A DNA stretch of 45,131 nucleotides from Bacteroidota bacterium (GCA_038746285.1 JBCDKT010000031.1:1-45131); one strand, 5' to 3'. Counted from the first letter of the stretch, positions 1 to 45,131 are shown. Notes: generated by a model not told the origin, from the letters alone. Made by a program: numbers and translations.

Positions 1-1602
1 CACGGCAATCGTCACGGCGCCGGCCGAGGGGTTGGGGTAGACCGCCTCGACGGCGAAGGCGGCCGGCTGCGCGGTGCTGGCGGCGACGGGGGCGCGGGCG
101 GCCTCGTCCTCGTCGCCGGTGACGGTGAGGATCTGGTTGGCCGCGACGCCGGTGAGCACGGTGGGCTGGTCACCTGCGCCTCCGACCCCGACGCCGGCAG
201 GCCATGCGACGACGAGGGAGTCGACCGTCGCGGCGTCGCCGAGGCCGAAGTGCAGCCGGTACCCGCTCTGCGCGCCCAAGCCCGAGCGGATGGTCGCGGA
301 GCGTAGGAGCCTAGCCTGCTGTCCGCCGATGGAGGCGTAGGCGGTGACGAGGGCACCGACGCCGAAGCGGTTGCGTCCGCTGGTGCGCTGGAGGTCGACC
401 TCGAGCCAGTTGGCGGAGCCGCCTCTGGCCGTGCCCTGGGCAGTGGAGAGGCGGTTGGCTGCGCCGGTGGTGGTGTTACGGTAGAGCAGGTTGCGCTGGC
501 TGCGCGTGAAGCCGCCGCGTGCCACGTAGATGTCGAGGTCGCCGTCGCCGTCGTCGTCGGCCAGCACCACCCTGGGAGACTCACTGTCTGACGGTCCAAA
601 ATCGATGCCGGTGAACTGGCCGGCGCCGTCGTTGAGGTAGAGCGTGTTGATGGCATCGTCGCGGACGATCACCAGGTCGAGGTCGCCGTCGTTGTCTACG
701 TCGCCCCAGGCGCTGCCGACAGAGCTGACCGGATTGGTGTCGAGGCCGGCAGTCGCGTCGGTGAACACGCCCTCGTTGCGGAAAAGGCGGGTCGGAGCTT
801 CGAAGCTGGTTGTCACGATGTCGAGGTCACCGTCGCCGTCGAAGTCGCCCCACGAGCAGCTCTGGGTACGCCCGTAGTCCACGCTCAGCGAGGGGTCGGC
901 GGCCCGCACGAGCGTGCCAGCCTCGTTGATGTAGAGCTCGTTCGGATCACCCCCGTTGGTGTTTACGTGGAGGTCCGCGAAACCGTCGGCGTTGATGTCG
1001 CCCCAGCACCCGGTCGTGGACTCGAACACGTTGTCGTTGATTTCGGTGTCGTCGACCACAATGCCTGTGTTGCCGATGTTCTCGATCAGGACGTTCCGGA
1101 ACCCGATGCCCGGCGCGAGGCCCCGGCTGAGCACGCCGTCGAGTAGGCCGTCGCCGTTGTAGTCGGCAACGAGCACGTCGCGCGTGCGCTCGAACCTGTC
1201 GAGCGGCAGACGGATGTAGCGGAAGTTGGTCGGTCCCCGGTTGAGGAACAGCGCGCCGTCCATCAGGCTCGCCGTCGAGAGGTCGAGCCGCCCGTCGTTG
1301 TCGAAGTCGGCCCACGCGCCGGAGGTGGTCACCGCGAAGGGGTCCTCGTTTGTGGCGAAGTCGATGCGGGTGAAGGTGCCGGCCCCGCTGTTGCGGTAGA
1401 GGTCGTCGTCGTTGCCCGGCGTGTTGTTCGAGACGACGAGGTCGAGGTCGCCGTCGCCGTCGAAGTCACCCCAGAGCGCGGAGAGGGAGGGCTTGGCCAC
1501 CTGGGTGAGCAGGCTGTTTGTGTCCTGGACGAATGGGCCGGGCTGGGCGAAGGCTGCCGCGGGCAGCGCCAGCAGGATAAGGACGTACAGGGAGCGTGTC
1601 AT
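1..1602 (-). CDS. FG-GAP/VCBS and ASPIC/UnbV repeat protein with T9SS tail (3' end off the window)
   Basis: Secreted cell-surface protein of the CRTAC1/UnbV type; substrate unknown. It starts at ATG 1602 with a signal peptide (hydrophobic LYVLILLALPAAAFA, then Q). The body has at least six Asp-rich FG-GAP/VCBS repeats, for example WGDFDGDGDLDLV near residue 45 and repeated WGDxxxDGxxDL motifs. These fold as a beta-propeller and bind calcium in known members. An ASPIC/UnbV-like region follows (about residues 375-470, with RLHFGLGDA and VDSLVVAWPAG). The last visible residues, VYPNPSAGAVTIAV, are the beginning of a Por-secretion C-terminal sorting domain, so the protein is very probably exported by type IX secretion. 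The gene continues left of base 1, so only about 534 codons are visible and the tail is cut. The frame is open throughout. Confidence 0.88.
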   Translation of the reverse strand, partial: MTRSLYVLILLALPAAAFAQPGPFVQDTNSLLTQVAKPSLSALWGDFDGDGDLDLVVSNNTPGNDDDLYRNSGAGTFTRIDFATNEDPFAVTTSGAWADFDNDGRLDLSTASLMDGALFLNRGPTNFRYIRLPLDRFERTRDVLVADYNGDGLLDGVLSRGLAPGIGFRNVLIENIGNTGIVVDDTEINDNVFESTTGCWGDINADGFADLHVNTNGGDPNELYINEAGTLVRAADPSLSVDYGRTQSCSWGDFDGDGDLDIVTTSFEAPTRLFRNEGVFTDATAGLDTNPVSSVGSAWGDVDNDGDLDLVIVRDDAINTLYLNDGAGQFTGIDFGPSDSESPRVVLADDDGDGDLDIYVARGGFTRSQRNLLYRNTTTGAANRLSTAQGTARGGSANWLEVDLQRTSGRNRFGVGALVTAYASIGGQQARLLRSATIRSGLGAQSGYRLHFGLGDAATVDSLVVAWPAGVGVGGAGDQPTVLTGVAANQILTVTGDEDEAARAPVAASTAQPAAFAVEAVYPNPSAGAVTIAV

Positions 1603-1761
1603 AGCTGCAGGAGTATTTGTGACAGTGAAGATTGGCTTTGCGAAGGATAGGACACAGCACGGAATAGTGCAAGGGCCGGCAGGCGGATGCGCCGGAACTG
1701 GATGCCCCGACGCGCCATGGGCTTGCCTCGGCAGCGCGCAGCCGGCGTGCCGGCCGGCCCG

Positions 1762-1769
1762 TATCTTCC
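1762..1769 (+). promoter_or_regulatory. -7 promoter box TATCTTCC upstream of the YbbR gene
   Basis: TATCTTCC fits the Bacteroidota -7 consensus TAnnTTTG loosely and lies 20 bases before the ATG at 1790. The implied 5' leader is about 14 bases. The same type of box precedes many genes in this window. Confidence 0.45.
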
Positions 1770-1789
1770 GGCTCTATCCCCGAAGCGCC

Positions 1790-2779
1790 ATGCCCACGTC
1801 GTTTTCCGACCGGTTCAAAGTGTTTCTCGCCGAGCGGGCCGCCCGCCTCGACGGGGCCGAGAACGAAGCGCGGCGGCGGTGGACCGCGATGGCGCTCTCC
1901 GGCTGCGTGGCCTTCGCGCTGTGGTTCTCCTTCAGCATGCTGGAGTCCTACTCGGTCGTAGTCGAGATGCCGCTCGTCGTGCGGGACCTGCCGGACGGAC
2001 AGGCGCTCCGTCGGCTCCCGAACCCGACGGCGCGGGTGACCGTCCAGGGCGAGGGGTGGGAGCTGTTCAACCTCCGGCGCAGCCCGCCCACGCTGGAGAT
2101 CAACGCGCAGGAGGCGCAGTTCGACGTCTTCTCGGCAGCGTCCGAAGGGGGGCGGCTGCCGCCCGGCGTCTCGGTGCAGAGCGTCGTGCCGGACGTCATC
2201 GAGCCCGACCTGGAGCCTCGCATCGAGCGTGCCCTGCCGGTCCGGCCCCGCACGCAGCTTGCCGTGTCCTCGCTCTACGAGCTGCTCGGCGAGCCGACGG
2301 TAGACCCCGACACCGTCGTCGTGGCCGGAGCGCGCTCGATCGTCAACAGCCTCAGCTTCTGGCCCACCGAGCGGCTCGTGCGCGAGGATGTCGGGGCGTC
2401 GTTCACCGCGCCGGTCGCGCTCTCCGACACGCTCGCGGGCCTGGTCAGCCTGAGCCTCCGCGAAGTCAATCTGTCGGCTGCAGTGGCGGTGTTCACCGAG
2501 GCCAAGCGCGACCTGGAGGTGCGGACCGAGGGCACGCCGCCGGGCGGCAACCCGGTGCGCCTCATTCCCTCGAGCGTGACCGTGACCTACAGCGTCCCGA
2601 TGGACGAGTTCGCCCGCGCCAAAACGTCCGAGCGGTTCTACGCTGTCGTCGACTACGCCTCGGCCATCAACGACACGACGGGCACTGTGCAGCCCATGCT
2701 GAACCTGCCCCAGGAGCTCCACGTCCGCAACGCGCGCATCACGCCGCGCCGCCTGGAATACCGCATCCTCGTCGAGTAG
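1790..2779 (+). CDS. YbbR-like (CdaR family) membrane-anchored protein
   Basis: 329-residue protein with a short cytoplasmic N-terminus, one membrane segment (about residues 33-50, MALSGCVAFALWFSFSML) and a long extracytoplasmic part. That part is built of YbbR-type repeats: PVRPRTQLAVSSLYELLG followed by VDPDTVVVAGARSIVNSL is a characteristic YbbR signature. In Firmicutes, YbbR/CdaR regulates the diadenylate cyclase CdaA, but no cyclase gene lies nearby, so the role here is open. The frame is open upstream to 1412; I chose ATG 1790 because a -7 box sits just before it and the protein then starts with a plausible cytoplasmic segment. It is divergent from the FG-GAP gene. Confidence 0.8.
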   Translation: MPTSFSDRFKVFLAERAARLDGAENEARRRWTAMALSGCVAFALWFSFSMLESYSVVVEMPLVVRDLPDGQALRRLPNPTARVTVQGEGWELFNLRRSPPTLEINAQEAQFDVFSAASEGGRLPPGVSVQSVVPDVIEPDLEPRIERALPVRPRTQLAVSSLYELLGEPTVDPDTVVVAGARSIVNSLSFWPTERLVREDVGASFTAPVALSDTLAGLVSLSLREVNLSAAVAVFTEAKRDLEVRTEGTPPGGNPVRLIPSSVTVTYSVPMDEFARAKTSERFYAVVDYASAINDTTGTVQPMLNLPQELHVRNARITPRRLEYRILVE

Positions 2780-2887
2780 GACGTGTAGGAGCGGACGAGC
2801 GGGGGAAGGAAGAGCGGAAGAAGTCCGGGATTCGTCGCCACGCTGCTTTTCCAGCTTCCGCCCGTCCTCCCCTCTGCTCATCTCTGC

Positions 2888-3796
2888 ATGTTCTACCTTG
2901 CCCTCGCGGTCGCTTCCAGCCTCGGCATCGCAACGATCTTCAAGTACAGCGAGCGCCACGGCCTCGACCGGATGGCGCTGCTGACGGTGAACTACGCGGT
3001 GGCCTCTGCCCTGGCCGGCGGTCTGCTGCTGACGGGGGTAGAGACGGCGGCGGGCGGACTCGCTCTGAGCTCAGGGTTGCTCGCGCTCGGCGTCGGGACC
3101 GGCGTGCTCTTCATCGGTGGGTTCGTGCTGTTCTCGTACGCGATCCGCGTGGCGGGCATGTCGCTGGCGGCGGGCGTGATGCGGCTGGCGGTGGCGCTGC
3201 CGTTCCTGGCCTCATGGCTGATCTGGGGGGAGGTACCGAGCGCAGCCCAGGCCAGCGGGATGGCTGTGGCGGGTGGGGCCTTTTTCCTGATCGCACGGCG
3301 CGAGGCCCCGGCGTCGGCCGCGCACGTCGCCAGCGGCGAGTCACAGGAGGCAGACGCGCACGGTGGATGGCAGGTGGCCCTCGTCCTCGGTCTGCTTTTC
3401 CTGGTAGGCGGGACCGTAGACGTCTCGCTCAAGGCGTTCGACGAACTGTTCGCCGCGACGAACAGCCGGGCTTTGTTTCTGCTGATGGTCTTTGGAGTGG
3501 CGTTTGGGACCGGGCTGACGCTCGTCGTGCGGCGGAGGGTGCGGGAGGGCGTCTGGCCACGCGCAGCGGCGGTCGGGTGGGGAGGCCTGCTGGGACTCGC
3601 CAACTACGCCTCGGTCGAGTTCCTGCTGCAAGCCATCGCCAGGCTCTCGGGGCCGTTCGTCTTTCCGGTCAACAACATCGCCATCGTCATCGGGGCCGCC
3701 TTCCTCGGCGTGCTCGTCTGGGGCGAGCGGGTGTCTGGGGCGAACCGCCTCGGCCTGGGGCTGGCCGTCGTGGCGCTTGTGCTGATGGGATGGTAG
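2888..3796 (+). CDS. EamA/DMT-family transporter
   Basis: 302-residue integral membrane protein with about ten predicted hydrophobic helices in two halves (roughly residues 1-140 and 160-302), separated by a hydrophilic loop at residues 142-160. This matches the duplicated EamA (drug/metabolite transporter) fold. The C-terminal half contains FPVNNIAIVIGAAFLGVLVW and ends in a helix typical of the family. The substrate cannot be read from the sequence; DMT members export amino acids, nucleosides or drugs. The start is ATG 2888. The 108-base spacer before it contains an A/G-rich short-motif stretch (2800-2825) but no clear promoter. Codon use looks like that of the neighbours. Confidence 0.8.
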   Translation: MFYLALAVASSLGIATIFKYSERHGLDRMALLTVNYAVASALAGGLLLTGVETAAGGLALSSGLLALGVGTGVLFIGGFVLFSYAIRVAGMSLAAGVMRLAVALPFLASWLIWGEVPSAAQASGMAVAGGAFFLIARREAPASAAHVASGESQEADAHGGWQVALVLGLLFLVGGTVDVSLKAFDELFAATNSRALFLLMVFGVAFGTGLTLVVRRRVREGVWPRAAAVGWGGLLGLANYASVEFLLQAIARLSGPFVFPVNNIAIVIGAAFLGVLVWGERVSGANRLGLGLAVVALVLMGW

Positions 3797-3899
3797 ACGC
3801 GGCGAGCCGCGAGCGCCGAGCGACGAACAGACGCGCCGGGAACGTTGTCCACGCTGGACCTTTGGACCTCGACTCGTCGCTCGACCCTTGCACGTCGCC

Positions 3900-4574
3900 A
3901 TGCCACAGTCCCGCCGCCTGCTGCCCGTCCTCGCGCTGCTCCTCGTCGGGGCGGCGCTCGCGCTCACGGTGTGGCTGGCGCGGCCTCGGTGGTCCGTCGA
4001 GGGCGTCCGGGACGCGGTCGTGACGACGATCCAGTCGGAAGCGCCGGCCTCGGACCTCGTCACGGGGCGCGTGGGGATCGCGGCGCGGCGCGAGATCCGC
4101 AACCTCGGCCAGTTCTCGTGGCTCCCGGCGTGGCTGGACCTCCCCGGCGTAAACGTCCTCGACGCTGAGGCGCGCGTGGAGGCCACCGGCGAGGCGCTCT
4201 ACGGGTTCGACGTGCGCGCCCTCACGCCGGACATGATCGAGGTCTACCCAAGCGGACTCGTGGAGGTGACCCTGCCCCCGCTGCGCGTCGTCGCCGTCGA
4301 CACCGACCTCGCCGGGTTGCGGGTCGAGAGCGAGGAGGGCGTGCTGCGCGGCGGGGCCGGCCGCCAGCTCGAGGCCGAGGCGCTGCGCGACGTCGAGGCG
4401 CTGCTGCTGCGCCAGGCCGAGCAGCACCTCGCGGACTCCGTCCAGCCGGCCGTCAACACCTCGAAGGCGCTCGAGGCGATGCTGAGGCCGCCACTCCGGG
4501 CCGCCGGGCTGGAGGCCCCGCGCTTCCGGTTCCGCCTCGGGCCGGACCTCACGCTCGAACCCTCGCTAGAATGA
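3900..4574 (+). CDS. DUF4230-family protein
   Basis: 224-residue protein with one N-terminal membrane anchor (LLPVLALLLVGAALALTVWL) and a soluble domain resembling DUF4230. Seen features are a beta-rich segment with VEVTLPPLRVVAVDTD and a C-terminal helical stretch full of Ala/Leu/Glu that ends in a paired-helix region (residues 150-205), as in that family. The biochemical function of DUF4230 is unknown. I chose ATG 3900; an upstream in-frame TTG at 3888 is less likely. The stop overlaps the start of the next gene by four bases (ATGA), indicating translational coupling. Confidence 0.65.
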   Translation: MPQSRRLLPVLALLLVGAALALTVWLARPRWSVEGVRDAVVTTIQSEAPASDLVTGRVGIAARREIRNLGQFSWLPAWLDLPGVNVLDAEARVEATGEALYGFDVRALTPDMIEVYPSGLVEVTLPPLRVVAVDTDLAGLRVESEEGVLRGGAGRQLEAEALRDVEALLLRQAEQHLADSVQPAVNTSKALEAMLRPPLRAAGLEAPRFRFRLGPDLTLEPSLE

Positions 4575-5179
4575 AACAGGCCGACGAGCACCCTCCGTTT
4601 CTCGACACGCCCAGCGGGATCATGACGGCCTCGGGCGTGCACTTCCACACGACGCGTGCGCTCCTCGAAGGCTACGCGGGGCCGGTGCTGGAGGCCGTGC
4701 CGCTGGCTACGCTCGTGGACCGGGCCGAGGTGTGGCTGCGCTCGGGGCAGACGCTCGCGCTCTGGTCGCTGGCGCTGCTGCTGCTCGTCGCGCCGCCGGT
4801 CGGAGCCGCGTTCGCGGCGCTGACGGTCTACCTCGGGTGGGAGACGCTCGGGCCGTCGGTGGTGAGCCGGCGGTTGGTGTCGGCCTTCCGGGTTTTGGAG
4901 AAGCCGCTCGTGCAGGCCGTGCTCTACGTAGCCGTGCTGAGCTGGCTCGGGGCCGAGGGGCGGCTGGGTGCCGTCGTAGCCGGGCTGCTCGGGTTCGTCC
5001 TCGTGCGGTGGCGCGTGCTCCCGCTCCTGCTCCGGTCGGCGCTGAAGATCCTTCGCCGCCCGCTCTACACCCTCCCCGCGCCCGACCAGGTGCTCCGCGC
5101 CTTCGTCCTCCGCGCCGCGCTTCGGCATGGGATCAAGCTGCCCCAACTCGAACGCCTCAAGCAGGAGCTTCGCAGGTGA
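4571..5179 (+). CDS. Hypothetical membrane protein coupled to the DUF4230 gene
   Basis: 202 residues; I do not recognise the family. The N-terminal 60 residues are soluble. At least three hydrophobic segments follow (about 58-85, 110-130 and 133-152), then a basic, amphipathic C-terminus rich in Arg/Leu (RRPLYTLPAPDQVLRAFVLR). It starts at ATG 4571 inside the stop of the preceding gene, so the two products are probably made together and may interact. A membrane-associated accessory of the DUF4230 protein is the most that context allows. Confidence 0.6.
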   Translation: MKQADEHPPFLDTPSGIMTASGVHFHTTRALLEGYAGPVLEAVPLATLVDRAEVWLRSGQTLALWSLALLLLVAPPVGAAFAALTVYLGWETLGPSVVSRRLVSAFRVLEKPLVQAVLYVAVLSWLGAEGRLGAVVAGLLGFVLVRWRVLPLLLRSALKILRRPLYTLPAPDQVLRAFVLRAALRHGIKLPQLERLKQELRR

Positions 5180-5215
5180 GGCTGCGCTTGCCCCGGAGGC
5201 GGCAGCGTCGAGGAG

Positions 5216-5223
5216 TATCTTCG
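5216..5223 (+). promoter_or_regulatory. -7 box TATCTTCG, leaderless sigma-factor promoter
   Basis: TATCTTCG is followed by only four bases (CCGC) before ATG 5228. Transcription would start at or next to the start codon, giving a leaderless mRNA. Confidence 0.5.
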
Positions 5224-5227
5224 CCGC

Positions 5228-5836
5228 ATGATTGCGTCCGGCCCCTCGACTCTCGCCGTGTGGCTCGTCCTGATGCTGGCCCAGGCGGGCCGCGCCCGGC
5301 CGTCCGAGGACGAAGACCGGGCGCTGGCTCAGCGGATCCGCCGGGGCGACGCCGACGCCTTCCGCCGCTTCTTCGACCGGACCCACGCGGACCTGCTCCG
5401 GGCGCTTCGGCGGCGCGGGCTGGACGTGGCGGCAGCCGAGGACGTGGCGCAGAACGCCTACCTCTGGCTCTGGGAGCACCGCGACCGCATCGACCCGGCG
5501 CAGTCGCTGCGGGGGCTGCTCTTCCGCATCGGGCTGACGCGCGGGCTGAACCACCTCCGCGACACGGGGCGGACCGAGGCGCTGCCGGACCTCGACCTGC
5601 CCGGCGAAGGCGCGGGCGACCCAGCGGCGCTCGCCGACCTCCGCCGCGCGCTCGCCGACGCCGTCGCCGCGCTGCCGGAGCGCCGCCGCGAGACGTTCGG
5701 GCTCTGCTTCTTCGACGGCCTCTCGCACCGCGAGGCCGCCGAGGTGATGGACGTCAGCCCCCGGACCGTCGAGCACCAGATGGCGCACGCGCTGAAAGCG
5801 ATTCGGACCCACCTTGCGCCCTTTCTGGAGGACTAG
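5228..5836 (+). CDS. ECF RNA polymerase sigma factor (FecI/RpoE-like)
   Basis: 202-residue extracytoplasmic-function sigma factor. Region 2 spans roughly residues 33-95 (DADAFRRFFDRTHADLLRAL, AAEDVAQNAYLWLWEHRDRI). Region 4 spans about 138-200, with the helix-turn-helix GLSHREAAEVMDVSPRTVEH. It should direct core polymerase to promoters of a surface-signalling regulon, probably including the receptor gene downstream. The FecR-type anti-sigma gene lies about 1.1 kb downstream on the same strand, after one lipoprotein gene. An internal ATG at 5273 would remove a hydrophobic N-terminal stretch; I prefer 5228 because the -7 box sits four bases before it. Confidence 0.88.
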   Translation: MIASGPSTLAVWLVLMLAQAGRARPSEDEDRALAQRIRRGDADAFRRFFDRTHADLLRALRRRGLDVAAAEDVAQNAYLWLWEHRDRIDPAQSLRGLLFRIGLTRGLNHLRDTGRTEALPDLDLPGEGAGDPAALADLRRALADAVAALPERRRETFGLCFFDGLSHREAAEVMDVSPRTVEHQMAHALKAIRTHLAPFLED

Positions 5837-5944
5837 GAGAAAAAGTAAGGGATGAATAGGGGATCGGTGGGGCGCACGGTGTAGGAACCCTGACGGCGCG
5901 ACCCGTCGCCTGCAGTTCCTCATTCGTCCAAACCCATACGAACC

Positions 5945-6853
5945 ATGACTCGATTCTCTCTTTTCCGCCTGCCGGTCCTCGCTCTCGGGATGGCGTTTCT
6001 CCTCGCAGCGTGCGACGCCACCGTCGACGACAGCACGGCGGACCTGACCGCAGCAGAGGCCGACGAGGCCGCCGCGATCGTCGCCGAAGCCCTCGCCGAG
6101 GACGCCGGTGGCTTCTTCGCCTCCACCGCTGACCTCACCGCCGCGCTCGAAGACGACAGCATGGCGAGCGGTCCCCAGGCTTTGGGCGGGCACCGCGACC
6201 GGCGCGGCAGCCACCTGCGGTGCCGCAACGGAGACTACGTGCTGACCTACGACGAGGTCACCGGTACGCACCTCGTCACCTACGAGTGCAGCGTCGATAC
6301 CGGCACGGCCCAGCGCAGCTACAGCGCCCAACTCACCTACCAGTACCGCGACGCCGACGGCGGCTTCGTCGCCCGTCCGGTCGAGGAGTGGGACACGGTG
6401 GACTCCGTTGCCTTCGGCGGGACCCGCGAGGGCGAGGGGCAGTTCGGCCGTGGCGAGTTTAGCCGCACGTCCATGTTCGAGCAGGACGGCGCGTGGACGC
6501 TCTCCGGCCTCGCCGACAACACGACGCCTGCCATCCTCTCGGGCCGCCAGCAGCGCAGCGGTATCCACGCGCAGACCGGCCCCGGCGGCTCCGGCACACG
6601 CACATTCTCGGCCGAGCTGAGCGGCGAAGGAATTGAACTCCGCGAAGGCGACGACGGGCTGGGTATGGCTGCTGTCGGGACACTGTCCTACACGGTCGAG
6701 ATGGAGATCGAGCGCAACGGTGCAATCGTGACGCGGACCGTCGAGGGCACCATCGAGCTCGAAAACAGCGGCTTCGGGCTGCTCCGCATCATCGGCATCC
6801 GGGGCCTCTACCGCGTCTCGCTCGGCGACGGCGCACTCGAGTTCACCCCGTAG
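5945..6853 (+). CDS. Lipoprotein of unknown function between sigma and anti-sigma genes
   Basis: 302-residue lipoprotein. The signal peptide ends in the lipobox LLAAC, with Cys23 as the lipidation site. The mature part is acidic at first (DATVDDSTADLTAAEADEAA), then mostly beta-strand-like with many Thr/Gly/Glu residues; no named family is recognised. It lies between the ECF sigma gene and its presumed FecR partner, so it may be a regulated product or an accessory of the surface-signalling locus. The 108-base spacer upstream shows no clear -7 box. Ends at 6853. Confidence 0.7.
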   Translation: MTRFSLFRLPVLALGMAFLLAACDATVDDSTADLTAAEADEAAAIVAEALAEDAGGFFASTADLTAALEDDSMASGPQALGGHRDRRGSHLRCRNGDYVLTYDEVTGTHLVTYECSVDTGTAQRSYSAQLTYQYRDADGGFVARPVEEWDTVDSVAFGGTREGEGQFGRGEFSRTSMFEQDGAWTLSGLADNTTPAILSGRQQRSGIHAQTGPGGSGTRTFSAELSGEGIELREGDDGLGMAAVGTLSYTVEMEIERNGAIVTRTVEGTIELENSGFGLLRIIGIRGLYRVSLGDGALEFTP

Positions 6854-6896
6854 CCGCTCGCGCATCCGGTCCAGGCCGGGCCGGATGCGCAGGGCC

Positions 6897-6904
6897 TATC
6901 TTGT
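6897..6904 (+). promoter_or_regulatory. -7 box TATCTTGT, leaderless anti-sigma promoter
   Basis: TATCTTGT, then four bases (CCCC), then the GTG start of the FecR gene at 6909. The spacing supports both a leaderless transcript and the choice of this GTG over the in-frame ATG at 6885, which lies upstream of the box. Confidence 0.5.
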
Positions 6905-6908
6905 CCCC

Positions 6909-7811
6909 GTGTCTACCTTGCCTCCCGACGACCGCGACCTTCGCCTCGCTCGCCAACTCGACGCGGGCGAGGCGTCGGACGGGTCGGACGCCCTGCGCCA
7001 CGCGCTCGAATCTGCCCGGCCGGCAGCGCCCTCGGTCGAGGCTGGGACGAGCGAGCGCCTGTGGGCAGGGATCGAAGCACAGATGGGGCCAGCCCCTCGG
7101 GCGGCGCGGCCCCCGCTCCGGCTCGTGCAGCGGCCGGTGGTGCGATGGGCTGCTGCCGCTCTCGTCCTGCTCGCCTTCGGCGTAGCGGTATGGACGACCC
7201 AGCAGCCTGACCTCGTGGCAGTCGCCGTGGCCGAGACGGTGACGTGGGACGCGCCCGACGGCTCGACCGTCACGCTGCGCCCGAACAGCCGCCTCGTCCA
7301 CCACGGCGAGCGCGCCTACGGGCTCGACGGGCAGGCCTTCTTTGCAGTCACCTCGGACCCTGACCGTCCGTTCACCGTCGAGGCTGGGCCGGGGACGGTC
7401 CGCGTCCTCGGCACCCGGTTCGACGTGAGCACCTGGGGCGGGGAGACCGCCGTGTTCGTCGAGGAAGGCCGCGTGGCCGTCGAGGGAGCCTCGGCGGAGG
7501 TCGTCCTCGGCGCGGGCGGGGCCGCGGCGGCGAGTTCGGCAGGCGTGGCACGCGTCGAAGCGCCGAGCGCGGAGACCTACCTCGACTGGCAGCGCGGCGA
7601 GGTGGCGTTCGAGCGCGAGCGGGTGCAGCGCGTGGCGGACGAGATCGGCCAGCACTTCGACGTGCGCGTGGCCGTGGGGGCCGCAGCCGACGAGACGGTC
7701 TCGGGCGTGATCAGACTGGACGACGTGCGCCAAGCGCTCGGCGACTTGGGCCGCATCCTCGGCGGAGGGTTCGAGGCCGATGGTGATGGCTACCGCTTCG
7801 TCCGGCCATGA
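6909..7811 (+). CDS. FecR-family anti-sigma factor
   Basis: About 300-residue inner-membrane regulator that should bind the ECF sigma factor through its cytoplasmic N-terminus and sense the receptor in the periplasm. Seen: a soluble N-terminal region with LARQLDAGEASDG; one membrane helix near residues 80-97 (AAAALVLLAFGVAVW); a FecR domain (GLDGQAFFAVTSDPDRPFTV, VRVLGTRFDV); and a C-terminal DUF4974-like segment (DEIGQHFDVRVAV to the end), as in Bacteroidota FecR proteins. Its stop overlaps the receptor start by four bases (ATGA), so the two are co-translated. The GTG start at 6909 is favoured by the -7 box. Confidence 0.87.
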   Translation: MSTLPPDDRDLRLARQLDAGEASDGSDALRHALESARPAAPSVEAGTSERLWAGIEAQMGPAPRAARPPLRLVQRPVVRWAAAALVLLAFGVAVWTTQQPDLVAVAVAETVTWDAPDGSTVTLRPNSRLVHHGERAYGLDGQAFFAVTSDPDRPFTVEAGPGTVRVLGTRFDVSTWGGETAVFVEEGRVAVEGASAEVVLGAGGAAAASSAGVARVEAPSAETYLDWQRGEVAFERERVQRVADEIGQHFDVRVAVGAAADETVSGVIRLDDVRQALGDLGRILGGGFEADGDGYRFVRP

Positions 7812-10384
7812 GACGACGCCTCGCGCTTGGCCTCTTCCTGCTGGCCGGGGCCGTGCAGGCCCAGCCGCTCGTCTACGACAGCGAGGCGCTGCGCGACGTG
7901 ATCGAGGACGTGGAGCGCCGCACGCCGTGGCGTTTCCTCTACTCCGACGCGCTCGTGGCAGGCCGCACCGTCGATCTGCGCACCGACGCAGCCTCGCTGC
8001 CCGACACGCTTGGGCAGGTCCTCGCGCCGGACGGTATCGGCGTCGAAGCCGACTACGAGCGGCAGCGCATCTTGCTCGTGCCCGCCGGACCGAAGCCGGT
8101 CGGGGAAACCCGCATCGTACGCGGGCGTGTGCTCGATGCGGAAACCGGCGAGCCGCTGCCGTACGCGACCGTGACGTGGAACGACGGGCAGCGCGGCGTC
8201 GTCGCCGACGAGTCGGGACGGTTCGTGCTGACCCTGCCCTCGGCCTCATCTGTCCCGCTGACGGCCTCGTTCGTCGGGTACGACGCGCAGACGGCCGCGC
8301 CGCAGGGCGAGGCGCTCGCGTTCCGGCTGCGGCCCGAGGCGTCGGCGGTGCCGGCGGTCGTGGTGGATGGCCTGCTGTTCTCGGCGGCAGTCGATACGGC
8401 CTGGGCGGCGCGGCTCCAGCCCGGCCGCTACGACGCTATCGGTGAGGGCGGGGGGCTCCGCGCGCTCGACGTGCTGCCGTCCGTCGCGCCGTCGGCGGCA
8501 TTCGAGGACGGGCCCGTCGTCCGGGGTAGCCCGAGCGACGCCTTCGAGGTCCGCCTCGACGGGGTCCCGGTCTACAACCCGCGCCACCTGTTCGGCCTCG
8601 TGGACGCCTTCAACGGCGACGCGCTCCGCGCCGTGGCGCTCTACGTCGGCGTAGCCCCGGCCCGCGTCGCGGTCGCCCCTGGCGGAGCGGTCGAGTATGT
8701 CACCGCGACCGGCTCGCCGCGCCGCCCCACCGCCGAGGTCGGGGTGTCGAGCCTCGCCGCCCGAGGGGCCGTCGCCGCCCCGGTCCGGCCCGGACGGACG
8801 ACCGTGCTCGTCGGCGGTCGCACCTCGCGGCTTGGCATCGGGCTCGGGGTGAGCGACGCGCTCGTGGAGCAGGGGCTGGGGGCGGCGCGGCGGACGAGTC
8901 CGCTCCCGAGGGCGGCGGCGGAGGTGACCGACCGCGTGACCGACGTGCAGGAGACGAGCGCGTCGTTCTGGGACCTCCACGCCGGCGCGGCCGATGAGCG
9001 GCCCGGCGGCGGGCGGACCGCCCTGACGGTCTACGCCGGTGGGGACGACACGGACCTCGGCGCTCTCCGCCTGCTCCGGGGTGAGAGCGAGGGCGACCTC
9101 AATCAGCAGCCCGTGGCGACGCAGAACCGCTGGGGCAGCCGCGCCGCCAGCCTCCTCGATCAGCGGCCGCTCTCGCCCCGACTCGTCCTCACCACCCGCC
9201 TCGGCGGCAGCACCTACGACGCCCGCTTCGCCCAGGACGACTTCAGCTTCAACACGACCATCCGGCAGGTGCCGACGGTGCGCATCGACACGCTCGGGTA
9301 CGACAACCGCCTCGCCGAAGCCGTCGCTGCGCAGCGCCTCGACGCCGTGCTCGGCGACGGCGTAGCCTCCGGCGGCTACAGCTTCCACGCCTACCGCCAG
9401 CGCTATGAGGAGCAGGCCGCTTCGCTTCCCACGTTTGCGACCGAGCAGACGGCAGCGCGCCTCGACCTCCACGCAGGCTGGGCCGGACGGGCCGCTTCCG
9501 CGCTAGACCTCGACGTGGGATTCCGAGTGCACCTCTATTCGGAGGGCGGCGTGCGTTTCAGCCCCCGCCTCCGCACGCAGTTCGACCTCGCGCCCAGGCT
9601 CAGCGTGGCAGCGTCGCTCGGGCGGAGCGCTCAGTTCGTGCACCGCCTCACGCTCGGCGACGTGGCGGGCGCGGCGTCGTGGACGCTGTCCGACTCCCGG
9701 GAGACGGTCACGGTCGCGGACCTCGCCGAGGTGACGCTGAGCGCGAGCGCGGGCACCGCGACGGCCCAAATCACGGGATATGCCAAGCGCACGCGCGGGC
9801 AGTGGCTTCACGTCGAGGACCGGTCGGCCCGCCGCCTCAACGAGGGTACGGTCCTCACGCGCCCGTGGCTCACCGATGTCGAGGCGAACGCGTACGGCCT
9901 CGAAACCCTCGTCCGGGTGCCGGTTCGGCCCTGGAGTTTCGGCGTCAGCGCGGCCCTTGCCCGCGCTGAGTTGCAGCACCCCTTTCTCAACGGCGGCGAG
10001 GCTTTTTCCGCCGACTGGGACCGCCTCGCCCGCGTCACCTTCCTTGCTGACGGGCCGGTCGTCGCTGGCCTCCGCCTCGCGTCGTCGTGGACCCTGGCGT
10101 CCGGCGCACCCAACCCGCTCGCCGGTTTCCAGATGGAAGACGAGCGGCTCCCCGCCCTATCCCGGCTCGACCTTCGCCTCACGGCGGAGCGCAGGTGGGG
10201 CGGAGCGGTGGTTTCGATGAGCCTCGCCGTCCGCAACGTGCTCGACCAGGACAACGTGCTCACGCGCGAGCCGACGACCCTCGTCCGGCGCACCGTCCGC
10301 GGCGAGACCCGCCTGGGCGTCGTCCCGCTCGACCTCTACGACGCCGGCTTCCTCCCGACGTTCGACCTCGCGCTCCGGTGGTGA
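7808..10384 (+). CDS. TonB-dependent outer-membrane receptor with STN signalling domain
   Basis: 858-residue outer-membrane receptor. Order of parts: signal peptide (residues 1-18, LALGLFLLAGAVQA); STN secretin/TonB N-terminal domain (about 20-95, LRDVIEDVERRTPWRFLYSD) that talks to FecR; carboxypeptidase-regulatory-like beta-sandwich (about 103-175, VRGRVLDAETGEPLPYATV); plug domain (about 205-310, VVRGSPSDAFEVRLDGVPVY); then a long beta-barrel ending in DLALRW with the C-terminal aromatic expected for Bam insertion. Together with FecR and the ECF factor it forms a cell-surface signalling system: ligand binding outside activates transcription. The ligand cannot be read; siderophores or small glycans are usual. 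Confidence 0.88.
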   Translation: MRRRLALGLFLLAGAVQAQPLVYDSEALRDVIEDVERRTPWRFLYSDALVAGRTVDLRTDAASLPDTLGQVLAPDGIGVEADYERQRILLVPAGPKPVGETRIVRGRVLDAETGEPLPYATVTWNDGQRGVVADESGRFVLTLPSASSVPLTASFVGYDAQTAAPQGEALAFRLRPEASAVPAVVVDGLLFSAAVDTAWAARLQPGRYDAIGEGGGLRALDVLPSVAPSAAFEDGPVVRGSPSDAFEVRLDGVPVYNPRHLFGLVDAFNGDALRAVALYVGVAPARVAVAPGGAVEYVTATGSPRRPTAEVGVSSLAARGAVAAPVRPGRTTVLVGGRTSRLGIGLGVSDALVEQGLGAARRTSPLPRAAAEVTDRVTDVQETSASFWDLHAGAADERPGGGRTALTVYAGGDDTDLGALRLLRGESEGDLNQQPVATQNRWGSRAASLLDQRPLSPRLVLTTRLGGSTYDARFAQDDFSFNTTIRQVPTVRIDTLGYDNRLAEAVAAQRLDAVLGDGVASGGYSFHAYRQRYEEQAASLPTFATEQTAARLDLHAGWAGRAASALDLDVGFRVHLYSEGGVRFSPRLRTQFDLAPRLSVAASLGRSAQFVHRLTLGDVAGAASWTLSDSRETVTVADLAEVTLSASAGTATAQITGYAKRTRGQWLHVEDRSARRLNEGTVLTRPWLTDVEANAYGLETLVRVPVRPWSFGVSAALARAELQHPFLNGGEAFSADWDRLARVTFLADGPVVAGLRLASSWTLASGAPNPLAGFQMEDERLPALSRLDLRLTAERRWGGAVVSMSLAVRNVLDQDNVLTREPTTLVRRTVRGETRLGVVPLDLYDAGFLPTFDLALRW

Positions 10385-10402
10385 GCTAGACGGGGAGGCG
10401 TT

Positions 10403-10579
10403 TCACGACGGAATGACCTCGAAGGCAGACCCATCGCCGAGCCGGTAGACGAGAAAGTCACTGTCGAGCGTAAACACGCGGCGGAGGTCTAGGCGCTCCG
10501 CGAGTGCGCAGAGCGAGGTATCCGCGAGGTCCATCGGGGTAAGGCCATCCAGGACGAGTCGGACATCCGTCAGGATCAC
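10403..10579 (-). pseudogene. Internally deleted PIN-domain (VapC-like) toxin
   Basis: 58-codon frame from GTG 10579 to TGA at 10403, overlapping the antitoxin stop by four bases (GTGA) exactly as an intact toxin would. The first residues (VILTDVRLV) match a PIN N-terminus with its first Asp. The frame then jumps directly to the conserved C-terminal PIN part (PMDLADTSLCALAERLDL, RRVFTLDSDFLVYRLGDG). The middle of the domain, about 70 residues in a usual 125-140 residue PIN protein and including the conserved Glu, is missing. I infer an in-frame or near-in-frame internal deletion that left the reading frame open but the nuclease inactive. Confidence 0.75.
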
Positions 10580-10845
10580 AGCCGTCCTTGCTTCCGCTTC
10601 TCGGCCATGCCCTCGGCAAACTTCCGACCGGTGTCCTCAGACATCCGCGCTCCGCCGGGTACGTGTTCGCTACTGTCGAATGTGCCGATGTACGGCGCGA
10701 GGGCATCCGCCAGGGTCTCCGGCTCGGCGGAAGCCGACGTGTTGCCCGCAGGCAGTTCGTCCAGGAGTCGCTGTCCGATGCGGTCTTGCTCCTCCGGCGG
10801 CAGGTCGTGCAGCCGCTCGATGGCTCGCTTGAGTAGCTGGGTCAT
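10576..10845 (-). CDS. Antitoxin of a type II toxin-antitoxin pair (PIN partner)
   Basis: 89-residue small protein. The N-terminal helix LLKRAIERLHDLPPEEQDRIG followed by LLDEL is a common antitoxin pattern. The C-terminal tail (YIGTFDSSEHVPGGARMSED, then KFAEGMAEKRKQGRL) is basic and disordered-looking, as expected for the toxin-binding part. The PIN toxin gene that overlaps its stop has lost its middle. The antitoxin frame itself is intact and could act alone or neutralise other PIN toxins. The start is ATG 10845, and the gene is followed on the same strand by the toxin remnant. Confidence 0.72.
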   Translation of the reverse strand: MTQLLKRAIERLHDLPPEEQDRIGQRLLDELPAGNTSASAEPETLADALAPYIGTFDSSEHVPGGARMSEDTGRKFAEGMAEKRKQGRL

Positions 10846-10880
10846 GGCTCGGGTCTCCGGTGGGCAGGGGAGAAGGTACG

Positions 10881-13800
10881 CTACGCCGCGAGCTCGGCCT
10901 CGATCTGGGCAATCGAGTCGCGGAGCTCGGCGGCTTTCTCGAACTCCAGGTTCTCGGCGGCGGTCTCCATCTCGCGCGTCAGCTGGGCGACGAGGTCGCG
11001 CTTCTGGTCGTCGGTGAGGTACTTCACGACGGGGTCGGCAACGCGGGGGAGCTGGTCGGGGCCGGCGTAGTAGTGGACCTCGCGCTTCTCGTCCTGCGCC
11101 GCCTTGTGGTCGGCGATCGCGGTGCCCTTGCGGATCTGGTCGGTGGACTTCGATACGGTCTGCGGGACGATGTCGTGCTCCTCGTTGTAGGCCACCTGGA
11201 GGGCGCGCCGACGCTCGGTCTCGTCCATCATCCGCTGCATGCTGTCGGTCACCTTGTTGGCGTACATGATGACCGACGCGTTCGCGTTGCGCGCCGCCCG
11301 GCCCGCCGTCTGGATCAGCGAACGCTCGGAGCGGAGGAAGCCCTCCTTGTCGGCGTCGAGGATGGCGACGAGCGAGACTTCGGGGAGGTCGAGGCCTTCG
11401 CGGAGGAGGTTGACGCCGACGAGGACGTCGAACTCGCCGAGGCGGAGGTCGCGCAGGATGTCCACGCGGGCGAGGGCGTCGATGTCGGAGTGGAGGTAGC
11501 GGACGCGGACGCCGAAGCTGTCGAGGTAGTCGGTCAGGTCCTCGCTCATCCGCTTGGTGAGCGTGGTGACGAGGACGCGCTCGTTGCGCTCGACACGCGT
11601 GCGGGTTTCGTCGAGGAGGTCGTCGATCTGCCCGTCCACGGGGCGGACCTCGACTTCGGGGTCGAGGATGCCGGTCGGGCGGATGACCTGCTCGACGACG
11701 ATGCCCTCGCTCTGCTCCAGTTCGTAGTCGGCGGGCGTGGCGCTGACGAAGACGACGTGGTTGTGGAAGGCCTCGAACTCCTCGAACGTGAGGGGCCGGT
11801 TGTCGAGCGCGGAGGGGAGGCGGAAGCCGTGCTCGACGAGGTTCAGCTTGCGGGCGCGGTCGCCGTTGTACATCCCGCGCACCTGCGGGATCGTGACGTG
11901 GCTCTCGTCGATGGCGAGCATCCAGTCGTTGCCGTAGCTCTGCTGGAAGTAGTCGAGCAGGCAGTGCGGTCGGCTTCCCGGCTCGCGCCCGTCCATGTGG
12001 CGCGAGTAGTTCTCGATCCCCGAGCAGTAGCCGATCTCCTTGATCATCTCGATGTCGAAGATGGTCCGCTGCTCCAGGCGCTGCGCCTCCAGCATCAGGC
12101 CCTCGTTGCGGAGGACCGCGAGCCGCCAGCGCAGCTCCTCCTCGATGCTCGCAATCGCCCGGTCGAGTTGGTCTTTCGGGGTGACGAAGTGCTTGGCCGG
12201 GTAGATCGTCAGGAGGTCCTCCTTGCTCGTCTCCTGCCCGGTCAGCGGGTCGAACGACGCGACCGTCTCGACCTCATCGCCCCAGAACGCGATGCGGTAG
12301 GCCACGTCTTCGAGGTAGGCTGGGAAGACCTCGACCACGTCGCCCCGGACGCGGAACGCGCCCGGCTCAAACTCGACGTCGTTGCGGTTGTAGAAGACGT
12401 TGACGAGCTGGCGGAGGAGGTCGTCGCGGTCGACGACGGTGCCGGGCTGGACTTGGACGACCTGGGCCTTGTACTCCTTCGGGTCGCCGAGGCCGTAGAT
12501 GCACGACACGCTCGCAACGATGATGACATCTTTGCGCCCCGAGACGAGGGCCGAGGTGGCGCGCAGCCGGAGGCGGTCGATCTCCTCGTTGATCGCGAAG
12601 TCCTTCTCGATGTAGGTGTCGTTCGAGACGATGTACGCCTCGGGCTGGTAGTAGTCGTAGTACGAGATGAAGAACTCGACGGCGTTGTTCGGGAAGAACG
12701 CCTTGAACTCGGCGTAGAGCTGGGCCGCGAGGGTCTTGTTGTGCGAGAACACGAGCGTCGGCTTGCCGGTGTTCTGGACGACGTTCGAGAGGCTGAAGGT
12801 GTTGTGGACGAAGAGGCCGCCGTGCCCGGCGAGGAAGGTCTCGGGGCCGGGGACGGAGAGGTCGTAGACGTGGGGGTGCGGGTATGAGACTGGCTCGACG
12901 GCCTCGACGGGTGTCCAGCGTACGTCGCAGAGGGCGCGGAGCCGCTGCCAGCGCTCCCACCAACTCGCCGCGACGTTGCGCTGCACGGCCTCGCGGCGCA
13001 GCGCGTCGAGGGCGCACCGGAGCACCGTGCGGCACGGACGGCGCTGTTCGGTCTCCCAGTGCTGGACGGCGCTCCGCGAGACCCCGGCCCAGCCGCCGAG
13101 CACGCGGGTGGGCACGCCGAGTGTCTGCCGGAGCGTGCGGAGATCGGCCCCGCAGATCGGGACCACGTCCACGTTCGTGTTGCTCTTGCGACCGAGATGG
13201 GCGTTCAGCGCCTCCCGCTTTCGTGTCAGTCCGAAGCCGATGTGCTCGGCGAACCGGCGCAGGTCCTCCTGCCCGGAGACCGTGACCTGCCAGTACCAGC
13301 CGCCCGCATGGTTGCTGCTGGTGGCGCGCTTGAAGCGCCGCCGGAGCCGCGCCCAGATGCCGAAGCGCAGGAGCGCGTAGGCGAGGTCGGAGGCTAGCTG
13401 CTCGCTCGCCGTCGTCGCCGAGACCGCCCCGGCGCGCTCGACCGTGCCGTCGCCGTCGAAGTAGCCTCGCAGGAGCGTGCCGAGGTCGGTGTCGGAGAGC
13501 GAGGGCCAGAAGTCCGGCAGGTGCTTCTGCGCGGAGCCGGAGCCGCCCGCCGAGCGCGCCAGTTCGGCGAAGACGCGCCCGCCGATCTGGAAGTCCGAGG
13601 AGGAGCGTACCCGAACCGGCAGCCCGAGCGTGTCCACCGTAGCCTCGACATCCCGCCGGACCTCCTCGTCGCGGCTGGCGAGGACGACGTACGACGCCGT
13701 AGCGTGCCCTTCGGCGATGTATAGCCCAAGCAGGCGGAGGAGCGAGGGCGTCAGAGCGAGCGTAGCCGGGAGGCGCACGTTTGCTCCGACCTGAGCTCTT

Positions 13801-14618
13801 GCGGGACGCCAGCGCCCGCCGAGTCCTCCGGTCGCTGCGAGCACGCCCCGAAACACGGGAGCCGCTACCCCGCCGTGCCTGGGCTCTGGGGACCGCATAT
13901 CGTGGAGCTTGGTGTAAGGGTTGCCTCCGCTGAGTGCGGCGAACGGCCCAGTGAAAGCCCCGGGCCCCCGGTCTCCGACAAAGCTCAGCACCTGGTCCTG
14001 CGCATGAACGAACAGGCTCGTATCTCCGAGCTGATCGGTCAGGTCGAGGTCCGTGCGCCTGCCCCCGGACTCTAACTGCTCGGGCACGGGCAGGTAGTCG
14101 GTGGCGCGGGCGTCTGCTGTCTCGATGAGCGTGAGCCGCCCGTCTCGGAGTACCCACAGGTTGTGGTCCCCCGTGAGCGTCGCCCGGCGTCCGCACGCGG
14201 TGCGGAGACCGTACATCGCCGCCGGTGCGTCGTGACGGATGAGTGTGTGGACCGGGAAGAGCCGCACCTCGCCCGTCTCCGGGTCGAAGGCCTGGGTGTG
14301 CAGCCCCCGGCCTCGCACGTCGAGTTCCTCCGTATCGCCCCAGCGTGCTACCTCCGCCGCATCGTCCTCTAGCAGCGCGTCCATCCACGGACCGATGGCG
14401 CACACGCGCGGGACGCGCTCGCCGTCTGCGTCCTCGACCACAAACACCGGGTCGTCGTGGCCGATGCTCTTACCCGTGCCCGTGGCCCCGAGGAGGGTCT
14501 GGTAGCGGTCGCCGCGGAAGAGGCCCTCGGTCAGCTCGGCGATCGCGCCGGGCTGGTCGCCGGTCGGGCGGAACGGCGCGTCGAGGCGAAACGGGGTGTC
14601 GATCTTGGTGATAGCCAT
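10881..14618 (-). CDS. uvrB: UvrB excinuclease subunit interrupted by an intein
   Basis: Nucleotide-excision-repair helicase subunit that loads damaged DNA for UvrC. The translated product is 1245 residues: extein 1-50, intein 51-606, extein 607-1245, leaving 689 residues of UvrB after splicing, the usual length. Extein marks: [17 protein letters not shown] at the N-terminus, Walker A GATGTGK/T split by the intein, beta-hairpin region [27 protein letters not shown] Walker B-like motif, [37 protein letters not shown], and a C-terminal UVR motif ([17 protein letters not shown]). Repair would depend on splicing, because the ATP-binding loop is interrupted. The start is ATG 14618; an upstream in-frame TTG at 14645 is unlikely. 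A -7 box lies at 14650-14657. Confidence 0.93.
12801..14468 (-). mobile_element. Intein with LAGLIDADG homing endonuclease in the UvrB Walker A motif
   Basis: 556-codon in-frame insertion between Lys50 and the following Thr of UvrB (GATGTGK / TFSLSNVV). It has a Ser at intein position 1, TGDHNLWVL as block B (Thr and His near 99-102), LLGLYIAEG (246-254) and LRGYFDGDG (333-341) as the two LAGLIDADG motifs with both acidic residues present, [17 protein letters not shown] as block F, and the terminal GLFVHN with the required His-Asn; the +1 residue is Thr. Residues about 438-490 add a helix-turn-helix-like stretch ([20 protein letters not shown]). All splicing and endonuclease residues I can check are intact, so this looks like an active homing intein. 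The removed DNA length, 1668 bases, is an exact codon multiple. Confidence 0.93.
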
Positions 14619-14649
14619 AGCGCACGGGAGAAGCGAGGAGGGCAACTCC

Positions 14650-14657
14650 GAAACCTA
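14650..14657 (-). promoter_or_regulatory. -7 box TAGGTTTC for uvrB
   Basis: On the minus strand TAGGTTTC(G) matches TAnnTTTG at seven of eight places and lies 31 bases before the uvrB ATG, giving a leader of about 25 bases. No well-spaced -33 TTTG was found. Confidence 0.45.
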
Positions 14658-14734
14658 GCGGCCCGGAGTGCCAACAGTGTGTCAGCTATACGCGGCCGGG
14701 GCCAGCGCGCGTTCCCCACCGCCGGGGCACAACG

Positions 14735-14766
14735 AGCCCCGCTCCGGCAGCGGCCAAAGCGGGGCT
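14735..14766 (-). terminator. Hairpin downstream of the first PAE-like gene
   Basis: A perfect 9-bp inverted repeat, AGCCCCGCT (14735-14743) and AGCGGGGCT (14758-14766), lies 27 bases after the stop of the gene ending at 14793. There is no long U tract on the minus strand, so termination is plausible but not certain. Confidence 0.5.
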
Positions 14767-14792
14767 GGGTCCAGCAGGCCAGGGGGGCCGTG

Positions 14793-15908
14793 CTACGGCG
14801 TCCCGCCCACGGCGACGTCGGCCGGGTTGCCGTCGATCAGCTCGCCGAGCCAGTCGGCGTAGGGGCCGGGGTAGCGGTCGGGGAAGCGGAGGAAGGTGTG
14901 GTCGGCACCGGCCGCGAGGTAGGTGCCCCAACTGTCGGGGATCGTCGCCGCGGTCTCTTCGAGGGCTGCCTCGAACTGCTCGCCTGTGATCTCGAACGGC
15001 ATGCCGGTCAGCGGGTCGAACCCGAAGAAGAAGCGGATCGTCTGGTCCTGGGTGTACGATGACAGGCCGAACGTAGCGTCGGGGTAGCGCTGGTCGTAGT
15101 AGGCGTAGACCCCCTGCAGGCCGTCGGGCTGGAAGAGCGCGCCGGCGTCGTCGGGGAACGAGGCGGGGAAGTTGAAGAGCTGGGCAAAGGCCCCGCCGAG
15201 CGTGGGAGTGAAGACGGCGTCGCTGAAGAGGATCGGGCCGGAGTCGTCCAGGAGCGTGAGGCTGGCCCCGTCGAAGGCGTCGGCGACGGCGGCGAAGTTG
15301 ACGAGCGAGCCGAAGCCGCCGGCGCTGGAGCCGGTGAGCAGCACCTCGTCCACGTCGGCGAAGGCCGGGCGCAGGAGCGCGAGGTAGGCCTCGATGTTCC
15401 GGTGCCCGACGAACTGCTGCAGGCCGTCGACCCCGAGGACGAGCGCGTCGGGCGCGCTGCCACCGTGGACGTCGCCGGTGCAGTAGGGCACGTAGACCGC
15501 GTTCCAGTCGCCGATGGGGTTGCTGGGATCGTCGGCGTTGAAGAGGCCGAGGTTGCCGCCGGTCGCGACGAACCCGGTGACGGGGTTCACGAACTCGGCC
15601 TCGCCGAAGGCCGCCGGGTTGACCGAGCACGTCTCGGGGCTGAAGCACGCGCCGCCGCCTTCGAGGTAGATCACGAGGTCGTCGGAGCCCTCCTGGAAGC
15701 GGACGCCGAAGCCGGTCGGGGAGCCGTCGCGGCACTGCGCGCCCTCGGTCTCGACGAAGAACCACTGGCCGGGGTTGGCCTGCGCCTCGTCGAGCGCAGA
15801 GGTGTCACCGAGGTCGTCCCCGTCAGGGTCGTCGCTGTCGCAAGCCGGGAGGGCGAGGAGGAGCGCGCCGAGGCAGAGCACGGCGGCACGGAAGGGAAAA
15901 CGGGTCAT
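14793..15908 (-). CDS. Pectinacetylesterase/Notum-family lipoprotein (copy 1)
   Basis: 371-residue predicted surface lipoprotein (lipobox LALPAC, Cys23). Family marks are in the expected order: LVIYLEGGGACF (79-89, oxyanion-hole region), YVPYCTGDVHGG (139-150), the nucleophile elbow GSSAGGFG with Ser195, LLDDSGP (219-225), and GADHTFL near residue 336 with the catalytic His. The fold is an alpha/beta hydrolase that removes acetyl or acyl groups from polysaccharides or proteins; the substrate here is unknown. It is a tandem paralogue of the next gene upstream (16032-17165) and has its own -7 box and a terminator hairpin. The Asp-rich linker after the lipid Cys (DSDDPDGDDLGD) is typical of surface lipoproteins. 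Confidence 0.83.
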   Translation of the reverse strand: MTRFPFRAAVLCLGALLLALPACDSDDPDGDDLGDTSALDEAQANPGQWFFVETEGAQCRDGSPTGFGVRFQEGSDDLVIYLEGGGACFSPETCSVNPAAFGEAEFVNPVTGFVATGGNLGLFNADDPSNPIGDWNAVYVPYCTGDVHGGSAPDALVLGVDGLQQFVGHRNIEAYLALLRPAFADVDEVLLTGSSAGGFGSLVNFAAVADAFDGASLTLLDDSGPILFSDAVFTPTLGGAFAQLFNFPASFPDDAGALFQPDGLQGVYAYYDQRYPDATFGLSSYTQDQTIRFFFGFDPLTGMPFEITGEQFEAALEETAATIPDSWGTYLAAGADHTFLRFPDRYPGPYADWLGELIDGNPADVAVGGTP

Positions 15909-15939
15909 CGAAAAGAGGATGGTCTGGTGGGAGAAGCGC

Positions 15940-15947
15940 CCAAACTA
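15940..15947 (-). promoter_or_regulatory. -7 box TAGTTTGG for PAE-like copy 1
   Basis: TAGTTTGG is a full match to TAnnTTTG on the minus strand, 31 bases before ATG 15908. A TTTT stretch (15968-15971), about 20 bases further upstream, doubles as the U tract of the preceding terminator and may serve as the -33 element. Confidence 0.55.
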
Positions 15948-15967
15948 CGCCCGGACCTGGCCCGAGG

Positions 15968-16005
15968 AAAAGGGGAGGCCCCGCACCCTGCGCGGCAGCC
16001 TCCCC
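15968..16005 (-). terminator. Rho-independent terminator of PAE-like copy 2
   Basis: On the minus strand GGGGAGGC (16005-15998) pairs perfectly with GCCTCCCC (15979-15972) and is followed by TTTT (15971-15968). It lies 26 bases after the stop at 16032. Confidence 0.65.
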
Positions 16006-16031
16006 CGTAGCTCGGTCTCCTCGCCGGCAGA

Positions 16032-17165
16032 CTACCTGCCCTGGGCGACCATGAGGGACTGCGCGGCCGGGAGATCTGTCGCCTGGCCGTTCACCAGGTT
16101 CGCCACCCAGCTCGTGAGCGGCACGCCCTCGACAGTCGTGTTGTAAAACGCGTCGCCGAGCAGGAACGTGTGGTCGCTGCCGGGGACGAAGTAGGTCCCT
16201 GCGTTGGCCGGGAGAACCGGGCGGAGGTCGAACAGGCTGTTCTCGAACGCCGGCCCGCTCGGCCCGCCGAAGAAGGAGCGGATGACGAGGTCCCGGTCGT
16301 AGGTGAACAGGCCAAAGTTGCGGTCCGGGTTGGTGATCGCGTAGTACGGCAGGACGGCCTCCAGCCCGTCGCCGTCGGGCTGCGAGCAGATCGCGTCCGG
16401 GCAGCCGGCGGGGATCGACGCGTCGAGCGCCCAGAGGTCGCGCCAGGTCTGCTGGAGGCTGGGCGGGAAGACGGCGTCGTCCTCCACCGAGGGGCCGGAG
16501 TCGTTGAGGAGGTCTACGGGTGCCGGCGCGAGGCGGTCCGAGACGAGGCCGTAGGTCCCGACGGTGCCGAAGCCGCCGGCGCTGCTGCCCGAGAGCACGA
16601 CCTGGTCGGCCTGCCGGGCCGGGCCGTCGATGACGTTCAGCATCGCCTCCATGTTGCGGAGGCCGACGAAGTCCTGGCGGCCGACGCCGGGGACGCGGAC
16701 ACCGGTGGCGTCGCCGCTGTGGACGTCGCCCGTGCAGTAGGGCACGTAGAGCACGTTCCAGCCGAGGAACGGGTTGGCGGCGGCCGTGGAGGAGAACGCG
16801 CCGCTCTCGCCGACCTCCGCGACGCGGGCGTCGAAGTCGGCCTCGCTGAAGCGGCGCGGGTTGAGGAGGCAGGTGAGAAAGTCGAAGCACGCGCCGCCGC
16901 CTTCGAGGTAGATCAGGAGGTCGCGCGAGCCGGCGGCGCGGCGGAGCCCGAAGCCGGTGTCCGAGCCGTCGCGGCACTGCATCCCGTCGGTGGGGATCCA
17001 CTGCCAGTCGCCGGCATCGGCTGCCGAGAGGGCAGGGAGGAGCGGGCTGTCGTCGAACAGGCCCTCGGGGGCCGTCTCCTCGGGCGAGAAGGCGTCGCCG
17101 CAGGCCGAGAGGGCGAGGGCGAGGCCGAAGCAGGCGAGTGCCAGGAAGCGAGTCGGTAAGGGCAT
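16032..17165 (-). CDS. Pectinacetylesterase/Notum-family lipoprotein (copy 2)
   Basis: 377-residue lipoprotein (lipobox ALSAC, Cys22), homologous along its length to the gene at 14793-15908. It has LLIYLEGGGACF, YVPYCTGDVHSG, GSSAGGFG with Ser195, LLNDSGP and GSDHTFL with the catalytic His. Compared with copy 1 the central part differs (IPAGCPDAICSQPDGDG, two extra cysteines that could form a disulphide), which suggests divergence in substrate rather than a recent duplication. The frame is open upstream to 17273; I chose ATG 17165 because it starts a proper lipoprotein signal peptide. A -7 box (17197-17204) precedes it, and a terminator follows. Confidence 0.83.
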   Translation of the reverse strand: MPLPTRFLALACFGLALALSACGDAFSPEETAPEGLFDDSPLLPALSAADAGDWQWIPTDGMQCRDGSDTGFGLRRAAGSRDLLIYLEGGGACFDFLTCLLNPRRFSEADFDARVAEVGESGAFSSTAAANPFLGWNVLYVPYCTGDVHSGDATGVRVPGVGRQDFVGLRNMEAMLNVIDGPARQADQVVLSGSSAGGFGTVGTYGLVSDRLAPAPVDLLNDSGPSVEDDAVFPPSLQQTWRDLWALDASIPAGCPDAICSQPDGDGLEAVLPYYAITNPDRNFGLFTYDRDLVIRSFFGGPSGPAFENSLFDLRPVLPANAGTYFVPGSDHTFLLGDAFYNTTVEGVPLTSWVANLVNGQATDLPAAQSLMVAQGR

Positions 17166-17196
17166 GGCAAGACCGGGGATAGGTGAGAGAGACCGG

Positions 17197-17204
17197 TAAG
17201 ATAG
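17197..17204 (-). promoter_or_regulatory. -7 box TATCTTAC for PAE-like copy 2
   Basis: TATCTTAC on the minus strand, 31 bases before ATG 17165, the same distance as for copy 1 and for uvrB. Confidence 0.45.
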
Positions 17205-17260
17205 AGGCAGCAGCGGCGTGTGTCCAGGACCAGCGGCGCATCCGTCTAGCGCCACAGGAG

Positions 17261-17268
17261 TATGTTGG
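17261..17268 (+). promoter_or_regulatory. -7 box TATGTTGG, leaderless EVE-McrB promoter
   Basis: TATGTTGG, three bases (CGC), then ATG 17272. Together with the box 57 bases away on the other strand this forms a compact divergent promoter region. Confidence 0.5.
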
Positions 17269-17271
17269 CGC

Positions 17272-18963
17272 ATGCGCTACTGGATCTGGTCCGTCCGCCC
17301 CGAGCACTACCCGACGTTCGTCCGCACGAGCACCTTCGCCGTGCGACGCGTCGGGCGCAAGGCGATGCAGGAGGTGCGCCCAGGCGACCGCATCGTGGCC
17401 TACCTCTCGCGGCAGCGCGCCGTAGCCGGGCTGTTCGAGGCGACGAGCGCGGCGTTCGAGGACGCGACGGCCCTCGTCTCCGGCGGGACCTACCCGCACC
17501 GCCTGCGCGTCCGCCCCCTCGCGGCGCTCAACGAGGAGGTCCGGGTCTCCTACGAAGCCTTCGCAGGCAAGCTCACGGTGCTCGACGAGTACGCCCACCT
17601 CGGCGACCCGGACCGGCAGTTCCGGGCGGTGGCGCAGCGCGTGGTCCACCCGCTCCCGCCGGTCGACGGCAAGGTGCTGGAGTTCCTCGTCCGCGCCCGC
17701 GAAGGGACGGACTTCGAGGCGGTGATGACGGCGTACGAGCGCCTGCGGCACGCGCAGGGCGCGGAGCCCGAGGCCACGCCTACGGTCGTCCGCGAGGCTC
17801 CAGACCGCTATGAGGCCCCGCCGCTTGCGTCGTGGGACCGCGCCGCTGCCCTCGACCGGCTGACGGGCGCCGTCGAGGCGCGGGGGTTCGTCTACCAGCC
17901 GTGGCACGTCGCGGCGTACGTGACGGCGCTCAGGACGAAGCCGTTCGTCCTCCTCGCCGGCGTCACCGGGGTCGGGAAGAGCCGCCTACCGGTCCTCGTG
18001 GCTGAGGCGACGGGCGGGCATACGCGACTCCTCCCGGTCCGCCCTGACTGGACCGACAGCGCCGAGGTCCTGGGCTACACCGATCTCCCAGGCGCATTCC
18101 GGCCGGGCGTCCTCCTCGCCGCCGCCCGCGCCGCGGCCGAGCGCCCGGACCGCTACGCCGTCGCCGTGCTCGACGAGATGAACCTCGCCCGCCCGGAGCA
18201 CTACCTCGCCGAAGTCCTCAGCCGGATCGAGGGGCGGCAGCCGGCTCCCGGCGGTGGGTTTGAGAGCGCCCCGCTCACGGCTGCGTCGGACGTGCGCCTC
18301 CCGGCCAACCTCGGCCTCGTGGGGACGGTGAACATGGACGAGAGCGCGTTCGGGTTCAGCCGCAAGGTGCTGGACCGGGCGTTCACGCTGGAACTGTCGG
18401 ACGTCGATCTCGGCACCTGGCACGCTGCCCAAGCACAGCCGCCAACCTCCGACCCCTGGCCGGTGGCGGCGTGGTGGCCGCGCGCGGTCACGCTCGGCGG
18501 CCTCGGCGCGCTTTCGAAGCCGGAGCGGCAGCGCGTCGAGCGCGTGGTCGGCGTGCTCGCCGAGGCCGACGCGCTCCTCGCGCCTGCCGGCCTCGGGCTG
18601 GGGTACCGGCTCCGCGACGAGGCCGCTCTCTTCGTCCTCCACGCCGCCGAGACGCCCGGTGCCTTCCGCACCCGCGACGGCGAGCCCGTCGCCCCGCTCG
18701 ACCTCGCCCTGTTCCTGAAGCTCCTGCCGCGCATCGCAGGCGGGAGCCGGAGCGTCCGCCGCGCGCTCTTCGCCCTCCTCGGCTGGGCCACCGACGGCAC
18801 CTCGCTCGTCTCGGAAGACGACGCCCGCGAGGTTGTGGACGCGTGGGATCGGGCCGGCCGCGCGTCCGCCCTCGCCGAAGCCCGCTACCCGCGTACTGCC
18901 GCCCGCCTCGCGCTCATGGCGAACCGGCTCCAGGCGGACGGGTTTGCGTCGTTCTGGGAGTAA
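17272..18963 (+). CDS. EVE-domain McrB-like AAA+ ATPase (type IV restriction motor)
   Basis: 563 residues. The N-terminal part (about 1-130) is an EVE/PUA-like domain (MRYWIWSVRPEHYPTF, AMQEVRPGDRIVAYLSRQRA), a known reader of modified bases. A linker follows, then an McrB-type AAA+ domain: Walker A GVTGVGKS (230-237), Walker B VLDEMN (299-304) continuing into LARPEHYLAEVLSRIEG, sensor GTVNMDES (351-358) and KVLDRAF with the arginine. McrB proteins hydrolyse GTP to power McrC-type nucleases when the reader domain finds a modified site. The nuclease partner is probably the gene at 19820-21481, but a GNAT gene on the other strand lies between them. The start at 17272 is set by the leaderless promoter and the EVE N-terminus; the frame is open further upstream to 17218. 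Confidence 0.88.
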   Translation: MRYWIWSVRPEHYPTFVRTSTFAVRRVGRKAMQEVRPGDRIVAYLSRQRAVAGLFEATSAAFEDATALVSGGTYPHRLRVRPLAALNEEVRVSYEAFAGKLTVLDEYAHLGDPDRQFRAVAQRVVHPLPPVDGKVLEFLVRAREGTDFEAVMTAYERLRHAQGAEPEATPTVVREAPDRYEAPPLASWDRAAALDRLTGAVEARGFVYQPWHVAAYVTALRTKPFVLLAGVTGVGKSRLPVLVAEATGGHTRLLPVRPDWTDSAEVLGYTDLPGAFRPGVLLAAARAAAERPDRYAVAVLDEMNLARPEHYLAEVLSRIEGRQPAPGGGFESAPLTAASDVRLPANLGLVGTVNMDESAFGFSRKVLDRAFTLELSDVDLGTWHAAQAQPPTSDPWPVAAWWPRAVTLGGLGALSKPERQRVERVVGVLAEADALLAPAGLGLGYRLRDEAALFVLHAAETPGAFRTRDGEPVAPLDLALFLKLLPRIAGGSRSVRRALFALLGWATDGTSLVSEDDAREVVDAWDRAGRASALAEARYPRTAARLALMANRLQADGFASFWE

Positions 18964-19034
18964 GAGCCTGCTGAGGATTCACGCTCGCGGGCTACGAGCG
19001 GCCACAAACCGCCCCAGCGTCGTTGCGCTCGTCA

Positions 19035-19053
19035 CCCGATGCATGGCATCGGG
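19035..19053. terminator. Perfect hairpin between convergent genes
   Basis: CCCGATGC, ATG loop, GCATCGGG: a perfect 8-bp stem in the 149-base spacer between the convergent EVE-McrB and GNAT genes. There is no U tract on either side. It may be a terminator or part of a dispersed repeat. Confidence 0.35.
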
Positions 19054-19112
19054 CTCCGCCTGCGCCTCGGCGGGTTCAGTTTTCGCTCGCTCTCGCCTTC
19101 ACATTCGAAATC

Positions 19113-19739
19113 TCAACAGTCTCCGAAGCCCTGCCCCGCGAAGGCGGCCTCGACCTCCTCGAGGACGCGGCCGAACGCGGTAGCCTCCGGCGTCTCGGGG
19201 AGGTCGCCCGCGGTTGCCGCGACGGGGAGGTCGACCGTGGTCTCGCCTTCGTCGAAACCGGCCGTGCCACCGATCATCTGGGCGTACCGGGCGAGCGGCC
19301 GGTTCTGCGCCATCAGGACGGCGCGGAACGTCGCGATCCTGCGGCACCGCGCCTGGTGAAAGAGGACCGCGAGAAGCCGGCTCCCCAAGCCGTGCCGCTG
19401 CGCCTCGTCAGCGACGGTCAGAGCGACTTCGGCGACGCCTGGCTCCTGCGGTAGCTGCACGAACCGGCCGATGCCGAGCCCGACCGGCTCGTCCCCGGAC
19501 AGGTCGAGCGCTCCCCAGGCGACGTGGGTGCGCTGGTCGACGTCGGTGAGGTAGTCGAGCTGCTGCTCGCTGAGGTGGTCGAGGGGCGAGAAGAACCGCG
19601 TCAGGCGGGACGCGTCGGAGAGCCGGTCGAGCCCCCTTTTCAGAAGTGGTGCGTCGCTAGGCTGCACGGGTCGGAGAACGACGGGGCGGCCGTCGTCGAG
19701 GCGTAGGCGGAGCAGAGCGGGATCGGGCGAATCAGGCAT
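19113..19739 (-). CDS. GNAT-family acetyltransferase between the McrB-like and McrC-like genes
   Basis: 208-residue GNAT protein. The beta-strand start is VVLRPVQPSDAPLLKRGLDR; the acetyl-CoA site is VAEVALTVADEAQRHGLGSR (V-x-x-x-x-Q/R-x-x-G-x-G/A pattern), followed by LLAVLFHQA; and NRPLARYAQMIGG closes the fold. It resembles the acetyltransferase part of Pat/YfiQ-type protein lysine acetyltransferases, but its substrate cannot be told. Lying in antisense orientation inside a McrBC-like pair is unusual: either it is a passenger or it modifies the system. I chose ATG 19739, eight bases after a -7 box. Confidence 0.82.
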   Translation of the reverse strand: MPDSPDPALLRLRLDDGRPVVLRPVQPSDAPLLKRGLDRLSDASRLTRFFSPLDHLSEQQLDYLTDVDQRTHVAWGALDLSGDEPVGLGIGRFVQLPQEPGVAEVALTVADEAQRHGLGSRLLAVLFHQARCRRIATFRAVLMAQNRPLARYAQMIGGTAGFDEGETTVDLPVAATAGDLPETPEATAFGRVLEEVEAAFAGQGFGDC

Positions 19740-19747
19740 CAGGGGGG

Positions 19748-19755
19748 CCAAGGTA
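19748..19755 (-). promoter_or_regulatory. -7 box TACCTTGG of the GNAT gene
   Basis: TACCTTGG on the minus strand ends eight bases before ATG 19739, so the transcript is leaderless or nearly so. It faces away from the box of the McrC-like gene 51 bases to the right. Confidence 0.5.
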
Positions 19756-19806
19756 GTCCGAGGGGTGGGCACGCTGCAAACGCCGCCGGGGTGCGCCGCC
19801 GTGTCG

Positions 19807-19814
19807 GATATTCG
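19807..19814 (+). promoter_or_regulatory. Possible -7 box GATATTCG before the McrC-like gene
   Basis: GATATTCG differs from TAnnTTCG only at its first base and lies five bases before ATG 19820, the same geometry as the leaderless genes. This suggests the nuclease has its own promoter. Confidence 0.35.
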
Positions 19815-19819
19815 ACCGT

Positions 19820-21481
19820 ATGCCATCCCTGTTTACGATCACGACCGACCGCCTCCGGCTGACGTGGAGCGGGCCGCCCGCGCCGCCGGACCCGGCCGCG
19901 CCGCCCGGCTGCTTTGCCTTGCGTGGGCTCCGCGAGGGAGCCGCGCTGCGCGCTGAGGGCGAGCCCATGCTCCGGCTGGCGGAGCAGACGCCGTACCGCC
20001 TGTTCGTGACGAGCCGCTGCGGCGAACCGGTACAGGTCCGGCACCGGGACCCGGTGATCGTGGGGCGGCTGGCCGAGGACGACGACGGGCGCGTGGTCGC
20101 CGGGCCGGTCGACTTCGGCGGGCAGGTGGGGCGGAGCCGGTTCATGGTGACGGTGGGCGGCGAGGACGAGGTCGCCTTCGAGCTGGACGTAGTCCCGACG
20201 AAGGTATCGCACCGGGCGATGGAGCAGATGCGGACCGAGATCGACGAGGCCCTCGCCGGGCTGGCCTTCGAGTACCTCCGGGCGACGCAGGCCTTTTCCA
20301 TCGAAGCTGCTGTGCCGCCGCGCCGCGCGACGTGGCTGACGCTGCTGCGGCGCACCTTGCCCGGCCTCGAACAGGCGCTCGGCCAGGTCGCGGCGCGTCC
20401 GCACCGGGACCTGCGGCGCGAGGCGCGGCCGGTCCGCGTGGAGCAGGTGCAGCGGGCGGGGCCGTCCGTGCTGCGCGCCGTCCGCCAGGGGCAGGGGAGC
20501 GGGGCCGTAGAGCGGTTCCGAACCGGGAGGCCCGTGCGCTCCGTCCTGCCGACCCGCCGCGCCCTCGCGACGCTCGACACGACCGAGCACCGCTGGCTCC
20601 GCGCCCGCCTCGTGGCCGCGCGCCGCACCCTCACCGCGCTGCAGGCGGCCGAAGCGGCCCGCCCGCTCTCGGCCCGCCGCCGCCGCGTCCTCGCCGACCT
20701 TGACGAGGCCGAGACCCGCCTCGCCCGGATGCTCAGCCTCGCCCCGCTCGTGGCAGCCTCGCCCGGCCCGGTGCCTGCACCGACGCAGCGACTCGTCGCC
20801 GCGCCGGGCTACGCCGAGGCCCACGCCGCCTGCCGGGTGCTCGACCTCAGCCTCGCCCTCGCCGCCGGGCCCGTGCCGCACGCGACCAAAAACCTCCACC
20901 TGCTCTACGAACTGTGGACCTACCTCACGCTCGTCCAGGCCGTGGCCGACGTGCTCGGGCAGCCCGTCCCGCCGTCGGCCTTCTTCCAGGCCGAGCACCG
21001 GGGCATCCGGTTCCTGCTGCGGCGCGGGCGGGGGCACGGCGTCGCGTTCGAGCAGGGCGGGCGGCGGGTGCGGCTCGCCTACAACCCGCACTTCTCCGGC
21101 CGGACGGGTCTGATGGCGCAGCGGCCTGACATCCTGATGACCGTCGAGGACGGCGGACGCCCTCGGCGCTTCGTGCTCGACGCCAAGTACCGCCGCGACG
21201 ACAGCCCGGCCTATGCCCGCCGCTACGGCGCGGCGGGTCCGCCCGAAGACGCCCTCGGCGACCTCCACCGCTACCGCGACGCGATTGTCGAGACGCAGGC
21301 AGGGCGGGCCGAGCGGACCATCGACGAAGCCGTCGCGCTCTTTCCCGGTGCCGGGGGCGAGGCATTCGGCGAGAGCCGACTGTGGACGGCCATCGGGCGG
21401 ATCGGCGTCGGGGCGCTGCCGCTCGTGCCGGGCGAGACCGCCTACCTGAGCCGCTGGCTGCGCCGCGCGCTCGGGGGCTAG
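19820..21481 (+). CDS. McrC-like nuclease: DUF2357 plus PD-(D/E)XK domain
   Basis: 553 residues. The N-terminal half is a DUF2357-like region (about 50-310, with PTKVSHRAMEQMRTEIDEAL and SFTYL-like FEYLRATQAFS). A long Arg/Ala-rich helical part with coiled-coil character (250-310) follows. The C-terminal part is a DUF524/PD-(D/E)XK nuclease: LLYELWTYLTL (361-371) with the conserved Glu, Pro436-Asp437 in RPDILMTVEDG, Asp454-Ala-Lys456 in FVLDAKYRRD, and DLHRYRDAIV (481-490). This is the nuclease arrangement paired with McrB-like ATPases that carry GTVNxDE sensors, as found upstream at 17272-18963. Its stop overlaps the convergent lipoprotein stop within the four bases CTAG (21478-21481). Confidence 0.85.
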   Translation: MPSLFTITTDRLRLTWSGPPAPPDPAAPPGCFALRGLREGAALRAEGEPMLRLAEQTPYRLFVTSRCGEPVQVRHRDPVIVGRLAEDDDGRVVAGPVDFGGQVGRSRFMVTVGGEDEVAFELDVVPTKVSHRAMEQMRTEIDEALAGLAFEYLRATQAFSIEAAVPPRRATWLTLLRRTLPGLEQALGQVAARPHRDLRREARPVRVEQVQRAGPSVLRAVRQGQGSGAVERFRTGRPVRSVLPTRRALATLDTTEHRWLRARLVAARRTLTALQAAEAARPLSARRRRVLADLDEAETRLARMLSLAPLVAASPGPVPAPTQRLVAAPGYAEAHAACRVLDLSLALAAGPVPHATKNLHLLYELWTYLTLVQAVADVLGQPVPPSAFFQAEHRGIRFLLRRGRGHGVAFEQGGRRVRLAYNPHFSGRTGLMAQRPDILMTVEDGGRPRRFVLDAKYRRDDSPAYARRYGAAGPPEDALGDLHRYRDAIVETQAGRAERTIDEAVALFPGAGGEAFGESRLWTAIGRIGVGALPLVPGETAYLSRWLRRALGG

Positions 21482-21897
21482 AAGTTCGCGCTGCGCCGCT
21501 CCATCACGGTCCGCGTCTCGGCCCCGAGGACGGACAGGGTCAGCAGGTCGCCCTCCACGTCGTAGGCGAAGCGGTGGGTGCCCGCGCTGTCGGTGACGGC
21601 GATCATGCCCTCGCCGTCGAGGCGGAAGGTGGCGCGCTTCGTCGTCCCAGCCTCGTTGCGGATGAGGTAGCTGCCGTCGCGCCCGAGCGTGACGAAGTAC
21701 AGGCCCTCGGGCGCGGCCCCGGTCTGCTCGGTGATGACCCACTCGCCGAGGATCTCGTCGGCCCCCTCGATCACGACCGCCGGCTCGGCAGGGGCCACGG
21801 CTCCGGTGTCGGCTTCGACGACCGGGTCCGGCTCGGCGGGCTCGGCGCACGCGGCGAGCGTGAGAGCGGCGAGGAGGCAGGCCGTGCGACACGTCAT
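21478..21897 (-). CDS. Small lipocalin-like lipoprotein (second of pair)
   Basis: 139-residue lipoprotein (lipobox LTLAAC, Cys near residue 18). The mature part (LGEWVITEQTGAAPEGLYFV, RDGSYLIRNEAGTTKRATF) has the G-x-W start and beta-meander of lipocalin-like Bacteroidota lipoproteins. It starts at ATG 21897 inside the stop of the preceding gene (ATGA), so the two are translationally coupled. The function is unknown; it may bind a small lipid-like ligand. The frame runs open far upstream but the lipoprotein signal fixes the start. Confidence 0.72.
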   Translation of the reverse strand: MTCRTACLLAALTLAACAEPAEPDPVVEADTGAVAPAEPAVVIEGADEILGEWVITEQTGAAPEGLYFVTLGRDGSYLIRNEAGTTKRATFRLDGEGMIAVTDSAGTHRFAYDVEGDLLTLSVLGAETRTVMERRSANF

Positions 21898-22385
21898 GGC
21901 GCGGGCTCCTGGGCGGGCGGCAGCTCGTCGAGCGGCGCGTCCGGCGGCGGCGAGTAGACCGAGTCGACCGGCAGGGCGACCGGGGCCGGGGTCGCGGCGG
22001 GCGTGTCGTCGGAGACCCGCACGAGCAGAAGCGGGTCGCCGGTCCCGAGGGGGCGGAGCAGGAGCGAGTCCGTGCGCACGGTCGGGCGGAGCTGCTCGGC
22101 GTCGAACTCGGTGCGGATCTGGAGCGTCGAGTCGTCGACGAAGTCGTAGGCCGCGTTGATCGTCGAGGCCGGGCCGAGGGCGCGGGGGCGCGTGATCTGG
22201 AGCACGCCGTCCCCGCCGAAGATGTAGCGCTGCCCGTTGCGGTTGAACGTGCCGGCCTCGCCCGTCACCTCCCACGTCCCGACGAGGAGGGCGGCCGGGT
22301 CCGGCGGCGCGTCCTCGGTGGCGCAGGCGGCGAGGGCGGCAGTAGCGAAGAGCGCGAGGGCCAGGGCGCGGGACGGGCGGGGCAT
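21894..22385 (-). CDS. Small lipocalin-like lipoprotein (first of pair)
   Basis: 163-residue lipoprotein (lipobox LAAC, Cys near residue 21), with a domain starting LLVGTWEVTGEAGTFNRNGQ and continuing in beta-strand pattern. The C-terminal 35 residues are Pro/Ala-rich and probably disordered (PPPDAPLDELPPAQEPAP). The first half resembles the downstream coupled lipoprotein (GTWEVTGEAGTF versus GEWVITEQTGAA), so the pair is probably an ancient duplication. It is read from the shared divergent promoter at 22422-22430. Confidence 0.7.
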   Translation of the reverse strand: MPRPSRALALALFATAALAACATEDAPPDPAALLVGTWEVTGEAGTFNRNGQRYIFGGDGVLQITRPRALGPASTINAAYDFVDDSTLQIRTEFDAEQLRPTVRTDSLLLRPLGTGDPLLLVRVSDDTPAATPAPVALPVDSVYSPPPDAPLDELPPAQEPAP

Positions 22386-22421
22386 GGCGAGGGCGGCGAG
22401 GGAGACGAACGCGGCGGAGTG

Positions 22422-22430
22422 GTAAGTTAC
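22422..22430. promoter_or_regulatory. Near-palindromic bidirectional -7 box GTAAGTTAC
   Basis: GTAAGTTAC reads TAAGTTAC on the plus strand and TAACTTAC on the minus strand, a TAnnTTxx-type box in both directions. It sits 11 bases before the rhomboid ATG (22442) and 36 before the divergent lipoprotein ATG (22385). A single box may serve both genes. Confidence 0.4.
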
Positions 22431-22441
22431 ACCGACTCCCG

Positions 22442-23065
22442 ATGCGCGATCTCCAGCTCGCCCCCATGCTCTTCGAAACGCCGGTCACCTTCATCCTGCT
22501 CGCCCTCAACGTGCTCGTCGCGGTCCACACCTTCTTCGTGGACCCCCAGGTGCTGGACCGGTGGGCGTTCAAGCCGGTCCGCTTTCTCCAGGGCGAGTAC
22601 GCGCGGATGCTCACGGCGGGGTTCGTCCACGCCGGGCTCGCCCACCTCGCCTTCAACATGATCACGCTGTTCTTCTTCGGGCCGCTGATCGAGGGGCTGC
22701 TCGGCCCGGCGCGGTTTCTGGCGATCTACTTCGGCTCCGAGATCGCGGCGAACCTGATGACGCTCGCCAAGCACAAGAACAACCCCGCCTACTCGGCCGT
22801 CGGCGCGTCGGGGGCGATCTCCGGCGTGCTGTTCGCGTTCTGCCTCTTCGCGCCGCTGGAGCTGATCTACGTCTTCCTTGCGATTCCAATGCCGGCCATC
22901 CTGTTCGCCGTGCTCTACGTCGTCGGGTCGATCTACGCCTCGCAGCAGGGCGGCGGGCGGATCGCGCACGAGGCGCACCTCGGCGGCGCGCTCGGCGGGG
23001 TCCTGCTGACGATCCTCGTCTACCCCGACGCGCTCGCCATCTTCTTCCAGCAACTCGGGCTGTAG
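22442..23065 (+). CDS. Rhomboid-family intramembrane serine protease
   Basis: 207-residue six-helix membrane protein. Rhomboid marks: FVHAGLAHLAFNM (61-73), GASGAISGVL with the nucleophile Ser123, and AHEAHLGGALGG with the catalytic His179. The N-terminus has no extra soluble domain. Rhomboids cleave transmembrane substrates within the membrane; the substrate is unknown here. It is divergent from the small lipoproteins, sharing a palindromic -7 box, and convergent with the HAD gene, with a bidirectional terminator in between. Confidence 0.85.
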   Translation: MRDLQLAPMLFETPVTFILLALNVLVAVHTFFVDPQVLDRWAFKPVRFLQGEYARMLTAGFVHAGLAHLAFNMITLFFFGPLIEGLLGPARFLAIYFGSEIAANLMTLAKHKNNPAYSAVGASGAISGVLFAFCLFAPLELIYVFLAIPMPAILFAVLYVVGSIYASQQGGGRIAHEAHLGGALGGVLLTILVYPDALAIFFQQLGL

Positions 23066-23088
23066 GGGTTCGATTAATCAAACCCCTA
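23063..23088. terminator. Bidirectional terminator made of both stop codons
   Basis: A 26-bp palindrome with one mismatched pair (arms AGGGGTT and AACCCCT around GATTAATC). The TAG stop of the rhomboid gene and the CTA (TAG reversed) of the HAD gene are its outer bases. It sits exactly between two convergent genes. Confidence 0.6.
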
Positions 23089-23772
23089 TGAGGCGGCACC
23101 GAGCGCCCGGGTCAGCGCGGTCCACTCGGCGAAGGCGAAGACGCCGTCGTGGCCCTCGGCGCCCCGGAACCACGCGACCTGCCACCCGGCGGCGCGCCCG
23201 CCCTCGACATCCGAGTGCAGCGAGTCGCCGACGTAGAGCACCTCGCTCTGCGCGACCCCCGCGAGGTCGGTGGCGTGCGCGAAGATCGCCGGGTGCGGCT
23301 TCATCACCCCGACCTCCTCGCTGATAACGACGGCCTGTGCCCGCTCGCGCAGCACCGGGAAGCGGTCCAGCTTGCCGTGCTGCTGCTCGGCGAACCCGTT
23401 GGTGAGCAGGCCGACGGGGTAGCGGTCGGCGATGGCGTGGAACGCGGCCTCGGCTCCCGGTATCCACCGCCAGTGGGCCGCGTAGCGGTCGAGGTAGGCC
23501 GCGCCGAGCACGGCGGGGTCGAGATCCAGGTCGAGGGCAGCGCAGAGCCGCTCGAAGCGGAGCCGCTGCACGTCCTCGCGCCCGATCTCGCCTGCGCCGT
23601 ACTGCTTCCAGAGCGGGACGTTGCCCGCGTGGTAGGTCGCCTGCACCTCAGCCACGTCGCGCCCGGCGAGGGCAGGAAACGCGGAGCAGCAGTCGGCGAG
23701 GGCGGCCCGCTCGGCGGCCCGGTGGTCGAGGAGCGTGTCGTCGAGGTCGAAGTAGACGAAGCGAGGTGCCAT
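23086..23772 (-). CDS. HAD-superfamily hydrolase, YjjG-like
   Basis: 228-residue phosphatase. All four HAD motifs are visible: FDLDDTLLD (nucleophile Asp near residue 8), LLTNGF (motif II), KPHPAIF with Lys (motif III) and GDSLHSDV (motif IV). The cap domain is the C1 helical type, and the overall pattern resembles YjjG, a nucleotidase for non-canonical pyrimidines. The frame is open upstream to 23829; ATG 23772 starts directly before the first motif. It is the last gene of the minus-strand operon with the acyltransferase, four-helix protein and serine palmitoyltransferase genes, so a lipid-related phosphatase role is also conceivable. Confidence 0.82.
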   Translation of the reverse strand: MAPRFVYFDLDDTLLDHRAAERAALADCCSAFPALAGRDVAEVQATYHAGNVPLWKQYGAGEIGREDVQRLRFERLCAALDLDLDPAVLGAAYLDRYAAHWRWIPGAEAAFHAIADRYPVGLLTNGFAEQQHGKLDRFPVLRERAQAVVISEEVGVMKPHPAIFAHATDLAGVAQSEVLYVGDSLHSDVEGGRAAGWQVAWFRGAEGHDGVFAFAEWTALTRALGAAS

Positions 23773-23825
23773 CGGGGGAAGGAGGGACTGAGAGATCGGG
23801 GCATTGGGAGCGCGAGAGGGCGACA

Positions 23826-25031
23826 TCACAATCCTCCGGTCCCTCGATCTTCCAGTCCTCCGATAGACATCTCCATCATCGCGTACTCCTTGTCGCGCAC
23901 GGCCCCGAGCTTGCCCAGCGCGTTGACGAGCGGCGCGTTCACGTCGAGCACCCAGCTCATCTCGCAGGCGTCGTAGCCCCGGGCGAGGCCGTCCTGGATG
24001 GTGGCGTCGATGAGCACGGCGTCGAACCCGCGCCCGTGAAACTCAGGGAGCACGCCCAGGAGCGGGAGCCGGATTTCGTAGACCCCGCCGAGCTTGGCGC
24101 GCGCCAGCAGCGTGGGCAGGCCGAGCGGGAAGAGGCGGCCGTCCGGGACGTGCCTGAGCGCCTGGTTCAGGTTGGGGATCGAGATCGAGAAGGCGACGGG
24201 GTCTCCTTCTTTTTCGAGGAGGAACACCAGCTCGGGCTCGATGACCTTCCTGAGGTCTTTGGCGAGGTGCTCGAACTCGCGCTCGGTCATCGGGACGTGG
24301 CCCCAGTTGCTCGACCACGCCTCGTTGTAGATGCGGAGCACGGCGGCCGCGTCGTCCCAGAACCGGCCCGTGTCGAGCGTGCGAAGGCGGAGCCCAGGGT
24401 TGCGGCGAAGGACGACCTCGGCCCCGCGCCGGAGCTTGTCCTTGTGGACGTAGGCCTCGTGGACGTAGTACGCCCACATCGTCATCGCGCGCTCGAACCC
24501 GTAGCGCTCAAGGAAGTCGACGTAGTACGGCGGGTTGTAGGGCATCAGAATCGCCGGCTCGCGGTCGAACCCCTCGACGAGCAGGCCCGAGGTGTCGTTC
24601 ATCGACGGGCTCGTCGGGCCGCGCACGCCGGTCAGACCGCGCGCGCGGAGCCAGGCGGTCGCGGCGTCGAGGAGGGCCTCGGCCACGCCGTAGTCCTCGG
24701 CGCACTCGAAGAAGCCGAAGAAGCCGTTGCCGTCGTCGTACTTCTGGAGGTGCATCCCGTTGCGGATCGCCGCGACGCGGCCGACAGTGTCGCCGCGCTC
24801 GTTCTCGGCCAGGAAGAGTTCGATCTCGCCGTGCTCGAAGAATGGGTTTTTCTTCGGGTTCAGCACCTTCGCCTGATCCATCCGCAGCGGCGCGACCCAG
24901 ACCGGATGGTCGGCGTAGTGCCGGTACGGGAAGTCGATGAACCGGCTCTTGTCTTTGCCCGAGGCGACGCGCCGGACGACTATTCGCTGACTGGCTGATT
25001 GGCTGATTGGCTGATTGACAGGCAAGGTCAT
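23826..25031 (-). CDS. GNAT-type acyltransferase, candidate ceramide synthase
   Basis: 401-residue protein of a Bacteroidota family annotated as N-acetyltransferase. Marks: FIDFPYRHYADHPVWVAPLR (about 30-49), NPFFEHGEIELFLAE, GVRGPTSPSMNDTSGLLVEG, and LGVLPEFHGRGFDAVLI, an acyl-CoA-binding-like loop. It overlaps the four-helix gene by four bases (ATGA) and lies in one operon with a serine palmitoyltransferase. Bacterial ceramide synthases are known to be GNAT-like, so N-acylation of a sphingoid base is a reasonable inference but not shown by the sequence. The N-terminal residues VNQPISQSASQ are encoded by an 8-bp tandem repeat (24987-25018). Confidence 0.72.
   Translation of the reverse strand: MTLPVNQPISQSASQRIVVRRVASGKDKSRFIDFPYRHYADHPVWVAPLRMDQAKVLNPKKNPFFEHGEIELFLAENERGDTVGRVAAIRNGMHLQKYDDGNGFFGFFECAEDYGVAEALLDAATAWLRARGLTGVRGPTSPSMNDTSGLLVEGFDREPAILMPYNPPYYVDFLERYGFERAMTMWAYYVHEAYVHKDKLRRGAEVVLRRNPGLRLRTLDTGRFWDDAAAVLRIYNEAWSSNWGHVPMTEREFEHLAKDLRKVIEPELVFLLEKEGDPVAFSISIPNLNQALRHVPDGRLFPLGLPTLLARAKLGGVYEIRLPLLGVLPEFHGRGFDAVLIDATIQDGLARGYDACEMSWVLDVNAPLVNALGKLGAVRDKEYAMMEMSIGGLEDRGTGGL
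24987..25018 (-). repeat. Four 8-bp tandem repeats at the start of the acyltransferase gene
   Basis: On the plus strand: CTGACTGG, CTGATTGG, CTGATTGG, CTGATTGA. The repeat lies inside codons 5-15 of the acyltransferase. The unit length is not a multiple of three, so gain or loss of one copy would shift the frame. Confidence 0.8.
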
Positions 25032-25393
25032 CGGGAGCGCGACGTTCGGCGAGCGGCGGCGAAGATTTTGGTCAGTTCGGTGGCCTCGTTCAGCAGGTCG
25101 TTCAGCCGGCTGGCAGACACCGTCTCCGTTTCGCCCAACAACTCAAGCCAGAGCACAGACTCGTCGGCTTCTTCTACGACGATGTCTAGCTTTGCGACGA
25201 AGGCAGCCCGGGAGCGGGCGCGGCAGACGGCGCGGTAGTTAGCTGCTACCGACGTGGCGGACCGAAGCAGTTGCCTGCCCATGACGCGAGCTCCATCCGT
25301 TTTCGGGAGCGTTCGGAACAGCCGGACGACGCGCACGGCGAATGCCTTCGTGCGTTGCCGGAGCGCCTCCGCCTGCTGCTCGTAGTCGCTCAT
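25028..25393 (-). CDS. Four-helix bundle protein (23S IVS/IVP family)
   Basis: 121-residue, fully helical protein of the family first seen inside 23S rRNA intervening sequences. Marks: MGRQLLRSATSVAANYRAVC (38-57) with the conserved R-x-x-S-x-x-A-N-x-x-E/A pattern, RARSRAAFVAKLDIVVEEAD, and ESVLWLELL. Here it is not inside an rRNA gene but between the serine palmitoyltransferase gene (29 bases upstream) and the acyltransferase gene (four-base overlap). The function of the family is not known; stand-alone copies often sit beside biosynthetic genes. Confidence 0.8.
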   Translation of the reverse strand: MSDYEQQAEALRQRTKAFAVRVVRLFRTLPKTDGARVMGRQLLRSATSVAANYRAVCRARSRAAFVAKLDIVVEEADESVLWLELLGETETVSASRLNDLLNEATELTKIFAAARRTSRSR

Positions 25394-25421
25394 CGGCCCC
25401 CGAAAATCACCAATCGGCGAG

Positions 25422-26747
25422 TCACCCAGTCACCGAATGGCCCTGCCCGTTGGTGGCGTGGCCGTTCGGGCCGGGCTGGCCGTTTTTCCCGATCACGCCG
25501 TGGCGGCGGCCGACGCGCTCGAAGGCGTCGAGGATGAAGTCGAGCTCCTCGTCGGTGTGGGTCGCCATGTAGCTCGTCCGCATCAGCGATTGCCCCTTCG
25601 GGACGGCCGGCGGGACGACGGCGTTGACGAAGACGCCCTCTTCCAGGAGGTCTTTCCAGAACTGGAAGCACGTGATCATGTCGCCCACGACGACCGGGAT
25701 GATCGGCGTCTGGCTCGTCCACACGTTGAAGCCGAGGTTGCGGAAGCCGTCGCGCATGTAGGTCGAGATGGCGTCGAGGCGGTCGAGACGCTCGGGCTCT
25801 TCGGTCAAGATGTCGAGGCAGGCGAGGACGGTCGCCACGTTGGCCGCCGGCATCGAGGCGCTGAAGATGTGGGTGCTCGCCGAGTGGCGGATGTACTCCA
25901 TGACCTCGTCCGAGCCGACGACGAAGCCGCCGAGCGAGGCGAAGCTCTTCGAGAAGGTCCCCGTGATGAGGTCGATCTCGCCGCGCAGCCCGAAGACGTC
26001 GGCCGAGCCGCGCCCGCCCTCGCCGACGACGCCGATGGCGTGGGCGTCGTCGATCAGGAGCGCCGCGTCGAACTCGCGGGCGAGGGCCAGGAGTTCGGGG
26101 ATCTTGGCGAGCTTCCCGTTCATCGAGAACACGCCGTCGGAGACGATCAGCTTGCCCGCCTCGGGCCGCTCCTCGTCGTACTTCTCCAGCAGGCGCTCCA
26201 GGTGGCTGACGTTGTCGTGGCGGTAGCGGACGGTCTCGGCGAGGCTGGTCTGGGTGCCGGCGACGATGCAGGCGTGGTTGTCCTTGTCGCTGAAGATGAG
26301 GTCGCCCTTCGAGGCGAGGCACTGGACGACGCCCTGGTTCGTCATGTAGCCCGTCGAGAACAGCACGCAGTTCTCCTTGCCCATGAACGCCGCGAGCCGG
26401 CGCTCGAGCTCCAGGTGGAGGTCGAGGGTGCCGTTGAGGAAGCGGCTGCCGGTGCAGCCGGTGCCGTAGTCCGCGATGGCCTGCTGCGCGGCCTCGACCA
26501 CGCGCGGGTGGTTCGTTAGCCCGAGGTAGTTGTTCGACCCCGCCATGATGACCTTGCGCCCTCGGATGACGGCCTGGGTGCCCTCGGCGACCTCGATGGG
26601 GCGGAAGTAGGGGTAGAGGTCGGCCCCCTTGACGCGTGCGTAGTCGCCGTCGGAGGCGAGGAACTTGCGCGTCTTGCTGAAGATGGGGCGCTCCTCGCTG
26701 GTCAGCGTCGGCGGTGCAGGCCGCTTCGTGAGGTCGGGCATCGTCAT
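25422..26747 (-). CDS. spt: Serine palmitoyltransferase-like PLP enzyme
   Basis: 441-residue member of the alpha-oxoamine synthase family (fold type I, PLP). Marks: GSNNYLGLTNHP, TGCTGSRFLNGT, DNHAC with the PLP-stacking His158, LIDDAHAIGV (Asp233, His236) and GTFSKSFASLGGF with the PLP Lys267. The TFSKSFASLGG form and the long N-terminal extension (about 50 residues) are typical of Bacteroidota serine palmitoyltransferase, the first step of sphingolipid synthesis, rather than of Kbl or BioF, although these cannot be fully excluded. The C-terminal tail (GKNGQPGPNGHATNGQGHSV) is low complexity. It is first in an operon with the four-helix, GNAT and HAD genes, read from a -7 box at 26823-26830. 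Confidence 0.82.
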   Translation of the reverse strand: MTMPDLTKRPAPPTLTSEERPIFSKTRKFLASDGDYARVKGADLYPYFRPIEVAEGTQAVIRGRKVIMAGSNNYLGLTNHPRVVEAAQQAIADYGTGCTGSRFLNGTLDLHLELERRLAAFMGKENCVLFSTGYMTNQGVVQCLASKGDLIFSDKDNHACIVAGTQTSLAETVRYRHDNVSHLERLLEKYDEERPEAGKLIVSDGVFSMNGKLAKIPELLALAREFDAALLIDDAHAIGVVGEGGRGSADVFGLRGEIDLITGTFSKSFASLGGFVVGSDEVMEYIRHSASTHIFSASMPAANVATVLACLDILTEEPERLDRLDAISTYMRDGFRNLGFNVWTSQTPIIPVVVGDMITCFQFWKDLLEEGVFVNAVVPPAVPKGQSLMRTSYMATHTDEELDFILDAFERVGRRHGVIGKNGQPGPNGHATNGQGHSVTG

Positions 26748-26822
26748 AGGCGCTCTCCAGGTCGCTAGGGGCGGTCAGCCGCGCAGTCGGCACAAGCTAC
26801 GGCCGGGGGTAGGACGGGGGCA

Positions 26823-26830
26823 GCAAGATA
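26823..26830 (-). promoter_or_regulatory. -7 box TATCTTGC for the sphingolipid operon
   Basis: TATCTTGC on the minus strand, 75 bases before ATG 26747. The rest of the 277-base gap (26748-27024) shows no gene. Confidence 0.45.
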
Positions 26831-27024
26831 CAGTGAAACGCTGTTATGCTGCCGGAACAGGGACCTGCGGCTGGACCGGATCGGTGGCGGTAAGGCGGTA
26901 TTTGTTGTCACAAGCAGCTTCGATGCGGTCCGCCGCGGAGGAGTTCCCCGGCGCGCCGAGGGGAACCGGGCGGCACGCGTCTAGCGGAGGCACCGGCGGA
27001 AGGTTGCACGCCGGGGGCCCTGCC

Positions 27025-27729
27025 CTAGAACTGCCACCGGAGCGATGCCACCGCGCCGGTCGGCGTCGGGAGGACGCGAAGCGAGAGGTCGTCGCTCACG
27101 TCGAAGCCGGCCAGCTCTGCGCTGACGTAGGCGTCGAGCGCCTGGAGGGCGTAGGCCAGCGTGCCGAGCAGGATCGAGAAGTCCCGGTTGCGGCGGCTGT
27201 CGTCGCGGATGCTGCGGCTGACGTTCGCCGCGGGCTGCCCGGCCTCGATCCACTCGTCGCGGAAGTCCTCGAAGTTGTCGCACGTCCCCTCGGGCACGGC
27301 CACGCCGGTGTCGCAGTCGGCGAAGATGGCGGCGCGGCGGTAGAGCACCGTCCGGTTGGCGTAGAGCACCGCGAGCCACACCGCCCCGCCCACGCCCGCG
27401 GCCACGACCGGCACCTTGAGGTAGTCGCGGTTGGTGAGCTGCCCCCAGCCAGGGACGAGCAGGCTCCGCCGCAGCACTGAACTCGGGGCCGGATAGGTCG
27501 GTGTCGGCGCGGGAGAAAGCGACTCGGCGACCACCGGCTCGGCCTGCGTCGAATCGGCGAGGCCCGGAGCCACGACCGCCGGGGCCGTCGCCGTCGTGTC
27601 GGTTTGCGCCGAGGCACCCCCGGCCCAAATCACGGCGACGAAGGCGAGCAGAGCGCGTGCGGTCGCCCTTCTTCCGCTCCTTCGCTCCTCCGCTCTTCTG
27701 TCTCCGTTACAGCAGCAGGTCGAGGACAC
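27025..27729 (-). CDS. DUF5683 protein next to parAB
   Basis: 234-residue protein with a signal peptide-like segment (ALLAFVAVIWAGGASAQ), a Pro/Ala/Thr linker to about residue 80, then the DUF5683 domain: SLLVPGWGQLTNRDYLKVPV, two membrane-embedded segments (about 105-125 and 190-205), RRNRDFSILLGTLAYALQAL, DAYVSAELAGFDVSDDLSLR. This protein commonly follows parA-parB in Bacteroidota and probably sits in the envelope; its role is unknown. The only possible start in frame before the signal peptide is GTG 27729, which overlaps the parB end by 23 bases. Confidence 0.8.
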   Translation of the reverse strand: MSSTCCCNGDRRAEERRSGRRATARALLAFVAVIWAGGASAQTDTTATAPAVVAPGLADSTQAEPVVAESLSPAPTPTYPAPSSVLRRSLLVPGWGQLTNRDYLKVPVVAAGVGGAVWLAVLYANRTVLYRRAAIFADCDTGVAVPEGTCDNFEDFRDEWIEAGQPAANVSRSIRDDSRRNRDFSILLGTLAYALQALDAYVSAELAGFDVSDDLSLRVLPTPTGAVASLRWQF

Positions 27730-28666
27730 GTTCGAGGTCGTCCTGCGAGTAATAAGTGATCTCGATCTTGCCCGCGCCGCCGGCCTTGTGGCGGATCGCG
27801 ACCTGCGTCGAGAGCCGGTCGCGGAGCGCGTCGGTGAACTGCTCGATCTGGAGCGCGTCGCGGCCTGGGGCGGTGACGGCCGCGGCGGCCTCGTCGGCAG
27901 CTTCTGCGGCGGGGGCCTCGCCGAGCCGCTGGCGGTACGCGCGGACGAGCGCCTCGACCTGGCGCACCGAGAGGGCGTCCTCGACGATCTTGCGGTGAAG
28001 CTGAAGCTGCGCGTCGGGGTCTTCCACCGAGACCAGCATCCGGGCGTGGCCGCCGGTGAGGGTGCCGTCGCGGAGCGAGGCCAGCACCGGCGGCGGGAGG
28101 CGGAGCAGGCGGAGCGCGTTCGCCACCGTCGAGCGGTTCTTGCCGACCTTCTGCGCTACCACCTCCTGCGTCAGCCCGCACTCCTCCATCAGCCGGTGGT
28201 AGCCGAGGGCGACCTCGACCGGGTTGAGGTTCTCGCGCTGGATGTTCTCGACGATCGCCATCTCCAGCATCGCCTCGGTGTCGGCCTCGCGGACGTAGGC
28301 CGGGACGCGGCCGAGGCCGGCGCGCTTGGCGGCCCGTAGGCGGCGCTCGCCCGAGATGATCTCGAACCGCCCCTCGCCGAGGGCGCGGACGGTGATCGGC
28401 TGGATGATGCCGAGTTGGCGGATCGAACCGGCGAGTTCGCCGAGCGCCGCGTCGTCGAAGTCCTGGCGCGGCTGGTAGGGGTTAGGGCGGATGGCCTCCA
28501 CGTCGAGTTCGGCGACGCGGCCGAGGAGGCGGACGCGGTCCTCGAAGTTGTAGAGCTTCGTCTGCCCGACTCCGCCTTCGGGTGCCGGCGCGTCGTCGGC
28601 CCGTTCGGAGATAGACGGGATCAGCGCGTTGAGGCCCTTGCCGAGCGCTGCTTTTTTCGTCGCCAT
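27707..28666 (-). CDS. parB: Chromosome-partitioning protein ParB
   Basis: 319-residue centromere-binding CTPase. The N-terminus is the usual KKAALGKGLNALIP tag that contacts ParA. The CTP-binding domain contains IRPNPYQPR and ISGERRLRAAK (GERR motif). The central helix-turn-helix is LTQEVVAQKVGKNRSTVANA (about 160-180), and the C-terminal dimerisation part includes KIEITYYSQDDLERVLDLLL. It should bind parS sites near the replication origin and spread as a CTP clamp. I see no parS-like palindrome in this window. It follows parA at a 24-base distance. Confidence 0.93.
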   Translation of the reverse strand: MATKKAALGKGLNALIPSISERADDAPAPEGGVGQTKLYNFEDRVRLLGRVAELDVEAIRPNPYQPRQDFDDAALGELAGSIRQLGIIQPITVRALGEGRFEIISGERRLRAAKRAGLGRVPAYVREADTEAMLEMAIVENIQRENLNPVEVALGYHRLMEECGLTQEVVAQKVGKNRSTVANALRLLRLPPPVLASLRDGTLTGGHARMLVSVEDPDAQLQLHRKIVEDALSVRQVEALVRAYRQRLGEAPAAEAADEAAAAVTAPGRDALQIEQFTDALRDRLSTQVAIRHKAGGAGKIEITYYSQDDLERVLDLLL

Positions 28667-28690
28667 GAGCGTAGCCTCGAAAAGAAAGGG

Positions 28691-29575
<885 letters not shown>

Positions 29576-29639
29576 GTCGTCGCTGGGTGTGAAAGTGGGT
29601 CCGTGAGTGGGTGCGCCGAGGTCGCGGAAAGCGGCCCCG

Positions 29640-29647
29640 GCAATATA
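29640..29647 (-). promoter_or_regulatory. -7 box TATATTGC for parAB
   Basis: TATATTGC on the minus strand, 64 bases before the parA ATG; leader about 58 bases. Confidence 0.45.
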
Positions 29648-29760
29648 CCCGTGCGCCTCCGCCCCCGCAAGCGAAGACGGCTCGGGTGTGGGAGTGCGGA
29701 AAGGTGGGGGTATGGGAGGGTAGGACGGGGCGGCACTCGAAATCGTCGCCTCAGTCCACG

Positions 29761-29768
29761 TACTTTGC
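29761..29768 (+). promoter_or_regulatory. -7 box TACTTTGC for the helicase gene
   Basis: TACTTTGC (TAnnTTGC type) lies 42 bases before the GTG start at 29811. It is divergent from the parA promoter. Confidence 0.45.
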
Positions 29769-29810
29769 CACCCCCACACCCTCTTCCGCCCATACCCTCA
29801 TACCCAGAAC

Positions 29811-31871
29811 GTGGCCCGCCGCTTCGTCCTCAAAAAAGAGCCGGACGCCGCGCCGTCGACCCTGACCATCGACTACGCGGGGGAACTCAACGGCGAGCAG
29901 CACGCCGCCGCGACGGCCGGGCCGGGGCCGGTGCTGATCGTGGCTGGAGCGGGGACGGGCAAGACGCGGACGCTCGTCTACCGCGTGGCCTACCTCATCG
30001 AGACCGGCGCGCGGCCCGAGGAGATTCTGCTCCTGACCTTCACGCGGCGCGCCGCACGGGAGATGCTCGGCCGGGCGGCGGGGCTGCTCGACGGGCGCTG
30101 CGAGCGCGTGCGCGGCGGGACGTTCCACGCCTTCTGCCTCCAAGTCCTCCGCCGCCATGCCGAGGCCGTCGGCTACCCCAAGAGCTTCACGATCCTCGAC
30201 GCCTCGGACGCCGCCGACGTGATCGACCTCCTCCGGTCGGAGCGCGGGCTGCACCGGTCGAAGAAGCGGTTTCCGAAAAAGCGGACGCTCCAGAACCTCT
30301 ACTCCGCCGCCGCCAACCGGGGCCTCGACGTCGCGGACGTCCTCGAACAGACCTACCCGCAGTTCCTCATTCACCTCGACGAGATCGAGGACCTCGGCCG
30401 CGCCTTCTCGACCTACAAGCAGCGGCACGGCCTCGTCGACTACGACGACCTCCTCGCGCTCACCGTCCGCCTGCTGGAGAACGACGAGGCCGTCCGGAAG
30501 AAGGTCGCCGGCGCGTGCCGGTGGGTGTTGGTCGACGAGTACCAGGACACGAACCGGCTCCAGGCGCGGCTCGTCGAACTCTTCGCGAGCGTGCACGGCA
30601 ACGTCACCGCCGTCGGCGACGACGCGCAGAGCATCTACCGCTTCCGCGGGGCCGACGTGGGCAACATCCTCGCCTTCCCGGACACGTTCCCCGGCACGCG
30701 CCTCTTCAAGCTGGAGCAAAACTACCGCTCGACCCAGCCCATCCTCGACCTCGCCAACTTCGTCCTCGACCGGGCCAAGCGGAAGTACGAGAAGCGGCTC
30801 TACACCGAGACACCCGAGGGCGAGAAGCCCGCGCTCATCGCCGCCCCCGACGACCGCTGGCAGAGCCGGTTCGTCTGCGACATGCTCCTCCAGCTCCGCG
30901 AGGAGGGGACCGCGCTGGGCCGGATGGCGGTGCTCTTCCGCAGCGGCTACAACTCGTACGACCTCGAAGTCGAACTCGACCGGCGGCGGGTCCCGTTCGT
31001 CAAGTTCGGCGGGCTGCGGCTGACCGAGGCGGCGCACATCAAGGACGTGGTCGCCCACCTCCGGGTCGCGGAGAATCCGCTCGACGTGGTCGCCTGGAAC
31101 CGGGTGCTGAAGCTGATCGAGGGGATCGGGCCGAGGACCGCGCGCGACCTCGTCGACTGGGTGCTCGCGGCCGAGCAGCCGTACACGCTCGCCGCGCCCG
31201 CCGTCTCGCCGCGCTTCGAGGCGAAGCTCCGGCACCTCGGCGACCTCTTGCAGCGGATGCGCGCGGGCGACGTGCCGCTGCCGGCCCAAGTCGAGGCGCT
31301 GCTGAGCTACTACCAGCCCGTGCTGGAGCAGGTCTACTTCGAGGACCATCCGAAGCGGGCGCAGGACCTCGAGAGCTTCGCCGGCCTCGCCGAAGGGCGC
31401 GGCAGCCGCAGCGCCTTCCTCGAATCGCTCGCGCTCGACCCCATCGACCTCACGGCGACCGACGTGGAGGGCACCCACAAGGACGAAGCCCCGCTCGTCC
31501 TCTCGACGATCCACAGCGCGAAGGGGCTGGAGTTCGACACCGTCTTTCTGATCCAGGCGCTCGACGGCATTCTCCCGAGCCAGTACGCGGCCAAAAGCGA
31601 TGAGGAGCTGGACGAGGAACTGCGCCTGCTCTACGTCGCTCTGACGCGCGCCGAGCGGAACCTGTTCGTGAGCTACCCGACGGTCCAGACCCGCCGCCGC
31701 GCTGGCGACTTTTTCACCAACCCCAGCCGATTCCTCGCCGACGTGCCCGAGCCGCTCCTCGAACCCTGGACCCTGGCCGAGGAAGGCGACGCCGAGCCGG
31801 CCCAACTCGACGCCCCGCCCCGCCCTCAGCTTCCCCCTGCCCGCGACACCAACGACGGGCTTCCGTTCTGA
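29811..31871 (+). CDS. UvrD/PcrA-family superfamily 1 helicase
   Basis: 686-residue 3'-5' DNA helicase with all SF1A motifs: LNGEQHAAA (Q motif), AGAGTGKTRT (46-55, motif I), LLLTFTRRAAREM (Ia), VDYDDLL, LVDEYQDTN (motif II), VGDDAQSIYRFRGA (III), QNYRST (IV), STIHSAKGLEFDTVFL (V) and LLYVALTRAE (VI). Roles in repair or restart are usual; Rep, PcrA and UvrD cannot be told apart here. The C-terminal 45 residues are Pro/Asp-rich and disordered, ending in NDGLPF, which resembles a conserved C-terminal peptide of Bacteroidota helicases. The start is GTG 29811. Confidence 0.9.
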   Translation: MARRFVLKKEPDAAPSTLTIDYAGELNGEQHAAATAGPGPVLIVAGAGTGKTRTLVYRVAYLIETGARPEEILLLTFTRRAAREMLGRAAGLLDGRCERVRGGTFHAFCLQVLRRHAEAVGYPKSFTILDASDAADVIDLLRSERGLHRSKKRFPKKRTLQNLYSAAANRGLDVADVLEQTYPQFLIHLDEIEDLGRAFSTYKQRHGLVDYDDLLALTVRLLENDEAVRKKVAGACRWVLVDEYQDTNRLQARLVELFASVHGNVTAVGDDAQSIYRFRGADVGNILAFPDTFPGTRLFKLEQNYRSTQPILDLANFVLDRAKRKYEKRLYTETPEGEKPALIAAPDDRWQSRFVCDMLLQLREEGTALGRMAVLFRSGYNSYDLEVELDRRRVPFVKFGGLRLTEAAHIKDVVAHLRVAENPLDVVAWNRVLKLIEGIGPRTARDLVDWVLAAEQPYTLAAPAVSPRFEAKLRHLGDLLQRMRAGDVPLPAQVEALLSYYQPVLEQVYFEDHPKRAQDLESFAGLAEGRGSRSAFLESLALDPIDLTATDVEGTHKDEAPLVLSTIHSAKGLEFDTVFLIQALDGILPSQYAAKSDEELDEELRLLYVALTRAERNLFVSYPTVQTRRRAGDFFTNPSRFLADVPEPLLEPWTLAEEGDAEPAQLDAPPRPQLPPARDTNDGLPF

Positions 31872-31876
31872 CCTTG

Positions 31877-32022
31877 CCTGTCATTGCGAGAAGCGGAGGG
31901 ACTCGTCCCGTAGCGACGAAGCAATCTCCCTGCTTGAGCAGACCGATGGAGCGCAAAAGGGTCAGGTTGCGTTCCTGAGGAGATTGCCGCGTCAGCGCTG
32001 CGCGCTTCCTCGCAACGACAGG
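31877..32022. repeat. REP/MITE-like element with nested inverted repeats
   Basis: 146 bases between the helicase stop and the next gene. The outer arms CCTGTCATTGCGAG (31877-31890) and CTCGCAACGACAGG (32009-32022) are inverted with one mismatch in 14. The inner arms GCAATCTCC (31921-31929) and GGAGATTGC (31979-31987) are perfect. The TGTCATTGCGAG...GCAATCTC pattern is a dispersed repeat seen in many unrelated bacterial genomes. No coding content. Confidence 0.75.
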
Positions 32023-32064
32023 GGGCTTTGAACGAGGTGATGGCGGGTGTATCCTCCGGTGCGC

Positions 32065-32072
32065 TAATCTTC
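32065..32072 (+). promoter_or_regulatory. Possible -7 box TAATCTTC, leaderless acetyltransferase promoter
   Basis: TAATCTTC with one extra base relative to TATCTTC lies six bases before GTG 32079, the geometry of the other leaderless genes. It supports this start. Confidence 0.35.
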
Positions 32073-32078
32073 AACCCC

Positions 32079-32528
32079 GTGCAGACCGTAACCGAACTCG
32101 GCACGCTCCACGTCGCCCGCGTGGGGATGGAGGACTTCCCGACGATCCGGCGTCTCAACCGGACCGTCTTCGGCGAGGCGCGCGTCATCAACCAACTCGA
32201 CCGCCGCAACCTGCTGCTGTTCCTCGCCTGGCTCGACGGCGAGCCGGTCGGGTTCAAGGTCGGCTACGGGCTGAGCGAGACGACGTACTACAGCGCGAAG
32301 GGCGGCGTGCTGGAGGCGCACCGGGGGCGCGGCGTGGCGCGGGCGCTGCTCCACGCGATGGAGCGCGAGGCGCGGGCGCTCGGCTACGCCCGCTTCGCCT
32401 ACGACACGTTCCCCAACATGCACCCGGGCATGACCGTCCTCGGGCTGCGCGAGGGCTTCGAGGTGACGGCCGCCGGCTACAACGCGACCTACCAGGACTA
32501 CCGCATCCGGTTCGAGAAGGCGCTGTGA
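32079..32528 (+). CDS. GNAT-family acetyltransferase
   Basis: 149-residue GNAT protein. The acetyl-CoA loop is GGVLEAHRGRGVARALLHAM (R-G-R-G-V-A core) and the closing element is MTVLGLREGFEVTAAGYN. It is close to small RimI-like acetyltransferases; the substrate is unknown. An upstream in-frame TTG at 32028 is possible, but the -7 box at 32065-32072 favours GTG 32079. Confidence 0.75.
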   Translation: MQTVTELGTLHVARVGMEDFPTIRRLNRTVFGEARVINQLDRRNLLLFLAWLDGEPVGFKVGYGLSETTYYSAKGGVLEAHRGRGVARALLHAMEREARALGYARFAYDTFPNMHPGMTVLGLREGFEVTAAGYNATYQDYRIRFEKAL

Positions 32529-32587
32529 CAGGACCAGGAGGGTCGTGTTCGCGTTTACCAGTTTTCCGGCTTACAAACCGCGCCGTC

Positions 32588-32818
32588 ATGAGCACCCAAG
32601 AAATCATCACCACAATTGCCGCCCTGCCCGAAGCGGAGCGCCGAAAGGTCTGGTCCGAACTGGACGAACTGCGCCGCTCCGATCCAGCGGCCCCGGCTCC
32701 GAAGCCCCTCAGCGCCCACGACAAAGCCAAGCACCTGATCGGTAGCATTTCGGGTCCGAGTGATCTGTCGAGCAACAAGGACTACCTCAGGGACCTCGGC
32801 AAAAGTTCGCTGTCGTGA
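32588..32818 (+). CDS. Antitoxin beside a broken PIN toxin
   Basis: 76-residue antitoxin-like protein. The N-terminal helix (TTIAALPEAERRKVWSELDE) is of the DNA-binding/dimerising type, and the C-terminal tail (HLIGSISGPSDLSSNKDYLR) carries the GPxDLSxNKxYL pattern common in antitoxins of PIN toxins. ATG 32588 is the start and the stop overlaps the toxin GTG by four bases. The frame is intact while the toxin is not. Confidence 0.75.
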   Translation: MSTQEIITTIAALPEAERRKVWSELDELRRSDPAAPAPKPLSAHDKAKHLIGSISGPSDLSSNKDYLRDLGKSSLS

Positions 32819-33221
32819 ACGTTGGGATTGCTGACACAGGGCTGATTGTCGCCTACCTGAACCCGCGCGACCAGCACCACGGTTGGGCCGTTGAGCAGTG
32901 GGAACGCTTTCCATCTCTGCTGACATGCGAAGCGGTCATTACAGAGTCGTGCCACTTGTCGCAGCGTCAGCATGACGGCGTAGCGCGAGTACTCGGACTT
33001 CTGGAGTCGGGCGTGCTGGAGATCGCTTAGACGGTTCGTGGTGACGAAGCGAACGTGGCAGCGCTGATGGCGAAGCATGCCGACGTGCCAATGGACTTCG
33101 CCGACGCCTGTCTCGTGCGGATGACCGAGCAGCGACGGGACTGCGAGGTCGTCACGGTGGAGGCGATTTCCTCATCTACCGCCGGCACAGCGACCAGGGG
33201 ACCGATGTGAGATGCCCGTGA
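32815..33221 (+). pseudogene. PIN-domain toxin with premature stop and frameshift
   Basis: Starts with GTG 32815 in a four-base overlap with the antitoxin stop. The N-terminal half is a proper PIN start (VGIADTGLIVAYLNPRDQHH, LTCEAVITESCHL). A TAG at 33028-33030 ends the frame after 71 residues. Reading on in the same frame gives the conserved continuation (GDEANVAALMAKHADV, PMDFADACLVRM), so the stop is recent. Near 33160 the frame shifts by one missing base: the expected GDFLIYRRHSDQGTDV is found in another frame and stops at 33219-33221. Two independent lesions mean the toxin is inactive. Confidence 0.85.
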
Positions 33222-33263
33222 GGAGGATGGTGGAACCGACGGGACATGGTGAGGTTAGTTGAT

Positions 33264-33281
33264 CGCTTGTCGCAACAAGCG
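33264..33281. repeat. Small hairpin before the DoxX-like gene
   Basis: CGCTTGT, loop CGCA, ACAAGCG: a perfect 7-bp stem 24 bases upstream of the next start. Function unknown. Confidence 0.4.
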
Positions 33282-33304
33282 TTCACTCCAGACCCCTGGT
33301 GCTC

Positions 33305-33694
33305 ATGGCCACCGCCGCCACTGTCGTCCGCTACCTGCTGGGCGCGATGCTCTTCGTCTTCGGCCTCAACGGCTTCCTCAACTCCATCCCGCAGCCCCCG
33401 CCGCCCGAGGCCGGGGGAGCGTTCCTCGGCGCGCTCGTCACCGGCGGCGTGATGCCGCTTGTGAAGGTGTTCGAGGTCGTGATCGGGGCGCTCCTGCTCG
33501 CCGGCCGGTTCGTGCCGCTGGCACTCGTGATGCTCGTCCCGATTGCCGTCGGCATCGTGCTCTACCACCTCGTCTTCGACCCGGCGGGCGGCGTCCCGGC
33601 CTACGCGCTGGCGGCGATGACTGCCTTCCTGCTCTGGGCCTACCGCGATGCGCTCATGCCGCTCCTCGTCCAGCGTGCCCAGCCGGCGGTCTGA
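33305..33694 (+). CDS. DoxX-like small membrane protein
   Basis: 129-residue protein with four hydrophobic helices, typical of the DoxX/DoxD-like family (VVRYLLGAMLFVFGLNGFLN at the start, VKVFEVVIGALLLAGRFVPL centrally). The role in the family is usually unknown or linked to quinone/redox processes. I chose ATG 33305; GTG 33299 in the same frame is an alternative. Confidence 0.68.
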   Translation: MATAATVVRYLLGAMLFVFGLNGFLNSIPQPPPPEAGGAFLGALVTGGVMPLVKVFEVVIGALLLAGRFVPLALVMLVPIAVGIVLYHLVFDPAGGVPAYALAAMTAFLLWAYRDALMPLLVQRAQPAV

Positions 33695-33801
33695 CCGAGC
33701 CGGTCCCGCGGCCGCGCAACTCCGGCTCGGCGTGGTCGTAGGCGTCCGGGCCTGCTGAGGCAGACGCCCGACTCTCGCCCCTGGACTCCCGACCCGCCCC
33801 C

Positions 33802-35034
33802 GTGCGCACCGCGCTTCTCGAATTCGCCGAAGGCCTCCGCATCGCGCTCCGGGCGATCTGGGCCAACAAGCTCCGGGCGGTCCTGACGACCCTCGGCATC
33901 ATCATCGGCATCGTCTCGGTCACGGCGATGTTCACGACCATCAACGGCATTGAGCAGGGGTTCGACCGCTCGATGGCGATGCTCGGGACGAACACGCTCT
34001 CGATCGACAAGAACCCGCAGACGCTCGAGAATGACTGGTGGCGCTACGTCAACCGCCCGCCGATCACGAAGGCCGTCGCCGAGGCCGTCGAGGCGCGCTC
34101 GCGCTACGCCGTCGCCGTTGCCCCGGCGGTCGGGACGGTGCGCGGCGTCCAGTACAAGGACCGGGAGCTATCGACCGTCTTCGTGCGCGGGGCCACGCCC
34201 GCGATCGCCGAGATCAACAGCCTCGACCTGTCCGCCGGGCGGTTCTACAGCGAGATCGAGGAGCGCTCCGGCCGGCCGGTCTGCATCATCGGGCGGGACG
34301 TGGCCGAGGCGCTGTTCCTCAACGAGACGCCCATCGGCAAGTACATCCGCGTCGGCGGGAAGCGGGTGGAGGTCATCGGCGTGCTGGAGGAGCAGGGCAA
34401 GTTCCTCGGCCTCGTCTCGTTCGACACCCAGGTGACGATGCCGCTCTCGGTGTTCGAGAACGCGTTCGGCCTCAGCCGGTGGCGGCAGATCTCGGTGCAG
34501 GTCAAGGTGGACAACGCCGACAACATGGTCGCCGCCGAAGACGAGCTGACCGGCATCGTCCGCGCCGTGCGCGGCCTCGACCCGATGGAGGAGGACAACT
34601 TCGCCATCAACCGCAACGACGCCTTCGCCACGCAGCTCGCCGGCGTCAAGGCGGCCATCTACGGGATCGGGCTGTTCCTGACCGGCCTTGCCCTGCTCGT
34701 CGGCGGGATCGGGGTGATGAACATCATGTTCGTCTCGGTCCGCGAGCGGACGCGCGAGATCGGCATCCGCAAGGCCGTCGGGGCCAGCCGCCGGGCGATC
34801 CTGACGCAGTTCCTCCTCGAAGCCGTCGTGGTGTGCATGATCGGCGGCCTGTTCGGGGTGGCGCTCTCCGGCGTCGTGACGTACCTCATCAACCAGGTCT
34901 TTACGGCCGTCCTTTCGCCCGCGACGGTCGCGCTCGCCTTCGGTATCTGCGTCGGCGTGGGCGTTTTCTTCGGGTTCATCCCCGCCTGGGCCGCTGCCCG
35001 GAGCCGCCCCATCGAAGCGCTGCGGTACGAATGA
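33802..35034 (+). CDS. MacB-type ABC transporter permease (first)
   Basis: 410-residue FtsX/MacB permease. It has an N-terminal membrane helix (VLTTLGIIIGIVSVTAMFTT), a large periplasmic MacB core domain (about 45-260, NTLSIDKNPQT through FAINRND), then three C-terminal helices with the FtsX signature GIRKAVGASRRAILTQFLLE. It would carry mechanotransmission of lipids, peptides or drugs with a separate ATPase; none lies in the window. The start is GTG 33802. It is paralogous to the next gene and of identical length. Confidence 0.85.
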   Translation: MRTALLEFAEGLRIALRAIWANKLRAVLTTLGIIIGIVSVTAMFTTINGIEQGFDRSMAMLGTNTLSIDKNPQTLENDWWRYVNRPPITKAVAEAVEARSRYAVAVAPAVGTVRGVQYKDRELSTVFVRGATPAIAEINSLDLSAGRFYSEIEERSGRPVCIIGRDVAEALFLNETPIGKYIRVGGKRVEVIGVLEEQGKFLGLVSFDTQVTMPLSVFENAFGLSRWRQISVQVKVDNADNMVAAEDELTGIVRAVRGLDPMEEDNFAINRNDAFATQLAGVKAAIYGIGLFLTGLALLVGGIGVMNIMFVSVRERTREIGIRKAVGASRRAILTQFLLEAVVVCMIGGLFGVALSGVVTYLINQVFTAVLSPATVALAFGICVGVGVFFGFIPAWAAARSRPIEALRYE

Positions 35035-35136
35035 GTTTCTAGTTTCTGGTTCCTCGTTTCTGATCGAGCTAGAAGGACCGGAAGCGTCAAACTAAAAACT
35101 AGAAACTGTAAACCAGAAACTGCAAACCAGAACCCC
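35035..35136. repeat. Spacer of GAAAC-type short repeats in inverted halves
   Basis: A 102-base, A/T-richer spacer between the two permease genes. The left half repeats TTTCTAG/TTTCTGG-type units and the right half their complements (CTAGAAAC, CCAGAAAC), so it could fold as a long imperfect hairpin. Confidence 0.6.
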
Positions 35137-36369
35137 GTGCTTTTCCTCGAATACCTCCGCATGGCGTTTGAGTCGCTCAGGAGCAGCAAGCTCCGCAGCG
35201 CGCTTACCCTCCTCGGGATCGTGATCGGCGTCTTCTCTGTGATCGCGGCGGTGACGGCGGTGCAGGTGATCGAGGTCTACTTCAACGACACCTTCCGCGG
35301 GATGGGAGCCAACACGTTCTACGTCACCAAAGTCGACCGCAACGGCATCCAGATCGGGCCGGAGGACCCGAGCCTTCGCAACCGGCCCAACCTCACCTAC
35401 GCCGACATGGAGACGCTCCGCCGGCGCGCTGACCTCCCGGTCTCGATTGCCCCCGACGCCTGGTTCGGGCGCCACGCCGTGAAGTTCAGCGGCGAGGAGA
35501 CCGAGCCGAACGTCAGCCTGCGCGGGGTCAACCAGGACTGGGCCGTCAACAACGGGTTCGAGATCGAGCAGGGGCGCTTCCTGACCGAGGACGACGTGCG
35601 CTACGCCCGCCCCGTCGTCGTGCTCGGCGCGCCGATTGTCAAGCAACTCTTCGACGTCGAGCAGCCCCTCGGCAAGAACGTGCGGATCGACGGGCGGCGC
35701 TTCCAGGTCGTCGGGACGTTCGTCGAGAAGGGCGCGCTCCTCGGCGACTCGCCGGACAACATCGCGATGGCCCCGGTCACCCGGACGTTCGACATCTACG
35801 GCCGGCTCGACCGCAACATCTCGTACGACATCCGCGCCCCGAGCGCGCCCATGCTGCAGGCGACGATCGACCAGGTGACGGGGCACCTCCGCATCATCCG
35901 CGGCGTGCCCCCGCAGGACGACGACAACTTCGACGTGGTCACCAACGACCTCATGCGCGGGCCGGTCGACTCGTTCACCGCTACGCTCACCGTCGGCGGG
36001 GCGGCGATTGGGCTGATCGCGCTCCTCGCGGCCGGGATCGGGATCATGAACATCATGCTCGTCTCGGTGACGGAGCGGACGCGCGAGATCGGCATCCGCA
36101 AGGCGCTCGGCGCGACGCGGCGCGACGTGCTGAGCCAGTTCCTCCTCGAGGCCGTCTTCCTCTGCCAGATCGGGGGGCTGATCGGGATCGGCCTCGGCGT
36201 GCTCGGCGGCAACGCGCTCGCCTTCGCCTTCGACCTGCGGGCGACGTTCCCGTGGGCGTGGGCGTTGATCGGCGTAGTCGGCGTGACCGTCATCGCGCTC
36301 GTCTTCGGCGTGTATCCGGCTTACAAGGCGGCGCGGCTCAGTCCCATCGAGGCGCTGCGGTACGAGTAG
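35137..36369 (+). CDS. MacB-type ABC transporter permease (second)
   Basis: 410-residue paralogue of the preceding gene. It has an N-terminal helix (LTLLGIVIGVFSVIAAVTAV), a periplasmic MacB core (about 45-270, MGANTFYVTKVDRNG onward) and a C-terminal FtsX module with GIRKALGATRRDVLSQFLLE. Differences in the periplasmic part suggest a heterodimer of permeases. The start is GTG 35137. Likely one operon with the first permease gene; the ATPase must come from elsewhere. Confidence 0.85.
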   Translation: MLFLEYLRMAFESLRSSKLRSALTLLGIVIGVFSVIAAVTAVQVIEVYFNDTFRGMGANTFYVTKVDRNGIQIGPEDPSLRNRPNLTYADMETLRRRADLPVSIAPDAWFGRHAVKFSGEETEPNVSLRGVNQDWAVNNGFEIEQGRFLTEDDVRYARPVVVLGAPIVKQLFDVEQPLGKNVRIDGRRFQVVGTFVEKGALLGDSPDNIAMAPVTRTFDIYGRLDRNISYDIRAPSAPMLQATIDQVTGHLRIIRGVPPQDDDNFDVVTNDLMRGPVDSFTATLTVGGAAIGLIALLAAGIGIMNIMLVSVTERTREIGIRKALGATRRDVLSQFLLEAVFLCQIGGLIGIGLGVLGGNALAFAFDLRATFPWAWALIGVVGVTVIALVFGVYPAYKAARLSPIEALRYE

Positions 36370-36460
36370 GCGTTTCGGGTTCCTGGTGCATAGTTTCTGG
36401 TTTCTCTTGGATGAGACCGATGCCAGACGAAACGAGAAACGAGAAACTCGGAACTAGAAA
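36370..36460. repeat. Second GAAAC-type repeat spacer running into rpiA
   Basis: Same architecture as the spacer at 35035-35136: left half with GTTTCTGG/GTTTCTC-type units, right half with GAAACGAG/GAACTAGAAAC-type units. The right part reads through the start of rpiA, so its first residues (PDETRNEKLGTRNP) are made of repeat sequence. Confidence 0.6.
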
Positions 36461-37172
36461 CCCAAAAGAGGTCGTCGGCGCGGCCGCGGCCCGGCTCGTC
36501 GAGTCCGGGATGCGGCTCGGCCTCGGGACCGGCTCGACGACCGCCGAAGCCCTCCGCGCCCTGGGGCAGCGGATCGAAAGCGAGGACCTCGATGTCGTCG
36601 GCGTGCCGACCTCGTTCGCAGCCGAGCGCCTCGCCCGCGCCGTTGGCATCCCGCTCGCGACGCTCGACGACTGCCCGCCCCGCTCCGGCGGGGTGGACCG
36701 GCTCGACCTCGCCCTCGACGGGGCCGACGAGGTAGCGGATTACGACGGCGCGCTCCACCTCATCAAAGGGCGCGGCGCGGCGCACACGCGCGAGAAGGTC
36801 GTCGCGGCGGCGGCAGACCGGTTCGCCGTCCTCATCGACCCCTCGAAAGAGGTAGACCGGCTCGGGGCGACGATGCCGGTGCCGGTGGAGGTGCTGCCGT
36901 TCGCGGCGGGGCCGGTCGAGCGGGCGCTCCGGGCGCTCGGCGGCGACCCGGCGCTGCGAATGGGCGAGAAGAAAGACGGGCCGGTCGTGACCGATCAGGG
37001 GTTCTGGGTCTTCGACACCCGCTTCGAGCCCATCGCCGACCCCGCCGCGCTCGGTGCGTCGATCCATGCCATTCCCGGCGTGCTCGACCACGGCCTGTTC
37101 ATCGGACTGGCGACCGAGGTCCTCGTCGGCGAGCCGGACGGCACGGTGCGGCGAATGACGAGCGCCGAGTGA
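36420..37172 (+). CDS. rpiA: Ribose-5-phosphate isomerase A
   Basis: 250-residue enzyme interconverting ribose 5-phosphate and ribulose 5-phosphate. Marks: LGLGTGSTTAEALRALG (phosphate site), LALDGADEVADYDGALHLIK with the catalytic acids, GRGAAHTREK, and VPVEVLPFA. The true start is uncertain because ATG 36420 (and ATG 36411) precede about 14 residues that come from the spacer repeat; the conserved protein begins near KEVVGAAAARLVESG. There is no other start codon between. Confidence 0.9.
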   Translation: MPDETRNEKLGTRNPKEVVGAAAARLVESGMRLGLGTGSTTAEALRALGQRIESEDLDVVGVPTSFAAERLARAVGIPLATLDDCPPRSGGVDRLDLALDGADEVADYDGALHLIKGRGAAHTREKVVAAAADRFAVLIDPSKEVDRLGATMPVPVEVLPFAAGPVERALRALGGDPALRMGEKKDGPVVTDQGFWVFDTRFEPIADPAALGASIHAIPGVLDHGLFIGLATEVLVGEPDGTVRRMTSAE

Positions 37173-37307
37173 CGAACGACGAATGGCGCGGGTGAGCCGC
37201 CAAGACCGTCTGACTGTCCACCGTCCACCGAACGCAGGGAAACGCCGAGCCGGGACGACCGTACCACCATCCTCCACAACCGCCATTCACCCAAGCCCTT
37301 CCCAATC

Positions 37308-37922
37308 ATGGCTCAGTTCTCCCTTCCCGACCTTCCCTACGACTACGACGCCCTGGAGCCGCACATCGACGAGCAGACGATGCGGATTCACCACACGAAG
37401 CACCACCAGGGCTACACCAACAAGCTCAACGCCGCGCTCGAAGGCACCGGGTGGGCCGGCAAGCCCATCGAAGAAACCCTCGCTGCCCTGGACTCGCTGC
37501 CCGAGGACAAGCAGACCGCCGTCCGCAACAACGGCGGCGGCTTCTTCAACCACGGCATCTTCTGGACTACGATGTCCCCCAACGGCGGGGGCACTCCGAC
37601 CGGCGACCTCGCCGAAGCCATCGACGAGAAGTACGGCTCGTTCGACGCGTTCAAGGAGGCGTTCGAGTCCGCAGCGAAGGGCCAGTTCGGCTCCGGCTGG
37701 GCGTGGCTCGCGGTCAACGAGGACGGTGGCCTGCACATCCACGGGATGCCGAACCAGGACAACCCGGTAATGCACGGCGACAAGCCCATCCTCGGCATCG
37801 ACGTGTGGGAGCACGCCTACTACCTCCACTACCAGAACCGCCGCCCGGACTACGTCAGCGCGTGGTGGAACGTGGTCAACTGGGACGAGGCCGACCGCCG
37901 GTACCGGAAGTACACGTCGTAG
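37308..37922 (+). CDS. sodA: Superoxide dismutase, Mn/Fe type
   Basis: 204-residue enzyme with the four metal ligands His28 ([11 protein letters not shown]), His82 (FFNHGIFW), Asp165 and His169 ([16 protein letters not shown]). Gly78 before the second ligand and Gln150 in PNQDNPVM match the manganese-type arrangement rather than the iron type, so sodA is preferred; cambialistic use cannot be excluded. No signal peptide, hence cytoplasmic. It is followed by a strong terminator. Confidence 0.92.
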
Positions 37923-37943
37923 GGCAGCGGGCAGCCTAAGACA

Positions 37944-37976
37944 GGGCGGTGGGCCGGAGGCTCGCCGCCCTTTTTT
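37944..37976 (+). terminator. Rho-independent terminator after the superoxide dismutase gene
   Basis: GGGCGGTG (37944-37951) pairs with CGCCGCCC (37963-37970, one G-U pair), followed directly by TTTTTT. Confidence 0.85.
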
Positions 37977-38024
37977 AGCACAGGCAGGCACGCCTCGTGG
38001 TGGGATTTGAAAGTGAGCGTGCCG

Positions 38025-38032
38025 TACCTTGC
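38025..38032 (+). promoter_or_regulatory. -7 box TACCTTGC for the T9SS cargo gene
   Basis: TACCTTGC with a TTTG (38006-38009) 15 bases upstream. The ATG at 38118 is 85 bases away, an unusually long leader for this window. Confidence 0.45.
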
Positions 38033-38117
38033 AGCCAGAGCACAAGGCGAGCCCCTGTTGATGTTATCGCCGCGTGCTCGCGTCACGTACTTCTTCTCAC
38101 CCAACAACCCACACGCC

Positions 38118-38993
38118 ATGAACCGTTTCGCTACTGCCACCCTGGCTCTTGCAGCCATCCTGACCTTAGCTCCGCTGGCCGCAGCGCAAAGCACTGCCAC
38201 GAGCAAAATCACCGACCACACGCCGGTAGAGGTCTCCGACCGAGGGGGCCCCGAGAACGATGACGTAGAAAATGCTACCGTCATCACCGCCGCCGAGGTC
38301 TACGAAAGCTCGACCATCGGCGCGACGAGCGAAGAGGACGAAGAGAATGCCTCCTGCACCTTCGGTTCCCCCGACGACGACTCCGGCTTCTCCGTCTGGT
38401 GGTCCTACACGCCCCTCACAGACGGAGACCTCACGCTCGACACGGACGGCTCCATGCTCCCTGACGGAGCCGGGTTCACCGACACCATCGTCACGATCTA
38501 TCAGGCCGGTTTCGAGGTCGAGTGCAACGACGACGATCCCAACAACGAGCCGGACTCGGGTGACTTCACGTCCCGCATCGAGGACTTCGGGGTAGACGCC
38601 GGCGAAGAGTACCTCATCCGCGTCTCGACCTACTCCGGCGGTGGGCGCGAGGAGGGGCAGGTCCTCCTCGCGGTTACCGGGCCGGAGGGCACGCCGGGTG
38701 GCCTCTCCAGCGAAGAGACCAGCACCGTCACCACCCGCCTCAGCCAGCCGTCCCCGAACCCAGTCACGTCCCGCGCCGCGCTGAACCTCACCGTGGGCCA
38801 GGCGCAGCGCGTCACCGTGGCGGTCTACGACCTCCTCGGCCGCCGCGTGGCAGACCTCTTCGACGGTGGCCTGGCAGCGGGCCAGGTGCTGGCGCTCGCC
38901 TTCGAAGCCGAGGCGCTGCCGGCGGGCCTGTACGTGATCCAGGCGCGCGGCGAGGCGTTCTCCGAAACGCGCCGCGTAACGGTTGTTCGCTAG
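38118..38993 (+). CDS. Secreted protein with PPC-like domain and T9SS sorting tail
   Basis: 291 residues: signal peptide (LALAAILTLAPLAAAQ), a bacterial pre-peptidase (PPC)-like beta-sandwich (about 30-195, SVWWSYTPLTDGDLTLDTDG, DTIVTIYQAGFEVECNDDDP) rich in Asp, and a C-terminal Por/T9SS sorting domain (QPSPNPVTSRAALNLTVG to VVR). It is therefore exported by type IX secretion and anchored outside. It has no catalytic domain, so it is probably a binding or structural surface protein. ATG 38118 begins the signal peptide. Confidence 0.85.
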   Translation: MNRFATATLALAAILTLAPLAAAQSTATSKITDHTPVEVSDRGGPENDDVENATVITAAEVYESSTIGATSEEDEENASCTFGSPDDDSGFSVWWSYTPLTDGDLTLDTDGSMLPDGAGFTDTIVTIYQAGFEVECNDDDPNNEPDSGDFTSRIEDFGVDAGEEYLIRVSTYSGGGREEGQVLLAVTGPEGTPGGLSSEETSTVTTRLSQPSPNPVTSRAALNLTVGQAQRVTVAVYDLLGRRVADLFDGGLAAGQVLALAFEAEALPAGLYVIQARGEAFSETRRVTVVR

Positions 38994-39024
38994 CGTCGCC
39001 TCGCGGCGTTCAGACTCCGCCCTC

Positions 39025-39061
39025 GCCCTCCCGCCGCGGCGGGAGGGCGTTGCGCTTTCTT
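39025..39061 (+). terminator. Terminator after the T9SS cargo gene
   Basis: A perfect 24-bp palindrome (GCCCTCCCGCCG and its complement, 39025-39048), followed by a T-rich stretch up to 39061. Confidence 0.7.
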
Positions 39062-39107
39062 TGGCCTCGCCTACGTCTGCCCACCAAGCCCCCTGACCCC
39101 TGCGGCG

Positions 39108-39599
39108 ATGCACGCGAGCCCGCCCGACCTCTCCGCGACCTCCCCCGACTGGACCCCGCTCACGCCGTTCTGGGAAGCGGTCGGAACGCGGTCGTTCGTG
39201 TCCTCCGAAGACGGCGATGCCATCCGCGTCCGGTACTACGCGGACTCTGACGGGCGGACGTGGGCACGGGCGTGGTTCGGAGCGGCGGCCGAGGGGCCGC
39301 CCGGCCACGCCCACGGTGGCGCGCTGGCAGCGCTCCTCGACGAAGTTATGGGGATGGCCGTGCTCGCCACCGGCCGGGTCGTCGTGGGTGCCCGGATCGA
39401 GGTCGACTTCCGGGCACTCGTGCCACTCGGCGCCGTGGTAACTGTCGAGGCTACCGTCGGGGAGGCGGACGGAGTGAAGACGCCTGTCGAGGCTACGCTG
39501 CGGCTCGGCGGAGGGCAGACGGCGTGCGAGGCATCGGGGCTGTTCGTCGAGGTCGGGGCAGAGGGGATGGGCGCCGCCGCTGAGCGAGCCGGCCGCTAG
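39108..39599 (+). CDS. PaaI-type hotdog thioesterase
   Basis: 163-residue hotdog-fold protein. The signature GHAHGGALAALLDEVMGMAV (66-85) carries the HGG and Asp/Glu of acyl-CoA thioesterases of the PaaI/4HBT group. The second half VDFRALVPLGAVVTVEATVG is the usual central strand. The natural substrate is unknown. ATG 39108. Confidence 0.8.
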   Translation: MHASPPDLSATSPDWTPLTPFWEAVGTRSFVSSEDGDAIRVRYYADSDGRTWARAWFGAAAEGPPGHAHGGALAALLDEVMGMAVLATGRVVVGARIEVDFRALVPLGAVVTVEATVGEADGVKTPVEATLRLGGGQTACEASGLFVEVGAEGMGAAAERAGR

Positions 39600-39712
39600 A
39601 GCCGAGCCCTACGGCAGGCGAGGCTCGCCAGCGAATTCCGTTGGCCTAGTGTGACGCAGGGGTGTCACCGGCGCGTCGTAGCCTGAGGCATCACTCACCC
39701 AGCGCTGCCGCC

Positions 39713-39988
39713 ATGAGCTACCTCGTTGTCACCACCCTCGACGTTGCCGACACCGACCGTGCCCGCGTCGAGCGCGAGCTGGCTTTCCTCGGGCTCCGCA
39801 ACCAAGTCGAGGGCGACGAGGCTGACCTCCCGCGCAACGTCTACGCCGGGTTCTTCGACGCACCGACCGCGCACGCGCTCCGCCGCCGGGTCGCCGACGA
39901 AGTTCAGGGTACGATAGGCCGGTTCGTTGCGGGTGCCCGCGTGCTGGTCTCAGTCGGTGGGCACGGAGGACTGCGCCGGGCGGCCTGA
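39713..39988 (+). CDS. Small conserved-looking protein of unknown function
   Basis: 91 residues. The first part (MSYLVVTTLDVADTDRARVE) looks like a compact alpha/beta fold of ferredoxin-like type, and a Gly-rich end (VGGHGGLRRAA) follows. I do not recognise the family. It lies 26 bases before the phosphopantetheinyl transferase gene, on the same strand. Confidence 0.5.
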   Translation: MSYLVVTTLDVADTDRARVERELAFLGLRNQVEGDEADLPRNVYAGFFDAPTAHALRRRVADEVQGTIGRFVAGARVLVSVGGHGGLRRAA

Positions 39989-40003
39989 CCGCTGACGGCG
40001 CGG

Positions 40004-40011
40004 TACCTTGC
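40004..40011 (+). promoter_or_regulatory. -7 box TACCTTGC, leaderless PPTase promoter
   Basis: TACCTTGC, three bases (AGG), then GTG 40015. It fixes the start of the next gene. Confidence 0.5.
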
Positions 40012-40014
40012 AGG

Positions 40015-40644
40015 GTGGACCTGCCCGATGACATCGCCCTCCGCTTCGCCGTCTGCGAAGCCGCCGCCGACCCTCCGCTCGACGTGCTCTCGGCCGAGGA
40101 GCGCGCGCGCCTCAGCGGGTTCGGCAGCGCGAAGCGCCGCCGCGAGTTCGCCCTCGGCCGCGACGTGGCGCGCCGGCTCCTCGCCGAGCAAGTGGGGACT
40201 CCGCCCGAGGCCGTGTCGCTGCGCGTAGCCGAGGACGGCGCGCCGGAGACCGAGACCGGGCATCTCTCGATTGCCCACGCCTCGACCGACGACCGGACCC
40301 TCGCCGCCGCCGCCGTCTCACCGCTGCCGGTCGGGGTCGACCTCGAGGTCGTCCGTCCCCGCCGCCCCGACCTCTACCGGCGCATCTTGCACCCGGACGA
40401 GCACGGGCTAATCGAGACGCTTCCGTTCGAGCACGACGCGGCGCAGGTGCTCGTGTGGACGCTGAAAGAGGCCGCGCTCAAGGCGATGCGGACCGGCTTC
40501 CGCGTCTCGCCCCAGGCGCTCCGCTTCGTCGTGCCCCCGTTCGAAGGAATGGCCGTGCTTCGGCACGAGGGCGCGCTCTGGGACCTGCAGTTCGCCGAGG
40601 TCGAGGGCTGCTTCGTCGCCGTCGCGTTCGGGACGGCGCCCTGA
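40015..40644 (+). CDS. Sfp/EntD-type 4'-phosphopantetheinyl transferase
   Basis: 209-residue enzyme that activates carrier proteins by adding the CoA phosphopantetheine arm. Marks: SIAHASTDDRT, GVDLEVVRP (metal-binding Asp/Glu) and VWTLKEAALKAMRTG (W-x-x-K-E-A-x-x-K). An Sfp-type enzyme suggests secondary-metabolite or fatty-acid carrier proteins, none of which is in the window. Start GTG 40015 from the -7 box. The stop is one base from the stop of the convergent lipoprotein gene. Confidence 0.85.
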   Translation: MDLPDDIALRFAVCEAAADPPLDVLSAEERARLSGFGSAKRRREFALGRDVARRLLAEQVGTPPEAVSLRVAEDGAPETETGHLSIAHASTDDRTLAAAAVSPLPVGVDLEVVRPRRPDLYRRILHPDEHGLIETLPFEHDAAQVLVWTLKEAALKAMRTGFRVSPQALRFVVPPFEGMAVLRHEGALWDLQFAEVEGCFVAVAFGTAP

Positions 40645-40645
40645 G

Positions 40646-41530
40646 CTACATCGCCTCTTGCACGCGAGCGTCCGGCGGCATAGCAAAGAGGCTAGCCGGA
40701 GCGTCGGGCAGGAACTCGAGGTCGGTGACGGTGCCGCGCGCTGCGGCCTCGCCCGTGCCGTCGCCGGTCCACGCGAACGAGCGGAAGCCCTCCTGGAGCA
40801 CGATCCCGCTCGCGGTCTGCGCGCCGTCGTAGAGCATCAGCCGCTCGGGCGTCGAGCCGCCCTCGGGGAAGAAGCCGGGGTAGGAGACGACGTAGCGCAC
40901 GCCGCCCACCTCCCGCGTCTCGGGGTCGAGAAGCAGGAAGTAGTAGTCGTCCGGCGCGTCGCCCGTGCCGGCCTCAAACGTGGCGCGGACGAGGTCGTAG
41001 GTCTCGCCCTCAGCCGTCATCTGCCCGGCCGCCTCCAGGTTCACGCCGGGGTCGGCGAGGACGAAGGGCATGGCGACGAAGTAGTACGGCGTGAGCGACC
41101 AAAACCGAGCGTTCGTCGGGAGCGAGTCGGTGCCGATCACCCACGCCTCCTCGCCCGTCCACCCGAACGCCGCCGACGAGTCCGGCACAGACGAGTCTGG
41201 GTTCATCAGGTGCCGCGCCCGGGCGCTCCAGGTGTCGACCGTCTGCTCGGTGTCGATGGGGTCGTCGCCGGTGAGGCGCTCGTAGCGGTAGCGGAAGTGG
41301 ACCGGCCCGTTGGCGTACCACCGCTCCAGCCCACCGTGCGCGTCAATCGCTGCGAGGACCAGGCGGCCCCCTTCGGTGGCTTCGAGCCGCGCCGTAGCCT
41401 CGGCCACGCGCTCGGCGATCACCGCGTCCGACGGACGGGCGCGGTCGCTGGTCGCGGGCTCGGCGGTCGGCGGTTCGGGTTCGGCGGCGCAGCCGGCGAG
41501 GAGGAGGGCGAGGAAGATGAGGCGCTTCAT
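40646..41530 (-). CDS. Lipoprotein (DUF6503/LolA-like), last in the redox operon
   Basis: 294-residue lipoprotein (lipobox LLLAGC, Cys15). The mature part begins with a disordered EPEPPTAEPATSD stretch. The domain contains LVLAAIDAHGGLERWY and RYVVSYPGFFPEGG; the AIxAHGGLxRW start resembles DUF6503, a LolA/outer-membrane lipoprotein-like fold, at moderate certainty. It follows the metallo-beta-lactamase gene by 13 bases and ends the operon. Confidence 0.65.
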   Translation of the reverse strand: MKRLIFLALLLAGCAAEPEPPTAEPATSDRARPSDAVIAERVAEATARLEATEGGRLVLAAIDAHGGLERWYANGPVHFRYRYERLTGDDPIDTEQTVDTWSARARHLMNPDSSVPDSSAAFGWTGEEAWVIGTDSLPTNARFWSLTPYYFVAMPFVLADPGVNLEAAGQMTAEGETYDLVRATFEAGTGDAPDDYYFLLLDPETREVGGVRYVVSYPGFFPEGGSTPERLMLYDGAQTASGIVLQEGFRSFAWTGDGTGEAAARGTVTDLEFLPDAPASLFAMPPDARVQEAM

Positions 41531-41543
41531 AGGAATAGAGGCG

Positions 41544-42518
41544 TTAGGGAGCAGGGACGAATTGAAAGCCCTCGCCGCGGCGGACGACGTAGCCCAGGCC
41601 GGGGAACGGGAGGTGCGGTCCCCAGATCTGCAGGCCGTCGTCCGCGGCGCGGCCGAGGAGCGCCCGCCGCGTGGCGACGGTCTGCTCGGGGATCGCGTCG
41701 AAGGCGAAGAGCCACTCGGGGTGATGGAAGAGGGCGACGTAGTGGTTCGCCGCGTCCATCGGGAGCATGAGCTGGGCGTCGCCGTCGGCAACGAGGAAGG
41801 CGGAGTGGCCCGGCGTGTGGCCCGGTGCCGCAACCGACGTGAGGCCGGGCACGACCTCGTCGCCGTAGGCGAACACATCGAGCTGCCCGCTCGCCGCGAG
41901 CGGATCGAGCTTGCTGCGCACGAACTGAATCGTGCCGTCCATCTCCTCGTTGCCGGTCATCGTGTAGCCATCGACGAACGCCCGCTCCGGCTCCGGCATG
42001 AGGTAGGCCGCGTTCGGGAAGACCGGCGCGCCGCCGAGCGTCACCGCCCCGATGTGGTCCGGGTGCATGTGCGAGATCACGACCGTGTCCACGTCCTCGG
42101 CACGGACGCCGAGCGCGGCTAGGGTGTCGAGGAGCCGTCCGCCGCCGTCGGCTACAATCGGGAGGCTGTAGTCGCCGAGGCCGGTGTCGAGGAGGACCGT
42201 GCGGTCGCCGCGCTGGAGGAGGGCGACGGTTACCGGGACGGCCGCCGCGTCAGTCGGGAGGTTGTGCTCGGCGAAGAGCGCCTCGACGGCCCCCTCGGGT
42301 GCGCCGCCAGAGACGGCCGCGAGCGGGGCTTCGAGCGCCGCGTCCTGCACCACCGTGAGTCGTGTATCCCCGATGGCCGTCTGGTAGAACGGAGCCGGGT
42401 GGTCGTCGCGCCGGCGGTCCGGCGTCGGGGTCGCCGTTGCGGAGAGCGGAGCGAGGCCGAGGCCGAGGCCGTCGAGGCCGACGCTGCGGAGGGCGTCGCG
42501 GCGGGAGAGGGTATGCAT
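41544..42518 (-). CDS. Metallo-beta-lactamase fold hydrolase with twin-arginine-like leader
   Basis: 324-residue MBL-fold protein. Zinc site SHMHPDHIG (H-x-H-x-D-H), APGHTPGHSAF with a further His, and MDAANHYVALFHHPEW. The N-terminus SRRDALRSVGLDGLGLGLAP has a twin-arginine-like motif and a hydrophobic stretch, so Tat export is possible. Members range from lactonases to thioesterases; the substrate is unknown. ATG 42518; the frame is open further upstream but this is the first ATG before the Tat-like signal. Confidence 0.8.
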   Translation of the reverse strand: MHTLSRRDALRSVGLDGLGLGLAPLSATATPTPDRRRDDHPAPFYQTAIGDTRLTVVQDAALEAPLAAVSGGAPEGAVEALFAEHNLPTDAAAVPVTVALLQRGDRTVLLDTGLGDYSLPIVADGGGRLLDTLAALGVRAEDVDTVVISHMHPDHIGAVTLGGAPVFPNAAYLMPEPERAFVDGYTMTGNEEMDGTIQFVRSKLDPLAASGQLDVFAYGDEVVPGLTSVAAPGHTPGHSAFLVADGDAQLMLPMDAANHYVALFHHPEWLFAFDAIPEQTVATRRALLGRAADDGLQIWGPHLPFPGLGYVVRRGEGFQFVPAP

Positions 42519-42550
42519 GGCGGCGTGGGTTGAGGTGAGGGAAAAGCGCT

Positions 42551-43654
42551 CTACGCGTCGGCCGGCTCTTCGTGGGCGAGCGCGACGCCGGTGGCGGGCC
42601 AGAGGGGGTAGTCGGTATAGCCTTCGGCGCCGCCGCCGTAAAAGGTATCGCTGTTGGGCTCGTTGAGTGGGGCGTCGAGTCCGGCAGCCTGGGCGGCGAA
42701 GCGGAGCGGGAGGTCGGGGTTGGCGAGGTAGGGGCGGCCGTAGCAGATGAGGTCGGCGCGGCCGTCGGCGAGGGCCTGCTCGCCCTCTTCGCGGTCGTAG
42801 CCGCCGTTGGCGATGAGGGTGCCGTCGTAGTGCTCGCGGACGACGCGGAGCATGTCCGCCCCGTCGGCGCGGACGGCGTGGACGTACCCCAGCCCCACCT
42901 CTTGCATCTTCCGTGCGGCGAGGCCGAAGGTCTCGGCCGGGTTGTCGTCCGTCGTCCCGAGCCGGCCCTGGCCGAACGAGAACCGGACGCCGACGCGCGC
43001 CGGGTCCCACGTCTCCAGCACGGCCTTGGTGACCTCGGTGAGGAAGCGGACCCGGTTCTCGGCCGAGCCGCCGTAGGCGTCGCTGCGCTGGTTCGACGAC
43101 GACGAGAGAAATTGCTCGACGAGGTAGCCGTTGGCACCGTGGATCTCGACGCCGTCGAAGCCGGCCTCGTGCGCCCGCCGCGCGCCGTGGCCGAACTGGC
43201 GGACGGCGTCTGCGATCTCGTCCGTCGTCATCGCCTTCGGGGTGGGGAAGTCCTCCATGCTGAAGTCCGGTAGCATCACCTCACCCTCAGCGGCAATCGC
43301 CGACGGGGCGAGCGGCGGCGCGCCGTCGTGGTAGGCCGGGTGCGAGACGCGCCCGACGTGCCAGAGCTGGAGAAAGATGCGCCCGCCGGTCGCGTGGACG
43401 AGGTCGGTGACCGCCCGCCACGCCTCGACCTGCGCGTCGGAGTGGATGCCGGGTGTGAGCGGGTAGCCCTGCCCGCGCGGCGCGACCTGCGTCGCCTCGG
43501 TGACGATCAGCCCGGCACTCGCGCGCTGCGCGTAGTAGGTCGGGGCGAGACGGTTGGGAACGGTGCCGGCGTGGCGGCTCCGCGTCATCGGGGCGTAGAC
43601 GAGCCGGTTGGGGAGGTGGAGCGGACCGAGGGTGTGGGCGGAGAGGAGCGACAT
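42551..43654 (-). CDS. Old yellow enzyme family ene-reductase (NemA-like)
   Basis: 367-residue FMN enzyme. Marks: NRLVYAPMTRSRHAGTVPNR (about 16-35), LQLWHVGRVSHP, EIHGANGYLVEQFLSSSSNQ with the substrate-binding His-Asn pair, RSDAYGGSAENRVRFL, and RADLICYGRPYLANPDLP. It reduces activated C=C bonds of enones or quinones with NAD(P)H. It stands in a cluster with MarR and AhpD-like genes, fitting a response to electrophiles. Confidence 0.88.
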   Translation of the reverse strand: MSLLSAHTLGPLHLPNRLVYAPMTRSRHAGTVPNRLAPTYYAQRASAGLIVTEATQVAPRGQGYPLTPGIHSDAQVEAWRAVTDLVHATGGRIFLQLWHVGRVSHPAYHDGAPPLAPSAIAAEGEVMLPDFSMEDFPTPKAMTTDEIADAVRQFGHGARRAHEAGFDGVEIHGANGYLVEQFLSSSSNQRSDAYGGSAENRVRFLTEVTKAVLETWDPARVGVRFSFGQGRLGTTDDNPAETFGLAARKMQEVGLGYVHAVRADGADMLRVVREHYDGTLIANGGYDREEGEQALADGRADLICYGRPYLANPDLPLRFAAQAAGLDAPLNEPNSDTFYGGGAEGYTDYPLWPATGVALAHEEPADA

Positions 43655-43713
43655 GGAGAGGGAGGAGAGGTGGAGAGAGGTGAGACGGGGTAACGCGCTC
43701 TGCGGCGACGGGT

Positions 43714-44193
43714 TCAGGCGGTCTCCGGGACGAAGCCGTGCAGCCGGTCGAGGAGCGCGTTGAGCCGCTCGGCGTCGGCGTCCGAAAGGGCACCGGTCAC
43801 CGCGTCGAGGCCGGCGAGGCCGGCGTCGATCTCGTCGAGCAGTGCGAGACCCGCCTCGGTGATGCGGACGTCGACGCGGCGGCGGTCCTCGGTGCACGGC
43901 TGCTTGCTGACGAGCCCGCGCGCAACGAGCCGGTCAACGAGCCGCGAGGTGTCGCTCGCCCGGTCGATCATCCGCTTGCGGAGGCACGAGGTGCTGAGCG
44001 TCCCTGCTCCCGTACGGTGCTGGCCGCGCAGGATGCGGAGGATGTTGAACTGCGGCTGCGTCAGGTCGTGCGGCTCCAGAAACGCGCGGATGCGGTCCTG
44101 GAGCCACGTCGCCGTGTAGAGCAAGTTCACGCGCAGCCGGTGGTGCGGGCTGGCAAACGTGCCGGCGAGCGGGTGCGTATCGGTGTCAGCCAT
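43714..44193 (-). CDS. MarR-family transcriptional regulator
   Basis: 159-residue winged-helix repressor. The central pattern LTQPQFNILRILRGQ, SDTSRLVDRLVARGLV and TEDRRRVDVRITEAG is typical MarR. Two cysteines (Cys70 at the start of the recognition region, Cys100 before TEDRR) could sense oxidants or electrophiles, as known for OhrR-like members, but this is inference. It is second in the minus-strand operon and may bind the repeats at 44855-44875. Confidence 0.85.
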   Translation of the reverse strand: MADTDTHPLAGTFASPHHRLRVNLLYTATWLQDRIRAFLEPHDLTQPQFNILRILRGQHRTGAGTLSTSCLRKRMIDRASDTSRLVDRLVARGLVSKQPCTEDRRRVDVRITEAGLALLDEIDAGLAGLDAVTGALSDADAERLNALLDRLHGFVPETA

Positions 44194-44251
44194 GAGCGGT
44201 GTGGGAGCGCGGGGAGGACCAGAGCCCTCCTCGCGCTCCGCGCGTGTCAGG

Positions 44252-44809
44252 TCAGGCGAGGACGGCAGCCGGGAGCGGCTTCGCCTCCGGGAAGTCGACC
44301 GGGATGTCGGTCGCGTTGTGGAGGTAGTTCGAGAAGGTTTTGACGGCGATCAGCCCGGTGAGGTCCACGAGGTGGGCCTGGGTGTAGCCCGCGTCGAAGA
44401 ACGCGTCCAGGAGCGCCTCGCCCGGCCGGCCCTTCGTCTCGACGAACGCCCGCGTGAGCTGGGTCAGCGCCCGGAGCTTCGGGTCGCTGGTGGTGCCGGC
44501 GCGGAGGCCGAACGTCTCGTCCTCCGAGAAGCCGTTCATCTGGGCGAGCGCCGTGTGCGCGGCGAGGCAGTAGGTGCAGCTGTTGACCTCGCTCGTGGCG
44601 AGGTAGACTGCCTGGGCCTCGCGGTTCGAGAAGTTGGCGTGCTCGGCGGCGTGGGAGAGCCCGAGGCCGGCCAGGAAGGTCTTCGGCGAGTGCGCCTCGT
44701 AGGCGTAGAGGTTGGGGAGCGTGCCGAGCTGCTGCTCGATCTGCGCCAGCGTGTCGCGGGCGTCGGCGTCGGCGACGTCGTCGAGGGTGGGAACGGTGTA
44801 GTGAGGCAT
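44252..44809 (-). CDS. Carboxymuconolactone decarboxylase/AhpD-family protein
   Basis: 185-residue all-helical protein of the AhpD-like group. The redox motif is NSCTYCLAAHTALAQMNG (C-x-x-C with downstream His), with VKTFSNYLHNATDIPVDFPE at the C-terminus. Such proteins act as peroxidase-related disulphide reductases. It heads a five-gene minus-strand operon (AhpD-like, MarR, ene-reductase, MBL protein, lipoprotein) with gaps of 58, 59, 32 and 13 bases. Confidence 0.83.
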   Translation of the reverse strand: MPHYTVPTLDDVADADARDTLAQIEQQLGTLPNLYAYEAHSPKTFLAGLGLSHAAEHANFSNREAQAVYLATSEVNSCTYCLAAHTALAQMNGFSEDETFGLRAGTTSDPKLRALTQLTRAFVETKGRPGEALLDAFFDAGYTQAHLVDLTGLIAVKTFSNYLHNATDIPVDFPEAKPLPAAVLA

Positions 44810-44844
44810 GGTCGTCTGGGGTTGGTTGTGATGGGAGCTTGTAT

Positions 44845-44876
44845 CAAAGTCAAAACATCAATATTTCGACATCAAA
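44845..44876 (-). promoter_or_regulatory. Promoter and candidate MarR operator of the redox operon
   Basis: The only AT-rich promoter region of the window. On the minus strand TTTG (44876-44873), 20 bases, then TGACTTTG (44852-44845), one mismatch from TAnnTTTG. Within it ACATCAA occurs twice (44855-44861 and 44869-44875) with a 14-base period, a possible regulator site. Confidence 0.5.
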
Positions 44877-44941
44877 TAAAAAACTCACCTACGCTCTGGA
44901 GAGCGGTCCGGTCTCGGAGCACAGCAGAGCACAGCAAAGCC

Positions 44942-44968
44942 CGGCCCGCCATGTGGCAGACCGGGCCG
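44942..44968. terminator. GC-rich hairpin in the right intergenic region
   Basis: CGGCCCG (44942-44948) and CGGGCCG (44962-44968) form a perfect 7-bp stem in the gene-free stretch 44810-45131. This stretch also holds the promoter region at 44845-44876 and the repeat at 45068-45131; I see no reading frame of note in it. GCCTCT at 44987-44992 is complementary to AGAGGC at 45012-45017. Confidence 0.35.
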
Positions 44969-45067
44969 GAAGGGTCGAGGCGGGGTGCCTCTAGAGCTTG
45001 TTAGCAACTTGAGAGGCCCTGATGGCGCAGAAACGCTGCTCTGCTACTGTTACCTCCTCACATCGAG

Positions 45068-45131
45068 TCATTCCCGACCCTGATCGGGAATCCAGAAGGC
45101 GTACTACAAGCTCTGGATTCCCGCCTGCGCG
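45068..45131. repeat. Dispersed palindromic repeat, cut by the window edge
   Basis: TTCCCGA (45071-45077) pairs with TCGGGAA (45084-45090), and GGAATCCAG (45087-45095) with CTGGATTCC (45113-45121). The CTGGATTCCCGCCTGCGCG ending is a widely seen dispersed repeat that usually continues as GGGAATGAC; the right end is outside the window. Confidence 0.7.

Follow-up and report, generated by a model that had tools for sequence, protein, structure and literature searches.

An EVE-reader McrBC-type gene pair in Rhodothermales, interrupted by an antisense Pat-type acetyltransferase gene that is probably a passenger

The two subunits of McrBC are usually described as the products of one operon. In a 2024 census, McrB proteins with an NxD signature formed a large branch, no member of which had been characterised (Bell et al. 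2024, PMC11090510), and the fusion of EVE to McrB has been described as the commonest EVE architecture in defence, with occurrences in nearly 300 genera (Bell et al. 2020, PMC7641849). The locus described here shares with the NxD branch an AAA+ GTPase-type McrB in which NxD is followed by E, a reader fused to that McrB, and a partner in which an N-terminal DUF2357 precedes a PD-(D/E)xK domain; however, the genes here are not always co-operonic and may instead be GNAT-interrupted or unlinked. The GNAT links reported in PMC7641849 are EVE-GNAT fusion proteins, whereas here the GNAT is a separate antisense gene, and a toxin-antitoxin of the GNAT-EVE type was likewise ruled out because the GNAT and the EVE domain lie in separate genes on opposite strands. 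The open-access literature yielded no description of an acetyltransferase as a separate gene inside a McrBC locus. Among the candidate defence systems of PADLOC, PDC-M26 is represented at the locus by its A component, which was matched by the EVE-McrB of the window (E 3e-34) and by all 19 EVE-McrB proteins; PDC-M26B was matched by 1 of 20 nucleases, and no PADLOC model matched the GNAT.

The window, i.e., the whole stretch of DNA analysed, comprises 45,131 nucleotides of a Bacteroidota bacterium (GCA_038746285.1, JBCDKT010000031.1:1-45131) and is contig 31 of the genome referred to below as G000. An earlier note on this DNA had read three genes side by side, encoding an EVE-McrB, an antisense GNAT and a DUF2357 nuclease, and all three lie where it had placed them, each backed by Pfam (Table 1). 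Its assignment of the first and third to a single type IV system of the McrBC type, one half each, is also supported. The pair does not have the one-operon layout in the window, a layout typical of McrBC without being essential to it, as the antisense GNAT gene lies between McrB and nuclease, and no methyltransferase or two-component gene was seen beside the pair within the window.

Table 1. Features of the interrupted McrBC-type locus in the window, and conserved 10-mer sites at the related loci of family f11
Feature	Position	Strand	Evidence or remark
TATGTTGG, match to the TAnnTTnG -7 box	17261-17268	+	3 bases before the predicted EVE-McrB start
EVE-McrB (EVE reader and McrB-type AAA+)	17272-18963	+	Pfam, PADLOC, orthologue motifs, model, fold match
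Pat/PatZ-type GNAT, free-standing domain between the two genes	19113-19739	-	Pfam, PDB profile, model, Foldseek
80-bp spacer between the divergent GNAT and nuclease starts	19740-19819	none	
TACCTTGG, match to the TAnnTTnG -7 box	19748-19755	-	8 bases before the predicted GNAT start
McrC-like nuclease (DUF2357, then PD-(D/E)xK)	19820-21481	+	Pfam, invariant catalytic residues
GTAGCATACG sites	L081:10367-10376, L082:9508-9517, L083:6740-6749, L084:8810-8819, L117:8481-8490		

The EVE reader domain occupies the N-terminus of EVE-McrB (residues 1 to about 130) and is marginal by sequence, its Pfam score of 23.3 bits barely exceeding the cut-off of 23; AAA_5 scored 29 bits. For an AlphaFold model based on 19 orthologues (mean pLDDT 81.7), the best PDB match was the EVE protein PH1033 (Foldseek, E 2e-9, TM 0.8 over the target), and this match upholds the weak Pfam call. 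In the fold search, E. coli McrB was one of the AAA+ proteins matched by the AAA+ part of the model. Walker A (G-x-T-G-x-G-K), Walker B (DE) and the NxD signature (N354-M-D356-E357) are all present, and G230, T232, G233, G235, K236, D301, E302, N354 and D356 are invariant in the 19 orthologues, as is the arrangement N354-x-D356-E357, i.e., NxD followed by E. Judged by this signature, in which E or D usually follows NxD, EVE-McrB fits the NxD form of McrB. The model contains no long coiled coil, with no helix of more than 24 residues, and membership of the CoCoNuT group was therefore ruled out.

The nuclease matched both DUF2357 (E 3e-31) and PDDEXK_7 (E 6e-31) in Pfam, and its PD-(D/E)xK motif reads P436-D437 ... 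D454-A-K456, with D437, D454 and K456 invariant in 20 orthologues. No other DUF2357 gene was found in its genome, and exactly one such gene was found in each of 15 genomes tested, closed genomes included; these data strongly imply that, where the nuclease gene stands alone, its evident partner is the EVE-McrB encoded elsewhere in the genome.

The GNAT has 208 amino acids and matched Acetyltransf_1 in Pfam (E 2e-7). The closest solved structure by PDB profile was Rv0998 (4ava, E 3e-38), and the top Foldseek match of its model (mean pLDDT 88.7) was 4avb (E 9e-17). Residue E104 is invariant in 18 homologues and aligns with the Glu mutated in MsPat (4onu, E234A). By profile and model, the protein is a predicted Pat/PatZ-type lysine acetyltransferase domain, active-looking and with its catalytic Glu kept; it shares fold, catalytic Glu and sequence similarity with Rv0998, MsPat, S. 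lividans Pat and E. coli PatZ, but it is a bare, free-standing domain without the cyclic-nucleotide or acyl-CoA-synthetase regulatory part of those enzymes. This assignment to protein-lysine acetyltransferases leaves unsupported the suggestion in the earlier note that the GNAT blocks a nucleotidyl-type signal. The dN/dS of the GNAT (0.16-0.39) falls within the values obtained for McrB and nuclease and is close to that of McrB within family f11, values that mark the gene as under purifying selection.

Among 245 genomes of the class, McrB was found in 24, the nuclease in 24 and both in 23, and all 23 genomes with both close homologues belong to one order, Rhodothermales. Co-occurrence fails in a distant case and in one genome, 77% complete, that has the nuclease only. 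Relatedness among the genomes makes these counts non-independent; at the genus level the association remains strong. Many families of Rhodothermales are without the pair, a phylum-wide search returned only distant McrC matches outside the order, and a related-locus search of genome contigs returned a single relative, L080.

Gene arrangements were read by tblastn on fetched loci. The three-gene order, for which the earlier note had advised a search of related genomes, is kept in five genera of two families, with the antisense GNAT between the pair in G000, G002, G173, G177, G178, G179, G180 and G181. The G173 locus is spread over two contigs, the ends of which overlap by 17 bases, and the nuclease N-terminus lies beside the GNAT. 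Because the antisense arrangement recurs in seven genomes besides that of the window, it is neither a chance open reading frame nor an assembly artefact. McrB directly adjoins the nuclease, as a plain operon, in G001, G176 and family f10. G001, in which the McrB stop codon TAG is followed by ATGATG, belongs to the same genus as G000 and so supplies the close relative with adjacent genes that the earlier note had named as evidence against its idea of a functional unit; a profile search of the whole G001 and G176 genomes returned no GNAT of the Pat type. The proposed role of the GNAT as a new component of the system is thus unproven, with the pair adjacent and GNAT-free in these two genomes and a plain operon in another family.

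McrB and the nuclease are not adjacent in six genomes (G151, G152, G153, G154, G165 and G134), being 423 kb apart in the closed genome G152, 11.5 kb apart in the closed genome G165, and on different contigs in the draft genomes. The pair can thus do without linkage. Where nucleases are unlinked, the neighbours that were tested are housekeeping-type genes (lipase, ABC-2 transporter, DUF2911), and no second McrB was found among those of G152, G151 and G154. A GNAT in G153 was considered as an additional arrangement beside the nuclease and rejected, as it sits at a contig end without the nuclease N-terminus. Related GNATs occur at other places in other genomes, and in f10 genomes the Pat-type GNAT domains lie in open frames mostly of 930-970 codons, which is as long as full-length PatZ.

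On a concatenated tree, the GNAT-carrying genomes together with G001 and G176 form one clade (support 95/97), on which the presence of the GNAT needs 3 changes. These changes are best read as one GNAT insertion in the ancestor of two families, followed by two losses, and this reading is preferred because the alternative would call for several separate insertions at one junction and in one direction. The GNAT tree places the GNATs of the locus on one side of a branch with moderate support (80/68), recovers the pair G000 and G002 of family f1 and the six members of f11 as subgroups, and agrees with the host tree except in the order of G173 and G177. The earlier note's view of the GNAT as a possible invader was partly right. 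The McrBC pair itself is, judging by these comparisons, inherited vertically in one Rhodothermales clade, mostly beside uvrB, which lies next to McrB whether the pair is a plain operon, interrupted or split.

The surroundings of the pair were also compared. A comparison covering G151, G152, G153, G161, f11 and f10 (loci L101, L102, L105, L109, L081 and L086) found the neighbours GDPD or FG-GAP of the nuclease, and the neighbour uvrB of McrB, in linked and unlinked forms, which suggests an ancestral order of uvrB-McrB-nuclease-GDPD that would have been broken at the junction of McrB and nuclease. The uvrB gene of the window (10881-14645, - strand) contains an intein with a LAGLIDADG homing-endonuclease domain; the uvrB of G152, in which the pair is unlinked, also has an intein (L102:10756-14487), and in most relatives the uvrB gene called next to the locus has an ordinary length. 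Two tandem pectinacetylesterase-like genes (14793-17273, - strand) lie between uvrB and EVE-McrB in the window, and G001 has three copies. Further along the window, a gene for a 23S rRNA-intervening-sequence-type protein (25028-25393, - strand) sits amid ordinary chromosomal genes and is adjoined by a second, unrelated GNAT-like gene (23826-25031).

The earlier note had placed a -7 box shortly before each of the three genes. A scan of the 60 bases before each of 287 called genes gave 19 occurrences of TAnnTTnG on the sense strand against 0 on the other, a strand bias which indicates that the note had recognised a real signal of this lineage. Matches were present before EVE-McrB and the GNAT, but the sequence upstream of the nuclease, GATATTCG, does not match TAnnTTnG, and the two positions are not kept in orthologues; a conserved box before each gene was accordingly rejected. 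The usual distance of the element from the gene start in these genomes is 27-55 bases, and it should be noted that gene starts are predictions, an uncertainty which the box-to-start distances carry. In family f11, the GNAT and nuclease starts are 22-32 bp apart and enclose GTAGCATACG, a near-palindromic 10-mer that is identical in all five f11 genomes with this spacing and is confined to the region between the divergent GNAT and nuclease genes; it is a possible operator or bidirectional promoter.

With respect to restriction, the GNAT is probably a passenger, and a role as a regulator is possible. In the ten-genome clade, the GNAT was retained in 8 of 10 genomes, the pectinacetylesterase gene in 8 of 10, and uvrB near McrB in all 10. 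The pectinacetylesterase gene beside McrB is an unrelated neighbour with no plausible link to restriction. Since the GNAT is retained only as well as this gene, position by itself is not enough to make it a component, and since the entire neighbourhood keeps its gene order in the GNAT-carrying clade, its position is expected from vertical inheritance alone. Furthermore, in both genomes that lost the GNAT the pair survives with its motifs intact, indicating that the cutting pair does not need it. Set against a passenger are the one spot held in 8 of 10 descendants, the purifying selection, the short f11 spacing and the 10-mer; that spacing and element could reflect shared control.

The alternative that survives best, although it is unlikely, is that the GNAT is an optional regulator which acetylates either McrB or the nuclease on a lysine, such as K236 of Walker A or K456 of the DAK motif, and so links restriction to acetyl-CoA supply. 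Pat enzymes act on active-site lysines of their target enzymes, as established for acyl-CoA synthetases, and the Pat/PatZ-type fold with its intact Glu, the position kept in eight genomes, the tight divergent spacing with its conserved element, and the status of the sandwiched GNAT as the only Pat-type GNAT found in the genomes that carry it are all consistent with such a role. However, the GNAT was lost twice with no visible change in the pair, and its position is kept no better than that of the unrelated pectinacetylesterase gene. Across the McrB and nuclease orthologues, neither a lysine nor a substitution follows the presence of the GNAT, and genomes without the GNAT have the conserved lysines just as invariably. 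The two genomes that lost it share 2 and 1 substitutions exclusively, no more than other pairs of genomes do. That a Pat-type GNAT acetylates a McrBC lysine as a true metabolic switch, tying restriction to the level of acetyl-CoA, is a still more doubtful proposition.

It is improbable that the antisense gene matters by its transcription instead of its protein, insulating the nuclease from transcription of McrB while a divergent promoter balances expression of GNAT and nuclease. The convergent 3' ends of McrB and GNAT, which in relatives are 1-39 bp apart or overlapping, and the close f11 starts with an element found only there would suit such an arrangement, but the GNAT protein is under purifying selection with its active site kept, the spacing in G000 and G002 is 80-130 bp with GTAGCATACG absent, and operon and unlinked forms persist without the GNAT. 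A poor case can likewise be made for the pair as a housekeeping machine that has left defence, like the McrB-derived division protein PcdA of Staphylococcus, which has degenerate motifs and no linked McrC (PMC10602043): vertical inheritance, a fixed place beside uvrB outside any defence island, one nuclease copy per genome and long retention when unlinked would fit, but all nucleotide-binding and nuclease motifs are intact, unlike those of PcdA, and many families of the order do without the pair.

The preferred reading, with a probability of roughly 0.6, is that the pair in the window is an intact EVE-reader McrBC of the NxD type that acts in trans, beside an accessory passenger GNAT. The pair occurs as a plain operon, GNAT-interrupted or unlinked, and the McrB and nuclease proteins must therefore meet in trans. 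By analogy with their families, the EVE domain would presumably bind a modified base, the McrB ring would hydrolyse GTP and translocate, and the DUF2357/PD-(D/E)xK partner would activate the ring and cut DNA. The GNAT, a putative lysine acetyltransferase, would most likely act on a cellular substrate of its own, and its main effect on the pair is probably to end co-transcription and to give the nuclease a separate promoter.

One lineage thus shows the pair as an operon, interrupted by an antisense gene and far apart, with both genes kept together throughout, and these three layouts offer a natural experiment on whether a machine built from a hexamer and a nuclease depends on co-transcription. 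The pair of the window carries the NxD signature of a branch without a characterised member in the 2024 census (PMC11090510), and G000 and G001, of one genus and respectively with and without the GNAT, are a ready pair for asking if the GNAT touches restriction.
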